Source: Tubulanus polymorphus (lineage: Eukaryota; Nemertea; Palaeonemertea; Tubulaniformes; Tubulanidae). Taken from it: a stretch of 64,000 nucleotides of DNA. The position numbers and the translations under genes are program-made. Positions 1-64,000 of the stretch are shown piece by piece. The first letter of the stretch is position 1. Each line of letters starts with the position of its first letter. The stretch spans positions 13,358,450-13,422,449 of the forward strand of contig NC_134026.1 in assembly GCF_964204645.1 (NCBI RefSeq), given 5' to 3'. The notes under the pieces are model-generated. The model was not told the DNA's origin, did not search any database, and saw only the letters and a list, made by a program, of their open reading frames with translations.

Positions 1-1632
1 TTTGGGCATATAACTTTTCTTGATCAGAACATCTGTAAATCAATAGCTAAGTATGAAAATAATGCAAACATACGCGTCATTTTCAGAGATGGTTATGTTT
101 GAAAACATGGTTTTTTGCAAAGTTTTAATGTCATGGCATTTCAGTGGAGAGTTAGAAACTTTGATTAACATCCAATATGGCGTTGTTGACGTCGCGAATC
201 GGCGAAATAAAAATTTTTTGGAGGGGGGTACGAAAGTGCAATAGCGCCAACATAATCACGAACAGTACCATCACTCCTCATTACTAACTGTCACTGGTCT
301 CTGGCTAACAATCATTCTTTATCGGTGCAGTGGGTAGGTATTTTCAACTGACTTTGTTCTTCTATGACATTACCATCGCCGCTGCGTCACGATGACATAC
401 ATGTACAACCTCCAATTGGGACCTCTAATTTGTAATGTATGTGATGTAAACTGACTTTAGACCGTTTAATATCGACGATAACAAGGTATCACCGACGCTG
501 ACATTTTCTGACGCTAACTAGTATGGCCCGCCTTTTGGACCGGACCAATTCAATTCAATTAAAAAAACGCGTACCGGTACAATAAATAAATAAACCGCTG
601 TTGATTTTTCGAAGTATTGATATCCACGAACAAAACTATACTATTATAGAATGTTTAAAAGGAACTGCTTTTAATAACAGTATGAATAAACTTACTTCAC
701 AAACAAGGAAGTACATATTTAACTCGTGAATGGTCGAATCCCAGTTATTCACAGTAACCTGTGTTTTGGATATTCTCGGAGCCTTCCTTTTTCATTTATT
801 TATGAAATGACGTCACAAACTTTCAAATTCGCGCCAGAATGCGCGCCATGATTGATGAGTGCTATTTCCACCGGAACTATCTTTAAGTAACTTCACGTTT
901 AGAGTAGGAAGCACAGTACATCCATAGAAACTACGCGCAGAAAGAGACTGTTATATTATTATCAGAGTTTAACATTTCGTTTCAAAGTTGTTAGTAGTCA
1001 AATCTAATAGAAAATGATTTTTATGTTACGAAACTCAGTGGAAAATATGTTAAAATAATAATCAGCAGGAATCCAATAGGGTTTCTGCCGAGGCAGCAGA
1101 AACCCTAATAAAGTATTGAATAAAGTAATAATTAAGTATATCTGAATAAGTATTAATAAAGTATATTTGAACTTGAATTGAGCCCACTAGGTGGTGGTAT
1201 TGGAAGACACCAGGTGGTTTGATCATCTTAATATATTAATGCTCCAGCGCCGTGGCGCTGTCGCAAAAAACGTGAAAATACGTAAGTGCTAAGTGAATAA
1301 TTCAATAAAGTCTCTGTTTCCAAAGAAATAAGTCGAAATCTTTTCTTATTTTTTTCGAAAGAAACTGACCCTATCGTATTTTTTCCAGGAGTACAAAGGA
1401 TGGAACATGTAAATCAATCAATCATTGCAATTCCGCCAATTTTTATCTTAGGACGAAGGTTCTGACTGTGGAGAGGACAAAAGCACTACAGGAGGAGCGA
1501 TTTGTTAAAAGGCGCGATTAAAGAAAACAGGAACGATTTGATTTTAATTGCGCAATTAGAATATGTTTTGAATTACGGAATTTAGGAAAAAATAAAAGAT
1601 ACTAAATTCTATTTGAATGGTCTTGGCATGCC
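1..1632. other. No gene recognised; AT-rich noncoding DNA
   Basis: No convincing coding region on either strand. The stretch contains a short perfect hairpin at 1078-1106 (11-bp arms AGGGTTTCTGC / GCAGAAACCCT), a second small hairpin near 1250 (CAGCGCC/GGCGCTG), and AT-rich text with repeated AATAAAGTAT. Part of the sequence around 250-290 (CATAATCACGAAC, then GTACCATCACTCC) recurs near 37,265-37,300, so this is dispersed repeat DNA rather than unique sequence. Confidence 0.5.
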
Positions 1633-1690
1633 ATGCAATATGCCAAATGCCATGCCCTGCCATGCCTTGCCAGGTTTAGAACTAACCCCT
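1628..1690 (+). repeat. ATGCC-rich short repeat, second copy near 58.8 kb
   Basis: Repeated CATGCC/GCCATGCC words are followed by CCAGGTTTAGAACT. The same arrangement occurs at about 58,755-58,800 (GCCATGCCATGCC followed by AGGATTAGAACT). Two copies in one window with the same flanking sequence indicate a dispersed element with an internal simple repeat, not chance. Confidence 0.5.
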
Positions 1691-1889
1691 TATCACAGGT
1701 GCACTCTACCACCGTAATTCGCCCATTCAACGATAAAAACTTACCCACGGTCTTACTATCGGCATTTTCTAATAATTTAGGGAAATACTTTAAAAAAGCG
1801 AAATTTCACACTCTGCGTTAATAAGATTAAAGTATTTATTCGTTTGACAAATCTTCCACTGAACTGTTCCTCTGTTCCTGTTAATTAGG

Positions 1890-2272
1890 AATCACACGCA
1901 ACAAGTGGAAGAAGTTTGATATTTGAACACATGTTGCAGGTATAAATTGTTATCAGTAGAGAATTTGTAATCCATAAAAGACGAAATCAACATCGGCCCG
2001 AAACCCAGACCAAATCAATTCATAATTTATTGATTGAATCTACACTACTATATATGTATTTATTCAAATATTTCAATGAAAAGATTAACTTCTTAAATCT
2101 ATTCCAAATCATAATACGTTCTTATCTGTAGATATACTCGATCTATCGACTCAGCAGGTGCTTGAGATGAGTTCTTAATAGGACAGGTCCATTTTTAGCG
2201 TGGTGATAATACAGTATCATGATGTTTGAATGCCAAAATAAATGCCTGGTCGAATAAATTTATATTTGTTGA
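1890..2272 (+). repeat. Dispersed repeat R2, inverted copy at 13.08-13.45 kb
   Basis: About 380 bp here match the reverse complement of 13,080-13,450 nearly end to end, for example GACTCAGCAGGTGCTT, AATAGGACAGGTCC and TTAGCGTGGTGATAATACAG. The 13-kb copy continues into the R1-type sequence that carries the ATATAGCTGCAA motif, so R2 and R1 are probably parts of one longer transposon family. No coding capacity is seen. Confidence 0.75.
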
Positions 2273-2274
2273 TT

Positions 2275-2715
2275 GGGGGACGCTGAAAATGCACGACATG
2301 AAAATGAATGTAATGGAATATTCCTACAATGAAAACATGAGAATAATCCACCATAAGAAAATACTAGACACGGCACAACCTGATAAAACAAGAACTGGAA
2401 AATATAGGAACGTACACACTGGATTATAAAATAAACATCCAAGAGCGGAATATACAAGAAATACCCCTTACTGGAAAATACAGGAACTGGAAAATGTAGG
2501 AATTTCCTGAATATTCCAGTTCCTGCAGAGTGTGATGCATGTTTTTCTGGCATTTTCCTGTTCTTGTACTTTCCAGTTCTTGTTTATTATTGATGTGCAC
2601 ATTCTTGTATTTTCATGTCATGCTTTTTCTAGTTCTTGTATTTTCATATTGTTCATTTTTAGCATCCTACTGTCTATCGCTGAATGTGCACAACATGAAA
2701 ATACAAGAATTCATT
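2275..2715. repeat. Fold-back repeat of GGAACTGGAAAATA-type words
   Basis: The left part is rich in AACTGGAAAATA, ACATGAAAATG and AGGAACTGG; the right part carries the complementary words TTTCCAGTTCTTG, TTTTCATGTCATG and CCAGTTCCTG. The two halves can fold on each other around 2,500. The small open frames on both strands here arise from this low-complexity inverted repeat and are not treated as genes. Confidence 0.6.
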
Positions 2716-3640
2716 AATGATCTTTATATAGAAATTTCGGGATTTCATCCAGTTTTCAATAAATAATTAGTGACATATGGCCTATAAACATTTGCAATAG
2801 CAAAGATCTTTAATCATCCACGAAATTATTCTCTTTCTAGTGTTGATAATGCATCATTTCATTATTCTAATGTTTATTTAGATTATTAGTACCAAATGTA
2901 AGCGAAGTTGAAAATTTGATATAGATATTCTTAAGAATTCCACGTATTGGCATTGTATGTACAGTTTTACAGGATTAGTGTAGTGTTATTAGGGGAAGAA
3001 TTATTAGCAAGCTAATTTAATTCGAGACAATATCCAAGTAACCGATGAATTGGGGGAAAAATTGACGTATAAATTACATTCACTGTATCCCTAGGAAGAC
3101 AACAATGTTAGTTTGTCTTCTACTCATAATTAGTTTAGGGGATGCTAATTAGAATATGCCTATATATCGGGTGCTGCATGTCACAACATACCTTTTCTGC
3201 GTTGAAGAGTTTTGTCCAGGGACAGCGAAGATTTCCGAAAATAGACATCGAATCATTGTAAGTATGAAAACTTGTTTCTGCGACATGGATAGAATTTTGT
3301 TCTTATAAATTTTGACTAGAAAGTTATTAGATATGATAACATGCACTTGTGATTATATCGTCTTTGGTTTATTTTAACCAGAGGTATTGTTAGCATGGTT
3401 AGCAACATGAACATCTTATTTCGTACGCTGTAGGCTTATTTCCTTAATACAACAATACAAATGTTACTTAATAGGTCAACGTGTTTATTTCACGAATGAG
3501 CTTTTACTATTAATATGTAGTAACTTAATAGAACGATAACCACACTCAAACGTGGTGAACGGATAATAAGATAAAAACCCAATATCTACATATTAAAAGA
3601 TTTTAAATCAAGAATTCATTTATTCGAACAATCTAGAATA
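2716..3640. other. Noncoding, no feature recognised
   Basis: AT-rich sequence with no long open frame, no recognisable domain and no clear repeat boundary. It leads into the hammerhead-like motif at 3,657. Confidence 0.4.
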
Positions 3641-3656
3641 TATAAAATACACGACG

Positions 3657-3686
3657 TTTCGATCTCACACTAGAGATCATCGTCAG
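3657..3686 (-). ncRNA. Hammerhead-ribozyme-like core of a Penelope-like element end
   Basis: On the minus strand the order is CTGACGA, one T, a 6-bp stem GATCTC/GAGATC closing a 6-nt loop, then GAAA. CTGANGA plus GAAA flanking stem II are the conserved hammerhead boxes. Hammerheads are an established feature of the long terminal repeats of Penelope-like retroelements. The same spacing (7-1-6-6-6-4) recurs at 30,597-30,626, next to a Penelope-like coding relic, and at 36,705-36,734. Stems I and III were not resolved convincingly, so cleavage activity is unproven. Confidence 0.5.
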
Positions 3687-3689
3687 GTG

Positions 3690-4845
3690 TGAGATATACA
3701 CTAAAAACAGGGGTATATATACAGGAGAGAACAGGTTAATTGAGTAAATTGGTGAGTGAGTAAATAATTAGTGTTTGGCAAGGCACTGTATGTAGTAACT
3801 TCATGTAGTAACTTCATCAGAAGCGCGTTTACACGTTTAGATCGGTCCAATTTGGACCGGACCAAGCGAAATGTCTGATCTCGATTGGTCCGAATGTGGA
3901 AAATTCCCCTGGGTAAAAATCCCCAAGGTAAAAATCCCCAAATATTCAAAGTAGGTAAACATCCCCACTTGGTGATTTTGGTGATTTTCATGAACATTTC
4001 AAAGCAAAATGTTTCTCAAACTTTATTCATTTGCAATAAGAATGCAATATGTTTGAACTGTGCAATGAAATCTTTCGTTGGGATCAATTCTTAAGTAAAT
4101 TGTTACAATCAAATAAATTGTTAGAATTGATATAATAATAATAAACTTTTGAACTTTAATAATGAACTTTTTATTTCTAATATCTTAAAATTCAAACTGG
4201 AATTTTCTTGAACTATGAACTTTTTTGTTATCTTATGGTATATTTGAGCTGTGCGATACCATGCATTGTAAGAAATAATGAACTTTTAATTTGAAATATT
4301 TTAGATTCAAGCTAAAAAAAAGAAACGCCTAGCTGACATACGAGCTCATTCACAATTTCGACTTATTATGTCAAAACTCGACTTAATAAGTATTATTATA
4401 ACATAAGTATATTATATCTTTGGCAATACAGTGTACACAATATTATATAAAGAGTAAATTAGTAGTAGTTTTCCACCTCTCAATAGCCCCTTAGGGGTCA
4501 TTCATTTATTACGTACGCAGTAGGGGACTGGGAGGGTGGGTGTTCAGTGCAATTGCGTACTGTAATGCTTAATGTATATGAAAGAATGGCCGATTTTACG
4601 TACAGAGTGGGGGGGGGGGGGTTGAAAAATTCAAAATTTATGCGTAAGTAATAAATGAATGATCCATTATCTAAATTGCTCGGTGTACTTGTTAGTCAGG
4701 CCAGGGTCTAAACACTTCCCTGGTCAGGCCTAGGTCAGGCTATCAGTCTAATGAGTGCGCTTAATTGCCATTTGTTTCCCCTGTATTCCATTCATCTGGG
4801 GATATGGTCTATGATGGTACATACTGGCCATGTTTAATGCGAATG
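3690..4845. other. Noncoding; likely Penelope-like end then unannotated DNA
   Basis: The first few hundred bases adjoin the hammerhead-like motif and contain the palindromic word TTGGTCCAATTTGGACCGGACCAA type sequence near 3,845-3,865 in imperfect form. A run of 13 G lies near 4,611. No gene is supported. Confidence 0.35.
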
Positions 4846-5560
4846 TAAAAAAGGCCCAAAAATGGCCAAGGAAAAAATGGCCAGGGAAAGAATGGCCAAG
4901 GTATTTGCCTAGGAAAAAATGGCCAAGGAAAAAATGGCCACAGAAAAAAAGTCCAAGGAAAATTTATGAGAACTACTGACAATGTTGATAAACGTTAAGC
5001 TTTCAATTTAATGACAGCATTTATTTTTCATGGGGCTAAAAATAATTAAAATCGGTATAATGAGTTCAGAAATGTGATTCATTTAATTTCATTACATAAT
5101 GAATATATCAAGATCTATCCTGATAGAACTATCATGCAAGTGGGCAATGGATAAACTTAATAGTAATAAACTTAAACTTAATAAATTAACTAAATTAATA
5201 TTTCAAAACATCTAAGTAAGCTATTAGGGCACAGAATGTCTTAAATCATCAGAGGTAAATGCATTGAAATTGTGTGAAAATTTACATAGCAAACTGGTGT
5301 AGTGTCTGATAACATCGAATTGAGATATGCTCATCATAGATTTACCTAAACTAATCCAGGAATAGGTCTAATAATCTCAAAAAGTGACATGTCAAAACAT
5401 CGATGCGTTTGATTTTATTTTTAGTCAATGAAATGATGGTTAGTTTTCTATTTAATCATCCTTGGCCTTTTTTTCCGTGGCCATTTTTACCTTGGCTATT
5501 CTTTCCTTGGCCATTTTTTCCTGGCCATTTTTTTCTTGGTCATTTTTTCCGTTCACCGTT
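4845..5560. repeat. Inverted-repeat element built of ~15-nt GGAAAAAATGGCCAA units
   Basis: At 4,852-4,965 a degenerate tandem array of GGAAAAAATGGCCAA units runs on the plus strand. At 5,457-5,555 the reverse complement (CCTTGGCCATTTTTT) runs back. Each arm has about six or seven units, with ~490 bp of AT-rich DNA between them. Outside the arms both sides carry GTTTAATGC-like sequence. This is a fold-back or MITE-like element whose arms have expanded as minisatellites. Confidence 0.65.
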
Positions 5561-6430
5561 TAATGCACAGTGTATAATCGTCCATACCTTACCATGAATG
5601 TAGGTAAAAATTCACTTTTTGATCAAACAAGATTATTAAGATTAGATTAAACGTTTTACAACAATATTTAAATCTGAAATTTTCAATGATTTAAAATTTT
5701 CATTAACAATGAGACTGAAATGTGTTTGAACTGCGCAATGAAATCTTTCGTGCGGAAAAGGGCGCCCCCGAGTAGGGTGCCCTTCGGTGTTGAAACAAAT
5801 ACATCCAAAACGATGAGTTTGACTCGCAATTACTAAAAAACTAATAAAGATAATTGAAAACGGTAAAAAGTATATAAGACCACATATAGGTGTATATTGA
5901 TCCTGAAAACTCAAAAAAATTTAGATCAAAATTTGTAAGAATTATATATTTATTGTTTTGAATGAGATGAGCAATAATTCAAGTTGAATTATCGGGAAGG
6001 AATTGTTGCATCAACTTTATAAATAATATGTGATATCATAAAAAAGTTTATTATCACCCGAGTTCATCGATATTTTTACTTTGTTTCTATCTTAACCAAA
6101 TCCAGAGATATGAACGAAAAAATTAAACCGGAGAAAAATAGGGACAAAAAAATCAACAATGCGGACCCGGCGGGTACCCAATAAAATGGCGCCTGGAAAC
6201 TGTAAAAAGGCTCGTAAATCGCTTAGCATAAGGATTTTTTTACTCTTCACTAACAATTATTTATCTAACGTTCAGTGATCGTATTGTACATGTAATGGAT
6301 GGAATTTCCTTCATGTAGAGTTGAATAAAGAATAAGAGTTTGAATCTATTTTGAGTTTTTTAAACAGTATGTTCAATTTCATTGCAAATTTTAGTGAAAT
6401 CAAATACGGGCAGATTTTTAATGTATTTTA
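5560..6430. other. Noncoding, no feature recognised
   Basis: No long open frame with recognisable protein features. A short GC-richer patch near 5,760-5,800 has no counterpart elsewhere that I can see. Confidence 0.35.
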
Positions 6431-6439
6431 ATGTTTTAG

Positions 6440-7025
6440 AAACCAATAGCAGATTTATTTGGATTAAATCCAGAACTTATGTATGGAAATAAACTGAAGG
6501 TCGTTCTACCATTTTCACATAAAAAAACCATATCTAGCCCATCGTACAAGAGAAGATGCCATCAAAAATTAGTATTTTTTTCTGAGATGAATTTAAAGTT
6601 CAACTGTTTTCTTTTCTTCAGAGGCAACACACAGATCATTCATCGGCAGATGAAATCGCTGAGTTAAAATTGGTAAACAAATTCAGAAAGCGGGCTGCTG
6701 AGGAAGATCTGTCACTCAGACAGATTTTCGATGAAGAATCTAGAACAAATGATGTTCGGGACCGAATAAGTTTCTGCGACATAGAGAGTGGGATGAATAA
6801 AAGACGGAGATTGAATCAACCTGCGCTGCCAAATACATTGGGGGAATTGCCCGCTGCAATCCTCAATAGCGTTCACAATGAGATGGCTGATGGTTCTCCG
6901 TTTTTTTTGTGGTGTTGTTGATGATGGTGCCGATGGATTTGCGTTGATATTTGCTAGTGATGCACAGATCCAACTACTCACTGGCCGGAAATCAGTCAGT
7001 ATGGATGCAACCTGATTTTCGGTTT
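6440..7025 (+). pseudogene. Mutator-like (MULE) transposase relic, N-terminal half
   Basis: The open part (6,670-6,921) translates to a charged segment with LRQIFDEESR, ESGMNKRRRLNQPALP and similar, typical of the region before the catalytic core of FLYWCH/MULE-type transposases. After a frameshift in a T-run near 6,903 the reading continues as DGFALIFASDAQIQLL and then SVSMDAT, which resembles the conserved alanine- or serine-rich strand and the first catalytic-Asp segment (DATF) of MULEs. A stop follows immediately. A short upstream stretch (6,620-6,664) with QHTDHSSADEIAELKL may be the preceding exon or zinc-finger tail. The rest of the transposase is missing. From ~7,020 the sequence switches to a dispersed repeat shared with 12.93-13.05 kb. 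The family call rests on remembered family character and not on a search. Confidence 0.55.
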
Positions 7026-7405
7026 CAAAGCTGAACCACATTTGACTTTTACACAGCGGTTGAATATTAGGTTCGAATCTGTCTATGCATTTTATTCTGT
7101 GTATCGGTATTTCAATTTACTACAATTCCCATCATCCTGAAAGGCTTTGCAGAAAACCCGTCATCGCATATATTTTGAGCTTAGTTTATTCGATGATTGA
7201 ATAAACTAAGCTTAATGACAAAGTATTTGTATGAATAATCTTAAAAGGCAATTGGTATTCAATGTCTTCTACAGCTCGGCACTGTACACCGGACCCAAAT
7301 GTTCGGATGATATGCCACCCTCGTGTAATTATGAATTGTAAGTCATAATTCAACATTGGATCCTAAATTTCAACACTTACTTCGTATGCTAAAGTAGGTA
7401 AATAT

Positions 7406-8798
7406 CGGTGTTGTTGCAGAATCACGGAATCGCAGAATTTTCCAATAAAGGACCATGGGTCCATTAGGATCAACTGAGTACATTTTAGTTTTGAGCACAA
7501 AAATCGATTTGTTCTTGGATGTGCAATAACGTATAACCAGCTGACATACATGAAACCATGGTGCAATTTGTAGCAAGCATGTGTAACTTTGATGATATAC
7601 ATGGTAATGGGTCTTCCCTATGAGTCACAAGTGCGGGTAGAGAACAGTTCTTGATATTGTTACTAGGAAAACCTTCGAGAGGGATTTCCAAGTGATGCCC
7701 TTATGAAGAGATTTCCTTGTGATGTCATGAAACTAGGTCAAGCATCGATTAGTAGAATGGGGGAAAAGTTCATTGAAATTTTACACATTCTCTCCCAGCA
7801 CATCAAAATGGCTTAGAGCTGATGGACGAAATTAGCCATATCAATTCCACCACCTATTGCCCTCATAATGACAAAATATCAGCTGTTTATATCCAGTGGT
7901 TACAATTTGTGCCAACAAGAGCTAACAGAAAGTTACTCTCAGAACCATTCTATAAGGATCATCACAGAACGTTGAATTTCTTCATTTTCACTATAAATAT
8001 TAACCGGGTTTTTCCACGGGCTACCCCTTTCCGGACAAGGCACCGGATGCATGTTTTCATTACCGGTACCCGGTAGGCCTCAGTGATAATTTATTACTAT
8101 CGTCACTCAACAAACTGATCTATGTGATAAAACAATCTAGAGAAATATCCCATAATGATCGATGTCAATCGAAAATAAATAAAAATTTTAAGCATAATCT
8201 AGCTGTGGGTTTTCATGCGTGTCGAGGATCTAAATTGTGATTTATGCGAGTGTGGTGTATGTAGAAAAATTTGTACAAGTTGAACGATATTAAAGATTAT
8301 ATAATGGTTCCTTTTTATAACTTTGCTTTCTGTGAAAAGAAAGTTGTAACATTCCAGTTGATTCCTTGGACCATTTAGTACCGATAACAGTGTTATCGGT
8401 ACGAAATGGCATTTTCTATCAAAAATAATTTTCAAAGAACCGGCTCATGTTTTGGCGTAGCACATTTCACGTTTGCAGCCATCTGAAACGACGGCACGAC
8501 CTAAAGCAAGCTTGCTCAATACCCGAACTGATAATATGCGGATCTCTTTTTCCGACAAGATTCTGACTGCTGCTGCAGGTAACTGGCAGCAGTGAACGGT
8601 ATCATAAAACAATGTCATATAGAATTGCGTGCAAATATTGAGATTCGAAGCATACTCAGTGTATCGATAGGTCCGGTGCCTTGGTCAACATTGGGTATCC
8701 CCGCGGGAAAACCCAGTTACTATTTATAGTGAAAGTGAAGAAATTCCGTGTTTTTGGAAAATTCCGCGATTCCATGATACCTCGATACGACAACACCG
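7406..8798. mobile_element. Non-autonomous MULE-like element with long TIRs, interrupted
   Basis: The outer ends are CGGTGTTGTTGCAGAATC and its complement ending ACGACAACACCG. The right arm (~8,650-8,798) matches the left arm in two pieces, 7,406-7,446 and ~7,968-8,075, so about 520 bp were inserted into the left arm. The internal sequence (GCTCAATA.CCGAACTGATAATATGCG type) is shared with the cleaner copy at 42,488-43,635. No clear 9-bp target duplication is visible here. It contains a 23-bp palindrome at 8,380-8,402 (TACCGATAACA G TGTTATCGGTA). Confidence 0.65.
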
Positions 8799-10414
8799 CA
8801 TAATTAAACCGTTTATAATTAAACTAAATGCACCTCCTGATTCACGTACATCCACATTGGCGATGTGATAGAATACATCCATGATTCTTTTTATATATTA
8901 TAACTGGAGGATGCTGCCCTCTCTAGGAAATAATACAGAGCAATAGGTGATTGTTTACGGTACGTAGGTCCGAAAAACAAAATATGCATAATATGCATAT
9001 TCTCTTGCTAACACATACACGAAGACTAGCAACTTAGAGACGTTTCTGGCATAAGTATACACTATTTTTCTCCGAGACAACCTTCTTGTCTGAGTTAATA
9101 GCACATACTCCTCTACGTCAGTTCTTGCGAAAGAATGAAATGCTTGAAAAGAGGGTGCCCCCAGTTAAGGGTACGAAAACGACTCGTTCGAACGCTATGA
9201 GTAAAAAGCCACCAAACCCTCAGCTTAAAACCAACGATTATGTGTCTAGCCTACGACAATGGAACATGAAACATGAATGAGGGCATAAAAGTATAATTCC
9301 ATCTTAAAATCAGATGAAGTACGCGTAATCAGTTGATTTTAGATGATTTGGGACCCAACATTTTTTTTAATCTTTTACTGAACAAATTGTAGTTTGTTGA
9401 TTTCTGATTCAGTCCATTTTCAGCGTGACATCAGCGTTTATGTACTTCACTAGCAATAATTCACGCTGGGACATTTAAGTTTCAGTCGGGCAATTGGAAC
9501 GAGATGGTCATCATCACCGGAGAAGGCAATTTTTGTAAATTTTTTCAAAACATTTTGTTCCAGCGCACAAAAAGCAGTGCCATTTAAGTGCTGTATTGGT
9601 ATCGAACGTCTCTTATAGTACTATACTAAGAGGCGACAATAAGAATACAGAGCGGATTCCAACAATATCATGGGGCGATAATACGAATGGAGTGGATTCT
9701 AAAAAGGAGAATAACGCTGTATGGGCTACATCCTGGCGAAAATGAGTGGAAAACGAACTATGGAAGTACCATTATCTTCGACGAATGTTAAACATTTTGA
9801 TACTGTACAGTCCCTGATATGGTAACTTCAAAGTGATAGTGACCTCATTACTCACCACAACCAAATTAGGCATAAGGTACAACTTTGCAAATAATTGTGG
9901 CATGTAGCAAAGTATGTATGATATGAAATACAATGCACCTGGGTGAACCTATACCAAAACGTAGGATCTTGTGACCAGAATCGATGCACATTGACCTACA
10001 ATTTCGAAAGTATTTTGTGGTAAGAAAATATGTATAAAAATGTACCCGTTATAAATTCAAATACTACTCGGGAGTAAAGAACTAATGACCTTTTTTAACT
10101 GCAACTTTGCAGTTGCTATTCATTAGAAATATAATGAGAAGACTTAGATATAATTCAATATCCAACTACCATTAGATAGGAAAATAAAAGACTCGGTAAC
10201 CCCATTTCTAAATGAGATGATTTGGCATCTGACAATATACACAATTTCAAGACTCCAAGTTTAACAGTTGATATTTACGTACACAAACCTTTTTTTCATA
10301 CTGATAAAAGAACCTCACCTTTGGAACACCTCTGCAATCCTACACTTTGGTGAAAAATATCAAATTTCGAAGGAAGAATCAGGCAAACATTTGGAATTAG
10401 ACGTATGATTGTAC
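8799..10414. other. Noncoding apart from the small ORF at 9.1 kb
   Basis: This is intronic or intergenic DNA downstream of the last recognised module exon (minus strand). A segment at ~9,840-9,915 (TGACCTCATTACTCACCACAACC) resembles units of the tandem repeat at 15.86-16.28 kb. No other feature is supported. Confidence 0.4.
9086..9280 (+). CDS. Possible small ORF or terminal exon, unknown function
   Basis: A 64-residue open frame, rich in lysine, proline and arginine, ends at TGA 9,278-9,280. It has no recognisable domain. Codon usage is less AT-biased than the Maverick genes, which would fit a host exon, but there is no partner exon and no proof of expression. The open reading starts earlier than the ATG-like start, so it could also be read as a last exon. 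Function unknown; it may be chance. Confidence 0.2.
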   Translation: MSELIAHTPLRQFLRKNEMLEKRVPPVKGTKTTRSNAMSKKPPNPQLKTNDYVSSLRQWNMKHE

Positions 10415-10537
10415 CTGCTTTAACAATAGCTACGTTATAAACATTCCCCTTCTTTTTACATTCTAGTGTAGTGCAATTGTGTTTTGCCGACCACTTATCA
10501 CCTGCATTTCGACACGCTCCATTGATATCAACACACC
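10415..10537 (-). CDS. Exon, cysteine-module type c (second cassette)
   Basis: A 123-bp exon has an acceptor CAG at 10,540-10,538 and a donor GTAC just below 10,415; both borders are phase 1. It encodes one module with cysteines spaced C-x6-C-x12-C-x4-C, starting GCVDINGACRNAGDKW and ending in a VKAG tail. It is strikingly similar to the exon at 35,262-35,384 (GDKW/GDRW, CTTLEC and VKAG are shared), so the two are duplicates. Its nearest upstream partner is the type b exon at 32,998-33,114, implying an intron of about 22 kb filled with Maverick and other elements. Symmetric phase 1-1 exons encoding disulphide-rich modules are typical of secreted or extracellular animal proteins. The protein family was not recognised. 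No downstream exon or stop was found within the window. Confidence 0.75.
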
Positions 10538-10654
10538 CTGCGCACAAAAAAAACAAGTTGTCATTAACAGTAATCAGAAACACACTGAATAACTTACACG
10601 TGATCAAAATAACATTACAAAGTGTACCAATAAAATGCCTATTTTTGTATAGTC

Positions 10655-10740
10655 GTACGCGGCCTCGGTGGCTCAGTGAGAAGTGGGTTCAAATCCAGCT
10701 GGCTGCTAACAGTGTGCAAACAAACAAAGATTTATCATTA
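10655..10740 (+). repeat. Degenerate tRNA-derived SINE head (candidate)
   Basis: CGGTGGCTCAGTGAG resembles a Pol III A box and GGTTCAAATCC is a good B box. They are only ~15 bp apart instead of the ~30-35 bp of a tRNA, so part of the head is deleted. No cloverleaf can be folded, so this is not a tRNA gene. The following 200 bp are noncoding and could be the SINE body. Confidence 0.35.
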
Positions 10741-11640
10741 CCTAAAAGCTTGGATGTAGGAAAGATGTTGTTTAGCAACCTAGCCTATTTACGTAGGTCT
10801 GTAAAGTTTGTCCGGTTCCGAAAACTGGTGTCCAAGTCAGGACCCGTTGCCAGCCATGTCTTCGAGTTTGTTGGATTTCCATAAAAGTGGAACCCTTTGA
10901 TGGGAGTGGAGGTACCCACGCAAATCCCGGAAAGAAAAGAAATTTCGCAACTGCTAGCATTTTCGGCTGAAAAAAATGTCGGTTAAAATTTTTTTTCTAA
11001 AATTTGGTCTCGAAAAAAGTAAGTTTTGAAGCAAACGAGAATATCATGACCAAAACTAATGAAAGTTTTAATTTTGAGTGCATCTTTTGAAATCGGTGCC
11101 TTCATTTCTTACGGCTGGTATATCGGTGGAACTTCAATGGGCGGGAGGGACGTTCGTTCAAACCTCCTGAATCCCCGAGTCCTTCTTCTGTTTTTCATTT
11201 TGTTTATTCGTGTTTTGCATTTTAGATCGCTGTGATAATATGTGAATACAATCCAAAAGCTAGTTTGCTTATCAGTGACATCGATTAGGACAGCCATCTA
11301 TAATAAGTCGGAATGTCAAAATATTCTCTTATGATAATTTATGTTACTTGATTTCTGAGTCCTTTGTGAGTCTTTTTGTTAATCACATTTCTATGTAAAC
11401 GGTATGGCTGTTCATGCATTCTCGGAGACGTATACTTGTGCATTGTCGAATCGGCTAACGAACTCAGTTTAAGATCATTCTGCGTTTCATCATTTCGTTT
11501 GAACAAGGATCCTCACAACGACATCGATCATTCGACATATTCAGTTCATGAAGATTTGAATTTATATAAATTACATCTATATGAACCAAAATTATGAGAT
11601 TATTATTCACTAAGTAATGAACAAATGAAATATGAAATCA
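10741..11640. other. Noncoding, no feature recognised
   Basis: Open frames here are short and lack domain character. The boundary with Maverick fragment C lies near 11,645. Confidence 0.35.
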
Positions 11641-11644
11641 CTTG

Positions 11645-12912
11645 GATTTTAGGTTGAACAGTTATTGTTATATTTGTGGCTGATAAATTAACAACTTAAT
11701 TGTGTATTAGTTTTTCTTTTATAAATGGAATAGAATTGATGGTATTGATATTATTCCGCATGATGTAAATGAATCTAATCAAAAATCATATTAAGAAAAT
11801 CAAATATTAGAATTTGAAAGTTTTTTGAGGATAAAAACAAATAAAAAAAAAGAAATCGCATATTATTTGATAATAAGTGAATCTGTTACAATTGGATCTG
11901 TAATAACATTTTAGCATTATTTTTCCCATAAACATTGGTGCTTTAAGATTATCATCGAGTGTTTTCACAGGAATAGGTTCAAAGTTACATATTAAGAAGA
12001 ATAAAGAAAGAATTAAGTCTTAAATAAAAGAAATTAATGAATTGAAAAATACATTGGATTATATAATAAGTTCGAATGGGAATATTACAATTGAAGAACA
12101 AGATAAGTTGCTAAAAGATATAGTCAATTACTAGTAATTTTTCTATTATAACTTATTAAATACCTTAAAATATAAATGACAGATAATTTCCAAAAGCTTT
12201 TGTTTTTAAATTCATTAATGAATTTAGAAATCAATATTCTTCAAACTGATAATTTTATTTCTAAAATGGAAATTATATTTGATATGAAGTTACTTTTACT
12301 CGGGATGAATATGATATTTGGAAAATAAAATCTAATACGATATACTAACAGAATCAATTCAATTTTGAGATGTATTGCGCAACAACAGGTTGTGGTATAA
12401 GTTAGAATAATCATAAAAATAATTAAGATAAACTTTTAAATTAGTCTGGTTTAAAATTTATTCATACTATATTTAGATTCCATACATATTTTAAATTAGA
12501 ATCATATTAAATGAGTTAAATGGTCCTTTCCCTGGATCAAAATATTTTAATGAAATAAATATCAATATTAATCTATCTAAGTTTTATATAGTATATAATG
12601 AATTTGATATGAATATAAATAATTCTGACTTTTGAGCGTATGGTGAATTACATGGTGTTGGTGAACAGTTTATAATATAGGTAATTGATTATATGCACAG
12701 AGCTGAGCTTATCATCATTATGAAATTGATAATAATTGAGGCTGGGTTAATTTTATCTTAGAAAATAGTGAATGTTTTACAAAATCGGGTATACACAGAA
12801 TGAATAAATCTATTACATTGTATTTAATTTGTATTTTAGGCACACAAGTTGAAACAAGATCGCCAATGATTGGAAACTAAAATACTTCATTTGATGCACG
12901 AAAACAATTTAA
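11645..12912 (+). mobile_element. Maverick/Polinton fragment C (three gene remnants)
   Basis: This segment is colinear with the reverse complement of element A from ~28,070 down to ~26,720. In order it holds the end of the A 28.0-28.4 kb membrane-protein gene (11,645-11,700), a counterpart of the 27.6-28.0 kb gene (11,728-12,133) and the first ~245 codons of the capsid-like gene (from ATG 12,176 to ~12,912). Every frame is broken by stops and shifts. It ends abruptly where the ATATAGCTGC repeat begins, so a rearrangement or transposon joined the two. No terminal repeats or target duplication are visible. Confidence 0.75.
12176..12912 (+). pseudogene. Capsid-like gene remnant of Maverick C, N-terminal third
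   Basis: The start is preceded by TATAAATG, the same TAAATG context seen in elements A and B. Matching segments to element A include the FQ.-type helix region and the block reading GTQVETRSP followed by NTSFDARKQF. Many frameshifts and stops are present. It has no function now. It is useful because it confirms that the A-type gene starts well upstream of the open frames seen there. Confidence 0.6.
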
Positions 12913-13450
12913 AATATAGCTGCAAAGAAGCGATGACTGGTTTTCTGCAAAGCCATTCTGGAAATACCCATAAATAGAATAAAATGCATCGACAGATTCG
13001 AACCTAATTTGCAACCACTGTGCAAGCATCAAATGTGATTCAGCTTTGAAACCGAACATACACGCGCATACAATCAACATATATGAATTTATTCGACCAG
13101 GCATTTTTGGCATACAAACATCATGATCCTGTATTATCACCACGCTAAAAATGGACCTGTCCTATTAAGAACTCATCTTAAGCACCTGCTGAGTCAATAG
13201 ATTGAGTAAATTAACAGATAAGAACGTATTATAATTTGGAATAGATTTAAGAAGTTAATCTTTTTATTGAAATATTTGAATAAATACATATTGTAGTGTA
13301 GATCCAATCAATAAACAATGAATTAATTTGGTCTGGGTTTCGACCGATGTTGATTTCGGCTTTTATGTTTTACAAATTCTATACTGCTAAACAATACCTG
13401 CAACATATGCGTAAATATCAAATCTATTCCAGTAGTTGCGTGTGTTTCCT
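12913..13450. repeat. R1/R2 dispersed repeat
   Basis: It starts with ATATAGCTGCAAAGAAGCG followed by TGACTGGTTTTCTGC, the same start as repeats at 14,870, 36,765, 41,705 (inverted) and 42,380. Positions 12,930-13,050 also match 7,020-7,160 in inverse orientation, and 13,080-13,450 matches 1,890-2,272 in inverse orientation. The open frame on the minus strand (12,877-13,143) is part of the repeat and has no recognisable domain. Confidence 0.7.
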
Positions 13451-14040
13451 AATAAACGGGAGAGTCACTCTTGATCTTAGTTATTAGAAAAATAATGTTC
13501 ATTTAGTTATAGAAATTCATTACCTTTTTGAAAATTCTATAATAATATTTATTCTGTCCTAGTTTTTATTACTGCATGAACCAATGATATGCTTTGGAAT
13601 TAAGGTGATGTAATAAAATAAATTTGAATATGAGAATCACGCATAACTTGTGTCTTTTCAGCATGTCTTACTTCTCGTTAACAGTTCCAGAGTTTCAATT
13701 ACAATCAAATCCAAATTGGCTAAAAAGTACATAGGACTAAATGAAATGAACTGTTAGTATCTGCAAACCTATTCCAGTGTTATGCCAATCGTGTTGAATC
13801 ACTTTGATTGAGTTGAAAGAATCAGATCTTCTATGGTGCAACATCGTTCGAAGAGTGATATCTTGGTGTTGACTGTCCTTGACCATTTAACTTCATGTGT
13901 TTGACATTGGAATCAGCATCATACCCATGTGAACTGCAAAATATTCATACAACATGAAAACTTACAGTACATGAATACAGTAATCAAACTTTCACCGATT
14001 TTTTGATATTTGAATGAACGTTAGGCTTATATCAGTATTC
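13451..14040. other. Noncoding, no feature recognised
   Basis: No coding or structural feature was found between the R2 repeat and the GC-rich MITE. Confidence 0.35.
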
Positions 14041-14352
14041 TAAAGGCGGGCGTAGGTCGGCCTTGCGACGGCTTGCGACTCACTGCGACCGCCGGCGACG
14101 ATCGCGTCGCAACGAGCAACCGACCTACGCTACCTTGCGACTGCCAGCGACGGGTTGCGACTGCCAGCGACGCCAGTCGCAATGAGTCGCACATGTTCTA
14201 CTTTCTGCGACGCGACGCGACCGTCGCAACCGACCTGCGCGCTCTTGCAACTGGCAGCAACTAGTCGCTGACAATCGCGTCGCAACCGACTTACGACGCG
14301 AAGCAACGCGACGATCGCGTCGCGTCGCAAGGACGACCTACGCCCGCCTTTA
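14041..14352. mobile_element. GC-rich MITE with palindromic ends
   Basis: The ends are a perfect inverted pair, TAAAGGCGGGCGTAGGTC at 14,041 and its complement finishing at 14,352. The interior consists of repeated TTGCGAC, CGCGTCGCAA and TTGCGACTGCCAGCGACG words on both strands, far richer in GC than its surroundings. The open frames on both strands (14,073-14,264 and 14,130-14,414) are by-products of this composition. A TA target duplication is possible but is absorbed in the terminal TA. Superfamily not determined. Confidence 0.75.
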
Positions 14353-14869
14353 AGCAGGAAATAATAAGCCCAATCAATAGGCCCTATTCCCATTGGTACA
14401 ATTGTATAATGCATACAGCTGTACTGTACACTTATCCGTCAAGATTGGAGAAATTGGTATACAAAACCTATGTACAGCTAAATGTACAATGGCCTTCAAT
14501 TTCCGCGACCACATGAACGTTTTGGATCTAGGTTTGACTATTAATGTCAGCAGGTCAGAGAAAGCCTGGTTAAATTTAATCAAATGGCTCAAATCAATTA
14601 GCCTTTCTGCCTGTGAATACTACACTGTATTCTTTTGATAATATCGAGTGAATAGTGCATAGACTGAATTAGACTTTTGGCTAGTCCCGATCATATCCTA
14701 TCATATCGTAATTACCTGATACTTGTCTGTCGTTTGTTTTCTCTCTGAGTCGAACGTAATTCTAGTAGCCACCCGCGACTCAACAACCTTGATTTCAACT
14801 TGATCAATTCAAAATCTATTTATTGACACGTTTGGTTCCATGAAAAGATCGGTAATATACTTAAATAAA

Positions 14870-15060
14870 GATATAGCTGCAAAGCAGTGATAACGGGTTT
14901 CTGCCATGCTGGATTGAATTTGGTACAGGAGGAGTAGAAGGATTTCGTCAAATTCAGTTACTCGGAACGTACGGCTTTAAGGAGCACCACCTAGGAGCTA
15001 ACTGACATGATACGTGGAGGGCTAAATTATTTAAAATGTACTGATGAACTAAGTTTTGGT
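14870..15060 (+). repeat. R1 dispersed repeat, uninterrupted copy (empty site for a MULE)
   Basis: It begins ATATAGCTGCAAAGCAGTG, then ATAACGGGTTTCTGCC, and continues through AACGTACGGCTTTAAGGAG followed by CACCACCTAGG. The copy at 42.38 kb has the same text but is interrupted after ACGTACGGCTTTATTAGG by the 1.15-kb element. This copy therefore shows the state before insertion. Confidence 0.75.
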
Positions 15061-15857
15061 TATAACGAAGATATCGATGAAAATGTGTTTCCAGTGATTT
15101 ATAGATGGTGCTACTGGAGAACCATACCATGGAGTCAGACAGGGCCACTTTGTGGCCTGAAGGTGTGTCTGGGGTAGATACATGTGTAACCAAATATTAA
15201 GACATTGCGCAATTGAAGCGTCTTTAAAACTTCCCAAAATAACTCGATTCCGTCTACAGACTGAAGAGAAGTGAACGCAATAGCCCGCTGGGACTACAGT
15301 CCCAAGTGGGCCAAAAATCCAATTCTTTGAGTTATTTCCAGGCATATATGCCTACAGGTTCCTTAAAAATTTGTTGTAGTAACTGGTCAATAATTCAAGG
15401 ACACAACAACAATTTCTCGGATTTCGCGGATTGTTTTACAAGGAAATGGTCGAAATAATGACGAAAGAACTTTATTTGAACAACTGAAAATGTAAAGTAG
15501 AATTCCAAAAACTAATCAATAACTGAGTCCAATCAAGATCCAACAGATGAAAAAGATCTAGGATTGAAGCCCGTGTTTTACACCAGAGATTTTCACACTC
15601 ATTCTCCCAATCGCGATAATATCCATCGTACGAAACTAGTTTTTTTTATCAATCCGACATTTTATGCAACAAACTTGAATAAGCGTAGTCCAATAGTCTG
15701 TAAATACCAATGCGGATTATATTGTCACCTGGTCGGTGCAGTAAACCTGAATCGAGGCATTTTTACTAATATACGCTAAACTAGGGGTCCAGGGAAAACA
15801 TGCTCACTCGGGTTTAGTGGTTTCAAATGCTTAACCATCTAACAATTTTAATATTCA
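15061..15857. other. Noncoding, no feature recognised
   Basis: Overlapping small open frames on the minus strand have no domain character. The left part is probably the tail of the R1 repeat (ATAACGAAGATAT is shared with 43,755). Confidence 0.35.
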
Positions 15858-16280
15858 ACGCCCCCTAGTGACCATATACAAAAACAAGTGCCCTAAAACT
15901 CACCACTATCATTGAACATGGCATCAGCTAAGATTTTGTAATTGATTGCGATAACAAAATGTGCCTACGTACCAATATATGGAAATACCAAGTTATTCGA
16001 TGCCCCCTGGTGACAATATGCAGAACCCAATGACCTTGACTCACCACAATCATAAACCATGTCATGAGCTTTGCTATTGATTGTGGCAACAAAATATGCC
16101 TAGGTACGAATATAATATTGAAATTCTAAGTTGTTTTATTATTCAACAACCCTGGTGGCCACATACAAAAACACATTGATATTGAAACTCACAATCATGG
16201 AACAATACATTTTATGGGGTACAACTGTCCAATTGATTGTGGTAAAAAATATGCTTAGGTATCAACATAATGTGGAAAAA
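15858..16280 (+). repeat. Three diverged ~145-bp tandem repeats
   Basis: Units begin with CGCCCCCTAGTGACCATATAC (~15,860), TGCCCCCTGGTGACAATATGC (~16,000) and AACCCTGGTGGCCACATAC (~16,145). Each continues with an ACTCACCAC(A/T)ATCAT block and a GATTG(C/T)GGCAACAAAAT block. The units are clearly related but diverged. A related but different ~145-bp repeat at 22,157 is the target of Maverick element A. Confidence 0.65.
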
Positions 16281-17105
16281 ATGTTTCCACCTACAAATGA
16301 GTACTGATGACACCAAGATGGCCGCCAATTAAGTGATAATTGGCTGATCTGCCTCAAAATATTTGCCTCAGGTATTACAAGATTCCTTTCCAAAGAATAC
16401 CCATCACAAATTGCAATGAAAAATGGCAAACCATTAGGAAGCCGCAGGACTCATAATTCGGGCCAAAATTGACATTTTTGGGCACAAAAAAAAACGTCAT
16501 GGGACGGCCATCTTGAGTCCGATCGACCCAATTTTCCCTACGCTGATGAACCCTTGGGGATTGAAATATATCCAAAAGATCGAGTTAATGGATCAAAGCG
16601 TCTTCAAAACTTCCCTCGATAACTTAAAAATGTGTAAAAAGTGCTGATTTTGGCGAAATCATTAAACTCATTAAACTCAAAGAGTCAAATCTTAACTCGG
16701 ATCTGTGGTTAACGTCTAAGACACCGGTTTATCAATACCGGTTTATGAACCGGTATGAACAAAGGCCATCTCGCAGCAAACCGAAAAGATTTGTACAAAC
16801 CGATTTCAAACAAATTGGCCTACCTACCTGACGATATTACCAAACCTGCATAACTCTACGGTATTTTTGCAAGTATAATCGCATTATTTTTTGCACGTCT
16901 GCGATTCTATGTAAAATATCACCAACTATGCGAATGTAAGAATCGACACGATAGTAAAGAATCGCATTATTTTTGCGCGTATGCGATTGTATGAATATCA
17001 CCAACAATGGCACAACGTATCCAATCCGTGACGAAAAATCAGTTTCTCCGCAAACATATTCCGATACCAAAATACAGCGTTTTTGTATACATTCTGGGAT
17101 CATTT
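16281..17105. other. Noncoding with a short tandem duplication
   Basis: Around 16,870-17,010 the words AATCGCATTATTTTTTGC, GCGATTCTATG and AATATCACCAAC occur twice about 85 bp apart. The minus-strand open frame at 16,837-17,109 lies over this repeat and has no recognisable domain. Confidence 0.4.
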
Positions 17106-17109
17106 CCAA

Positions 17110-17985
17110 AACTTTTAAGAATACCTATAAATGAACCATTTTCACTGTTATTGCCATCTTGATATTTGGGCATCATTAATTTGCAAACATCCGTCTTATC
17201 ATATAGATTTTTGTCTTTTAGTAATGCATTTTCAGATCTAAATTTTGATGATATTTCATGAATATTAAAATCACTTTCTGTCCTAAAATATAAATCTATT
17301 TGTTTTTTTTAACCACATTTAATGTTCATTTTCATCTTTTTTATAGTATAATAGATCTATCAGATTTTCACCATCATATTTTTCTCTTAAATATAAAGCT
17401 TCTAATTATAATTGCATTAATTCGAATACATTTATTTTTAAATTATTAACTTTTTCTACTTTAGGAATCAATTTTATAGTTTCTGCATATTGATCAATTT
17501 TATATAATATTTCATATATCCGATAATCTGCTATTCTGCAAACAATTTTCCTCAGCAGGGTGTTAACAACAAATAATTGACCACAAAGACATTTATTATC
17601 TTCATTTTGAACATTTATAACTAACTGTTTTTTAAATAAATGGTAATTTGATATATGACGATGCTTCAATATCCTTTTCTGTTGTACATTTTGAATCATT
17701 AGTAATCATTTCATCACTATTTGATATTTTATTCCTTTTTGTATTGTAAATATTTAAATATAAAAATATGATTTCATTTAACGTTAAACCAGAACCCTCA
17801 AAATATCTTTCCTCAATATGACGCATAAATTCATTTAATATTTATTTCTAATTTCTCTTTTATTTGTGTTTTTGAAATTATTTCTTCAGAATGTGTTTGA
17901 ATATTACAATCCATTTTTTTATTCATCTGACTTAATAAAACTTAAAGAGCAAATGCCATCAAAATAGAATATTGTGTAAAATTCA
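17110..17985 (-). pseudogene. Maverick DNA polymerase B, N-terminal segment (element D, part 2)
   Basis: Reading the minus strand gives blocks that match the polymerase relic of element E at 45.8-45.97 kb (IQTHSEEII, then ERYFEGSGLTLNEIIF) and then continue past it with NEDNKCL, RIADYRIYEI, KVNNLKINVFEL and YDGENLIDLLYYK. The last blocks are characteristic of the segment upstream of the exonuclease domain in Maverick-type protein-primed DNA polymerases. Frames are broken in at least four places. It probably continues the gene at 20.375-21.02 kb, with ~2.4 kb of other DNA inserted between. Confidence 0.65.
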
Positions 17986-18590
17986 TTTTCAAATGTGATG
18001 TATTCACAAATATCAAATATGGAACTGGTTTGAATTTTAGTTCAGCCATTACTGAGAAATATCACTTTTAAATCGGAAATTTCAGCACGAGCTCACTGTT
18101 ATTGTTTATGTTAGCAGGTGTGTGTTTCTGACGTCATCTCTGACAAACGCTCGCCGCTTCCAGTCATTTCACTAGACATTTCATGCGGTATTTTATCGTT
18201 TTAGGAGTGATTTGAATAAATAAATTCTTGCCATTGTTAGTGTTGCTACCGTTGTATTATGCCATGATAATCGTATATAAGTGAGTAGCACTGTAGGTCA
18301 GTGAATACGGTGAACAAATGATGTTTATTTTATCGATTATACATAGGCTACGCGTACTAGCGCACACATGTGCTAGTGTTGATTGTCATAGTTAACATCA
18401 TAAATAGCGCCACCCGCGGGTTGAATATGAACTATACGCACGGAGTGAAGGATAAATAGATAACTATTCCACTAACTATTACGGCTTATTCGTACTCCTT
18501 TTTTCAATAAGTCACATCTCAGGTCGCTATATGTATACTAAAGTTTCTTCTGGTTAAGAAATCGGGGAAAGTACAATTTTGATGACTACC
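17986..18590. other. Noncoding insert inside polymerase D
   Basis: About 600 bp between the polymerase remnant and the fold-back element show no recognisable coding region. A TGACGTCATCTCTGAC patch near 18,131 and a microsatellite-free AT-rich remainder are all that I see. Confidence 0.35.
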
Positions 18591-20374
18591 TTTAAGGTAG
18601 GGGCATATGAACGTATTTTTTCGCCCGATCGCGGCGAATTTATAAATCGCCCGAAAAATTCTTTCGTGTGGCCATTCACGGCGACGACGATTTCGCGGCC
18701 GACTCGATCGCCCGGCGAATCGCCGTATCAAACATGTTTGATATTTTGCCCCGATTATTTACGCCGGGGATCGAATAGTCCGCAAAATCGATCGTCTGCC
18801 CGCAATCCATTTTTGTTGATATCGTGTGATTTGTTAAAGGGTAACTGACACTTTTTTTTATTTCAAAATATGATGTATTCTATTGATCTATACACTCATC
18901 TTCAACCGTTCTGTTCCAAAATGTTTAGTTTACGCGCAATTTGTGATTTTGTAACAAGATTTTTGACCTCATTTCGTTGTTTACATCGCTTACTGTTCAG
19001 CGTCGGCTAAATCAGCAGGTGCGCGCTGCAACGTCATTACAGGCAGAGCTGAGAAATAGCGTCTATAGAAATGCGTTGAATTTTGAGGAAACTGCGTGTA
19101 TTTTCTGTTATATCTCAATGCCAGATTGTTTTACAGCCTTGAAACTGGCCAGGGAGGTAAAAGGATCTATTGTCTATTGCATAAACCTATTTCAAAGAAT
19201 CAATGAGTAATTTGAATAGGCAAAATCGATCAAATTGAAGATGCAGATTTCAATCCGCTGCTATGAAGCTATTAAAGTACACTATGCTAAGCTCTCAGCA
19301 CTGTTACTGTTGCTGCATAATTCACCTATAGTTCAGCACAACAAGCATACTACACAGTGTCTTATAAGCGATCACAGATTTCGATCTCGCTAAAGAATAA
19401 ATAGATTCATATTCGTTTACTATTTACTATTTTTCATAGTCATTTAAGACTAAGTAGTTTGAAAACTAACACTTCAAAACTCTACAAAAACTTTCATAAA
19501 TTTCTACAGCCTTTACAACAAATATTCAAAGGAATAATGTTTTTCGATTAAAGTTTCACGCTGCAGAAGAGTTTTGATAGATTACATCACAAATCTTAAA
19601 CAAACATTATTTCGAAGTTTTAAAATAGGATGGATGAGGAAATATTCTAATTTTGTGACCAAAGCCGCTACCAATACGAGGTATATTTCAAGAAAAGAAT
19701 TGAAATTGTTCTTGCGGCTAATTCTGTCTAAGTTTCATCAGTTCATAAGTCAAAATATTCTTAGATGTAACCATGATCTTACTATCACTAAATGATAATA
19801 CAAAACGATGATTTAAACATCCGTGTTCCTGGCTGTCTACTAGAAAATGCCATGGATTGCTATTCAAATCCTATTTTTGCGCTTAGTTTGAACGGATATG
19901 GTCCGTTCAACAGCTAATTATAATCATTAATATGTAGACTTTCAAAATCAAGAGACATTTTGTCTGAATTCGAATGCCAAATAGGTATAAAATTAAGTTG
20001 AATTGCTCTTGTAGCTTAATCATTTCCGAGCCGTCACGTACTTTAGTGACGTAGTTCTATTAATAGGCACAGTACCACGCGTTCAGCAGAAGCAATGTAT
20101 ACACTGAACAGGTGCGCGAACATCAAAATCATCAATTCTGACTAGATTGAAAAGATTTTTCCAATTATGAAATCACCTAGCCTTATTGTATAGTATAATA
20201 TATCGTTTAGTGTAAAAAGTAGAAAACCTTTAAAAAAGTGTCAGTTACCCTTTAACTCTCTTACTAAGTGGCGGTCGCACCGAATTCAGGTTTGATCGCT
20301 ACGTAAGGCGTGAAAATTCGCCAGCGAATTTTATCGTCGCGATCTGGCGAAAAAATATGCTCGTCTACCTTTAC
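18591..20374. mobile_element. ~1.8-kb fold-back DNA element with long inverted ends
   Basis: The left end TTTAAGGTAGGGGCATATG, followed by TATTTTTTCGCCCGATCGCG, is mirrored at the right end as the complement of TAAAGGTAGACGAGCATAT and TTTTTTCGCCAGATCGCG. Both arms also share GTTAAAGGGTAACTGACAC further in (18,834-18,852 and ~20,238-20,253). The right end directly abuts the broken DNA polymerase of element D, so this element or an event associated with it split that gene. The open frames on both strands in the left arm are an artefact of the GC-rich arm. No transposase is encoded. Confidence 0.65.
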
Positions 20375-21024
20375 TTTTCTGAAAGATTTATTTTTGGATA
20401 TTCAACATCTGTTAAAAATCCATTATTTTTTTCCATTATATCAATAAATTTACTATAATCTTTTATTGTTGTCCCTTTAAAGAATTTAAGTTGCAGGACC
20501 AATTTTACTACGAATTGTTTCTGAAATTTCAATTGTATGTTTTATTTCTAATCAACCAATATATTTTCTAACATTTTCCATACAATAATTATTTGAAATA
20601 GATTCAGTTTTTTCAATAGAATTTTTTACTTGAGAATTATCATCAAAATATTCTGTTCCTAAAATATTCATACTTAAATTTTGTTGATGTTTTTGTGATA
20701 TCTATCATAATTCCTTTTTGTTTCAAATTCATTACAAACTTCACATTTGGTTTCATCTATTTTCATGTTCTTTAATTGTTCTTTTCTTTCCCTGGAATTT
20801 TCTGGAAGTTTCTATATAATCTATAACATGTTTTACAGTTTTTTCATGTCGAGATTTTTGGGATTTAATAGTGTATTATTTACAATATGGTCAATAATAT
20901 TCATTTTTATTAACATAATTTCCATCATCTTTAAACTCTTTCCCATTTTACAAGGAAACAAATTATGATGAGTGATGTGTCGAACTCTCGACCTCTGATC
21001 TGAAAACGCCATTTTGTAAATGCT
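20375..21024 (-). pseudogene. Maverick D terminus and start of its DNA polymerase B gene
   Basis: The minus strand starts at the element end (AGCATTTACAAAATGGCG, then TTTTCAGATCAGAGGTCGAG) and runs through AATTTGTTTCC to an ATGGGAAAGAG start at about 20,947. This matches the left end of element E (45,105-45,190), including the ATGGGA start. The following protein text (KSRHEKTVKHV, KKRTIKEHEN, GTEYFDDNSQVKNSIEKT, RSKIGPA) is colinear with the zinc-finger-containing N-terminus at 45.2-45.65 kb. Stops and shifts are frequent. The reading breaks at 20,375 against the fold-back element. Confidence 0.7.
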
Positions 21025-21149
21025 GTATCATCAATATATAAAAAGTCCACTTGTAAATTCGACAGCAAATGTTGTACAAATCTACTTATGTTGTGTTTAC
21101 GTTAGTAGACCAAGATGACGTACACGAACTCAAAACTCCGTTCAATACT

Positions 21150-21669
21150 AATAGATTTAGCTTTATATAATTTCCAGATGTTTTAGCTAACATTTCAACC
21201 TATGAGTTTTTTTCACAACAATTTTTTAAATTTTTGATATTAATTTCTTCTATTTTATAAAATAGCTGTTTAATGAATAAATGTGCGTCACAACCACTTA
21301 AAAAATAATAAAAAATTATGAAATATAACAGGAACAAAATAAATCTTTTTAGCTTGTAAATTACAATGTTCATGTGCTGCACCTCTAAATCTCGCCATTT
21401 AAATGATCACGATCTCTAACTTTCTTATCAAACGAATAAAATACTTTTTCACAATAAAAATATTTATCTGAAAAATTAAATTCTTCTTCATCATCTTCTG
21501 TCATTATAATTTCTATATGTGTACTAAATTTCGTTTCATATTCAATTAACAAGTCCCAAAAATTAATAGCATTTTGAGATCTATAATTATAATATTCACT
21601 TTCAATTAATTTTGGGTAATCTGAATTCATATATAATCCGAAAGCTGCAGCACTTTGATGAATTCTCAT
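21150..21669 (-). pseudogene. Separate Maverick DNA polymerase B fragment (zinc-binding to exonuclease region)
   Basis: A 94-residue open piece ends YFYCEKVFYSFDKKVRDRDH followed by LNGEI. The motif C..(C)..F...KVRDH.HL.G, then (R)GAAH..CN, is the usual link between the N-terminal part and the 3'-5' exonuclease domain of Maverick-type polymerases. In shifted frames it continues with NLQAKKINFV and AHLFIKQL, then EMLAKTSGNYI, matching 46.87-47.05 kb of element E. It lies outside the terminus of element D (21,024), so it comes from another copy or from a rearrangement. It is adjacent to a LINE reverse-transcriptase scrap at 21,703. Confidence 0.65.
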
Positions 21670-21702
21670 CTAAATACAAATTCTTCACTTAAATCTATCC
21701 CT

Positions 21703-21800
21703 TACAGAGTGCCCCAAGGCTCCGTCCTTGGACCTCTGCTTTTTTGGTCTATGTTAATGACCTTAGCCATAATTTGGTAACGCCATTTCAATGCGTAGAG
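21703..21800 (+). pseudogene. Non-LTR retrotransposon reverse-transcriptase scrap
   Basis: About 100 bp read YRVPQGSVLGPLLFW, then after a frameshift a VNDL-like segment. PQGSVLGPLLF followed by a YINDL-type motif is the highly conserved reverse-transcriptase block of Jockey/CR1-type LINEs. Nothing else of the element is present on either side. Confidence 0.7.
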
Positions 21801-21885
21801 ATGAATGGTGGGGACAATTAACAAATACCATGACTATTACTTAAACAATCAATATTTTCCTAAAAACCGCTTTTTCCATCTATGA

Positions 21886-22155
21886 ATGAGGACTGATAAC
21901 ACTGATGGCGTGATACTGACTGATCGAGAAATCTATCGATATGTTCGTACGATCTCTTCCAAAAGTAAACAACGAATTACAATGGGAAAAATTCAAACCA
22001 TTGGAAAGCTATTATTAGGTATTGGAATTCAAGGCAAAGAGTCAAAGTGTCAAAGAACGGCCACGTTGTGTCCGAGTGACCCAATGTGTTTCACGAATGA
22101 CAACACTGACATTAAACCTTCAATACTAAATCAATATGGAACGTTAGCTCCGTAG
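21886..22155 (+). other. Open frame of unknown status
   Basis: An 89-residue frame has no recognisable domain and lies just before the tandem repeat targeted by element A. No splice or homology evidence supports it; it is most likely chance. The rest of 21,800-22,157 shows nothing. Confidence 0.1.
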
Positions 22156-22156
22156 G

Positions 22157-22481
22157 GGTAATCATACTATGTAATGTCACTGGCCTGCTCCTGTTCTACC
22201 CGAATCACGTTCTTAAGGTTTCACGTAAATGATTTCGTGTGACCATGACCTTTGAAGCTTTGGATCTTGAAATAGTTGGGCCCCTGCTCTTCCCAGCAAA
22301 TTCATATTATGAACATGTAATATCATTGTCCTACTTTCAAAGGTTCTTCAAGAATCGTGTTCACAAGATTTCATGTTAATGACATTTAGTGACCATGGAC
22401 TTTCAACCTTTGGACCTAAAAAATCAAAAGAGCACATCCTCTCTCCAGGGGTAATCATACTAAGTAATACCATTGTCCAGC
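22157..22481 (+). repeat. ~145-bp tandem repeat, third unit interrupted by Maverick A
   Basis: Units begin GGGGTAATCATACTATGTAAT (22,157), a diverged form near 22,303, and GGGGTAATCATACTAAGTAAT (22,447). The third unit stops at 22,481 where Maverick A starts and resumes at 32,089. The text either side, CATTGTCCAGC then TATCAGTGGCG..TCGTGAATCGCGT, lines up base for base in length with unit 2 (CATTGTCCTAC..AAGAATCGTGTTCACAAG). Confidence 0.75.
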
Positions 22482-22560
22482 TGTTATTGGAAAATCAGGG
22501 CTTGAGATCAGAGGGCGAAAGGGCGACACACCACTAATTACCACAAGTAAAAATGGGAGA
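22482..22560 (+). repeat. Left terminal repeat of Maverick A
   Basis: The sequence from TATTGGAAAATCAGGGCTT through GGGCGACACACCACTAATTACCACAAG to ATGGGAGATAG is matched in reverse complement by 32,088 down to ~32,010. The sequence runs up to and into the first gene, as in elements B, D and E. Confidence 0.8.
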
Positions 22561-22755
22561 TAGAAAAACATTCTTAGCGACAATAAATAACAGGATAGTT
22601 ACTGTAATGTTAGTACAACGCGAGAATTTAAAGTATTTTCACCTGATAAATGGGTTTCATTAAGAACAGAGGTATTAAAAGATTTAGAAGGATTTAAAAT
22701 AATTTACCATGGGAAAAATGAAGACGGGCATCATGATTTAGAAGTTGTTGATTAA
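22552..22755 (+). pseudogene. Maverick A left-end small gene (decayed)
   Basis: Counterpart of the intact 108-codon gene at 59,642-59,968. The first 15 codons (MGDRKTFLATINN) and the last ~45 (FKVF.PDKWVSL, GFKIIYHGKNEDGHHDLE) are conserved. About 125 bp in the middle are deleted, which shifts the frame. Function unknown. Confidence 0.75.
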
Positions 22756-22888
22756 ATAAAAAAATTAATTGATAATAAAAATAATGAATATCTAGAATCC
22801 GAAATGACTTATCTGGACAATTTAATTGCTCCGCATATATAGACAAAAGTAGTGAGATATTTAATTAATTAAAAATGAAATTATTTTT

Positions 22889-23274
22889 TTACTCTTTTTC
22901 TGAAATAGTAATCCATTTTTTTATTGTGAATTTTGAAATTTTGGAAGTATTTTTATTTTTAATAGTAGTAGTTTCAGAATTATTAATATCATAAATTTTA
23001 TTTGATTTTTTAAACCAACTACACCCAATCAAAATGAATACAATTACAAATCCAGTTGTAAAATATAAATATTTATCAAATATTCTATTATCAGAAGGAG
23101 TAGAAATAACAATATTTTCACCATTTTTATTAACATCTTTATTATTCATTTGTTCTTTATAGCTTTTTTAAATTCTCTTGATTTAATTCCTAATTGCCGA
23201 GACCATTCAATTTGTTTCTGAGTTCTCGGATTTTTCTTCACAGTTAATCCTTTCACGTCTTCCACTTCGCTCAT
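22889..23274 (-). pseudogene. Maverick A single-pass membrane protein gene (frameshifted)
   Basis: Closely similar to the intact gene at 60,107-60,520. The N-terminal half is basic (VKKNPRTQKQIEWSRQLGIK). A shift near 23,150 separates it from the downstream half, which contains the hydrophobic segment YLYFTTGFVIVFILIGC. The start context is AATAAATGAGC. Probably once a small virion or envelope-type membrane protein, by position among structural genes; that is an inference. Confidence 0.65.
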
Positions 23275-23807
23275 TTATTGTAGAAAAATTTTTACTTTCA
23301 ATATTTGAAAATGTTATGACTCCAGTTGACAATAATGTCATAACCTAATTGAAATGATAGATATCCAATCTATTTATTTAATTCAGTCATAACTAAATAA
23401 TCATTTTTTAAATCAAAATATAATTTATTTTCATCTTGAATTGGTAGCATATATTTACATCATTTACTATAACCTTTTACTACATTTTCTGATATCGCAT
23501 CATTAATTCTAGCTATTCTCGCAGTTTCATAAATCTTAAATAATTTAATGATTTCATCTGATTTCATTGTATCTAATTCATTATAAGTTAAATTTTTAAT
23601 AATAAAGTATTTTACATTTCCCAAATGCTATCAATATTTCTAATTGATGTTTGCAAAATAATATTCATAATTATTGTTTGTAGTAATATCATTTAAAGCA
23701 TCATTATTATCTGGTGTTAATTTTGTTTCTGTTATACCTAAATCATCCAAAGTTTTTTCAATTGGAAGATCACTATTTTTAGATTTAATTTTCTTTGCAT
23801 CGCCCAT
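23210..23807 (-). pseudogene. Maverick A counterpart of the 201-codon gene (decayed)
   Basis: The start lies in TTATATAAATGGGCG. Conserved blocks with 60,453-61,058 include EKTLDDLGIT, KNLTYNELDTMKS, RINDAISENVVKGYSK and LKNDYLVMTELNK. Several stops and a deletion around the middle make it non-functional. Its 3' end overlaps the membrane-protein gene, as in element B. Function unknown. Confidence 0.65.
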
Positions 23808-23837
23808 TTATATAACAAAAAAATTAAATGTGTTGTT

Positions 23838-24150
23838 GCAACTAGAATTTAACTAGAATGTTACTAAAAATATACTAGATTAACAAGCTAGTAGAAATAT
23901 TAATGTTTTTATTTATTTCTTGTTCAATTTTATTTCTTTTTTGATTTTATATTTGATATTTGTTTTGAACTACCAATAACTAGAATTCAACTAGAATGTA
24001 ACTAAAAATATACTAGATTAAGAAGCTAGTTGAAATACTATTGTTTTTATTTATTTCTTGTTGAATTTTATTTGATTTTTGTTTCAACTACCAATAACTA
24101 AAGTTTAACTAGAATGTGACTAAAAATATAATAGATTAACAAACTAGTTG
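23838..24150. repeat. CTAGTT-rich tandem repeat upstream of the ATPase-side genes (A)
   Basis: Three units of ~115-128 bp carry AACTAGAATTTAACTAGAATG, then ACTAGATTAACAAGCTAGTTG and a T-rich spacer. The same repeat lies at the same place in element B (61,091-61,335). The AACAAGCTAGTTG word is a partial palindrome. Conservation of a noncoding repeat in one intergenic position hints at a role in replication or packaging, which is inference. Confidence 0.7.
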
Positions 24151-24153
24151 AGT

Positions 24154-24387
24154 TTAAATAAATTCATATTTAAATGGGTGTTGTAATCGAAATAGTATTT
24201 TTGACCTTTTATTATTTTTCAATTTATCCATATATTCATTATGTAAATCATGTGGAATAATAACATTATCAAAATAGTTTTTATAAATAGTTTCTAATAA
24301 ATTTAATATAAAATAAGTTCTTCCACAATTTGTTACACCAGAAATTAACATATTATGAGGTTCAAATATAAATAATTCTTTATTCAT
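24154..24387 (-). pseudogene. Maverick A packaging ATPase, internal deletion
   Basis: The frame is open over 77 codons but joins codons 1-41 of the full ATPase directly to codons ~168-202 of the element B homologue. About 393 bp are lost, including the Walker B motif. The Walker A loop reads GVTNCGRT, with the essential lysine changed to arginine. The start context is ATATATAAATGAAT. It cannot hydrolyse ATP. Confidence 0.8.
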
Positions 24388-25350
24388 TTATATATTTTTA
24401 ATTTTACTCGATAATATCCATTCATTGAATTTATTTACTAAAGAATATTTTTTTCTATTATCAGTTTTTGTTTTTAATTCTTTTTCAATTCTATATTCTT
24501 GTTCTAGATTTTCAGTAGTTAAACTTAATTCTTCTTCATAAAAGTACCCATCAACTTCTTCACCATCTAAATCTTCTAATTTATGGACATATGGTTTTGT
24601 TGTTATTACCTTTTTTATTTTATATATTTCTCTATTAAAATTACGATCGTATCCTTTGTCAAATACTTTTTATACTAGAAGAATGATAAGAATTATTGTA
24701 ACCTTCTATCAATTTTGGTAAAATATCAATCCATTTAAAATTATCATTTGCTGTAAAATATTTCCACATTCTTGTTGTTCATGTTCTATTAAATCTTTCA
24801 ACAACTGCTGCTTTTTTATCCGATTTTGTTGAAAAATATTCAATATTAAGATAATCTAAGAGTTCATGAAAAGATGAATTATCAAATTCTTTACCATCAT
24901 CAAATTGTATTTTTTCTGGCTTTATTTTACCACCTGACAGAAATTTTCTTTAAAAATGTAATGTTTGTACAGCATCTTTTCTGTAAAGTGGGAAGCTCCA
25001 TACATAACGACTAAAAATATCAATTATATTCAATATCCACCAATAATCATCATTATCTTTTTTAGGATTTTTCATATCAATCATATCAATTAAATCTCCT
25101 TGCCACTGTTGATCTACATAACTTACCATAGTTTTACGAGTTTTATATTTTCTAACAATTTTTCTATGTGTTGTATATGTTGGTTGTTCTAACATAAAAT
25201 CATTTATACTTTTATATTTAACTACATTTTGTGGGATTATCTTATCTAATTTATCTTGTTTTACTTGACGCCATACATTTTTGGTAGAAGAATAAGCAAC
25301 TGAACTCTCAGGGTTATCATATTAATTTCTTAAATATTGTTCTTTATCCT
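24388..25350 (-). pseudogene. Maverick A chromodomain integrase (decayed)
   Basis: Counterpart of 61,952-63,076. The clearest open part (24,950-25,195) carries WQGDLIDM, with the first catalytic Asp, and NIIDIFSRYVWSFPLYRKDA. Downstream blocks with FDDGKEF, the ERFNRTLR region and the C-terminal tail occur in shifted frames, with a deletion of ~150 bp between the core and the tail. The start codon region is lost. Confidence 0.75.
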
Positions 25351-25371
25351 TAATATTGAATACTATCTAAT

Positions 25372-27621
25372 TGAGAATTTATAATATTTAATTGCGCGTC
25401 AGATATAAGATAAATATGCATTTTATAATTTAAACCTCCTTATATCTTTTTCATGAATAATTGTATTTCATCTTTTGTGTTCTGCAGCTTTCTCCCAGAA
25501 CCATTTAATAAGTTATCTTCAGTTGATCTAAAATCCAACCATAATGCATATTTATTGCCGGTATAATAATCAATTTGATTAATATTACAATCCTCAGTTA
25601 GTTTACTTCTTTCATTCATAAAATAATCTCTAATTTCTGGCCACTGATCAATCATTCTCATTCCCTGGCAAAATATTTTATTTGCTATACCTTCAATTGT
25701 TATTTCTACTTTTGATATTTCAGGATTATAATATTTATCAACTTTTATTGCACCATTAGAATATGTTGCAATGGTTAAAAGTATTAATATAACTTTAATA
25801 GATCCTCTTGGGAAGTTAATATTCTCATTAATATTTCATCATTTGCACTAATAGTTACAGTTTTAAATTCATCAATATAATTTTATAGTAATGAAAATCC
25901 TTGGTTACATTGAGTTTGAATTGTGCTCGCAATATTTTCATCAGTTACTGTATCATATTCTAAACATATATTTGATAATTCATAACCCATATCTTTAACA
26001 ACGCTAGATCGCACAATTTCATTAACAAGAGTAAATGTTATTTCGAATATAATATCCTCTTGTATTGCATTATTATTTATCAATTCAAAATCTAATGGCA
26101 TTTATATTTGCTTCCATAAATCTTTTTAATCAAATTATCTGCAGCATTATCTACTTAATCATTAGCGTCTTATCTTAATTTATTTTGATTTAAGGATTGG
26201 ATGCCTTGAAATATCATATTTTTTCTATTTTCTTTTTCTATTTTCTATTTTCTTAAATAAATTATAATCATCTAATGAAAAAACTGTTTCTGGTCCAATC
26301 TTTATAATTAATTTTTTAATTAAATATCTTCCAAAATTAGCTACAGCATAATTATTTTCAAATAATTGCACTTACAACTTTATTTTAGAATCATTATCCA
26401 ATTTAATATTCTTAGTTTTTGTTTCAGTTGATTGAATATGTTTTTTAATTTTTTCACCTTCCATTAGTTTTGAAGCAGTAATAATCTTTTTATTTATGTC
26501 ATTTAATCCAAACTTATTATTTATTGTTGCAGTTTTAATTAGATTATTATAACCAATTATATTTCCCATTTTTAATACTAAATCATTATAAATAATTAAT
26601 AAATTAGGTCCTATACAATAATTTAATCTAACATGTGATTTATCTAAATAATCTTGATATCTTACAATGTTTTCGGGAATTGATCTAATTTAATCATTAT
26701 GAATTGAATCCTCAAATAATACTTTTGAATTGTTTTTGTGTATCAAATGATGTATTTACATTTCCAATTATTGGGGATCTTGTTTCAACCTGTGATCCTA
26801 ATATACAAATCAAATATATAAATATATTCTAATAAATTGATTTATTCGCTGTATACCAGGCTTGGTAAAACCTTCACTATTTTCTAACATAAAATCAACC
26901 CAACCATTATTATTTTCTTGTTTTAAATTATCATAGAACTTCGGCAATTTATTGAAATTTAATGTTTCTAAATCCATATTTTCTATTTTACCATAACCTA
27001 ATTTATTATTATAGATATTATAAAAACTATTAATTGGTAAGGGAAGTGTACAATATTCTGCAATTTTTTTAGGGCAAGGAAGTGATCCAATTTTTGTTCT
27101 AAAATCAGAATTATATATATTTATATTAAATTCATTACAAACTTTATAAAACATTGATGAATTAATATTATTATCTAATTCTTTAAAATATCTAGATCCT
27201 GGTAAAGGACACTCTAATTCATTTAATATTAATCTTATTTGAAAATAAGTATGAAATCTAAATAAACTTTGAATTAATTTATATTTAGAATTATTCAAAT
27301 GATCATTCCAGCTTATTCCACAACCTGTTGTAGCACAATAAACTGCAAAATTTAATTGGTCCCGCCATTACTTCATATAAGATTTTAATAACCATTGATT
27401 TTCATCTTTCATTTTTTTCAAATTAATTAAATATCCATGAAATATATTTTCCATCTTTACATTCAAATTATTAGTTTCAGTAACATAAATATCTAAATTA
27501 ATTAATGAATTTAAAACTACATTTCAATATGTGATATTTTTATTACAAATCTATTGCTGTATTGTATATTATATTTAATTGATTTATTATATTGAAGAGC
27601 TTTTGGAAAACTATCTACCAT
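25372..27621 (-). pseudogene. Maverick A major-capsid-like gene (decayed)
   Basis: A single long gene of ~750 codons is inferred from ATG 27,621 (context ATTATATAAATGGTAG) to ~25,372. The best open pieces are 26,810-27,298, 26,372-26,569, 25,883-26,101 and 25,440-25,661. Recognisable blocks, N to C, are LILNELECPLPGSRYF; GFTKPGIQRINQFIR; IGNVNTSFDTQKQF; ENNYAVANFGRYLIKKL; IPLDFELI; SNICLEYDTVTDE; MRMIDQWPEI; and YALWLDFRSTEDN. The C-terminal blocks agree with element B. By position and conserved text this is the Polinton hexon-like (double jelly-roll) protein, a family assignment from memory and not a search. Many stops and shifts are present. Confidence 0.65.
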
Positions 27622-27643
27622 TTATATAATTAATTAAAATATT

Positions 27644-27998
27644 AATAATTTATTGATTTGTTTAATTGTTTATCTTGTTCTTCAATTGTTATATTACCAT
27701 TTAAACTTATTATATGATCTAATGTATTTTTCAATTTATTTATTTCATTTATATTAGATTTAATTTTTTTAAGTTACTTTTTATATTTAATTTTGAACTT
27801 ATTCCGGTTAAAACACTTAAACTTAAACCTAGCGCACCAATTGTGATAGCTAATGGTGTTAATGGACTGAAGATATTTTTTCTTTTTGATTTTTAAATCA
27901 TTTTCAAATTCTAATATTTGTTTTTCCAAATACAATTTTGATTTTGTTTTATTTATATCATGAGGAATAATATCAGCATTATCAACTTTATCATCCAT
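27644..27998 (-). pseudogene. Maverick A small charged protein gene (decayed)
   Basis: The start is in TAAATAAATGGATG. The first 74 codons are open and strongly charged (LEKQILEFENDLKIKKKK), consistent with a coiled coil. A shift near 27,775 leads to a tail with GNITIEEQDKQLNKS. Fragment C has the same gene (11,728-12,133). A hydrophobic stretch with an isoleucine-, alanine- and glycine-rich sequence lies around 27,790-27,860 in another frame, suggesting a lost membrane segment. Function unknown. Confidence 0.5.
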
Positions 27999-28028
27999 TT
28001 ATTTAGAAAAAAAATTATTAATTAGTAA

Positions 28029-28438
28029 ATTTATAAGCAACAAATAATACAATAACTGTTCCACCTAGAATCGGAATTATTTCATATTGTTGTTGTTTTT
28101 TACTTGGTGTATAATAATCTGATAATTTAGGTTTGTATAGATGTAATTTTTGTTTATTTGTTACTGCATTATATGAACTCATAGCTTCATCAACTGCTTG
28201 AAAATCTCTGTGTTATTTTTTGATTATATAATTCTCTATTGATATAATCCATATAATTTTGTCTTCATTCTCTATATTCTTCTGCTGCTTTATTTTATTT
28301 CTCTAATGCTAAGTTATGTCTTCTTTGTTCTGCTAATGAACTATTTTCATCAATATGCTTAAATAAATAAGCACCACCAGTAAATGCTAAGGCGTTAACG
28401 ATTGCTGATCCTATAATAGTTATAATTTCAGATGCCAT
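28029..28438 (-). pseudogene. Maverick A membrane protein gene (decayed)
   Basis: The start context is CTAAATAAATGGC. The N-terminus (MASEIITIIGSAIVNALAFTG) looks like a signal anchor. A charged helical middle (SSLAEQRRHNLALEK) and a C-terminal hydrophobic segment (IIPILGGTVIVLFVAYKF) follow. At least three frame breaks lie in the middle. It is positioned among structural genes, so probably a virion-associated membrane protein; that is an inference. Confidence 0.5.
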
Positions 28439-28462
28439 TTATTTAGTAAAAAAATTATGTAT

Positions 28463-28660
28463 TTATATAGAAAGAATATATTTTTGTTTTTCTAAATAAT
28501 AAATTGTTAAAATAGATAAAGTTACTGCTAATGCTAATTTCAAAATATTTTTAATTTTAACTAAAAAGACTCTATGTTCAAGAGTTTTATTCGATATATC
28601 ATGAAAAGAATTACATAAACTTACATTTACGAATTTTAAACCAACACAATTTTTAAATTC
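28463..28660 (-). pseudogene. Maverick A tiny membrane-type ORF without start
   Basis: An open stretch of ~65 codons has a hydrophobic helix (ILKLALAVTLSILTIYYL) followed by a short basic tail. No ATG is found in frame and an in-frame TAA precedes it, so it is either a remnant or chance. Confidence 0.25.
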
Positions 28661-28701
28661 TTAAATTTCTTAATTTTTAAATTTAAATAAATTTAATAAT
28701 T

Positions 28702-29533
28702 ATGTTAAAAACATTCAGAAGTGTAAAATTAATGACTCAACAGTTAATGTTGATATTAACGAAAGTAATAATAATTCTGTTGAAGTTGAACCTGAAATTA
28801 TTTGGAAAAAGACCATTTCTATTTTATGACAAGAATAATATAAAAGATAATTTCTGTGAACCTTGTCGAATAAAATATAGCCCTGATAATATAGAAGATT
28901 TGGAGAATCATCAACTTCGTAAAGCACATATAGAGAAAATTTCTAATAAATTTGAAACAGAATTCAATGAAAGAAAAATAATATATTAGCAAAAATAAAA
29001 TACGAGAAAACGTTACCAGATAATAAAGAGACACTTGAAAAGTTAGAAAAACAATATGATGAATCTGTAAATTGATTATTACAACAAGTAATTCAAATCT
29101 ACATAATGGAACAATAAAACATAAAGAAAACGTAAGAAAATACCAAGAACTGAATGAAGATCTTTTACCAAGATATGATAGAAAATAATGCCCACAATGT
29201 ATTTATGAGTAGTTAAGACAAGAAGATTCTGTGATATTTTGTAATGAATGTGGTTGGCAAAAAAATTTATGGGGTGATGAAAAAACTAGAGATATTCTTA
29301 TGGAATCAAAATTAAAATATCTAGATGAAATTTTTAAGATATTTTCTATGGAAGATCATACACCAGAATATAAGCAATGGCTTGAAAAAATGAAAATGAT
29401 AGAAAATAAAAATGGTGAAATAACTAAGAAAGATATAATAAAAACAATTATTCCATCAACATGTAACACAAAAGAAAAGAAAATGTATTTATATTTATTA
29501 TTTAACGATTATTATAAAAAAAACCTTAATTAA
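28702..29533 (+). pseudogene. Maverick A zinc-binding protein gene (broken)
   Basis: The 5' part (28,702-28,989) contains C-x2-C followed by H-x5-H (CEPCRIKYS; HQLRKAH). After ~240 bp with stops, the reading resumes with CPQC and FCNECGW (29,188-29,260), a four-cysteine zinc ribbon, and runs open to TAA 29,531-29,533 with a lysine-rich C-terminal region. It is one of two plus-strand genes opposite the structural cluster and lacks the TAAATG start context. It could be a regulatory or transcription-type protein, but no family is recognised. Confidence 0.45.
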
Positions 29534-29544
29534 CAAAAGAAAAT

Positions 29545-29859
29545 ATGGAAAATATAAAAGAAACATTCACAAACATATTAAAATATTATGTGGATAATAA
29601 AATAACAGATTTTATCAATTATGAATTCTTTTTAAATAAGATTGTAAATTTTTTAAACATCGATATTATAATTCCATTTGATGAATTAACAAACAAAAAG
29701 AAACAAAGAAAGCGAGATGAAATGTGGAATGATATAGAATTTTATTTAAATGAGAAAAATGAAATGGAAGAACCTAAAGAAATTATAGGAAAACAATTTG
29801 ATGAATGTGAAGAAACCAATAGTGATTTCGAATATGATGATATTGATTTTCTGTTTTGA
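29545..29859 (+). CDS. Maverick A small acidic protein, unknown function
   Basis: The frame is open over 104 codons, starting 12 bp after the stop of the zinc-ribbon gene. It is mostly helical, with a basic patch (TNKKKQRKRDE) near residue 50 and a very acidic, aromatic C-terminus (DFEYDDIDFLF). An intact frame in a decayed element could mean late decay by chance. No family is recognised. It does not carry the TAAATG context of the minus-strand genes. Confidence 0.45.
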   Translation: MENIKETFTNILKYYVDNKITDFINYEFFLNKIVNFLNIDIIIPFDELTNKKKQRKRDEMWNDIEFYLNEKNEMEEPKEIIGKQFDECEETNSDFEYDDIDFLF

Positions 29860-29930
29860 TGGCCATAAGGTAATGTTTTTATTCCATCACCCAAAATCTA
29901 TCTTTTAAACTAGTTTTTTCAAGATTTAAA

Positions 29931-30490
29931 CTAGTTTTTTTCAACTTCATTAATGTACATCTCGTGGTCTTCTGATCTTAAACAATTCATTTTATGTTTC
30001 ATTACAATTGAGTTATATAAACACTTTATATAATCTTGATATTCTATATGATTATCAACCACATGTTTTGTTATTCCTTTTAACTTTTTAGCTTCATGAT
30101 CTTTTGTTCTATAACTATACATTTTACTTCTTATCCCAATAAATTCAATCATTTCATCACCCCCTAATTCATCTTTAAATTTACCAGGCTGCTTTTTATT
30201 ATCATTGCTAAATAATTCATGATCTTTTGGATAATTGCTAAAATCAAAATGATGTTTTAATGTTTTTAAGTCTTTTGTTATGTCATTTGTCTTGATTATT
30301 AGTATGTACGCATCCGTATGGACTAGGATTAATGGAAACCCAGAATTGAATGTTCCATCTTCAGTTGATAAATCATAAACATAATCAGTTGGGTTATATA
30401 TTTCAAATAAATCTTAAACTTCTTCAGTTAACTCATTTTCTACATAGCTTGAATTAAAACAAAATACCATACCATTTTAAAATACCATTT
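29931..30490 (-). pseudogene. Maverick A DNA polymerase B C-terminus with C-terminal end of an intein
   Basis: From 30,490 downward, the first ~40 codons end in DYVYDLSTEDGTFNSG followed by LILVH. That is the usual form of intein C-terminal blocks F and G, which end VHN before the extein. The next residues, TDAYILIIKTNDITKDL, continue the polymerase at the TDS half of the YxDTDS motif. HFDFSNYPKDH, GKFKDEL, EFIGIRSKMYSY and KKLKGITKHVV follow, all standard for the C-terminal palm and thumb of Maverick-type polymerases. The terminal intein Asn and the Ser of TDS are lost and one stop is present, so it is dead. The upstream side is cut by the Penelope-like element. Confidence 0.75.
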
Positions 30491-30596
30491 TCCTAAATTA
30501 TGTTTTGCATTTAATACATAATCTTGCACTATACGAGTAAAATCCCACAATAAAAGAATTAGATGATAAAATGTTTATTAAAACATATAAGAAATA

Positions 30597-30626
30597 TTTC
30601 GGGTGGTTACTACCACCCTTCTTCAG
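30597..30626 (-). ncRNA. Hammerhead-ribozyme-like core in the Penelope-like element
   Basis: The minus strand reads CTGAAGA, one A, stem GGGTGG/CCACCC with the 6-nt loop TAGTAA, then GAAA. This has the same 7-1-6-6-6-4 architecture as the motifs at 3,657 and 36,705 and lies just 3' of the GIY-YIG coding relic, where Penelope-like terminal repeats carry hammerheads. Confidence 0.55.
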
Positions 30627-30693
30627 TCTAAAATGACTTGCCAAATACAGTATTAATACATGAAATATGAAATAAGACACGAATCGCTGCACA

Positions 30694-31113
30694 TTACGTT
30701 ATGGAGACTAGAGCACTGACATAACTTGAAAGAAGTTTATTATGGGGGCTGAAACCATTATTTAGTTTGACAGAACGATCGGAATGAGTAGTAATTAAAG
30801 CAGATTCAACTATATGTCGTTTAGTGCGACTACTGTTGGAAAAGATAATATTGGCTCTAGAAAAATCAAAATTGTGTCCGGTAACCAAAGAATGGGAGAC
30901 TACCCCACTTTCTAATTTAACCCCATTAAAAAAATCTCGTTTATGTTCTTTAATACGATCCTTAATATTCCTACCGGTTTCCCCAATGTAAAAAAGGTTA
31001 CAATCAGAACAGTTGATTTTATAAACATCACAATGGACATTAGGGTTCAGATTGTTATTGGAGCAAAAATTAGAAATTTTCTTATTATACTTGAAAATCA
31101 AATAAGTATTCAA
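30694..31113 (-). CDS. GIY-YIG endonuclease domain of the Penelope-like element
   Basis: The frame is open for 139 codons. The domain starts VYKINCSDCNLFYIGETGRN (residues ~31-50), where the YIG-equivalent is FYIGETGR. It continues with IKDRIKEHKRDF, SHSLVTGHNFDF (His of the domain) and RTKRHIVESALI, carrying the catalytic Glu. A CxxC precedes the YIGETGR motif, typical of Penelope-type nucleases. It normally nicks target DNA for target-primed reverse transcription. The frame is broken at its junction with the reverse transcriptase, so the copy is not active. Confidence 0.75.
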   Translation of the reverse strand: MNTYLIFKYNKKISNFCSNNNLNPNVHCDVYKINCSDCNLFYIGETGRNIKDRIKEHKRDFFNGVKLESGVVSHSLVTGHNFDFSRANIIFSNSSRTKRHIVESALITTHSDRSVKLNNGFSPHNKLLSSYVSALVSIT

Positions 31114-31119
31114 ATGACG

Positions 31120-31780
31120 AAGAGCCGGTTTGAATTTGTCAAGGCAAGGGACAAAAGGAACTATAATTTTGTTTTTGGGTTTTGTTTTTGAGTCTAGGTT
31201 GGGCAGGAGAAAAATACTTTTTTGGCTTTGTGAAGGGCTTTCACTAAAATCTTGTCAGGGTATGCAAGTTTTTTGAAACTTGATTGAATATGTAAAATGT
31301 CATGTTCTAAAAAGTTTTTATCACAAATCCTATGAGCCCGAAGGAAAAAACCTTGAACAACGGCCACTTAAAGGTAAGTTGGAGTGAACGAGAAGAAATG
31401 TAGGTAGGATTCACAGTTAGTAGGTTTACGAAAAACAGAGAAACCTAATCTCGAATTAGAATTATGTATGAGAACATCCAGAAAAGGGCATTTTCCCGTC
31501 AACTTCAAGGAAGGATAAAAGGAATTGAGATATGTCAAAAATAATTCAAGGTTAAAATCAGTTGATACTAAACGTCAAATGTCATCAACATACCTGAGCC
31601 ATAGAAGAGGCGCGAACCAAGTGTATAGGGGTAAAATTTCCGATTCAATATGTTCTAAGGAGAGGTTAGCTAAAATCGGCGAGAGGGGGTCAACCATAGC
31701 GAAACCATATATTTGCTCAAAGAAAATGCCATAACATTGAAAATAGTAAAATCTTTTATGTAATAATTCATCTCCAAAAT
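31120..31780 (-). pseudogene. Penelope-like reverse transcriptase, C-terminal half
   Basis: Minus-strand blocks are DPLSPILANL (RT motif B region), LWLRYVDD (the catalytic YVDD, at ~31,580-31,600), CPFLDVLIHN, SVFRKPTN, FFLRAHRICD and LAYPDKIL. These match the order of Penelope-like transcriptases, and KALHKAKK leads into the endonuclease. At least two shifts or stops are present, and everything upstream of motif B is missing. Confidence 0.75.
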
Positions 31781-31824
31781 GAATTTAAAAAAAGCAAAAA
31801 AGCAATTTAAAAAAGCAAAAAAAA

Positions 31825-32088
31825 TACTTTAAATTCTCGCGTTGTACTAACATTACAGTAACTTAAATTTGCTGATATTTTATCTCCATATTTAGTTTTT
31901 ACCTTTTCTAATTTTAATATTTTATGATCAATTTCTTTTGTTACATCGACTAACTTTTTCAAATTGTCTTTTTGCTGGTGTTATTCTGTTATTTATTGTC
32001 GCTAAGAATCTCCCATTTACTGCTTGTGATGATGAGTGGTGTGTCGCCCTCTCGTCCTCTCCTCTGAAGCCCTGATTTTCCAATTACT
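31825..32088 (-). repeat. Right inverted end of Maverick A, carrying the left-end gene start
   Basis: The reverse complement reproduces the left end and the first ~65 codons' worth of the small left-end gene (MGDSLATINN-like start, then KTKYGDKISANLSYCNVST), without the internal deletion of the left copy. Elements D and E have a polymerase gene behind this end, so element A has exchanged that end for a copy of its opposite end. Confidence 0.75.
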
Positions 32089-32094
32089 TCCAGC

Positions 32095-32997
32095 TATCAG
32101 TGGCGTTTCGTGAATCGCGTTTACAAGTAGATGCGGATGGAGCGGATACCAAGTCCAACACCACACATGGGGAATTATTTGTTATGGCCAATTACAATTT
32201 TCTATTCCGAACGTTCCAATTACCCCACGAGTGTACTTATAATGAATAAATAACAATGGGTATGAAAGAGATGATTTTTAGGGATCAATAGTTTAAAAGG
32301 GAAATATATCTATACCGTTATTGGTGGCTCGCACCTCAGCGGTCACCTAGCACTTGGGTGCAAATATCGCTGTATTAAAGCATTTCTCGCAGTTTAACTG
32401 GTTCCTTCGAGCTCTGGTCGTTGGATGTTTCGGATCGTGGGCCATAGGAACATGTGTTGTAAGTTGGAAATTTTACTGTATTTTTGTCACTTTGAATTTA
32501 TACTTTAGTAGCTAGTGCAACTGAGAAATGTAGTATTTTACGTGGTTTAAGGCACTTTCGTTACCTATTATTAACGTGTATTCTTATTTAGTTGTTAATT
32601 AGACCGAAGTCGTTTTCAATTGTGTTACCTTCAAAGTAACGCCATACTTGGCAATATTTGCTATTAAGTCTGTTTATTGCATGCATTCTTTGAGACGTTA
32701 TTGTTCTAACATCAATGTCTTTAGCTTAGTATTTATCAAGGGAAATAAAGATTAATACATCATTATTCACCAACAAGACGCGTTAATCAATTATGGTCGG
32801 GGATTGCCATCGCCCACTATACCACCCCACGCCCCCCCCCCCAACCCACACACACACCTAATACGAATCCGAGGATCCAACAGGGTACTAATGTGAATGA
32901 ATTTAGATTTTCATATTCAAACATCCTTAAGATCGGCCTGCATTTTTAATGGGACACCCAGTAATAAAGATCATATATTGGCCAATCAGGGTCTTAC
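32095..32997. other. Noncoding; end of the split tandem repeat, then unannotated
   Basis: The first ~60 bp complete the third 145-bp repeat unit interrupted by Maverick A. The remainder has no gene. A C-run with CACACACACA lies near 32,828-32,862. Confidence 0.4.
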
Positions 32998-33114
32998 CGT
33001 TACTGATAAATTTGGCCACATATCCGTTTTTGTACTCCACGCATTGGAAAAATCGACAATTTTCTCCCCAGGTTGCGTCGACTTGAACACAGGTCCCGTT
33101 ATTTGTTTGACATC
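32998..33114 (-). CDS. Exon, cysteine-module type b (second cassette)
   Basis: A 117-bp exon has acceptor TTTTAG before 33,114 and donor GGTAAGA at its end; both phases are 1. It encodes a C-x6-C-x10-C-x4-C module with a TW before the third Cys and the tail GYVAKFISNG. Nearly the same residues occur in the exon at 35,479-35,595 (GYVARFISNG). It lies between type a (33,814) and type c (10,415), the latter now ~22 kb away. Confidence 0.8.
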
Positions 33115-33813
33115 CTAAAATACATGGTATGGTACAGTTAAGTTTATATATATTTTCCTCGGACACCGAGGTTTAAATTCAGTATCCGTTATTTCTATAT
33201 ATACATCTATGATTTTTCTTTTTCGTTCGTTATCACTAAAGCTAGGTAGAGCTTAGTAAATGATGTTGGCTTTTCGGCATTTACCGTCCAATGGGCATGG
33301 TTCCTTTTTTTCTACAGATATACGGTGTATTTTCACGATTTTGAGCTGTTTTTGCGAGGATTTGTGCTGTTCAATATTATTTCTAATATTTGGTATACAA
33401 CTTTAACATAATTTGGGGTAATATAATGGGGAACCCGAACTGCTACTTTGGCTATCGAGGATTCCACGTATGGCAGGCGAGGATCCGTGAGGTAGATGGT
33501 TGGTTTTCCGCGTTCAATTTCCTTCTACATTTCGATTAAATCTGAATGAACATTTCCCTTAAATGAATCAATTATTCATGAAAAATATTATCGAAATCGG
33601 ATAAGAAGAATTCTCATAATTGGCGAGTCCTGTGATGATTGCATGTGGATTCAGGGGTCTAAAAATCAAGTTCAAAGTTAATCGAAAATGAACTAATGTT
33701 GACAATGAGCAGCATACTGCTCGTCGCGCCATCTGGTGGGATAGCTCGTTTTGCGGGCACCCCATTTAAAATAGGTAAGTTTCAATAAGTTTTGTATTTC
33801 TTTCATTTCTCAC
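33115..33813 (-). other. Intron with a diverged repeat shared with 34.2-34.5 kb
   Basis: Positions ~33,425-33,770 resemble 34,195-34,530 (ATCGAGGATTCCACGTATG, then AGGCGAGGATCCG or AGGAGAGGATCCG; GCGCCATCTGGT near the end). The repeat is noncoding as far as I can tell, although short open frames cross it. Confidence 0.55.
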
Positions 33814-33930
33814 CACCAATGGATTTCTGCATCGATAATATGCCCGTTTGATTGATGCATTTATATCTAATGCATTTAATTGTGATGAGACTATTTTCTT
33901 TTAAGCAGGTCCCATCTGATTGCAAACATC
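33814..33930 (-). CDS. Exon, cysteine-module type a (second cassette)
   Basis: A 117-bp exon has acceptor TTATCAG and donor GGTGAGA, phase 1-1. It encodes CLQSDGTCLKENS, then KCIRYKC and a GG tail, pattern C-x6-C-x10-C-x4-C. Its twin is 35,757-35,873 (CLQADGMCLKENG). Upstream the frame stays open for ~30 codons through hydrophobic, cysteine-containing sequence; whether that is coding is unclear. Confidence 0.8.
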
Positions 33931-35261
33931 CTGATAAAAGAGAATACAGAATTATTAATTGAGGTGAACCACAAACTGTTACGCATATAGGACAAGCTGT
34001 ACAACCACTGGCCAAATTGACTAGTGCTACTGGTAAGCACGCTCGTTTTCTGCTTACGCCACCAGGGTTCGGTCACCAGTTAGTCTGTGTAATTGCATTG
34101 AAACATCTCTTGGTCGTTACACCACCATCTTCAATTCCACAAATAAATAAACTTGTCTCGACATCACTTGCATAATCATTGCATTCATGTCCAGAAATGG
34201 GGAACTGGCACCGCTTCTGTGGCAATCGAGGATTCCACGTATGACAGGAGAGGATCCGCCAGGATCGCTTGTAGTTACTCGGTAACCACACTTCGATTTC
34301 TTCCACATTTCAATTAAACTTTAGTCAACTTTTCTCATTAGTAAATCAATTTCTAATAAAACTATATCACACACTTATTAGGAACGTCAATCTTTTTGAT
34401 GACAGTATTTGACTTTTCCTTTTCGCAGCCTAAAAATCCTATTCAAAGTTCATTGAAAATGAACTTTTCTTCACTACGTATAACTGAGTGTATTGTAGCG
34501 CCATCTGGTTTATGCCGATACCCCATTCCACAGAACAGAACGTCCGAAATATCTGAAGGATTTTTTCTCCAATTAAGCCGGAAATTTCCCTGAAGATTAT
34601 TTGCCGGGGATCCAGATTTCTGGAGGATTTTTCAGCAAGATTTTTGGCTGGGGTTGAGGCGGACATGCAGAATTCCGGGCGAACAACAAAGTATTGAATC
34701 AAAGTATCGAAATGGTCTAGAGGGCAGGGTTTAGAGTCGTAGGGTTTGGATGTTATCTGCCGGCATTTTCCAGAAGTTTCCGGAAAATTTCCGTACTCAT
34801 TAACCATAGCTGCATCGTTCTATTTATTGTACATGTATCGTTGACAACTACGTACGTTCATCAATAGCCGATAATGCAAATTGTAAACGTTATATAATTG
34901 AGCTAGATACGTCTACATCTCCAGGGGGCGTAAACAACTCCAAATTTTACAAACAAATACAATGTGAAATACATAGCTGGAAATCAGTGATAATGAATGG
35001 TTAAATATGTCATATGCTCTGATTTTCTGAACAATTGTAGGCTTGTAGAAAAATGTATCTAGATGCCCGATTAGACATAATGATAAGTGTTACAGGTAAC
35101 GGAATATCCAGTCGACGGAGTAGCCTAGGGACGATTAGGGTCAGATACATTCCATTCTCTACATGTATCCTATTTTTGCGTTATGTTATATACGAATACA
35201 ATATGCTTTTAAACTCATCAAAAGATATTTGACTAAACACCTCTTATTCTCATTGACATAC
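33931..35261 (-). other. Intron or intergenic DNA between the two cassettes
   Basis: Contains the second copy of the 33.43-kb repeat (34,195-34,530). Two overlapping minus-strand open frames at 34,073-34,308 and one at 34,439-34,807 have no recognised domain, although the 34,073-34,306 frame is cysteine-containing and could be a decayed exon. No splice-flanked module was found. Confidence 0.4.
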
Positions 35262-35384
35262 CTGCTTTGACAATCACTGCATGGTAGAAATTCCGGCTTT
35301 TCCTACATTCAAGTGTCGTGCAATGCTTTTTTGATGTCCATCGATCTCCAACTTTACGACAAGAGCCTTTATCGTCAATGCATC
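35262..35384 (-). CDS. Exon, cysteine-module type c (first cassette)
   Basis: A 123-bp exon has acceptor ATACAG and donor GGTATGT, phase 1-1. It encodes CIDDKGSCRKVGDRW, then CTTLEC and a VKAG tail. The third-cysteine spacing is x12, as in the 10.4-kb exon and unlike types a and b (x10), which is why it is assigned to type c. Confidence 0.8.
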
Positions 35385-35478
35385 CTGTATCATGAAAATT
35401 AACCGATATCGTAGTTTCGTTAAGGGTTTATGTTTTGGTTATCTCGATTTATAAAGATTCGTATACTATCAGTTATAC

Positions 35479-35595
35479 CGTTACTGATGAATCTGGCCAC
35501 ATATCCTCTATTGTCCTCTATGCACTGAAATAGTTTACATTTCTCTTCCCACGTTCCATTGAGGTTGACACATGTGGTCGCATTTGTTGGGCATC
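35479..35595 (-). CDS. Exon, cysteine-module type b (first cassette)
   Basis: A 117-bp exon has acceptor TCTTAG and donor GGTATAA, phase 1-1. It encodes CPTNATTCVNLNGTW, then CKLFQC and the GYVARFISNG tail. Predicted N-glycosylation motifs (NAT, NGT) fit a secreted protein. The intron to the type c exon is only 94 bp. Confidence 0.8.
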
Positions 35596-35756
35596 CTAAG
35601 ATGAATTGAGCATAGATATGTTTAAATACTCATTCACCATCGATAAAGGACTCATACGACGACGGTGTACTCATATTATATCATAATAAACGCTTTAAAC
35701 AATAAATGATTGGAACGAAAAATCATATTTTCCTGAAAAAAATTGTTAATTCTCAC

Positions 35757-35873
35757 CGCCATTGATTTTTTCCATAATGAATTTTCCTGTTTTGTTGCTA
35801 CATTTATAATCAATGCAGTTGATCCTGATGACGCCATTTTCTTTTAGGCACATCCCATCTGCCTGTAAACATC
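35757..35873 (-). CDS. Exon, cysteine-module type a (first cassette), possibly first coding exon
   Basis: A 117-bp core has an acceptor-like TTCATCAG and donor GGTGAGA, phase 1. It encodes CLQADGMCLKENG, CIDYKC and the tail. The frame is also open upstream to an ATG at 35,958, giving MVNVELSIVLMALANSFHA, which resembles a signal peptide. The exon may therefore run from 35,958 and start the protein, or the AG may be a real acceptor. In either case the module is complete and in frame. Confidence 0.75.
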
Positions 35874-36704
35874 CTGATGAAGACAATTTGTGACTTGAGC
35901 GAGCATGGAATGAATTTGCTAATGCCATTAGTACAATAGAGAGCTCAACGTTTACCATACAGTAGTGGAAGAGAGGCCACAAATATCGACTTGCCGATAC
36001 GCGGCAGCAGAGGCAACTCTGTCCACCAAGTATACGCGGAGACAATTAAGAAAAGGACCTTCTTTCAATTAATTGAATTGTCGTTAAAGATAATGCGTGC
36101 ATCGAAACGTTGTATGCATTTACGTGGGGATAGATGAGCTCATGCTATCTGATAAAAAGTGCTGCCTGGATAATTGCAGTTAGGGGAGGAGAAATTTCGT
36201 ATAGATTATCGACCAAACACTCAGGGGTTTGTTCTAAGCATTTTTGATGATAATTATTCTACAATACAATACAATACAATACAATACAATACAATACAAT
36301 TAACAAATACATGTCAAATATCTTTTTACGGCTAAGATACCTTTTTTCTTCTAATCAATTTAATCAATCATTTTGTGAACTGCACTAAAATTTGTGATCA
36401 GTTAATTTCTATAACTGGTGTGTTTTATCGGTATCAATTTTTTAACCAAACTTCAGCTCATCACCTCAATGCCATTAGTAGATTTGTTGTTAGGCGTTTG
36501 AACGATACTAGCCAGCATACAACATACACCAGCATATACATATATTAGCCTTTTCGCTGCCCTGGTACTGCCGCTGGTGTATTCATCAAACTAATATAAA
36601 GATTAGTGTTTTATTGCTTGGTCTGTGTATCTTTAGTTCTGACACATAGAATTTTTCATCCTGCGAATGTATATACTTGGTTGCTTGTATTTTGGTCATT
36701 CCGC
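35874..36704. other. Noncoding with an (ATACA)n microsatellite
   Basis: The possible signal-peptide segment at 35,874-35,958 (minus) is followed by unannotated DNA. At 36,262-36,300 the pentamer ACAAT is repeated about eight times. The right part is probably the terminal region of a Penelope-like element ending in the hammerhead-like motif at 36,705. Confidence 0.45.
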
Positions 36705-36735
36705 CTGACGATGGCTGTAAGTCAACAGCCCAAAC
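36705..36735 (+). ncRNA. Hammerhead-ribozyme-like core, third copy
   Basis: CTGACGA, one T, stem GGCTGT/ACAGCC with loop AAGTCA, then CAAA, where the canonical box is GAAA. The architecture is identical to the two other copies; the G-to-C change in the second box would abolish catalysis, so this copy is decayed. No Penelope-like coding sequence was recognised beside it. Confidence 0.45.
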
Positions 36736-36764
36736 AATTTGGTTTTAAAGTAATAAATAATAAA

Positions 36765-37052
36765 ATATAGCTGCAAGCAGCGATAACGGGTCGTTCAGGG
36801 ATGCGAGCAAAGATCTCACCCGAAATCAGTTCGTTACATTCCGTTCAGTTCGTTACATTCCGTTTTTTGAAAGAGTGCCACCTAGGGGTCAACTCACAAC
36901 ATGGATACGTTGACCCACATGTGCTACTACGCGCATGTGCTACTACGCGCAAAGTTCTAATGTGCCAGGTTTTGGGGGAAATAACATCGAGAAGAACGAA
37001 GCTACGGTGTTTTTACCATTCTCTAGTGACAGTTTAAGCGCATATTTGGTTA
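36765..37052 (+). repeat. R1 dispersed repeat, left member of an inverted pair
   Basis: It begins ATATAGCTGCAAGCAGCGAT, then AACGGG, and runs through TCGTTCAGGGATGCGAGCA, GAAAGAGTGCCACCTAGGGG and TCAACTCACAACATGGATA to AGTTTAAGCGCATATTTGG. The reverse complement occurs at 41,460-41,705. This copy has local duplications (CAGTTCGTTACATTCCGTT and CATGTGCTACTACGCGC, each twice). Confidence 0.8.
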
Positions 37053-37229
37053 TTATTAGTTCCAAAAAAAAGTCGACTAGATAATAAAACCGAATTTGGC
37101 CCAAAGCACAAAGTTGGCCTATAGGGTAAACTATGCAGGAGGGAAGACCTTATAGTGTTACTATTAGTAGAGGAGTGACAAGTCAGTCTGACTGACAAGT
37201 CAAGCGATCAGATGGGGACTACAATTCAC

Positions 37230-37435
37230 ATATGAAATTGACGTCCAATAACCATTATAAAAACATAATCACGAACGGTACCATCACTCCCCATTACTGC
37301 AAGTTATGTGATGTTTCAGAGCATCCACGAAACAACCAACGCGCACGCGCGAATACGCGGGACTTGGCCAATTCTAAGAGATATCCACGAAAATTGGGAT
37401 TCGAACACGCAAGCACGAGAGTGCTAGCCTAACGT
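37230..37435 (+). repeat. Dispersed repeat with CATAATCACGAACGGTACC motif
   Basis: ACATAATCACGAACGGTACC followed by ATCACTCCCCATTACT has a diverged partner at 250-285. The open frame over this stretch is not supported as a gene. Confidence 0.45.
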
Positions 37436-37529
37436 TTCCCCTCAGCGCTATTGCCGAAGCTACGTGGAAACGCAACTTTTTAACTACTTATAGCCTCATC
37501 CTCACCCTACCCTATTATAATATGTAACG

Positions 37530-37607
37530 GAACGTAACCCTAACAATAACCCTTCCCCTAACCCTAACCCTCTGGACCCTAAAACCCTGGACCCTAAACC
37601 CTATCCA
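37530..37607 (+). repeat. Degenerate telomere-like CCCTAA tract
   Basis: ACCCTAACAATAACCC, CCCCTAACCCTAACCCT, GGACCCTAAAACCCTGG and ACCCTAAACCCTA follow one another. This is the complement of TTAGGG, the usual animal telomere unit, in a short and imperfect form. It could be an interstitial remnant or a simple CCCTAA-rich repeat. Confidence 0.5.
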
Positions 37608-37825
37608 TTCTGCTATTCAAAAAGCCGCCATTTTGTACCTTTCCAATATCACTTCCGTTCTAAAACTGCTCTAAAAATGCTCAAAAACATTGCGTCCAAC
37701 AATTTCTTACTTATATTCGCGATTGTATTTCAGCACCCCTTCCCCAGTTTGCCCTTCTTTAATTCTGTTTAGCCTGTAACTTTTTAACGTGGCACATTGT
37801 GATGCTGGATTTTTCTCATTCACAG

Positions 37826-38090
37826 AGATGACACGAAGCAGGTATACGAGACACAGCTATGTCGAGTATACACAAAAGATATGCCAAATGATGTAGCTCT
37901 ACACCTGGCCCTGGAACATAATTATTCAAATAAACGCGTATTGGACACGGAGTTCGTCGACTTCGTAAAAACAATGCGCATTGCATTGTTCTCAAAAGCT
38001 AACTTAAGAAATATAGGGCTGGACCCACCATCTGACCAAAGGACGATACAGAATTGGAAGATATCCCTTGAAGTTTTCTTTGGAATGCAG
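37826..38090 (+). CDS. Exon of an unrecognised multi-exon gene (exon i)
   Basis: A preceding acceptor TCATTCACAG and a donor CAG|GTTACA bound an open frame of 88 codons that ends in phase 0. The protein is hydrophilic and helical with VYETQLCRVYTKD, LDTEFVDFVKTMRIALFSK and PPSDQRTIQNWK. No domain is recognised. The upstream exon was not identified. Codon use is balanced, unlike the AT-extreme Maverick genes, which favours a host or older transposon gene. Confidence 0.55.
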
Positions 38091-38183
38091 GTTACAATCG
38101 TTTACGTCAAATGCTTCTTGAAATTATTCGCATATTCAATGTTTTATTAAAAGCTTTTAATGGTATTGTTTACTTATTTATAG

Positions 38184-38474
38184 AGAAAACAACTAAACAA
38201 CACTTATCGAATCCATATGCGAGCCGCTTAGTTTAACTCAGAGATTTGGAAGTTGTGGGTTGATTTTTACACAAAGTGGAGTGAAGGGGATCTGATAGGC
38301 CAACTTTATGATTCCAAAGGCTATATGGATGAGCGCCCGTTAAGACCAATTACGGTGAAAACCGTTACCCCATTAATGCGGCTAGACAATAAACAAATGG
38401 AGTATACCCTCAGGAAACTTATCGACCGCAAATTAGAGATTAAGAATATTACTCTGCATGTATCTGAAATGTAA
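38184..38474 (+). CDS. Exon ii of the unrecognised gene, with an in-frame stop
   Basis: After acceptor TTTATAG the frame continues (RKQLNNTYRIHMRAA), meets one TAG at 38,229, then stays open with IWKLWVDFYTKWSEGDLIG, RPITVKTVTPLMRLDNK and LRKLIDRKLEIKN until a TAA. Either the stop marks a pseudogene or a different internal splice form avoids it. The end of the exon is uncertain because no GT donor was fixed before the TAA. Confidence 0.45.
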
Positions 38475-38783
38475 GAACTGTCGTAATCGAAGTTGTAAAT
38501 CAAATAGTAAATTAATCAATACCATCCGATGTACAATTTTATTACACCACAATTAAAAACGTACAAATTTTCGGACTCTCATTCAGGTTTGTTTGAATCG
38601 TTTCAAGGGGTATGGGATGAGGAATGTTTAGTAAAAGAGTGAGCGAAATTTAGAGCGTAATTTACGCACGAGAAGGAGTCGCTATTCTTTTTCCGCTATT
38701 CTACCAGTTAATAAATTAGCTTATAAAGATAGTTAATTGATTTTAAAACCTTGAGCTGTCATTAGATAATATTCTGATTTTCA

Positions 38784-40518
38784 GGCTGAAGTCAAGTGCA
38801 CAGGTACCCCAGAAAGTACCTAGTTCTAAGGTACGGTTTAAATCAACGTAACTATTACGACTTATGCGTTTTTCCGTGAAATTATGAATAACAAGAATCG
38901 TTTCTTACAGATAAATTTGCATAGTGGAATGGAGTTCGAAACCACTCGTAATGAAGACGGCAAAAGAAACATTTAAAAAAAAATCTATCCCACCTCCCCT
39001 ATTCACTCAAAGATGGGTCCGCTCATTATTATTTCTATTTCCACACAGAGTACACGACTAAATTACGTTGACTCAGAACCGACAACCAACTTGAGTCTCG
39101 AGATCTCCGAAATTCCAGTGCACCAGGGTGAAACAATGGATAGTCTTTCATCTGAGCTTGACGCAATTAAGGTAAAGCATCCATCAATATTCATAGTAAA
39201 ATGCTATGAGAAGCCAAATATGCAACACAAATATTTTATTCTAATGTATATATCCGCATATTTCAAGGAAAAGTCTTCCATGCTGGAACGGACAGTAGAG
39301 AAATTTAGAAAAAAAGAGCAATCTGAAGTATGCTACCCGGTGTTCTACTGAAAAAATCTCCATTAATTCACTACATAAATATTTTAACTTAAAAACTTGG
39401 TATTTAGGAGTCATTGCGTGTACTGAAAGTTAAAAATATATGTTTAGAGGATGAATTAAAGCGACTGAAGGTACCAATACTGGTTTAATGATTAAACATT
39501 ATCTTCTAAAATGTCGCTTGTAATGCTTCTTTAGAAATTTAATTCATAGAATTATTCAAACATATCTTATGTTTTTATAGCAAAGTCATACTGAGATAAG
39601 GAAATAAGACATTTAAAAAAGGTGGGCATGAGCTGGATTTATGGTTTATTATTGTAATGCATTAAATCAAAGTTAATTGTGATGAGTTAAATTTTTCGTT
39701 TACCTGTGAATTTACAAACACTATTTCAATTTCGATTGTTATTTCAGATTGAATCAGCTGCAAAAAAAACGAAAAATCCAGGCAGGAGAAGTCGTTATGT
39801 CACCGTAATATTATTCGGAAGTTTTAGCACCTTAAGCTGCTGTGTAGTGAATTTTCAAATATTTATTCTTGGAAGTTATCTAATTTGATAATTCTAATTA
39901 ATATTTTCTGATTTTCATATATCAATCTCAATTCATGATATTCAAATCCTTTCACTCATTGATTTGATGAATAAAACATTGGACCTATATAATGAATCGT
40001 GATAAACACATTTTATTACGATATTTCTTAATATAGTCGAGATGGTTAATATAAGTGTCGTGTCAACAGATTTCGACAAAAGCCTTTCTCTGTACGACGT
40101 TGGCGATGATTCCCTAGCAACAGAGGTATGATACGACTCTACGTTAAAATATGTATTTGATTGCATCTGAATAAGCTTTATTTTTTTATCTTAACTTATT
40201 CTTTATTTCTATTTCCGGATTCAAGAAGGTGATGTCTTGTTGGTTGATTGGGTCGGGTATGGCATATATTCAGCTGTATATAAGGATGGAATGCTGTGGA
40301 ATGCGAAGAAGCCAGTTTATAAGAATAACCGACATGTCAGTAATTCAGAAGATTATTTATTATTGAATGCTGAAGATAAACAAGAACTGAAATGTGCAAG
40401 GAAGACTTGTATATGTAAAGTTCCAGCTTCACTGGACGATGTTGAATCATCAATAATTGGAGTAAAAGATGCTTGGATTTACCTAATGGTGAAAAAATAT
40501 ATACAGAGTAAAATGTAA
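38784..40518 (+). CDS. Downstream exons of the unrecognised gene (several small exons, last exon to 40,518)
   Basis: Splice-flanked pieces are: 38,784-38,830 (LKSSAQVPQKVPSSK); 39,049-39,171 (TRLNYVDSEPTTNLSLEI onward, donor AAG|GTAAAG); 39,267-39,328 (KSSMLERTVEKFRKKEQSE); 39,409-39,471 (SLRVLKVKNICLEDELKRLK); 39,749-39,806 (SAAKKTKNPGRRSRYVT, basic); ~40,042-40,124 (STDFDKSLSLYDVGDDS); and 40,228-40,518 (VLLVDWVGYGIYSAVYKDG onward, stop TAA). The middle exons form a likely coiled coil followed by a nuclear-localisation-like basic patch. Function unknown. The gene lies between inverted R1 copies. Confidence 0.5.
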
Positions 40519-40837
40519 ATATATCTATTTAGCCCAATATTTAGCCGTTATAAAGACTTGATTTAGACACCGATAATACCGATTAGACGCGGATATTGTC
40601 ACGAAGAATAACTCAATGTGCATACTTCAGATCACTGCTGGATATTCATAACACTTGAAAGTCAGAGCATTCATTGAACACTGTAGTTGGTTTATTTGCT
40701 AGTCTAGATTACTATTCGAACACTATCAAATTGCCACGATTTAGCGGAAATCCACCCACTTAAAGTGGATTACCATGAATTAAACCGAAGAACGCATACC
40801 AACGCTATAATCCCGGAGTGACAATATATCAATATTA
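40519..40837. other. 3' flank, nothing recognised
   Basis: AT-rich DNA following the stop of the last exon; no poly(A) signal stands out as unique. Confidence 0.35.
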
Positions 40838-40918
40838 TATATTAATATACGTAATTGCTAGGCCTATATTAATATACATAATTGCTAGGCCTATATTAAT
40901 ATACATAATTGCTAGGCC
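40838..40918 (+). repeat. 27-bp minisatellite, three units
   Basis: The unit TATATTAATATACATAATTG followed by CTAGGCC is repeated three times in tandem with one substitution in the first unit (ACGTAA instead of ACATAA). A partial unit follows. Confidence 0.85.
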
Positions 40919-41459
40919 TATATAATTTCATACCAGTTAATTTTTTATCAATATGTGTTTGGTTATTTTTACGTTCCTGTAGGGTAGAATAGAATATTGA
41001 GTGTTGAGTCTGAACCGAATATTGTTCATTGTCTAATAAAGTTAGCTGCGCATTTTTGAAATTTTTGCTTTGTTTTCTACTTTCTTGAAGTCGATTATTT
41101 GGTGGATTTTAGAATTCTTATTTCGTGTTGAAATGAGGTCCGCATATCACAGTATTTGAGTCTATTTTGGTCAGAGGCTTGGATTTTGACATTCCATGCC
41201 AAAATGAGTTCCCAGAACTCACTGTTGCTGGGTTTTTGGTAACGCTAGCCATCGAGGATAGGAATTTGATAATACCGGTGTCCGCTGTGCGTAAATCAAT
41301 GACATAATAACAAAACATTGCCGATTCTAAGCCGGCTTGAAAATGAGGTTAAGTGGCTCCCGTGGCTTCAATTCAAAGAAAACAGGTTCTCACCTACTGC
41401 AAATTTAAGCCCAAAACAGGGAAATTAACTGTATCTTCCTTATTTGTCGCATACATGCT

Positions 41460-41705
41460 TATAACCGAATATGCGCTTAAACTGTTACTGTTATTTCCCC
41501 CAAAACCTGGAGCATTAGTACTTTGCGCGTAGTAGCACATGTGGCCGTGGGTCAACATATCCATGTTGTGAGTTGACCCCTAGGTGGCACTCTTTCAAAA
41601 AAATGGAATGTAACGAACTGATTTCGGGTGAAATCTATGCTCGCATCCCTGAACGACATTCTATCCAGAAAGGCAGAAACCCGTTATCGCTGCTTGCAGC
41701 TATAT
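41460..41705 (-). repeat. R1 dispersed repeat, right member of the inverted pair
   Basis: Reverse complement of the 36,765-37,052 copy, more complete at its start (ATAACGGGTTTCTGCC is retained) and without the local duplications. Together the two copies flank 4.4 kb that include the unrecognised multi-exon gene. Confidence 0.8.
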
Positions 41706-42370
41706 TTAACTTAATATTTTTACTCAACATTCTGCATATCTTCAGGTACTGACGGATTGCAGCGTCAAATGAAAAAAAAAAACTTCCAACCGGGGAAGAT
41801 GTATTAGACGACAAACCTTTCCGCAGCAAAAAGACACTACAGTTGGCGTAGAAAAGAGGCACTTAGAAAACTTTATCGCGAAAAGAAGACCGGCTCAACC
41901 AGCAATGGGTGATGCTGTCAACACCTCATGTACGTCGGATCCGAGGAGATTGAGTGAAGCCCACAATACAATTATGGATTGAGCAAAAAGGCAACAATTT
42001 CCTTATCTGAGCTGACTCTTTACATCCCTATAAGCCATAATTGATTTCAGTAGTCGGATGAGACACTCAAATCCGTGTACACTGTAGATAATCGAAGAAG
42101 TCCCACGGTTCGAATTTACATATGGTATGCTTTGTTTAAACGAAACCACAATGTTTGGATGAACAGAACAAGCAGTTAAACAACAAATGATACCACAACA
42201 ACCACAAAATTCTTAACAGTTCATAATCAATTGATATTATGGGACGAGGTAGAGTAGAAGTGGTCGAGATATCAGAATGAGACATGATGACATTAACCAA
42301 AATCTAATTAAGAAATGATATGTCTAAATTAATTGCAATAATTGATTCTGTGGAGAAATGAAAAAACTAT
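41706..42370. other. Noncoding, no feature recognised
   Basis: No supported gene. The region ends at the next R1 copy. Confidence 0.35.
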
Positions 42371-42377
42371 TATTAGA

Positions 42378-43800
42378 AATATAGCTGCAGAGCAACGATA
42401 GAGGGTTCTGTCTTGCTGAATTTCTTTCCTGGGAGCCTTGGAAGATTTCGTCAAAATAAGTTCATAATAACGTACGGCTTTATTAGGCGGTGTTGTCATA
42501 TCGCGGAAAGACGAAATCGCGGAATTTTCCAAAAACGCGGAATTTCTTCATTTTTACTATAAATAGTAAACGGGTTTTCCCACGGGGATACCCACTGTCG
42601 GACAGGGCACCGGACCCAGGTTTTCAACACCGGGAATTAGTATTTGATAATTTATGATATCGCCAGTCAACAACTTAACGATACTGTTCCAAATAATGGA
42701 GAACCTAGGCAATACGTGCTTTGCGAATTCAGTGATACAGAGTATCGCTGCATTAACTGAAGGAATACAAATCGATGGTACGTAAACGTGGGATTTGTGA
42801 TGACACAATGGGTCATTCTCCAGGACTCAGTTCCGAGTTAAGATTTGACTCTGGTCTCTGGATTTAAAACATTGGAAATGAATTGATACTAAGTAACTCA
42901 GAGTTAACTCACAACTGTGGAACTGGATCGATGTCAGACGAAAATAAATAGACATTATGTATATTTCATTCTGGCTTAGGATTGTTCATGCGTGTTGTGT
43001 GTCTACATTGTTGTTATAAGCGAATGTGGTTTATCTTTTAGAATTAAATGAAATGAAAGATTATAAAATGGTTTCGTTTTTTTTAATGTTGACTTTGTGA
43101 CTGCTATAACATATACGTTCCTATGCTGATTATTTGGATCAAAAGAATCTTATTTTTACCGGTACTGGACGGCCGTAAAATTATAATAATTTCAAAGGAA
43201 TTTGAACCGGTACTTGTTTGGTCGTAGGATTTCATGTTTGCAACCACCTACAACTACGGTCCGACACCGCGAACGTGCTCAATATTCATCTGATAATATT
43301 CGTTTCTGAAGTTCTCAAAAAGTCGATGAACTTCGATAACCGAAGTTTGCCTAGTAGAAATAGACATTAGGTGCCTGGTCTCTTTCACCCCACTTGATTC
43401 TGACTTCTTCTACAGGTGGCAGCCAGTCAACGGTATCGTAATATAATAATTCCATATAAAATTGCCTGCAAATAATGGGATTCGAACCTAACTCGTTGCA
43501 TCGATCGGTCCCGTGCCCTGTCCGACAGTGGGTATCCCCGTGGGGAAACCCGTTTACTATTTAAAGTAAAAATGAAGAAATTCCGCGTTTTTGGAAAATT
43601 CCGCGATTCCGTCTTTCCGCGATATGACAACACCGTTTATTAGGAGCACCACGTAGGAATCTACACATACTGTATATGTGGATGCATAATTGCTACCACG
43701 TAAAAAGTACTGATGTACCAAATTTGGGAAAATAGCTTTGAGGATAACGAAGATATGGTAGTTACACAGTCCCCTGGTGGTAGTTGTATAAACTAATCAT
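42378..43800 (+). repeat. R1 dispersed repeat interrupted by a MULE-like element
   Basis: The left part (AAATATAGCTGCAGAGCAACG to ACGTACGGCTTTATTAGG) and right part (TTTATTAGGAGCACCACGTAG onward to ATAACGAAGATATGG) join to give the same text as 14,870-15,080. Confidence 0.75.
42488..43635. mobile_element. Non-autonomous Mutator-like element, 9-bp target duplication
   Basis: A 1,148-bp element has ~150-bp terminal inverted repeats beginning CGGTGTTGTCATATCGCGG, flanked by the perfect 9-bp repeat TTTATTAGG at 42,479-42,487 and 43,636-43,644. Long TIRs plus a 9-bp duplication are the established hallmark of Mutator-like elements. It has no coding capacity. A related, more decayed copy is at 7,406-8,798, and a MULE transposase relic lies at 6.4-7.0 kb; whether that relic mobilised these is unknown. 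Confidence 0.85.
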
Positions 43801-45104
43801 GCAGGCTGGCATGGTAAGCATATGTATTTACTTACAAAGTTCTATGTAAAATGACTGAATTAAAAAAGCGGATTATGATATGAGTTTTTAAAATAAGCCA
43901 GCTAGTGGTTAAATCGGGAAATAATTATGTGAGGAGATGGTCGTATACGTGTAGGACCTAAGAAATTCTAGGCCGTAGGATCGGGGTATGCAATCAAAAA
44001 ACAAAAGAAAAAGGACCTATCGGTCGGTGGAGCAAACCTTTCTGTGTGTGTAACCCAAATCGTTTCATTTGGGTCGAAAGGTACGACCACACTCTGAGCA
44101 TTTCAATAAGGCTATTTTGAAATGGAAACACTTTCTTGTTTCACTTTCTTTAATGTTTAATTTATTGGCTCTACATGCAACACGCATACAATTAGTACAT
44201 AGCTGTTGTTCCCCAAACAAGGTCAAGGACGGAAGTGCACATTAGGTTAAAATTCGTCGCTTTGAGCATCTATTGCACCCCTTTAAACACCACTTACCAC
44301 GTCTTAGCTCAAATTGACTGTTCTCTAATCTAATGAAAGTTAACTATTGTTTTACCATGAATTTTACCATGAATTTATAATCCCAAGTAGCTTTTGGTGG
44401 TCGTAGTAACTCAAAACATTTGACTAGTCGCGACAGAACGCAAGGCAGCTTTGAATGGTGGGAGTTGAATGATGGGAGTGTAAATTACGGTCTCTGACTT
44501 GACCTTGGACTGACATTACCAATGCAGATATATTCTCCTTGTTTCAAATTATAAAGGTACAAATCACCAAAAATTACATCTAGAGTAATCTTAGATAGAC
44601 ATAATCTAACATTTTATCAATTTAGTCCTTATTGATTTTGTCGCTAAATCCAATTCATATCAAATCAATCACTTCATCAAAAATATTGATATAAAATACG
44701 TTTTCAAAAGGCAAAAAGGTAACTATTTAATGAAATTTAGTAAAGGTTTGATATGACACTAAACTCATTGCATTGCAAGAAACCGAGTTAACTTCGATAT
44801 GACAGTTTAGCGTCAGATGTTCCATGGGAACCCGTAACAACGACTTGTATTTAGTCTAGCATGCATTGTAAGCATGCTCCCAGATTAACGCTACGACGCC
44901 CTTTAAACCAAATGAAATGGTTTGAAATGAATTCAAACCAAACGCAACGATTTTGACAGTCTTGTCTAGCCAGGATGATTATTCCACATAAAATTGAAGG
45001 TCATCGTTGTGTGCGATAAATGTGTTAACGGCAAACCTGATGAGATATACTATACTGTACGAAATACTGGAATGGACATGCCGATTGCCATTTCCGCTGC
45101 TGTT
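43801..45104. other. Noncoding, no feature recognised
   Basis: No gene or clear repeat is supported between the R1 copy and Maverick E. Short open frames have no protein-like features. Confidence 0.35.
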
Positions 45105-45201
45105 AGTAATTAGAAAATCAGGGTTTCAGGCCAGAGTACGAGAGTACGACACATCACTCATCACCACTTTTAATTTGTTTTCCTTATCAATGGGAGAGAG
45201 T

Positions 45202-45970
45202 GACTACCAATGAAAATATTATTTTCCATATTATAAAAAATACGTCAATAAATCAAATAAATCTCATCATGAAAAAACTGTAAATCATTTAAAAAAATCT
45301 AATAGATTTTGAAACCCCAGAAAATTCCAATGAAAGAAAAGAACGATTAAATGGAATGAAAAAAGATGAAATTAAATGTGATGTTTGTAATGAATTTATA
45401 GTAAAAAGGAATTATAAAAGACATCTTGAATCACAAAAACACCAACAAAATTTAATTAAAACTATTTTAGGAACAGAATATTTTGATGATCAATCTCAAG
45501 TAAAAAAACCAGTTTCAAAAACTAACCCTATTTCAAATAAACCTCATAAGGAAAATGTTAGAAATTACATTTATTCACTAGAAATAAAAGATACAATTGA
45601 AATTTTAGAAACATTACGTGGTAAAATTGGACCTGCAGCTTGAATATTTAGATGTTTTAAAGGCACAACAATAGAAGATTATAGTAAATTTATTGAAATA
45701 ATGGAAAGAAATAATGGATTTTGTAATATATGTCGAATATTCAAAAATAAGTATTGCTGGAAAAGTGAGTTTTATAAAATCAGAAGAATAGATGGAGTAT
45801 AATATTCAAACACATTCTGAAGAAATAATTCCAAAAACACATATAAAAATTAGAAAAAAAATATTTAATGAATTTGAAGAAAGATATTTGGAAGGTTCTG
45901 GTTTAACATTGAATGAAATTATATTTTTAGATTTATATATTTATAATACAAAAGGAATAAAAAATCATTA
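45202..45970 (+). pseudogene. Maverick E polymerase N-terminus with C2H2 zinc finger
   Basis: The best open part is 45,356-45,643 (95 codons). Near its start it contains CDVCNEFIVKRNYKRHLESQ followed by KH, a C-x2-C-x12-H-x5-H finger, then GTEYFDDQSQVKK and LETLRGKIGPA. Afterwards, in shifted frames, IQTHSEEII and ERYLEGSGLTLNEIIF match the 17.1-18.0 kb remnant. N-terminal fingers in front of a protein-primed polymerase could bind the element's ends, but that is speculation. Confidence 0.65.
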
Positions 45971-46849
45971 AGTGGTTTATTATGTTTTACATCTGCCTGC
46001 AAATGTTCTATGACGATGTTGATTGGGAGGACCACAGACTTAAGGTCAATATGTGTTAGTACGATTTCATTTATGCTGAAAATGAATTTCACTTTTCTGC
46101 CGAACAATTAAGCCTAGGTTATTTGTACTGTTAAACCTCATTAATGCGATTCTGTTAAAAAGACGAAACTAGGTTATTCTGATGTTTTCCATCATGTCCC
46201 AGCCAAGATATTTATATCATTCAAGATTTGGATACAACCGCCCATTTTTTTCGCATGAACTGTTAGGCCCTACCGAATAATTACACCAAAAACAGAACGA
46301 GTTTTCTGAATGCATAACAGGTACACAGCCAGCAGGACGCGAACCCACTTGTCGTCACTTGTTTTCGGCGTACTTAACAATGATATTTTCCTCCAATAAA
46401 CAACTCTGGTAAAATTTAATGAAATGATCTATCTTTATCGGTGATATCGTATCAAGTCGATGGCCTACCGTTTACCGTTTGATGTTTCGTGTCATCATGA
46501 AATGGTTTTAACTTTAGTAAAGGCGTTCCCGCACGATCAAATAACTTTACGGGTTTCAGCCAAGAGTAGGCCTGCCGTTCCACTGCCCTAGAAATATGTA
46601 TTCTGACGCGGAGAATCAATCCCAATTAATCCCATAGCTACAGATAGTTGGAATAAAAGTGATATTCAATCACTTTGATATTCATAAATCGGAGGTACAT
46701 AGTTTTATGTTTATCTATTCAGAACAGGCCAATCCCAATTATTCATTGTCAATGTCAACGCGAACGTATCACTACGCGATTATTTAACCCGTTCTCGTCT
46801 ACCACATAACTAACGAGAAAAATGCGATAGAATAACTTTTTGGACCATT
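45971..46849. other. Unrelated insert between two polymerase blocks of E
   Basis: About 880 bp of more GC-balanced sequence without coding features separates the N-terminal and exonuclease parts of the polymerase. No terminal repeats or target duplication were found, so it is either an old insertion or a rearrangement. Confidence 0.4.
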
Positions 46850-47660
46850 GAATCAGCACGTGAGAATTGTAACTTACAAGCTAAGAAAATCAATTTTGTT
46901 CAAGTTATATTTCATAATTTATCAGGGTATGATGCACATTTATTTGTCAAACAGCTATGTCATAAAATAGAAGAAATCAATAACGAAATAGAAAGATTAA
47001 ATTCAAATAATCAAAAGATGTTGCTAAAATACCAACTTATGAATTTAAAATGTTAGCTAAAATATCTGAGAATTATATATGTTTCCAATTTGGATGTCTA
47101 AGATTTATAGATTCATACAGATTTTTAAGTAGTTCATAAGACAATTTATCAAAATCATTAGTTGATGATGAATTAAAAATATTAAAACAACATTATCCAA
47201 ATAATGATGATTTTCAATTAATGAGATATAAAAGCGCGATTCCATATTCATTTTATAAAACTCATAATGATTTTTATATAACTGAATTATTAAAAGAACA
47301 ATTTTATGATGAATTAAGATCCGTATATGTTAAAGATGAAGTTTATAATGGAACATTGAATATTCGGAATCATTTCAACACAAAAAATCATGGACAATTA
47401 GTAGATTTATATTTAAAATCAGATGTATCATTATTAACTGATATATTTGAAAGGTTTAGAGATGTAAATCTAAAATATTTTAATATTGATCCATGTCATT
47501 GTCATTCTAGCCCAGGATTAACTTGGGATTGTGGTTTAAAATTTACAGATATAAAAATGGATTTATAAACAAATATAGATCAATTATTATTATTTGAAAA
47601 ATGTATAAGAGTAGGAGTTTCTGGTGTATTAGGTGATAGATATTTTAATTATTTTTAGGT
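46850..47660 (+). pseudogene. Maverick E polymerase B exonuclease region, paralogue 1
   Basis: The sequence reads NLQAKKINFVQVIFHNLSGY, AHLFVKQL, FKMLAKISENYICFQFGCLR and IPYSFYKTHNDFYITELLKE, then DLYLKSDVSLLTDIFERFRD and SSPGLTWDCGLKFT. The last blocks are the usual text before palm motif A. Breaks are few. It ends at VSGVLGDRYFNYF, where a second, different polymerase copy begins further upstream in the gene, so two diverged paralogues are fused head to tail. Confidence 0.7.
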
Positions 47661-48381
47661 GATTATCATTTAAATTCAAAATATCTTGGAGCTGCTCATA
47701 AAGATTGTAATTCACAAGCTAAAAAAGTAAATTTCGTACCAATATTATTTCATAATTTATCAGGATATGGTACTCATCTATTAATAAAACAATTATCAGG
47801 AAAATTAGGCGCATTTAATCAAGAAATAGAAGAATATAATGCTATAAATGACGCAAATATGAGAAAATGTGATTTTAAACTACTAGCTAAGACATCTAAA
47901 AATTACATTTCATTTCAATTTGGTTGTTTGAGATTTTTAGATTCTTATAGATTTTTAGCAAGTTCATCAGATATTTTAGCAAAAGGTTTAAGTGATACTG
48001 ATTTTGTAATGTGTGATTTTGTATGATTTTTGAGGTGCAATTCCTTATTCATTTTATAAAACACCTGATGATTTTAATGTAACAGAATTATCAAAAGAAC
48101 AATTTTATGATCAATTAAAAGAGGAGTACGTGAAAGATGAAGTTTTTAATAGAACAATACATATTTGGATCATTTTAAGATAAAAAATCATGGTGAATTA
48201 GTAGATTTATACTTAAAATCACATGTTATGATATTGGCTGATATATTTGAAAAAATTAAGAAAGTTAATTTAAATCATTATAATGTTGATCCTTGTTATT
48301 GTTATTCAAGTCCTGGTTTAACTGCAATGTGGTTTAAAATATACAAATGATATACAAATACAATTAGATGTTTTAAAAGAA
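47264..48381 (+). repeat. 1,118-bp direct duplication, copy 1
   Basis: It appears identical to 48,646-49,763, offset 1,382 bp. It spans the end of polymerase paralogue 1 and most of paralogue 2. It ends with TTTTAAAAGAA and is followed by six unmatched bases and then a copied piece of downstream sequence. Confidence 0.9.
47661..48381 (+). pseudogene. Maverick E polymerase B exonuclease region, paralogue 2 (first copy)
   Basis: The sequence reads LGAAHKDCNSQAKKVNFVPI, LLAKTSKNYISFQFGCLRF, IPYSFYKTPDDFNVTELSKE and DLYLKSHVMILADIFEKIK, then CYCYSSPGLTAMWF. It is clearly diverged from paralogue 1 (about two thirds identical by eye). It is followed by the second duplication copy, and only that copy continues into the palm domain. 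Confidence 0.7.
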
Positions 48382-48387
48382 TTTTAG

Positions 48388-48645
48388 AAGATTTTACCCA
48401 AGAATGAATCATATGTCATTTGATGAAATAATCGACAATATTTATAATATAGAACCAGAAACATTAGAAGAAAAAGATTATTTTATTAAAGGATTTCTTA
48501 TGGGAGATGGTTCAGCAGGTTTGTATAATTATGTTTGGAACAGTTTGTAAGATCAGTACCCGAATTATCGTACATTATCAAAGAAACACTGGATTTTGTT
48601 TTTACACAGCATTGTCATCTTCTGTCAGATTTACACAGAGAGTGG
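48388..48645 (+). repeat. 258-bp copied segment of 50,980-51,237 (intein/transposase junction)
   Basis: It is offset by 2,592 bp and appears identical. It includes the LAGLIDADG-like intein part (FIKGFLMGDGSAG) and the start of the Harbinger transposase relic. It sits exactly between the two duplication copies, so it was copied when the duplication formed. Confidence 0.9.
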
Positions 48646-49763
48646 ATAATGATTTTTATATAACTGAATTATTAAAAGAACAATTTTATGATGAATTAAG
48701 ATCCGTATATGTTAAAGATGAAGTTTATAATGGAACATTGAATATTCGGAATCATTTCAACACAAAAAATCATGGACAATTAGTAGATTTATATTTAAAA
48801 TCAGATGTATCATTATTAACTGATATATTTGAAAGGTTTAGAGATGTAAATCTAAAATATTTTAATATTGATCCATGTCATTGTCATTCTAGCCCAGGAT
48901 TAACTTGGGATTGTGGTTTAAAATTTACAGATATAAAAATGGATTTATAAACAAATATAGATCAATTATTATTATTTGAAAAATGTATAAGAGTAGGAGT
49001 TTCTGGTGTATTAGGTGATAGATATTTTAATTATTTTTAGGTGATTATCATTTAAATTCAAAATATCTTGGAGCTGCTCATAAAGATTGTAATTCACAAG
49101 CTAAAAAAGTAAATTTCGTACCAATATTATTTCATAATTTATCAGGATATGGTACTCATCTATTAATAAAACAATTATCAGGAAAATTAGGCGCATTTAA
49201 TCAAGAAATAGAAGAATATAATGCTATAAATGACGCAAATATGAGAAAATGTGATTTTAAACTACTAGCTAAGACATCTAAAAATTACATTTCATTTCAA
49301 TTTGGTTGTTTGAGATTTTTAGATTCTTATAGATTTTTAGCAAGTTCATCAGATATTTTAGCAAAAGGTTTAAGTGATACTGATTTTGTAATGTGTGATT
49401 TTGTATGATTTTTGAGGTGCAATTCCTTATTCATTTTATAAAACACCTGATGATTTTAATGTAACAGAATTATCAAAAGAACAATTTTATGATCAATTAA
49501 AAGAGGAGTACGTGAAAGATGAAGTTTTTAATAGAACAATACATATTTGGATCATTTTAAGATAAAAAATCATGGTGAATTAGTAGATTTATACTTAAAA
49601 TCACATGTTATGATATTGGCTGATATATTTGAAAAAATTAAGAAAGTTAATTTAAATCATTATAATGTTGATCCTTGTTATTGTTATTCAAGTCCTGGTT
49701 TAACTGCAATGTGGTTTAAAATATACAAATGATATACAAATACAATTAGATGTTTTAAAAGAA
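48646..49763 (+). repeat. 1,118-bp direct duplication, copy 2, with polymerase paralogues
   Basis: It appears identical to 47,264-48,381. It contains the same tail of paralogue 1 (to ~49,040) and paralogue 2 (49,041-49,763). This copy runs on without interruption into the polymerase palm region. Confidence 0.9.
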
Positions 49764-50654
49764 CCAGACATGGTTTTATTATTTGAAAAATCAATTAGAG
49801 GTGGAATTAGTGGTGTTATGGGAGATAGGTATTTTAAAGCAAATGATGAATATAAATTATTATATATTGACGCCAATAATTTATATGGTTGGGCAATGAT
49901 GCAACCTCAACCATATAAAAATTTTATATTAACAGAAGTTGAAAATAATAAAACTAATTGGGAAAGCGCAATTATGAGTTTAGAAGATGATGCTCCAATT
50001 GGTTATTTCTTTGTATTTGATTTAGAATATCCTGAAAATATAAAGTTTAAAACAAGAAACTTACCTTATTGCCCAGAACATTTAGCCGTAGATGATAGTT
50101 ATCTAAGTGAATATCAGAAAAAAATAAAACCGAAAGACCATGTTTTTACAGAAAAATTATCATTAACACAAAATAATAAATATATTGTTCATTATAGAAT
50201 GTTAAAATTTTATCTAAAACAAGGAATGGAATACAAGAAAGTGCATAGATATATTGAATTTAATCAATCGAAGTGGTTAGAAAAATATATAGATTTCAAT
50301 ACTCAACAGAGAACAATATCTAAAGCAGATTTTGAAAAAGATTCTTTTTAATTAATGAATAATAGTTTTTTAAGGCAAAACATGTGAAAATATTAGAAAT
50401 ATTAATGATATTGAATAAGTAAATAATTCTGAACGATTGAGACATTTACAATCAAGTCCTAGACACTTAGGAAATAAAAGATTTGAAGATTATTTATCAG
50501 CAGTAAAGTTAAAAAGAACGTCAATGAAATTTAATAAACCTATATTCATTGGTTCAAATGTTTTAGAAATATCATAATTATCAATGTATGATTTTTATTA
50601 TAATGTTTTACAACCACTTTTTGGGGAAAACATATTGAAATATTATATTTTGAT
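49764..50654 (+). pseudogene. Maverick E DNA polymerase B palm region
   Basis: The piece from 49,770 is open for 193 codons: GVMGDRYFK, then LLYIDANNLYGWAMMQPQPY, which is palm motif A with the catalytic Asp and the NNLYG that replaces SLYP in protein-primed polymerases. YCPEHLAVDD, HYRMLKFYLKQGM and FNTQQRTISKADFEKDSF follow. In broken frames RHLQSSPRHLGNKRFEDYL, TSMKFNKPIFIG and MYDFYYNVLQPLFGEN lead to ILYFD, the first half of the YxDTDS metal-binding motif, at 50,643-50,654. The intein starts there. Confidence 0.8.
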
Positions 50655-51120
50655 TCTGTAACAGCTGATACCCCAATTTTATTAAAATATAATAATCAAA
50701 TGTAAATTAGAAGAATTTCAGAAATAATTCCTAAACAAAATGAACGTTATATTTCATATGGTAAAAAAGAATACAAATAAATGGATTAATGGATGTTTGG
50801 ACAAGAAATGGATGGAAAAAATTAAAGAATATTATTAGGCATAAAACGAATAAGAAAATTTATAGAGTTAGAACTAAGTTAGGGTTTGTAGATGTTACTG
50901 GAGATCACAGTTTAATTAAACAAAATTGTGATGAAATAAAACCAACTGATATAAAAATTGGAGATGAATTATTACATAAAAGATTTTACCCAAGAATGAA
51001 TCATATGTCATTTGATGAAATAATCGACAATATTTATAATATAGAACCAGAAACATTAGAAGAAAAAGATTATTTTATTAAAGGATTTCTTATGGGAGAT
51101 GGTTCAGCAGGTTTGTATAA
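50655..51120 (+). pseudogene. Intein N-terminal half in the polymerase YxDTDS motif, with endonuclease start
   Basis: Directly after LYFD the reading is SVTADTPILLKY, a standard intein block A beginning with Ser. After stops and a shift, the open frame 50,789-51,142 carries NGWKKLKNIIRHKTNKKIY, then VDVTGDHSLIKQ, block B with the T-x-x-H motif. Next come IGDELLHKRFYPRM and the LAGLIDADG-type block FIKGFLMGDGSAGLY. Inteins at this polymerase site are established in some large DNA viruses of protists. The remaining endonuclease and C-terminal blocks are lost at the transposase junction. The gene cannot be spliced in its present state. Confidence 0.8.
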
Positions 51121-51865
51121 TTATGTTTGGAACAGTTTGTAAGATCAGTACCCGAATTATCGTACATTATCAAAGAAACACTGGATTTTGTTTTTACACA
51201 GCATTGTCATCTTCTGTCAGATTTACACAGAGAGTGGTTTGACCTATCTCATCTAGTTAGTTATGCTACTGCAATTTCAATTAAAGGAGCCCCTCTACAG
51301 AATTGCTGGGGTTTCATCGATGGGACTGTCCGTTCAATTTGTCGCCCAAAATATAATCAGAATATCGTTTACAATGGCAATAAAAGAACTCACGCGGTGA
51401 ATTTTCTAGCCACAACTATACCAAACGGTATAATAGCCAAAATGTGGGGGCCTATTGAAGGCAGATGGCATGACTCTGGTATGCTCAGGGAGAGTTGGAT
51501 TTTGCCTGTAATCCAGGCAAGAATGAATGATGGAAACCGTAGGCCTATGTGTTTGTATGGGGATGCGGCTTACCCATCGTCTGATTATCTAATAGGCCCT
51601 TATAAAGGAGCTGTGCTTAATGAACCGGAGACGCAATTCAAGACAGATGTCAATTGTAAGAGTTCCCGTCAAATGGACGTTTAGTCAAATTGTCTTTGGA
51701 TTTTTAGATTTTAAGAAGAACGTAAAGCTGTATTTGCAGCCTGAGGGCAAATTATATTTAGTGGGGACTTTTCTTAGTAACTGCCGAACCTGCATATATG
51801 GCAACGAAACATTATCTTACTTTGAAATGCAGCCGCCAACATTAGACCGATATGTTAATGGATAA
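51110..51865 (+). pseudogene. PIF/Harbinger-type DDE transposase relic
   Basis: The frame from 51,127 reads VRSVPELSYIIKETLDF, GAPLQNCWGFIDGTVRSICR, VYNGNKRTHAVNFLATTIPN, EGRWHDSGMLRESW and YGDAAYPSSDYLIGPYKGA. These are the conserved segments of Harbinger (HARBI1-like, DDE_4) transposases, with catalytic Asp in FIDGT and HDSGM. A +1 shift near 51,620 leads to the C-terminal part (MSIVRVPVKWTFSQI, FLDFKKNVKLYL, CIYGNETLSYF). At the third catalytic position, where the family has Glu (VEW), there is Lys (VKW), so the enzyme is dead twice over. The N-terminus is cut at the junction with the intein. Confidence 0.8.
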
Positions 51866-51964
51866 AATTTTGTGTTATAAAACGCAAAAATTGTAATCAT
51901 ACAATGAAAAATGACATTTTATTCACTTTTGTTTTCAATTAAATATTCACATTTTTGAAATTAT

Positions 51965-52200
51965 GTCTTTTCAATTATTTTTGAAAGCAGCTGCAACATC
52001 ATGTCGTCCTTTTTTGCCTGGGCTTCCTTTTCTTTTCTTTCCATCTCCATCGTTCTTGCTGCAGTTTAAGTTATGTTTTTCTCAGTTCAAACTCCCGGTC
52101 AATCTTTGTACGCAAATAATCTAGAGCTGCTGATGTTGAGGACACTTGTATATTCTGCTTCACCCGTTTTGAACTTTCACCTTCTTCAAAAAAAGAAAAG
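51965..52200 (-). pseudogene. Coiled-coil protein tail next to the Harbinger transposase
   Basis: The minus strand reads EEGESSKRVKQN, STSALDYLRTKIDREFELRK, then after a shift MERKEKEAQAKKDDMMLQLL and SKIIEKT, ending with TAA. A charged coiled coil converging on the transposase gene fits the second (SANT/Myb-like) protein of Harbinger elements, of which only the C-terminus would remain. No DNA-binding domain is visible here. Confidence 0.45.
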
Positions 52201-52924
52201 GGTCATATAAATGTTATTGTAGCCAATTATTAGAATGAAAGGAATCACTAATATAAGATACTACACTAAGTTACACATCACTTTCTGATCCAATCATGCA
52301 TGTTTCACGGATAATATTTTTACAGTACTACAGTTTTTGCGCAGAATATTTTATTTCAATATATGCAATTTGGTTGATGTTTGCCTGTGAACGGAATGAA
52401 GCGGTACCGTGAATAATAGTACCAGGTTCAACATTCACCATTCATTGCTAATGTTACTTCTACAGATCTAATCCCGGTACCACAAGCGCGTCATTCGAAA
52501 TCTATCCAGGGTTCATAGATGCAGTGCAGGAGTAAGTCAAATTGGCACCGTATAGTTTGGTGCAGCTGAAAAGTAGCGATGTCTTTCAGAATTTCTCTGA
52601 CCTTTTTGGGCACAAAAATATTAACTTGCAGGAAATCTTCTTCCGAGTGATTTTCGAGTGATTTAAGCTATCATAAGTTAGAACGAATCTGGAAAGATTT
52701 GCCGAACGTACCTTCGGTACGTTAAACGAAATTTGATATTAGGCTAACTAGCTTTTCTGGTAATTTAAAACTGTCATTATGTTGATATATCATACAAATG
52801 ATAATTCAGGCGAGTTTGAATGTTTCTTAAAAGGTTGTTTTGTGATATTTCATTTTAGGTTTGTCGTGCTACGTGCCCGTGTTCACTTTCACGGAATGAG
52901 TAACTCCACTACCAATGTACCACC
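52201..52924. other. Noncoding, no feature recognised
   Basis: A short near-palindrome CGAACGTACCTTCGGTACGTTAA lies near 52,704-52,725 in imperfect form. Otherwise nothing is supported. Confidence 0.35.
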
Positions 52925-53053
52925 GGGGCCAGTTGCTCAAAAGTTGGTTACAGTTAACCAGTGGATAGTTGACATAGTGACGATTGAAATATCATTGTTG
53001 CTATGGTATTTATCCGCCGGTTGTCTTTAACCAATTTTTGAGCAACTGGCCCC
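52925..53053. mobile_element. 129-bp MITE with GGGGCCAGTTGCTCAAAAG ends
   Basis: The left end GGGGCCAGTTGCTCAAAAGT continues TGGTTA and is mirrored by TAACCAATTTTTGAGCAACT followed by GGCCCC, with one mismatch. The interior also pairs in part. No target duplication is evident. The superfamily is not assigned. Confidence 0.8.
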
Positions 53054-53602
53054 AGAAATTGACACATCAGGGGGTGTTATGATTATTCAAAGAAATTTTG
53101 AATGTATAGGGTTTTCGAAGTCGGACCTCGCCTCAATAGGCCTAATTTCAACTTCCCGATTCCGACTCCTGTTCGATCCTAGCTTGAAATCGAGAAACAA
53201 CAGTCAATCGTCCTTTAGTTGTGGTTAGAGTATTAGACTAGAAAAATAAAACCGAATTATTTCATTATCTTTAGATGCATTTGTAGATGTTGATTTAATA
53301 TTCCGCGTAGGAGAGAATTAGTACTTTTCAGAAAACGGTTGCTTATTCAAAGTTGGACTTCTAAGTCGGGGAATATTTCTTGGTCGCAAACTACGTACAC
53401 GTGGACCGACAGTTTACGCATGGTCTACCGTTCTCTGCATTGGGCACGGACGAATAGCTCTGTACTCTTCTACATCTCCCCTATTTTTTTGCCATGAAGG
53501 TACTACAAAAATTGCACACCAGGCAGGAACTGATTTCAAATCTGATTGCAGTTTACAAATTAAGAATAATTCCAGCTGATTATGAGAAACAACGTATCAT
53601 TA

Positions 53603-53796
53603 AGCCCAACGCACACGGCACCGAAAAAACGTTTTTTCCTCGTGAAAAAACGTTTTCGATGTTTTTTTTGTTATGCCGTGTGCGGGGGAGGCAAAACAAA
53701 ACGCCGAACTTAAAATCGTTTTTCACTAGCAAAAAACGTTTCCTGAAAAACGTTTCTGTTTCTGCGAAACAAATGTTTTGCCGTGTGCGCTGGGCT
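53603..53796. mobile_element. 194-bp MITE, PIF/Harbinger-like (TTA target duplication)
   Basis: The inverted ends are AGCCCAACGCACACGGCA and TGCCGTGTGCGCTGGGCT (one mismatch), flanked by TTA on both sides (53,600-53,602 and 53,797-53,799). A 3-bp TTA/TWA duplication is typical of PIF/Harbinger. The interior has repeated AAAAAACGTTT words on both strands. The open frames over it are by-products. Confidence 0.8.
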
Positions 53797-54895
53797 TTAG
53801 CCGATACAAAAACTGATTTCGGTTGATGTCAAATGATAACTCACATGATAGTTTACAGTTTATTTTTATTATAAGTCGCACTGATTTTAGTTCTATGTGC
53901 ATTAGATATAGGTTTAAAACCCATTGATTCACGATACGAAATCCATTTATTAGGATAATTTTCCGTGAGGCTTTAGAAGGCACCATGGTGCTTTCTAAAA
54001 TGATTTCGTCTTGGTGTAGGGCCGGTAGGCCTACTGTAAATTAATAACATTAAATCAAAGAAATGGACAACAGTTCACTAACATATTTCTGATATCGTAC
54101 GATGATTTTAATAATTGAAAATTGGGCTAGGTGAGAGTCAAAATTGCGTTGTTACCATCAATTAAAGTATATAAATCGTTTAATTCGGCTCGGTTTACAT
54201 TCGGATTTTCACATATTTCGGACTAAAATTCAAGTCCCTTTACTAGGTTATTTCTGTTCAAATGAAAACACATTATTTGCATTTCGTCCAATTGACTGAA
54301 TTTCCCATCCCCTGCTGGTGATCCGAATTTAGCGAATTTTCTAATCTTTTGAGCAACTTTAATCGTTTTTATTTTGATTATTTTCCAGTTTTTGTTTTTT
54401 ATGTATTTTGCTATACATTTTTCTTATTGATAAAATAAATTTCAAACGTGAAAAAGTATTACTGTATTGTTTCGATCTTCACTTACAGGTTCAGTCGTGT
54501 GGGTAGATGGTCCAATTCTCTAAAATTCCGTGTATTCTATTCTCCACGGCCAGAACCAAAATCAAACTTTTGGGGTTTAATTAAACAACGGCAATAACGT
54601 TGCATGAGTGGAAATTACAGTTGGATGCTCTGATTGCACACCCGCTATGAACAGACCGCAAAGTAGGTATAAATTGCGTCCGAAGCATAATATGGAATTT
54701 GAACCTACTCACACTGTATGGCATTAGCTCGTCAAAAGATTCCGTTCACAAGCAAACATCAACCAAATTGCTCAATATATATGTTCCGTATATGTTCGGA
54801 GGTCTTCAGCCACGACAATAATTGTTGAGCTTCTGATTTTAATATAAGGCGGTCTTTTCACTTTACTGCAATATGAGTTACAATTTAACTAATAA
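53797..54895. other. Noncoding, no feature recognised
   Basis: No coding region or repeat boundary is supported. Confidence 0.35.
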
Positions 54896-55495
54896 TAAGC
54901 TAATTGCTAGTGAACTTGCTGACACGATATTCCATGGCTCGATTGCGTATGTCCATCCCTCTTTCATCTATGCGCACTGCGTCTTGCTTCTTTTCGATCT
55001 TTGCAGTTTTTAACTCCAAATTTTCCTCAGTTTTAGGGTCTATTATTTCATATAATTCTGCGATTTCTCTGTGATATCCTCTTCAATTCCTGACCTAAAA
55101 ATATGAATGATTTAAAAAGAAATCCATTCTAAAAAATATCAAAAAGCATAGTTGTATCCTACTATGGCATGATTTTTAGGAATAACTTTCAATTTTCAAT
55201 TAGCAATTTAGAATACCAAACTTTTATTTCTTTAGAAACTCATAATGTCGGTAGTTATCATAGTTATATACTCACGCTTTAAAATTATCGCTATTTTCTT
55301 TTTTTCGTTTATCCGTCAGTAGGATTATACGCTCTCTAGCTCGCCCTGCGTCGATCAAAAAATCATCTTTACTTTGCCCACTTTCTGGGATCCGGATATG
55401 GATTGCTGGCTGCCTAATTTTAACAGCCTCCTGTCATCTTCCTCCGAGAATCTGACAGGAGTTTTTTTTACCCGTGGCCATTTTAGTAACGGTTG
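54896..55495 (-). pseudogene. Possible Myb/SANT-like gene remnant with coiled-coil tail
   Basis: From ~55,480 the minus strand has an ATG followed, after a one-base shift, by VRFSEEDDRRLLKL, which resembles the beginning of a Myb/SANT helix. Further on come GRARERIILLTDKRKKENSD and, beyond a possible intron (55,075-55,275), REIAELYEIIDPKTEENLEL, then KIEKKQDAVRIDERGMDIRN. The arrangement of a SANT-like start plus coiled coil matches accessory proteins of Harbinger elements and also many host genes. The frame is broken, and the call is tentative. Confidence 0.35.
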
Positions 55496-56455
55496 TCGTT
55501 ATATTAAAAAGGAACTAAATTTCATTTCGTAACGCGAACGTATAGAAATGGACCGTAGGGGCGACTGCTAGTAAAGGACTTTTTAACAAAAGACTGACCA
55601 ATCCTTCATATTGATACGCCTCGAGATGAGTTGCCGCATCCCGATGATTTCAACCCAAGTTTTAAATTCGCACACTTAAATATTCAAAACGTAACAACCA
55701 AAAGTCATCTATTAATTAATTATTCTGTTCGATCGATCTAGAAAGGCGTAATTTTGATTTTTCGATGGTTTTAGTAGCATAAAACCACATTCCCTGGAGC
55801 AAACGACATATCGGCCACCATACTATTTCAGACGTTTACGTTGGCGTTCACGTTGCCCGTGCTTAAACTCTGTATTGACATTTTTGCAACATGTTCGCGT
55901 TATGAATAGATACAACGCTATTGAAGTTTTCAGTTTCAAGCATTTTCTAGTCGGAACACTACTCTTAAGATGATGATTTATGACCAATACAATATATAGC
56001 CAAGTTAATAAGATTCCAAGGGTAATCCAAATGGCAGAGTAAATGGTAGAAATTTGGCAAATAGTTGTTAAGAATAAAACTGCATCCAGTTTTCGCGGAA
56101 TGTATTCCTATAGCTGCCCCATAGAAACTCAAATCAATACCCATGCAGGATGGAAATGCGAAAGATTTAAGAGACAGCAAAGCCAGGAATAGGAGTTATT
56201 TACTGTTAAGATTATCGACAATACATAAAAAGCTATAACTGTATATATAAAGTTAATATGAAATGAACCATGAAAATGGGTGGCATGAGATTAGATGTTA
56301 AACATATGAAGTAGGCTAAATTTCCCTACATTGACCATTATGTTAGTTTTAAAAAGCTGACATACACTAGAATTTATGCAATAGGGGGTAACATAATATA
56401 TAACTGGGTAACTAGGATTTGAGTTAAATCACTCACGTATTGGTGAAAGCCTTAC
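55496..56455. other. Noncoding; one 71-codon ORF without support
   Basis: The minus-strand open frame at 55,965-56,180 is hydrophobic and cysteine-containing but has neither splice-site partners nor recognisable homology. No other feature is seen. Confidence 0.3.
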
Positions 56456-56578
56456 CTCCAGATACTTTTATCAGCTGAAACGTATTAGCACTTGATCTAT
56501 TCGAGCACATATATTGGTGACATCTTTTGCTGTACCTTCCATACGGCTGAATACATGTCCCATCCGGTGTCTGGCAAC
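56456..56578 (-). CDS. Exon, related cysteine module
   Basis: A 123-bp exon has acceptor CTTCAG and donor GGTAAGG, phase 1-1. It encodes CQTPDGTCIQPYGRY, then RCHQYMC and a VSGG tail, again C-x6-C-x10-C-x4-C. It is closest to type a by its start (PDGTC) and the GG end, but clearly diverged. It lies 20 kb upstream of the cassettes on the same strand, so it is either an upstream exon of the same gene or part of a neighbouring paralogue. Confidence 0.75.
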
Positions 56579-58754
56579 CTGAAGTAGTTGCATAGTTAGT
56601 AGCCAGGTAAGTATTTGCTTAAAAGGCTTACACCTGGGACAAATTGCAACAGGTTTGTTTCTATTTCGGTACTGGTAATTGTTAGGTAATTGTTTTGAAA
56701 CGAGATTGTGGATATCAGCATTACTGAATTATGCAGTTACTCTAAGTGAGGTAAATAGAGAATATGTTGACAAATTTGTTCAGTAGCTAAAAGAACAATA
56801 TGATAGATAGGTAGAAGAGCAATATCTTCCATATAATTTATCCATGTACACAATGGCTTGCATAGATTTTCTAAACTTGATTTGACAAAAAGTTATCAGT
56901 AACAATTAGCTGACGAAAAGCTTGAACACTTGAAACTAAGTGAATGTAATTAACTTTTGCAGGTAGAAATGACCATGGGAACATACGCAATGTATGAAAA
57001 TATTCTAGACCTAAAGGCTAAAGGATAATCATGTTCAGGTTATTATGTTTACTACATGTATTCATTTACAGTGCATGTTGGTTATTATTTTCCGTACAAT
57101 TGTGTGGGAAGTAAGATAAACCAGTGACTGGCATAATCGGTTTTTTAAAACATGTACATGAGTAATGAATTTTCCAATTCCAACAAATAAGGTAAATATT
57201 TTTATGAGGGTGCTAGAAGGCTCAGCCTACCTCAAAATTACTGTTTTAATGAAAATTGTGATTTCCTGATGAAACTTATCTCTTGATACTGATCTTACTA
57301 GGCTTAGCCTCAAAATCTATTTCGATTTTGAAAATACGTACTTTATTACGCTTCAATTTGTGCCGCATCGGCGACGAACGAGAGAGCTATTATGACGACT
57401 AGCCAAGAACTCGTCCAAGGACGGGTTTTATCGCGATCGATTTGATAACTTTGCTTCTCGTGGAAAACACAGGTATTAATTCATCTTAAAATTGGCCCCT
57501 CTTAATTTTTTGATTGGTAGATTTGACTTGACTTGATTTCAAGGAAACTTCGGCTACCTTGCGCTTGATACAAAAGCACACAGCCCGCCCGAACCCGTAA
57601 TAAAGTTTCGCAGTTATCCGTATGAATGGTATAATTATAGGTATGAATGTTATGCGGTATGTGATCTAGTGCCTGTAGATGCCATATTGAATCTCGGGAT
57701 TGTTACCATATTCGCATTCATAATAAGCCCACAATCATCCTTTTATGAAACGAGCGGGATAATGATGACTTCCGTATGTCCCGGCGAAATAAAGCACAAA
57801 TTATCTTGAAGAACATCAGTTTAATGAGACAAACAATTCGTTAACTCGACGAAAGAGTACTATTCTTAAGACTCTATTCCCTAGCAAATCAATGCGGTTA
57901 ATACGATTGCTAATCGAGCCACACTGATATGCTGTACGTCTGATTTTAAATGTTCGGTTGACATTTATTTTACCTAAACTCTTCAAACGATCTATTTTCA
58001 ATTCCCGTACACCATAATGAGCTAAGGCAGTATATAAAAGATTCTCGCAGCTGATAAATTTCCGAGAGTAAATTCCACTTTTTAATTTAAACAACATCAG
58101 CATTGCGTTTGTTCGGAATCACCGAAATTATTTCGATCATACATGGACGGTGTTTTGCAAAAGTCAGCTATGCCACAAGATGAAAAGTTTTGATAACAGC
58201 TGCTGGGGTAAGTATCGAATCATTTTTGTGTATTCCATTTTGCAATATAAGCTTACCTACATCGTTCCACGTATTGTGGTGGATAATGATTTCAGATGAT
58301 TGTTAGTTTCAGGTTGAGTATCGTAAGTCCTATTTTGCAAAGAAAGCTGTGTGGGTTAGATGGTTTTATGTAAAATTATACTTGATGGGTGATGGAATTT
58401 GCCTTACATTTCGTATAACCCTCCACGCCTCATACCTTTGAAGGAGTAAGGAATAGTGCAATGCTATTTTTTGCAGTGAACAGCCCTTGAAATCTGAGTC
58501 TGAGTGCTGTTCATCGGGATCGTCATAGTTCATAGTTTACAACGACGTCGATGAAGCACGTAGCCAGAGAACACGTCTTGTGGCACCACCTGTAATTGCG
58601 GTGCCCCCTGTTATTTTCCGTCATTCGTTTATGTTCATTTACTATTGGTTCGCGATTTTGAATTTCATTTTCCAAAATGGTTATCTTACTTATGATATCT
58701 ATATACCGATTATCTATAAATCAGTGAAATAAGTTGATTTTGAAAAACGAAGAA
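56579..58754. other. Noncoding; possible unassigned exon at 57.8-58.1 kb
   Basis: The minus-strand frame at 57,816-58,103 (95 codons, basic, with FKIRRTAYQCGSISNRINRI) resembles protein-coding text by composition but has no recognised family and no splice partner. The rest is unannotated DNA. Confidence 0.3.
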
Positions 58755-58805
58755 AATGCCATGCCAAAGGCCAAATGCCATGCCATGCCAGGATTAGAAC
58801 TTGCA
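58755..58805 (+). repeat. ATGCC-rich short repeat, second copy
   Basis: GCCATGCCAAAGGCC, then AAATGCCATGCCATGCCAGG and ATTAGAAC: counterpart of 1,628-1,690. Confidence 0.5.
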
Positions 58806-59362
58806 CATAAAAAAACTTTGTCATATAAAATAAGTTCTTATTTTCATATAATAAAATCTCAAAATGATGATTTTAGGGTTAGCTGACTTCCATGTAACAC
58901 CATTCAGATATTCTCGCTTACCATTTGGTTGAATTATCCATCCAATATTTTGTACGTAAAAATCACTTTCGATTCTTTGGTTATGATCAAAACGACCTGT
59001 TGTAAAGTCGTTTTTGCTACTGAATTCGTCGGTTGTAATTTAGTTTAGGACTAGTACTTAGGATCTGTACCTCATCACTCTCATCACTAAGCTTATTCAA
59101 TCTGATTGTTATTAAGTTCCTGGTGCATTAGATGTAGAGTATGATTGCCTCGCAGTTGTTGAGTGTTCGTCTTTTTGTGGAGAAATCTCTGCTTGTTCAT
59201 TTCCATGTTTTGTAGAAGACCGGTATTGTCCGGCATTAATATCGTTTCGTGGTACTTTTTATAATTGCTTGTCGAGGTTTGCAACCCGGCCTGTATAGTA
59301 GCAGTAATTAGAAGATGGCGTTTTCAGATCAGAGGTCGAGAGGTCGAGACACCACTCATCAA

Positions 59363-59607
59363 AGCTAGGCTCTAGTGAGAACGGACGATTGCTCTGTGAC
59401 ACACATATACAGTGAGTGCGCGTAACAACAACTGCGCGTGGATAGATCGATACAGTGAGTCTCTACTGAGAACGGTTATTAACGCGTGTGCTATTACTGT
59501 AGTAGTACAGTGATTGCGTGTCAACTGTACCCGGATAAATAGATGCTGTGAGGCTTGGGTGAGAACGGTTAATAGCGTGTTTGTTATATACAGGGGAAGT
59601 AATCCCC
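59363..59607 (+). repeat. ~90-bp tandem repeat inserted in the terminal region of Maverick B
   Basis: Three units carry GTGAGAACGG or CTGAGAACGGTTATT followed by a GCGTG.. segment (starts near 59,371, 59,463 and 59,549). The insert is bracketed by CCACTCATCA on both sides (59,353 and 59,610), so it looks like an insertion or expansion relative to the shorter ends of elements A, D and E. Confidence 0.6.
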
Positions 59608-59641
59608 ACTCATCACCACAAGTAATTTGTTTTCCTTATAA

Positions 59642-59968
59642 ATGGGAGATAGAAAAGCATTCTTAGCAACAATAAATAACAGAATAAAACCAGCAAAAAA
59701 ACAATTTGAAATAAAAAAGTTAGTTGATGTTACAAAAGAAATTGAACATAAAATATTGAAATTAGAAAAGATAAAAACTAAATATGGAGAGAAAGTATCA
59801 GCGAATTTAAGCTACTGTAATGTTAGTACATCACGAGAATTTAAAGTGTTTTTACCCGATAAATGGGTTTCATTGAGTACAGAGGAATTGAAAGATTTAG
59901 TAGGATTTAAAATAATATATCATGGAAAAAATGAAGACGGCCATCATGATTTAGAAATTGTTGATTAA
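59642..59968 (+). CDS. Maverick B left-end protein, 108 aa, unknown function
   Basis: An intact frame starts in TTATAAATGGGAG. The N-terminal half is lysine-rich and helical (KKQFEIKKLVDVTKEIEHKI); the C-terminal half has FKVFLPDKWVSLS and GFKIIYHGKNEDGHHDLEI. It is conserved in element A (22,552) and, as an inverted piece, at A's right end. It is the only plus-strand gene at this end and faces the structural cluster, with which it converges. No family recognised; not a toxin-like or enzyme-like sequence by eye. Confidence 0.75.
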   Translation: MGDRKAFLATINNRIKPAKKQFEIKKLVDVTKEIEHKILKLEKIKTKYGEKVSANLSYCNVSTSREFKVFLPDKWVSLSTEELKDLVGFKIIYHGKNEDGHHDLEIVD

Positions 59969-60106
59969 ATTTAAAAAAAATAAATTAATAAAAATAATGA
60001 ATATCTAGAATCCGAAATGACTTATCTGGACAATTTAATTGCTCCGCATAGATGGTGCCATAAACGGCACCCACACAGTGATAAACAAAAGTAGTGAGAT
60101 ATTCAA

Positions 60107-60520
60107 TTAATTAAAAAAAATTATTTTTTTTTGCTTTTTTTCTAAAATATTAATCCATTTTTTTTTTATTATCAATTTTGGAATTTCAGAAGTATTTTCA
60201 TTTTTGATAGCAGTTGTTTCAGGATTATCAATATCATGAATTTTATTTGATTTCTTATACCAATTACACCCAATTAAAATGAATACAATTACAAATCCAA
60301 CTGTAAAATATAAATATTTCTCAAATATTCTATTATCAGAAGGAGTAGAAATAACAATATTTTCACCATTTTTATTAACATTTTTATTACTTATTTTTTC
60401 TTTTACAGCTTTTTTATATTCTTGTGATTTAATTCCTAATCGTCGAGACCATTCAATTTGTTTCTGAGTTCTCGGTTTTTTCTTCACAGTTAATTCCTTC
60501 ACTTCTTTCACCTCGCTCAT
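60107..60520 (-). CDS. Maverick B single-pass membrane protein, 137 aa
   Basis: The frame is intact. The start is in AATAAATGAGC. The N-terminus is basic (VKKKPRTQKQIEWSRRLGIK), a hydrophobic segment lies at residues ~68-86 (YLYFTVGFVIVFILIGCNW), and the C-terminal region is charged and ends in a lysine-rich tail. It overlaps the end of the upstream gene by 68 bp in a different frame. Position among virion genes suggests a membrane or virion role; this is inferred. A decayed copy is at 22,889-23,274. Confidence 0.7.
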   Translation of the reverse strand: MSEVKEVKELTVKKKPRTQKQIEWSRRLGIKSQEYKKAVKEKISNKNVNKNGENIVISTPSDNRIFEKYLYFTVGFVIVFILIGCNWYKKSNKIHDIDNPETTAIKNENTSEIPKLIIKKKWINILEKKQKKIIFFN

Positions 60521-61058
60521 TTATTATAGAAATATTTTTACTTTCAATATTTGAAAATGTTATAACCCCAGTTGATAATAATGTCATAAATCCTCCTAAT
60601 TGAAACGATAAATATCCAATCCATTTATTTAATTCAGTCATAACTAAATAATCATTTTTTAAATCGGAATATAATCTATTTTCATCTTCAATTGGTAGTA
60701 TATAATTACATAATTTACTATAACCTTTTACTACATTTTCTGATATCGCGTCATTAATTTTAGCTGTTCTCGCGGCTTCATAAATCTTAAATAATCTAAT
60801 AATTTCAACTGATTTCATTGTATCTAATTCATTATAAGTTAAATTTTTATCAACAAATTTTTTACATTTTCCAGATGCTATTAATATTTCTAATTGATGT
60901 TTGCAATAAAGATAATATTCATAATTATTATTTGTTGTAACATTATTTAAAGCACCATCATCTGGAGTTAATTTGTTTTCTGTTATTCCTAAATCATCTA
61001 AAGTTTTTTCAATTGGAACATCACCATTTTTAGATTTTATTTTCTTTTCACCTACCAT
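60453..61058 (-). CDS. Maverick B 201-aa protein, unknown
   Basis: The frame is intact. The start is in TTATATAAATGGTAGG. Helical and charged for the first ~145 residues, with a C-terminal hydrophobic stretch (LSFQLGGFMTLLSTGVITF at ~149-167) and an acidic tail, so it may be membrane-anchored. It is conserved in element A (decayed). It overlaps the membrane-protein gene downstream. No family recognised. Confidence 0.7.
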   Translation of the reverse strand: MVGEKKIKSKNGDVPIEKTLDDLGITENKLTPDDGALNNVTTNNNYEYYLYCKHQLEILIASGKCKKFVDKNLTYNELDTMKSVEIIRLFKIYEAARTAKINDAISENVVKGYSKLCNYILPIEDENRLYSDLKNDYLVMTELNKWIGYLSFQLGGFMTLLSTGVITFSNIESKNISIINERGERSEGINCEEKTENSETN

Positions 61059-61090
61059 TTATATAACAAAAAAATTAATTGTGTTATGTT

Positions 61091-61335
61091 GCAACTAGAA
61101 TTTAACTAGAATGTAACTAGAATTCAACTAGATTAACAAGCTACTTGCAATATTGTTGTTTTTGTTGATTTCTTGTTAAATCTAGTTGATTTTTGTTTCA
61201 ACTACTAACAACTAGAATTCAACTAGAATGTAAATAGAATTAAACTAGATTAACAAGCTAGTTAAAATATTGTTAAATCTATTTGATTTTTGTTACAAAT
61301 ACTAATAACTAGAATTCAACTAGATTAACAAACTA
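61091..61335. repeat. CTAGTT-rich tandem repeat upstream of the 201-aa gene (B)
   Basis: The same repeat as in element A (23,838-24,150): AACTAGAATTTAACTAGAATG and ACTAGATTAACAAGCTAGTT words with T-rich spacers, two to three units. It fills almost the whole gap between the ATPase and the 201-aa gene. Confidence 0.7.
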
Positions 61336-61951
61336 ATTGAATTTGAATAAATTCATATTTAAATGGGTGTTGTAATCTAAATAATAATTTTGATCTTTTA
61401 ATATTTTTCAACTTATCCATATATTCATTATGTAAATCATGTGGAATAATATCATTTTCCTCAAGTGCATTTTTCATCGATTTTCTATCTTTATTGTAGA
61501 ATAAAACTAGAAATCTAATGTTTTCTCTAAAGTCTTTAACAATTGAATTATATTTTTGATTTAAAACCCAAGTTGTTATCCCAAAATGGCTCCCAGATAA
61601 AGCTAAATAGCATAACTCACTTTCTCTAACTTTTGAATCATGTAGATTAGCACAATCATCTATAATGAATAATGTATTTGATCCTTTATAAATATCAATT
61701 GCTATTTTAATACAATTATCTAAATTTTCTTTTACTGTTTTAGGATCTAATATAATAAATTTATTATTCCTAGTAATATTTCTATCATAAGTTTGATTAA
61801 ATTCACATGTTGGGCAAAATAATACTATATTATCAAAATAGTTTTCATAAACAGTTTCTAATAAATTTAATATAAAATAAGTTTTTCCACAATTTGTTAC
61901 ACCAGAAATTAACATATTATGAGGCTCAAATATGAATAATTCCTTATTCAT
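61325..61951 (-). CDS. Maverick B FtsK/HerA-like packaging ATPase, 208 aa
   Basis: An intact P-loop ATPase. Walker A is GVTNCGKT at residues 17-24, Walker B is LFIIDD at 94-99, and a Gln at 132 in WVLNQK sits where these packaging ATPases have a sensor residue. Length fits the compact Polinton/virophage-type DNA-packaging ATPases, which pump DNA into capsids; its presence is the usual sign that Polintons derive from viruses. The integrase stop codon TAA is immediately followed by this ATG. The start is within ATATATAAATGAAT. Confidence 0.9.
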   Translation of the reverse strand: MNKELFIFEPHNMLISGVTNCGKTYFILNLLETVYENYFDNIVLFCPTCEFNQTYDRNITRNNKFIILDPKTVKENLDNCIKIAIDIYKGSNTLFIIDDCANLHDSKVRESELCYLALSGSHFGITTWVLNQKYNSIVKDFRENIRFLVLFYNKDRKSMKNALEENDIIPHDLHNEYMDKLKNIKRSKLLFRLQHPFKYEFIQIQLVC

Positions 61952-63076
61952 TTATATATTTTTAATTTTAGTTGATAATATCCATTCATTGAATTTATCT
62001 GGCCATCCAACCCATTTTACTAAAGAATATTTTTTTCTTTTAATAGTTTTTGTTTTTAATACTTTTTCAATTTTATATTCTTGTTCTAGATTTTCAGTAG
62101 TTAAACTTAATTCTTCTTCGTAAAAGTAGCCATGAACTTCTTCACCATCTAAATCTTCTAATTTATAGACATATGGTTTTGTTGTTATTACCTTTTTTAT
62201 TTTATATATTTCCCTAGTAAAATTTCGATCGTATCCTTTATCAAATATCTTTTTATACTTAGAAATTCTAACATTTTGACCAACTTTAAATTTAGGTTCA
62301 CCAAAATCATCTACAAGAAATGCTCCATATGAATTATTCCAAACAATTTCAGCATTTTCAGGTTTTCTAGCATCAATAGGTTTCATTCCAATAGAAGAAT
62401 GATAAGAATTATTATATCCTTCTATCAATTTTGGTAAAACATCAATCCATTTAAAAGTATTATTTGCTGTAAAATATTTCCACATTCTTGTTCTTAATGT
62501 TCTATTAAATCGTTCAACAACTGCTGCTTTTTTATCTGATTTTGTTGAAAAATATTTAATATTATGATTGTCTAAGAGTTCATGAACAAGTGAATTATCA
62601 AACTCTTTTCCATCATCAAATTGTATTTTTTCTGGTTTTAGTTTATCATCCAAAAGAAATTTTCTTAAAACATTTGATGTTTGTACAGCATCTTTTCTAT
62701 AAAGTGGGAAGCTCCATACATAACGACTAAAAATATCAATTATATTCAATAACCACCAATAATCATCATTATCTTTCTTAACATATTTCATATCAATTAA
62801 ATCTCCTTGCCACTGTTGATCTACATAACTTACCATAGTTTTACGAGTTTTATATTTTCTAACAATTTTTTTATGTGTTGTATATGTTGGTTGTTCTAAC
62901 ATAAATTCATTTATATCTTTATATTTAACTAAATTTTGTGGGATTATCTTATCTAATTTATCTTGTTTTACTTTACGCCATATATTTTTAGTAGAAGAAT
63001 AAGCAACCGAACTCTCAGGGTTGTAATATAAATTTCTTAAATATTGTTCTTTAGTATTAGGAGTTTTTTTTACCAC
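61952..63076 (-). CDS. Maverick B retroviral-type integrase with C-terminal chromodomain
   Basis: 374 codons are open. The rve core has catalytic Asp in WQGDLIDM (~92), Asp in FDDGKEF (~154) and Glu in VVERFNRTLR (188), an intact DDE triad. A chromodomain follows at residues ~333-374 (YKIEKVL, KKYSLVKWVGWPDKFNEWIL). The integrase inserts the element with a 6-bp target duplication, and the chromodomain probably guides it to certain chromatin. The open frame starts at GTG. However, ATATATAAATGGG lies six bases upstream in another frame just before a run of eight A, so a one-base insertion has probably shifted the true ATG out of frame. Confidence 0.9.
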   Translation of the reverse strand: MVKKTPNTKEQYLRNLYYNPESSVAYSSTKNIWRKVKQDKLDKIIPQNLVKYKDINEFMLEQPTYTTHKKIVRKYKTRKTMVSYVDQQWQGDLIDMKYVKKDNDDYWWLLNIIDIFSRYVWSFPLYRKDAVQTSNVLRKFLLDDKLKPEKIQFDDGKEFDNSLVHELLDNHNIKYFSTKSDKKAAVVERFNRTLRTRMWKYFTANNTFKWIDVLPKLIEGYNNSYHSSIGMKPIDARKPENAEIVWNNSYGAFLVDDFGEPKFKVGQNVRISKYKKIFDKGYDRNFTREIYKIKKVITTKPYVYKLEDLDGEEVHGYFYEEELSLTTENLEQEYKIEKVLKTKTIKRKKYSLVKWVGWPDKFNEWILSTKIKNI

Positions 63077-63128
63077 CCATTTATATATCCTTAATTTTAA
63101 CTTTATATTTCTAATATTGAATACTATC

Positions 63129-64000
63129 TTATTGTGAATTTACAATATTTAATTGCGCGTCAGATATAATATAAATATGCATTTTAAAATTTAAGCTTCC
63201 TTTATTCTTTGTCATGAATAATTGTATTCCATCTTTAGTGTTCTGTAGTTTTTTCCCAGAACCATGTAATGAATTATCCTCTGTTGTTCTAAAATCTAAC
63301 CATAATGCATATTTATTGCCGGTATAATAATCAATTTGATTAATATTACAATTTTCAAATGATTTTACTTTTTCATTCATAAAATGTTTTCTAATTTCTG
63401 GCCACTGATCTATCATTCTCATTCCTTGGCAAAATATTTTATTTGCTATTCCTTCGATAGTTATTTCTACTTTTGTTATTTCAGGATTATAATAATTGTC
63501 TACCTTTATTGCACCATTAGAATATGTTGCAATAGTAAAAAATATTAATATTCTTTTAATAGATCTTCTTGGGAAGTTAATATTCTCATTCATTATTTCA
63601 TCATTTGCATTAATAGTTACAGTTTTAAATTTATCAATATAATCATATAATAATGAAAATCCTTGATTGTATTGAGTTTGAATTATACTTGAAATATTTT
63701 CATCAGTTACTGTATCATATTCTAAACATATATTCGATAATTTATAACTCATATCTTTAACAACGCTAGATAATACAATTTCATTTACAGGAGCAAATGT
63801 TATCTCAAATATAATATCTTCTTGAATTGCGTATTTATATAAAGGTGCATTATTATTTATCAATTCAAAATCTAATGGAATTTTATATTTGTTTCCATAA
63901 ATCTTTTTAATCAAATTATCTGTGGCACGAGTTACTATTGCGTCATTAGCTCCTGATCTTAATTTATTATGGTTTTCCGATTGGATGCCTTGAAATATCA
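63129..64000 (-). CDS. Maverick B major-capsid-like protein, C-terminal part (truncated by window)
   Basis: The frame is open from the window edge to TAA at 63,129, ~290 codons visible; the ATG lies outside. Blocks are IFQGIQSENHNKLRSGA, IPLDFELINN, YAIQEDIIFEITF, LSNICLEYDTVTDENI, MRMIDQWPEIRKHFM, NKYALWLDFRTTEDNSLHGS and MHIYIISDAQLNIVNS. These conserved C-terminal features and its place next to the integrase and ATPase fit the double jelly-roll hexon-type capsid protein of Polintons. The corresponding gene in A suggests ~750 codons in all. Confidence 0.75.
   Translation of the reverse strand, partial: IFQGIQSENHNKLRSGANDAIVTRATDNLIKKIYGNKYKIPLDFELINNNAPLYKYAIQEDIIFEITFAPVNEIVLSSVVKDMSYKLSNICLEYDTVTDENISSIIQTQYNQGFSLLYDYIDKFKTVTINANDEIMNENINFPRRSIKRILIFFTIATYSNGAIKVDNYYNPEITKVEITIEGIANKIFCQGMRMIDQWPEIRKHFMNEKVKSFENCNINQIDYYTGNKYALWLDFRTTEDNSLHGSGKKLQNTKDGIQLFMTKNKGSLNFKMHIYIISDAQLNIVNSQ

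Follow-up and report, generated by a model that had tools for sequence, protein, structure and literature searches.

Results

A decayed polymerase joined to part of an intein

The window is a stretch of 64,000 nucleotides from Tubulanus polymorphus (positions 13358450-13422449 of contig C2, in a searched genome of 267.8 Mb and 77 contigs). On its forward strand it holds the remains of a Polinton/Maverick polymerase gene (pPolB) that run into part of an intein, and further polymerase, intein and Polinton pieces lie on the reverse strand (Table 1). The forward-strand pPolB is broken by stops and frameshifts and carries within it a tandem duplication at an offset of 1,382 bp; its match to DNA_pol_B_2 among the Pfam profiles, at 47140-47565, stays under the cut-off (E=0.00098). 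Polymerase text reading IEILYFD stops at 50654 and SVTADTPILLKY begins at 50655 with a gap of zero, just as the earlier note had read this junction. The start of the intein reads SVTADTPILLKYNNQM and then meets a stop, leaving the frame open for only 16 codons. Reading resumes at about 50771 in another frame (VWTRNGW...VDVTGDHSLI...FIKGFLMGDGSAG), and the stop-to-stop ORF 50765-51142 includes both the T-x-x-H block (VDVTGDHSL) and the LAGLIDADG block (FIKGFLMGDGSAG) picked out in that note.

Block A (SVTADTPILL), block B (VDVTGDHSLI) and the first LAGLIDADG motif (FIKGFLMGDG) can be recognised in the intein piece, the match ends at 51133, and blocks F and G are missing, which agrees with the earlier view that only an N-terminal part is left. 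The range first given for it, 50643..51120, begins in polymerase text, which continues until 50654; the intein itself starts at 50655. Alone against Pfam Intein_splicing, the piece reaches E=0.001 and 19.4 bits, the curated cut-off being 35.8. Positions 50655-51133 align at 89.5% identity with intein nucleotides 1-485 of L010, an uninterrupted copy in the same genome; because of this alignment, and because the L010 frame lies over curated profile cut-offs (see below), the window match is far above chance. Judged from these features, the segment is a fossil remnant, the N-terminal portion of a LAGLIDADG intein of class 1 at YFD|TD (motif C).

The locus has been further rearranged. The transposase fragment fused to the cut-off intein is one that we take to be Harbinger-like, and the smaller intein duplicate at 48389..48541 sits in a 261-bp duplicate (48385-48645) of 50977-51237, which comprises intein and transposase parts, at an offset of 2,592 bp. 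The 1,382-bp repeat covers about 1.1 kb of pPolB within 47264-51237, and the 300-bp and 261-bp repeat pairs are 100% identical; these repeats represent either a recent duplication or an assembly error. In the second, reverse-strand intein copy, His replaces the terminal Asn, and the GIY-YIG ORF that parts its pieces resembles a fragment of a Penelope-like element. The integrase and packaging-ATPase genes lie about 10 kb away from the intein relic on the opposite strand. Elsewhere in the window, a 60-bp inverted repeat (52925-53053; 78% complementary, 9-bp loop) resembles a small MITE-like element, and repeated palindromic stretches of A-runs and T-runs of the CGTTTTTT type were seen by eye at 53620-53800.

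Table 1. Polymerase, intein and transposon features of the window
Feature	Positions	Strand	Evidence
Decayed Polinton/Maverick pPolB, up to YFD of motif C	45190..50654	+	tblastn with L010 frame
Intein, N-terminal ~161 of 355 codons	50655..51133	+	tblastn with L010 frame, Pfam
DDE_Tnp_4 transposase fragment, fused to cut-off intein	51121..51684	+	PF13359 7.3e-13
Duplicate of intein part around first LAGLIDADG motif (codons ~111-161)	48389..48541	+	direct repeats, tblastn
Second intein copy, C-terminal pieces, block F YVYDLSTEDGTF	30318..30532	-	tblastn
32-bp piece of second intein copy	31746..31777	-	tblastn
GIY-YIG ORF within span of second intein copy, parting the two intein pieces	30694-31254	-	PF01541 2.5e-5
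C-extein of second pPolB copy, TDAYIL... to polymerase C-terminus, decayed	29859..30317	-	tblastn
More pPolB fragments, 38-88% identity to L010 frame, many stops	17156-21666	-	tblastn
Polinton-type integrase, rve core and sub-threshold chromodomain	61952..63139	-	PF00665 2.2e-10; PF00385 0.0011
Polinton-type packaging ATPase (Pox_A32 family)	61325..61951	-	PF04665 1.4e-11; phrog_2666 terminase large subunit 3.8e-9

A many-copy intein family in an animal genome

A six-frame search of the genome with PF14890 gave 53 places at E<=0.001, none of the 53 over the curated cut-off; the same search found matches in 6 of 14 control genomes, as expected for intein-bearing prokaryotes. A search with the L010 intein scored 114 copies of 624 candidates, which lie on every one of contigs C1-C12 and on five small ones. 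Inspected by eye, intein-bearing copies occupy the broad interior of large contigs and are not near the ends. A count of rows gave 80 scored copies that are stop-free in the matched part and 34 with stops, and 11 of the 114 lie in uninterrupted frames of 1,686-1,690 aa. The L010 frame (P0001 in the protein comparisons) is 1,689 aa long and carries a 355-residue intein that spans residues 1184-1538 and separates FD from TD. It exceeds the curated cut-offs of PF14890 (1.7e-10), PF14528 LAGLIDADG_3 (3.7e-5) and TIGR01445 intein_Nterm (4.1e-6), and these profile matches, together with blocks A, B, F and G, all of which are present in uninterrupted copies, bear out the intein assignment of the earlier note. 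Among solved structures, the archaeal intein PI-PkoII is the closest in sequence (6.4e-7); a solved-structure search with the polymerase part returned no credible match.

The undivided L010 frame, intein included, was not reported against PF03175 (DNA_pol_B_2) at E<=0.1; the N-extein alone matches that profile at 1e-17 (64.7 bits). This match favours the proposed Maverick-type polymerase, the window also holds integrase and packaging-ATPase genes of Polinton type, and we regard the host gene as of Polinton/Maverick type (PF03175), probably protein-primed like its family. A viral contig scan yielded 4 loci at 24-39% identity. That the genome is an animal's is upheld by 39 Wnt exon matches (best 1.1e-64; found in 0 of 14 control genomes). 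In addition, mir-2 matched at 12 places, 7 of them over the gathering score, and one control of the 14 (Caulobacter) matches below it. To our knowledge, Wnt genes occur only in animals and mir-2 only in protostomes, so the host is a protostome animal.

Intein-bearing and intein-free alleles

Flank searches supplied the best 150 of 1,343 candidates for the N-flank and the best 150 of 1,424 for the C-flank, and pairing these rows gave 94 loci. A full-size gap of 1,040-1,090 bp separates the flanks at 82 of them, 7 have a shorter gap in between, and 5 are empty (gap 0 or 3), a distribution that speaks for an insertion and against ordinary polymerase sequence. Junctions were read base by base in the 5 empty and in 69 of 70 intein-bearing copies. 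The five empty copies read TATTTTGAT|ACTGAC (in one, ATTGAC), and intein-bearing copies have their insert between the same two codons; the intein-free alleles are precise and represent clean empty sites. The empty copy with Ile in place of Thr has an open frame of 1,333 aa, and the frames of the other four measure 497-1,234 aa.

Conserved residues and the last intein junction

Residues were counted over the 70 intein-bearing members of a set of 75 distinct copies (the other 5 empty) taken from 40 of the 94 paired regions and from the profile and intein searches; these are best-scoring rows and a non-random sample, with denominators that vary with alignment coverage. Two of the inteins, L034 and L035, are identical. 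Ser1 of block A is present in 70/70 copies, and Thr83 and His86 of block B (TxxH) each in 69/69. The LAGLIDADG aspartates are Asp150 of FFMGDG (69/69) and Asp262 of YAADG (65/68). Asn355 of block G occurs in all 56 covered copies, the alignment stopping short of it in 14 of 70, and Thr+1 follows in 69/69. The block-F His is replaced by Gly in 67/68 copies, and the residue preceding Asn355 (n=66) is Lys in 46, Val in 15, Phe in 3, Gln in 1 and Thr in 1, with His absent. Since Gly in block F and Lys-Asn are common in other PolB inteins too, the combination is presumably compatible with splicing; given the missing block-F and penultimate His, splicing may possibly be weaker.

At intein codons 354-355 an A-run is one base shorter in 8 (L020, L038, L042, L071, L078, L079, L080 and L084) and longer in 2 of the 69 junctions read, and base-level reading showed L075 to be without two bases at the last intein junction. 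The run marks a slippage hotspot, sequencing error or a tolerated frameshift. In several main-family copies the C-extein lies in a separate 164-aa frame. A frameshift signal for this frame was rejected when the base-level reading gave A-run length changes instead, and because of these changes slippage or sequencing error is enough to account for such frames.

Selection, mobility and competing explanations

Taken together, the family very probably represents a homing intein of class 1, with a LAGLIDADG endonuclease, placed between the Asp and the Thr of YxDTD in a Polinton/Maverick polymerase, a parasite of a transposon that occupies two Polinton families; we infer splicing, cleavage, homing and present activity from sequence. 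The 355-residue intein would excise itself from the polymerase precursor by an acyl shift at Ser1, attack by Thr+1 and cyclisation of Asn355, and splicing would yield a whole polymerase even though the gene is split at its catalytic centre. In other Polinton copies, polymerase genes that lack the intein would be cut by the intein's endonuclease, and repair with an intein-bearing copy as template would place the intein in the cut gene. The outcome would be a parasite of a transposon spread across animal chromosomes, in two Polinton families.

Selection was assessed in 30 main-family copies (435 pairs), which also served for the correlations below; the copy L008 was set apart, 39 of the 69 others were dropped as broken or incomplete, and 7 of the 30 used as clean carry a length change at the last intein junction. 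Pooled over the 435 pairs, dN/dS came to 0.235 for the intein, against 0.055 for the N-flank and 0.131 for the C-flank; in the endonuclease core (codons 126-300) it was 0.27. These values show purifying selection on the intein. Four long frames differ by a dS of only 0-0.07 over codons 1-800, and amplification was therefore recent. These values bear on the idea that the intein is real and inactive everywhere today, a recent fossil in decaying polymerases. We consider this somewhat unlikely: the window copies are broken, a good number of the scored copies carry stops and full-length frames are few, as such a fossil would have it, but those eleven full-length frames are uninterrupted, the four long frames point to recent amplification, and the intein has a dN/dS well below one.

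A homing intein would be expected to pass between elements, and the second Polinton family, here family B, bears on this. Its intein-bearing copy L008 differs from the main family by flank dS values of 0.98 and 1.00 and by an intein dS of 0.25; L008 is the one sequenced copy behind this cross-family comparison and is itself broken upstream. Six intein-free B copies, chosen by intein-free frame length, are as near to the L008 flanks as to one another. Among the best 150 of 1,431 candidates in a search with the L008 C-flank, 30 lie in frames of 1,350-1,360 aa and none in a longer one; 1,350-1,360 aa is the size of an intein-free polymerase. Two more L008-like inteins are 95% and 91% identical, both with stops, and a B-type C-flank stands beside the 91% one. 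The plain reading of these sequences is that the intein would have moved between Polinton families long after their split, and an intein in a second family with flank dS near 1.0 and intein dS of 0.25 is as homing predicts.

Within the main family, flank distances correlate across the intein (N-flank codons 51-100 against C-flank codons 1-50, r 0.61, permutation p 0.0005), as do those of the two intein halves (r 0.40, p 0.0005). Intein and flank distances are uncorrelated (r -0.09, 0.14 and -0.08; p 0.77, 0.07 and 0.75), and by this measure the intein has a history separate from that of its flanks. Correlations between neighbouring 60-codon blocks inside the intein are weak (r -0.04 to 0.21), so Polinton copies recombine anyway, and free recombination among them, with no endonuclease, could yield part of the independence of flank and intein. 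An intein carried vertically, which entered one Polinton lineage once, multiplied with the element, and was shuffled and taken to the second family by ordinary recombination rather than homing, would suit both this recombination and the presence of the intein in most paired copies. We nevertheless hold such a history to be rather improbable: the two flanks have a common history in which the intein between them takes no part, between the families the intein shows a quarter of the dS of either flank, and the retained LAGLIDADG aspartates and constrained endonuclease core are unexpected for a useless domain.

Two other explanations fare far worse. Homing-endonuclease domains have been reported in polinton pPolB, nematode polintons included, in passages of one paper (PMC11071308), and the insert might be a bare, non-splicing nuclease insertion of that kind or an ordinary insertion domain of the polymerase; the near-invariant Hint blocks A, B, F and G and the precise empty alleles rule against both and leave this highly improbable. 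Contamination or an assembly artefact, for instance giant-virus or protist DNA, is scarcely credible for the family, the possible assembly error in the identical duplicates of the window locus apart, and was rejected because every one of the twelve largest contigs, C1-C12, carries intein copies; among these contigs, Wnt exons lie on C1, C3, C4, C5, C7 and C9 and mir-2 matches on C2, C3 and C4.

A belt of diversity around the insertion site

Main-family dS by window was 0.02-0.12 at codons 704-1063 except at 824-863 (0.25), the windows at codons 704-863 being based on 22-23 of the 30 copies. It was 0.32-0.59 at codons 1064-1183, 0.07-0.27 within the intein, 0.32 at codons 1539-1578 and 0.06-0.09 beyond, and dN was at most 0.064 throughout. 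The belt takes in about 360 bp upstream and about 120 bp downstream of the site, where the copies are mosaics of blocks that they have in common. At C-flank codons 6-12, a block like that of family B is present in 3 of 5 empty copies as against 1 of 68 full copies (Fisher p 0.0006). Family B served as a comparison for the belt with six copies over 300 codons, where pS ranged from 0.02 to 0.42 and rose mildly towards the site, and it is a weak control.

We tentatively suggest that this pattern may record a natural homing drive in an animal germ line, an account we would put somewhat below an even chance. The endonuclease would cut intein-free Polinton polymerases; repair from diverged copies or synonymous escape would have made the belt, and family-B tracts would have restored empty alleles. 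As the family-B control is small and not flat, this account of the belt stays a bold reading.

Relatives of the intein

A protein search gave 107 matches, and the tree comprises 61 inteins, 55 of them selected by coverage, length and junction rules and 6 being our own copies. The nearest matches, with their identity over the intein, are P0002 (61%), P0003 (48%), P0004 (46%) and P0006 and P0007 (41%), followed mostly by PolB proteins of PF00136 type; from their Pfam make-up, the matches of PF00136/PF03104 type are probably from giant viruses. Where the alignment reaches them, the junctions of the relatives are D|S on the N-side and N|TD on the C-side, at the same place in motif C. The exception among the matches is P0082, a gyrase-type protein with a partial match. 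Our six copies form one clade with P0002, P0003, P0004, P0006 and P0007 (support 96/98), within which the L008 intein is sister to the five main-family inteins sampled. This clade of inteins from PF03175-type polymerases stands next to PolB inteins that occupy the same site.

Four of these relatives also have an N-extein homologous to that of P0001. The N-extein of P0002 is 55% identical to that of L010 over 602 positions, and the N-exteins of P0002, P0003, P0006 and P0007 are 41-57% identical to P0001 over about 570-630 positions. BLAST gave no significant match between the P0004 extein and P0001, although P0004 bears PF03175 (precomputed for P0002-P0004 only), and P0004 is therefore another kind of PF03175 polymerase. 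The P0003 cluster, whose intein occupies the same site, counts 136 member sequences, a number that hints at a further many-copy genome.

Discussion

Metazoan genomes are stated to lack inteins in passages of two papers (PMC5784728, PMC6805012), one of which calls this absence 'a puzzle yet to be explained'. In the open-access literature, covered by titles, starts of abstracts and passages and with subscription journals mostly outside, we found no description of a LAGLIDADG intein in an animal-genome Polinton. The suggestion in the earlier note that the finding may be new holds to that extent, but intein invasions had already been suggested for nuclease insertions in polinton pPolB by a passage in a 2024 paper (PMC11071308), and relatives are present in the protein database. 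The mechanism belongs to a kind already known; what looks new is its setting, together with the copy-number genetics.

The genome of a single animal holds over a hundred inteins (114 scored), placed in a polymerase thought to be needed for replication of the element, which suggests a route for inteins into animals by way of viral polymerases. Because full and empty alleles stand side by side, homing, loss and resistance become open to study in an animal germ line, and the system would offer a natural parallel to gene drives and to the alleles that resist them.

Among known systems, P0002, P0003, P0004, P0006 and P0007 have an intein at the same site, the evidence on copy number and empty alleles coming from Tubulanus only. 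PolB inteins of giant-virus type share the D|T site in motif C (YGD|TDS), Ser1, Asn|Thr and a LAGLIDADG endonuclease, and often also the block-F Gly and a Lys ahead of the Asn, at about 24-40% identity to the Tubulanus intein in whole-intein alignments. Their hosts are PF00136/PF03104 polymerases, whereas the Tubulanus intein sits in a PF03175 polymerase with many copies in animal chromosomes. The insertions in nematode polinton pPolB likewise place a selfish nuclease domain in a polinton polymerase. They are reportedly, in the account of Jeong et al. 2023, of HNH and VSR types, in contrast to the LAGLIDADG endonuclease of Tubulanus, which sits in motif C and is combined with a Hint splicing domain that is complete. 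Homing-endonuclease domains, LAGLIDADG and others, also occur in protein-primed elements related to polintons, the mitochondrial linear plasmids; these belong to fungi and plants and not to an animal, and the passage that describes them names no inteins (PMC10583447). Finally, the Hint fold is known from animals in Hedgehog/Hint domains, according to a passage in one of the papers cited above (PMC5784728). Hedgehog joins cholesterol to its N-terminal part and does not join two exteins, whereas the Tubulanus intein has both a C-extein and an endonuclease.
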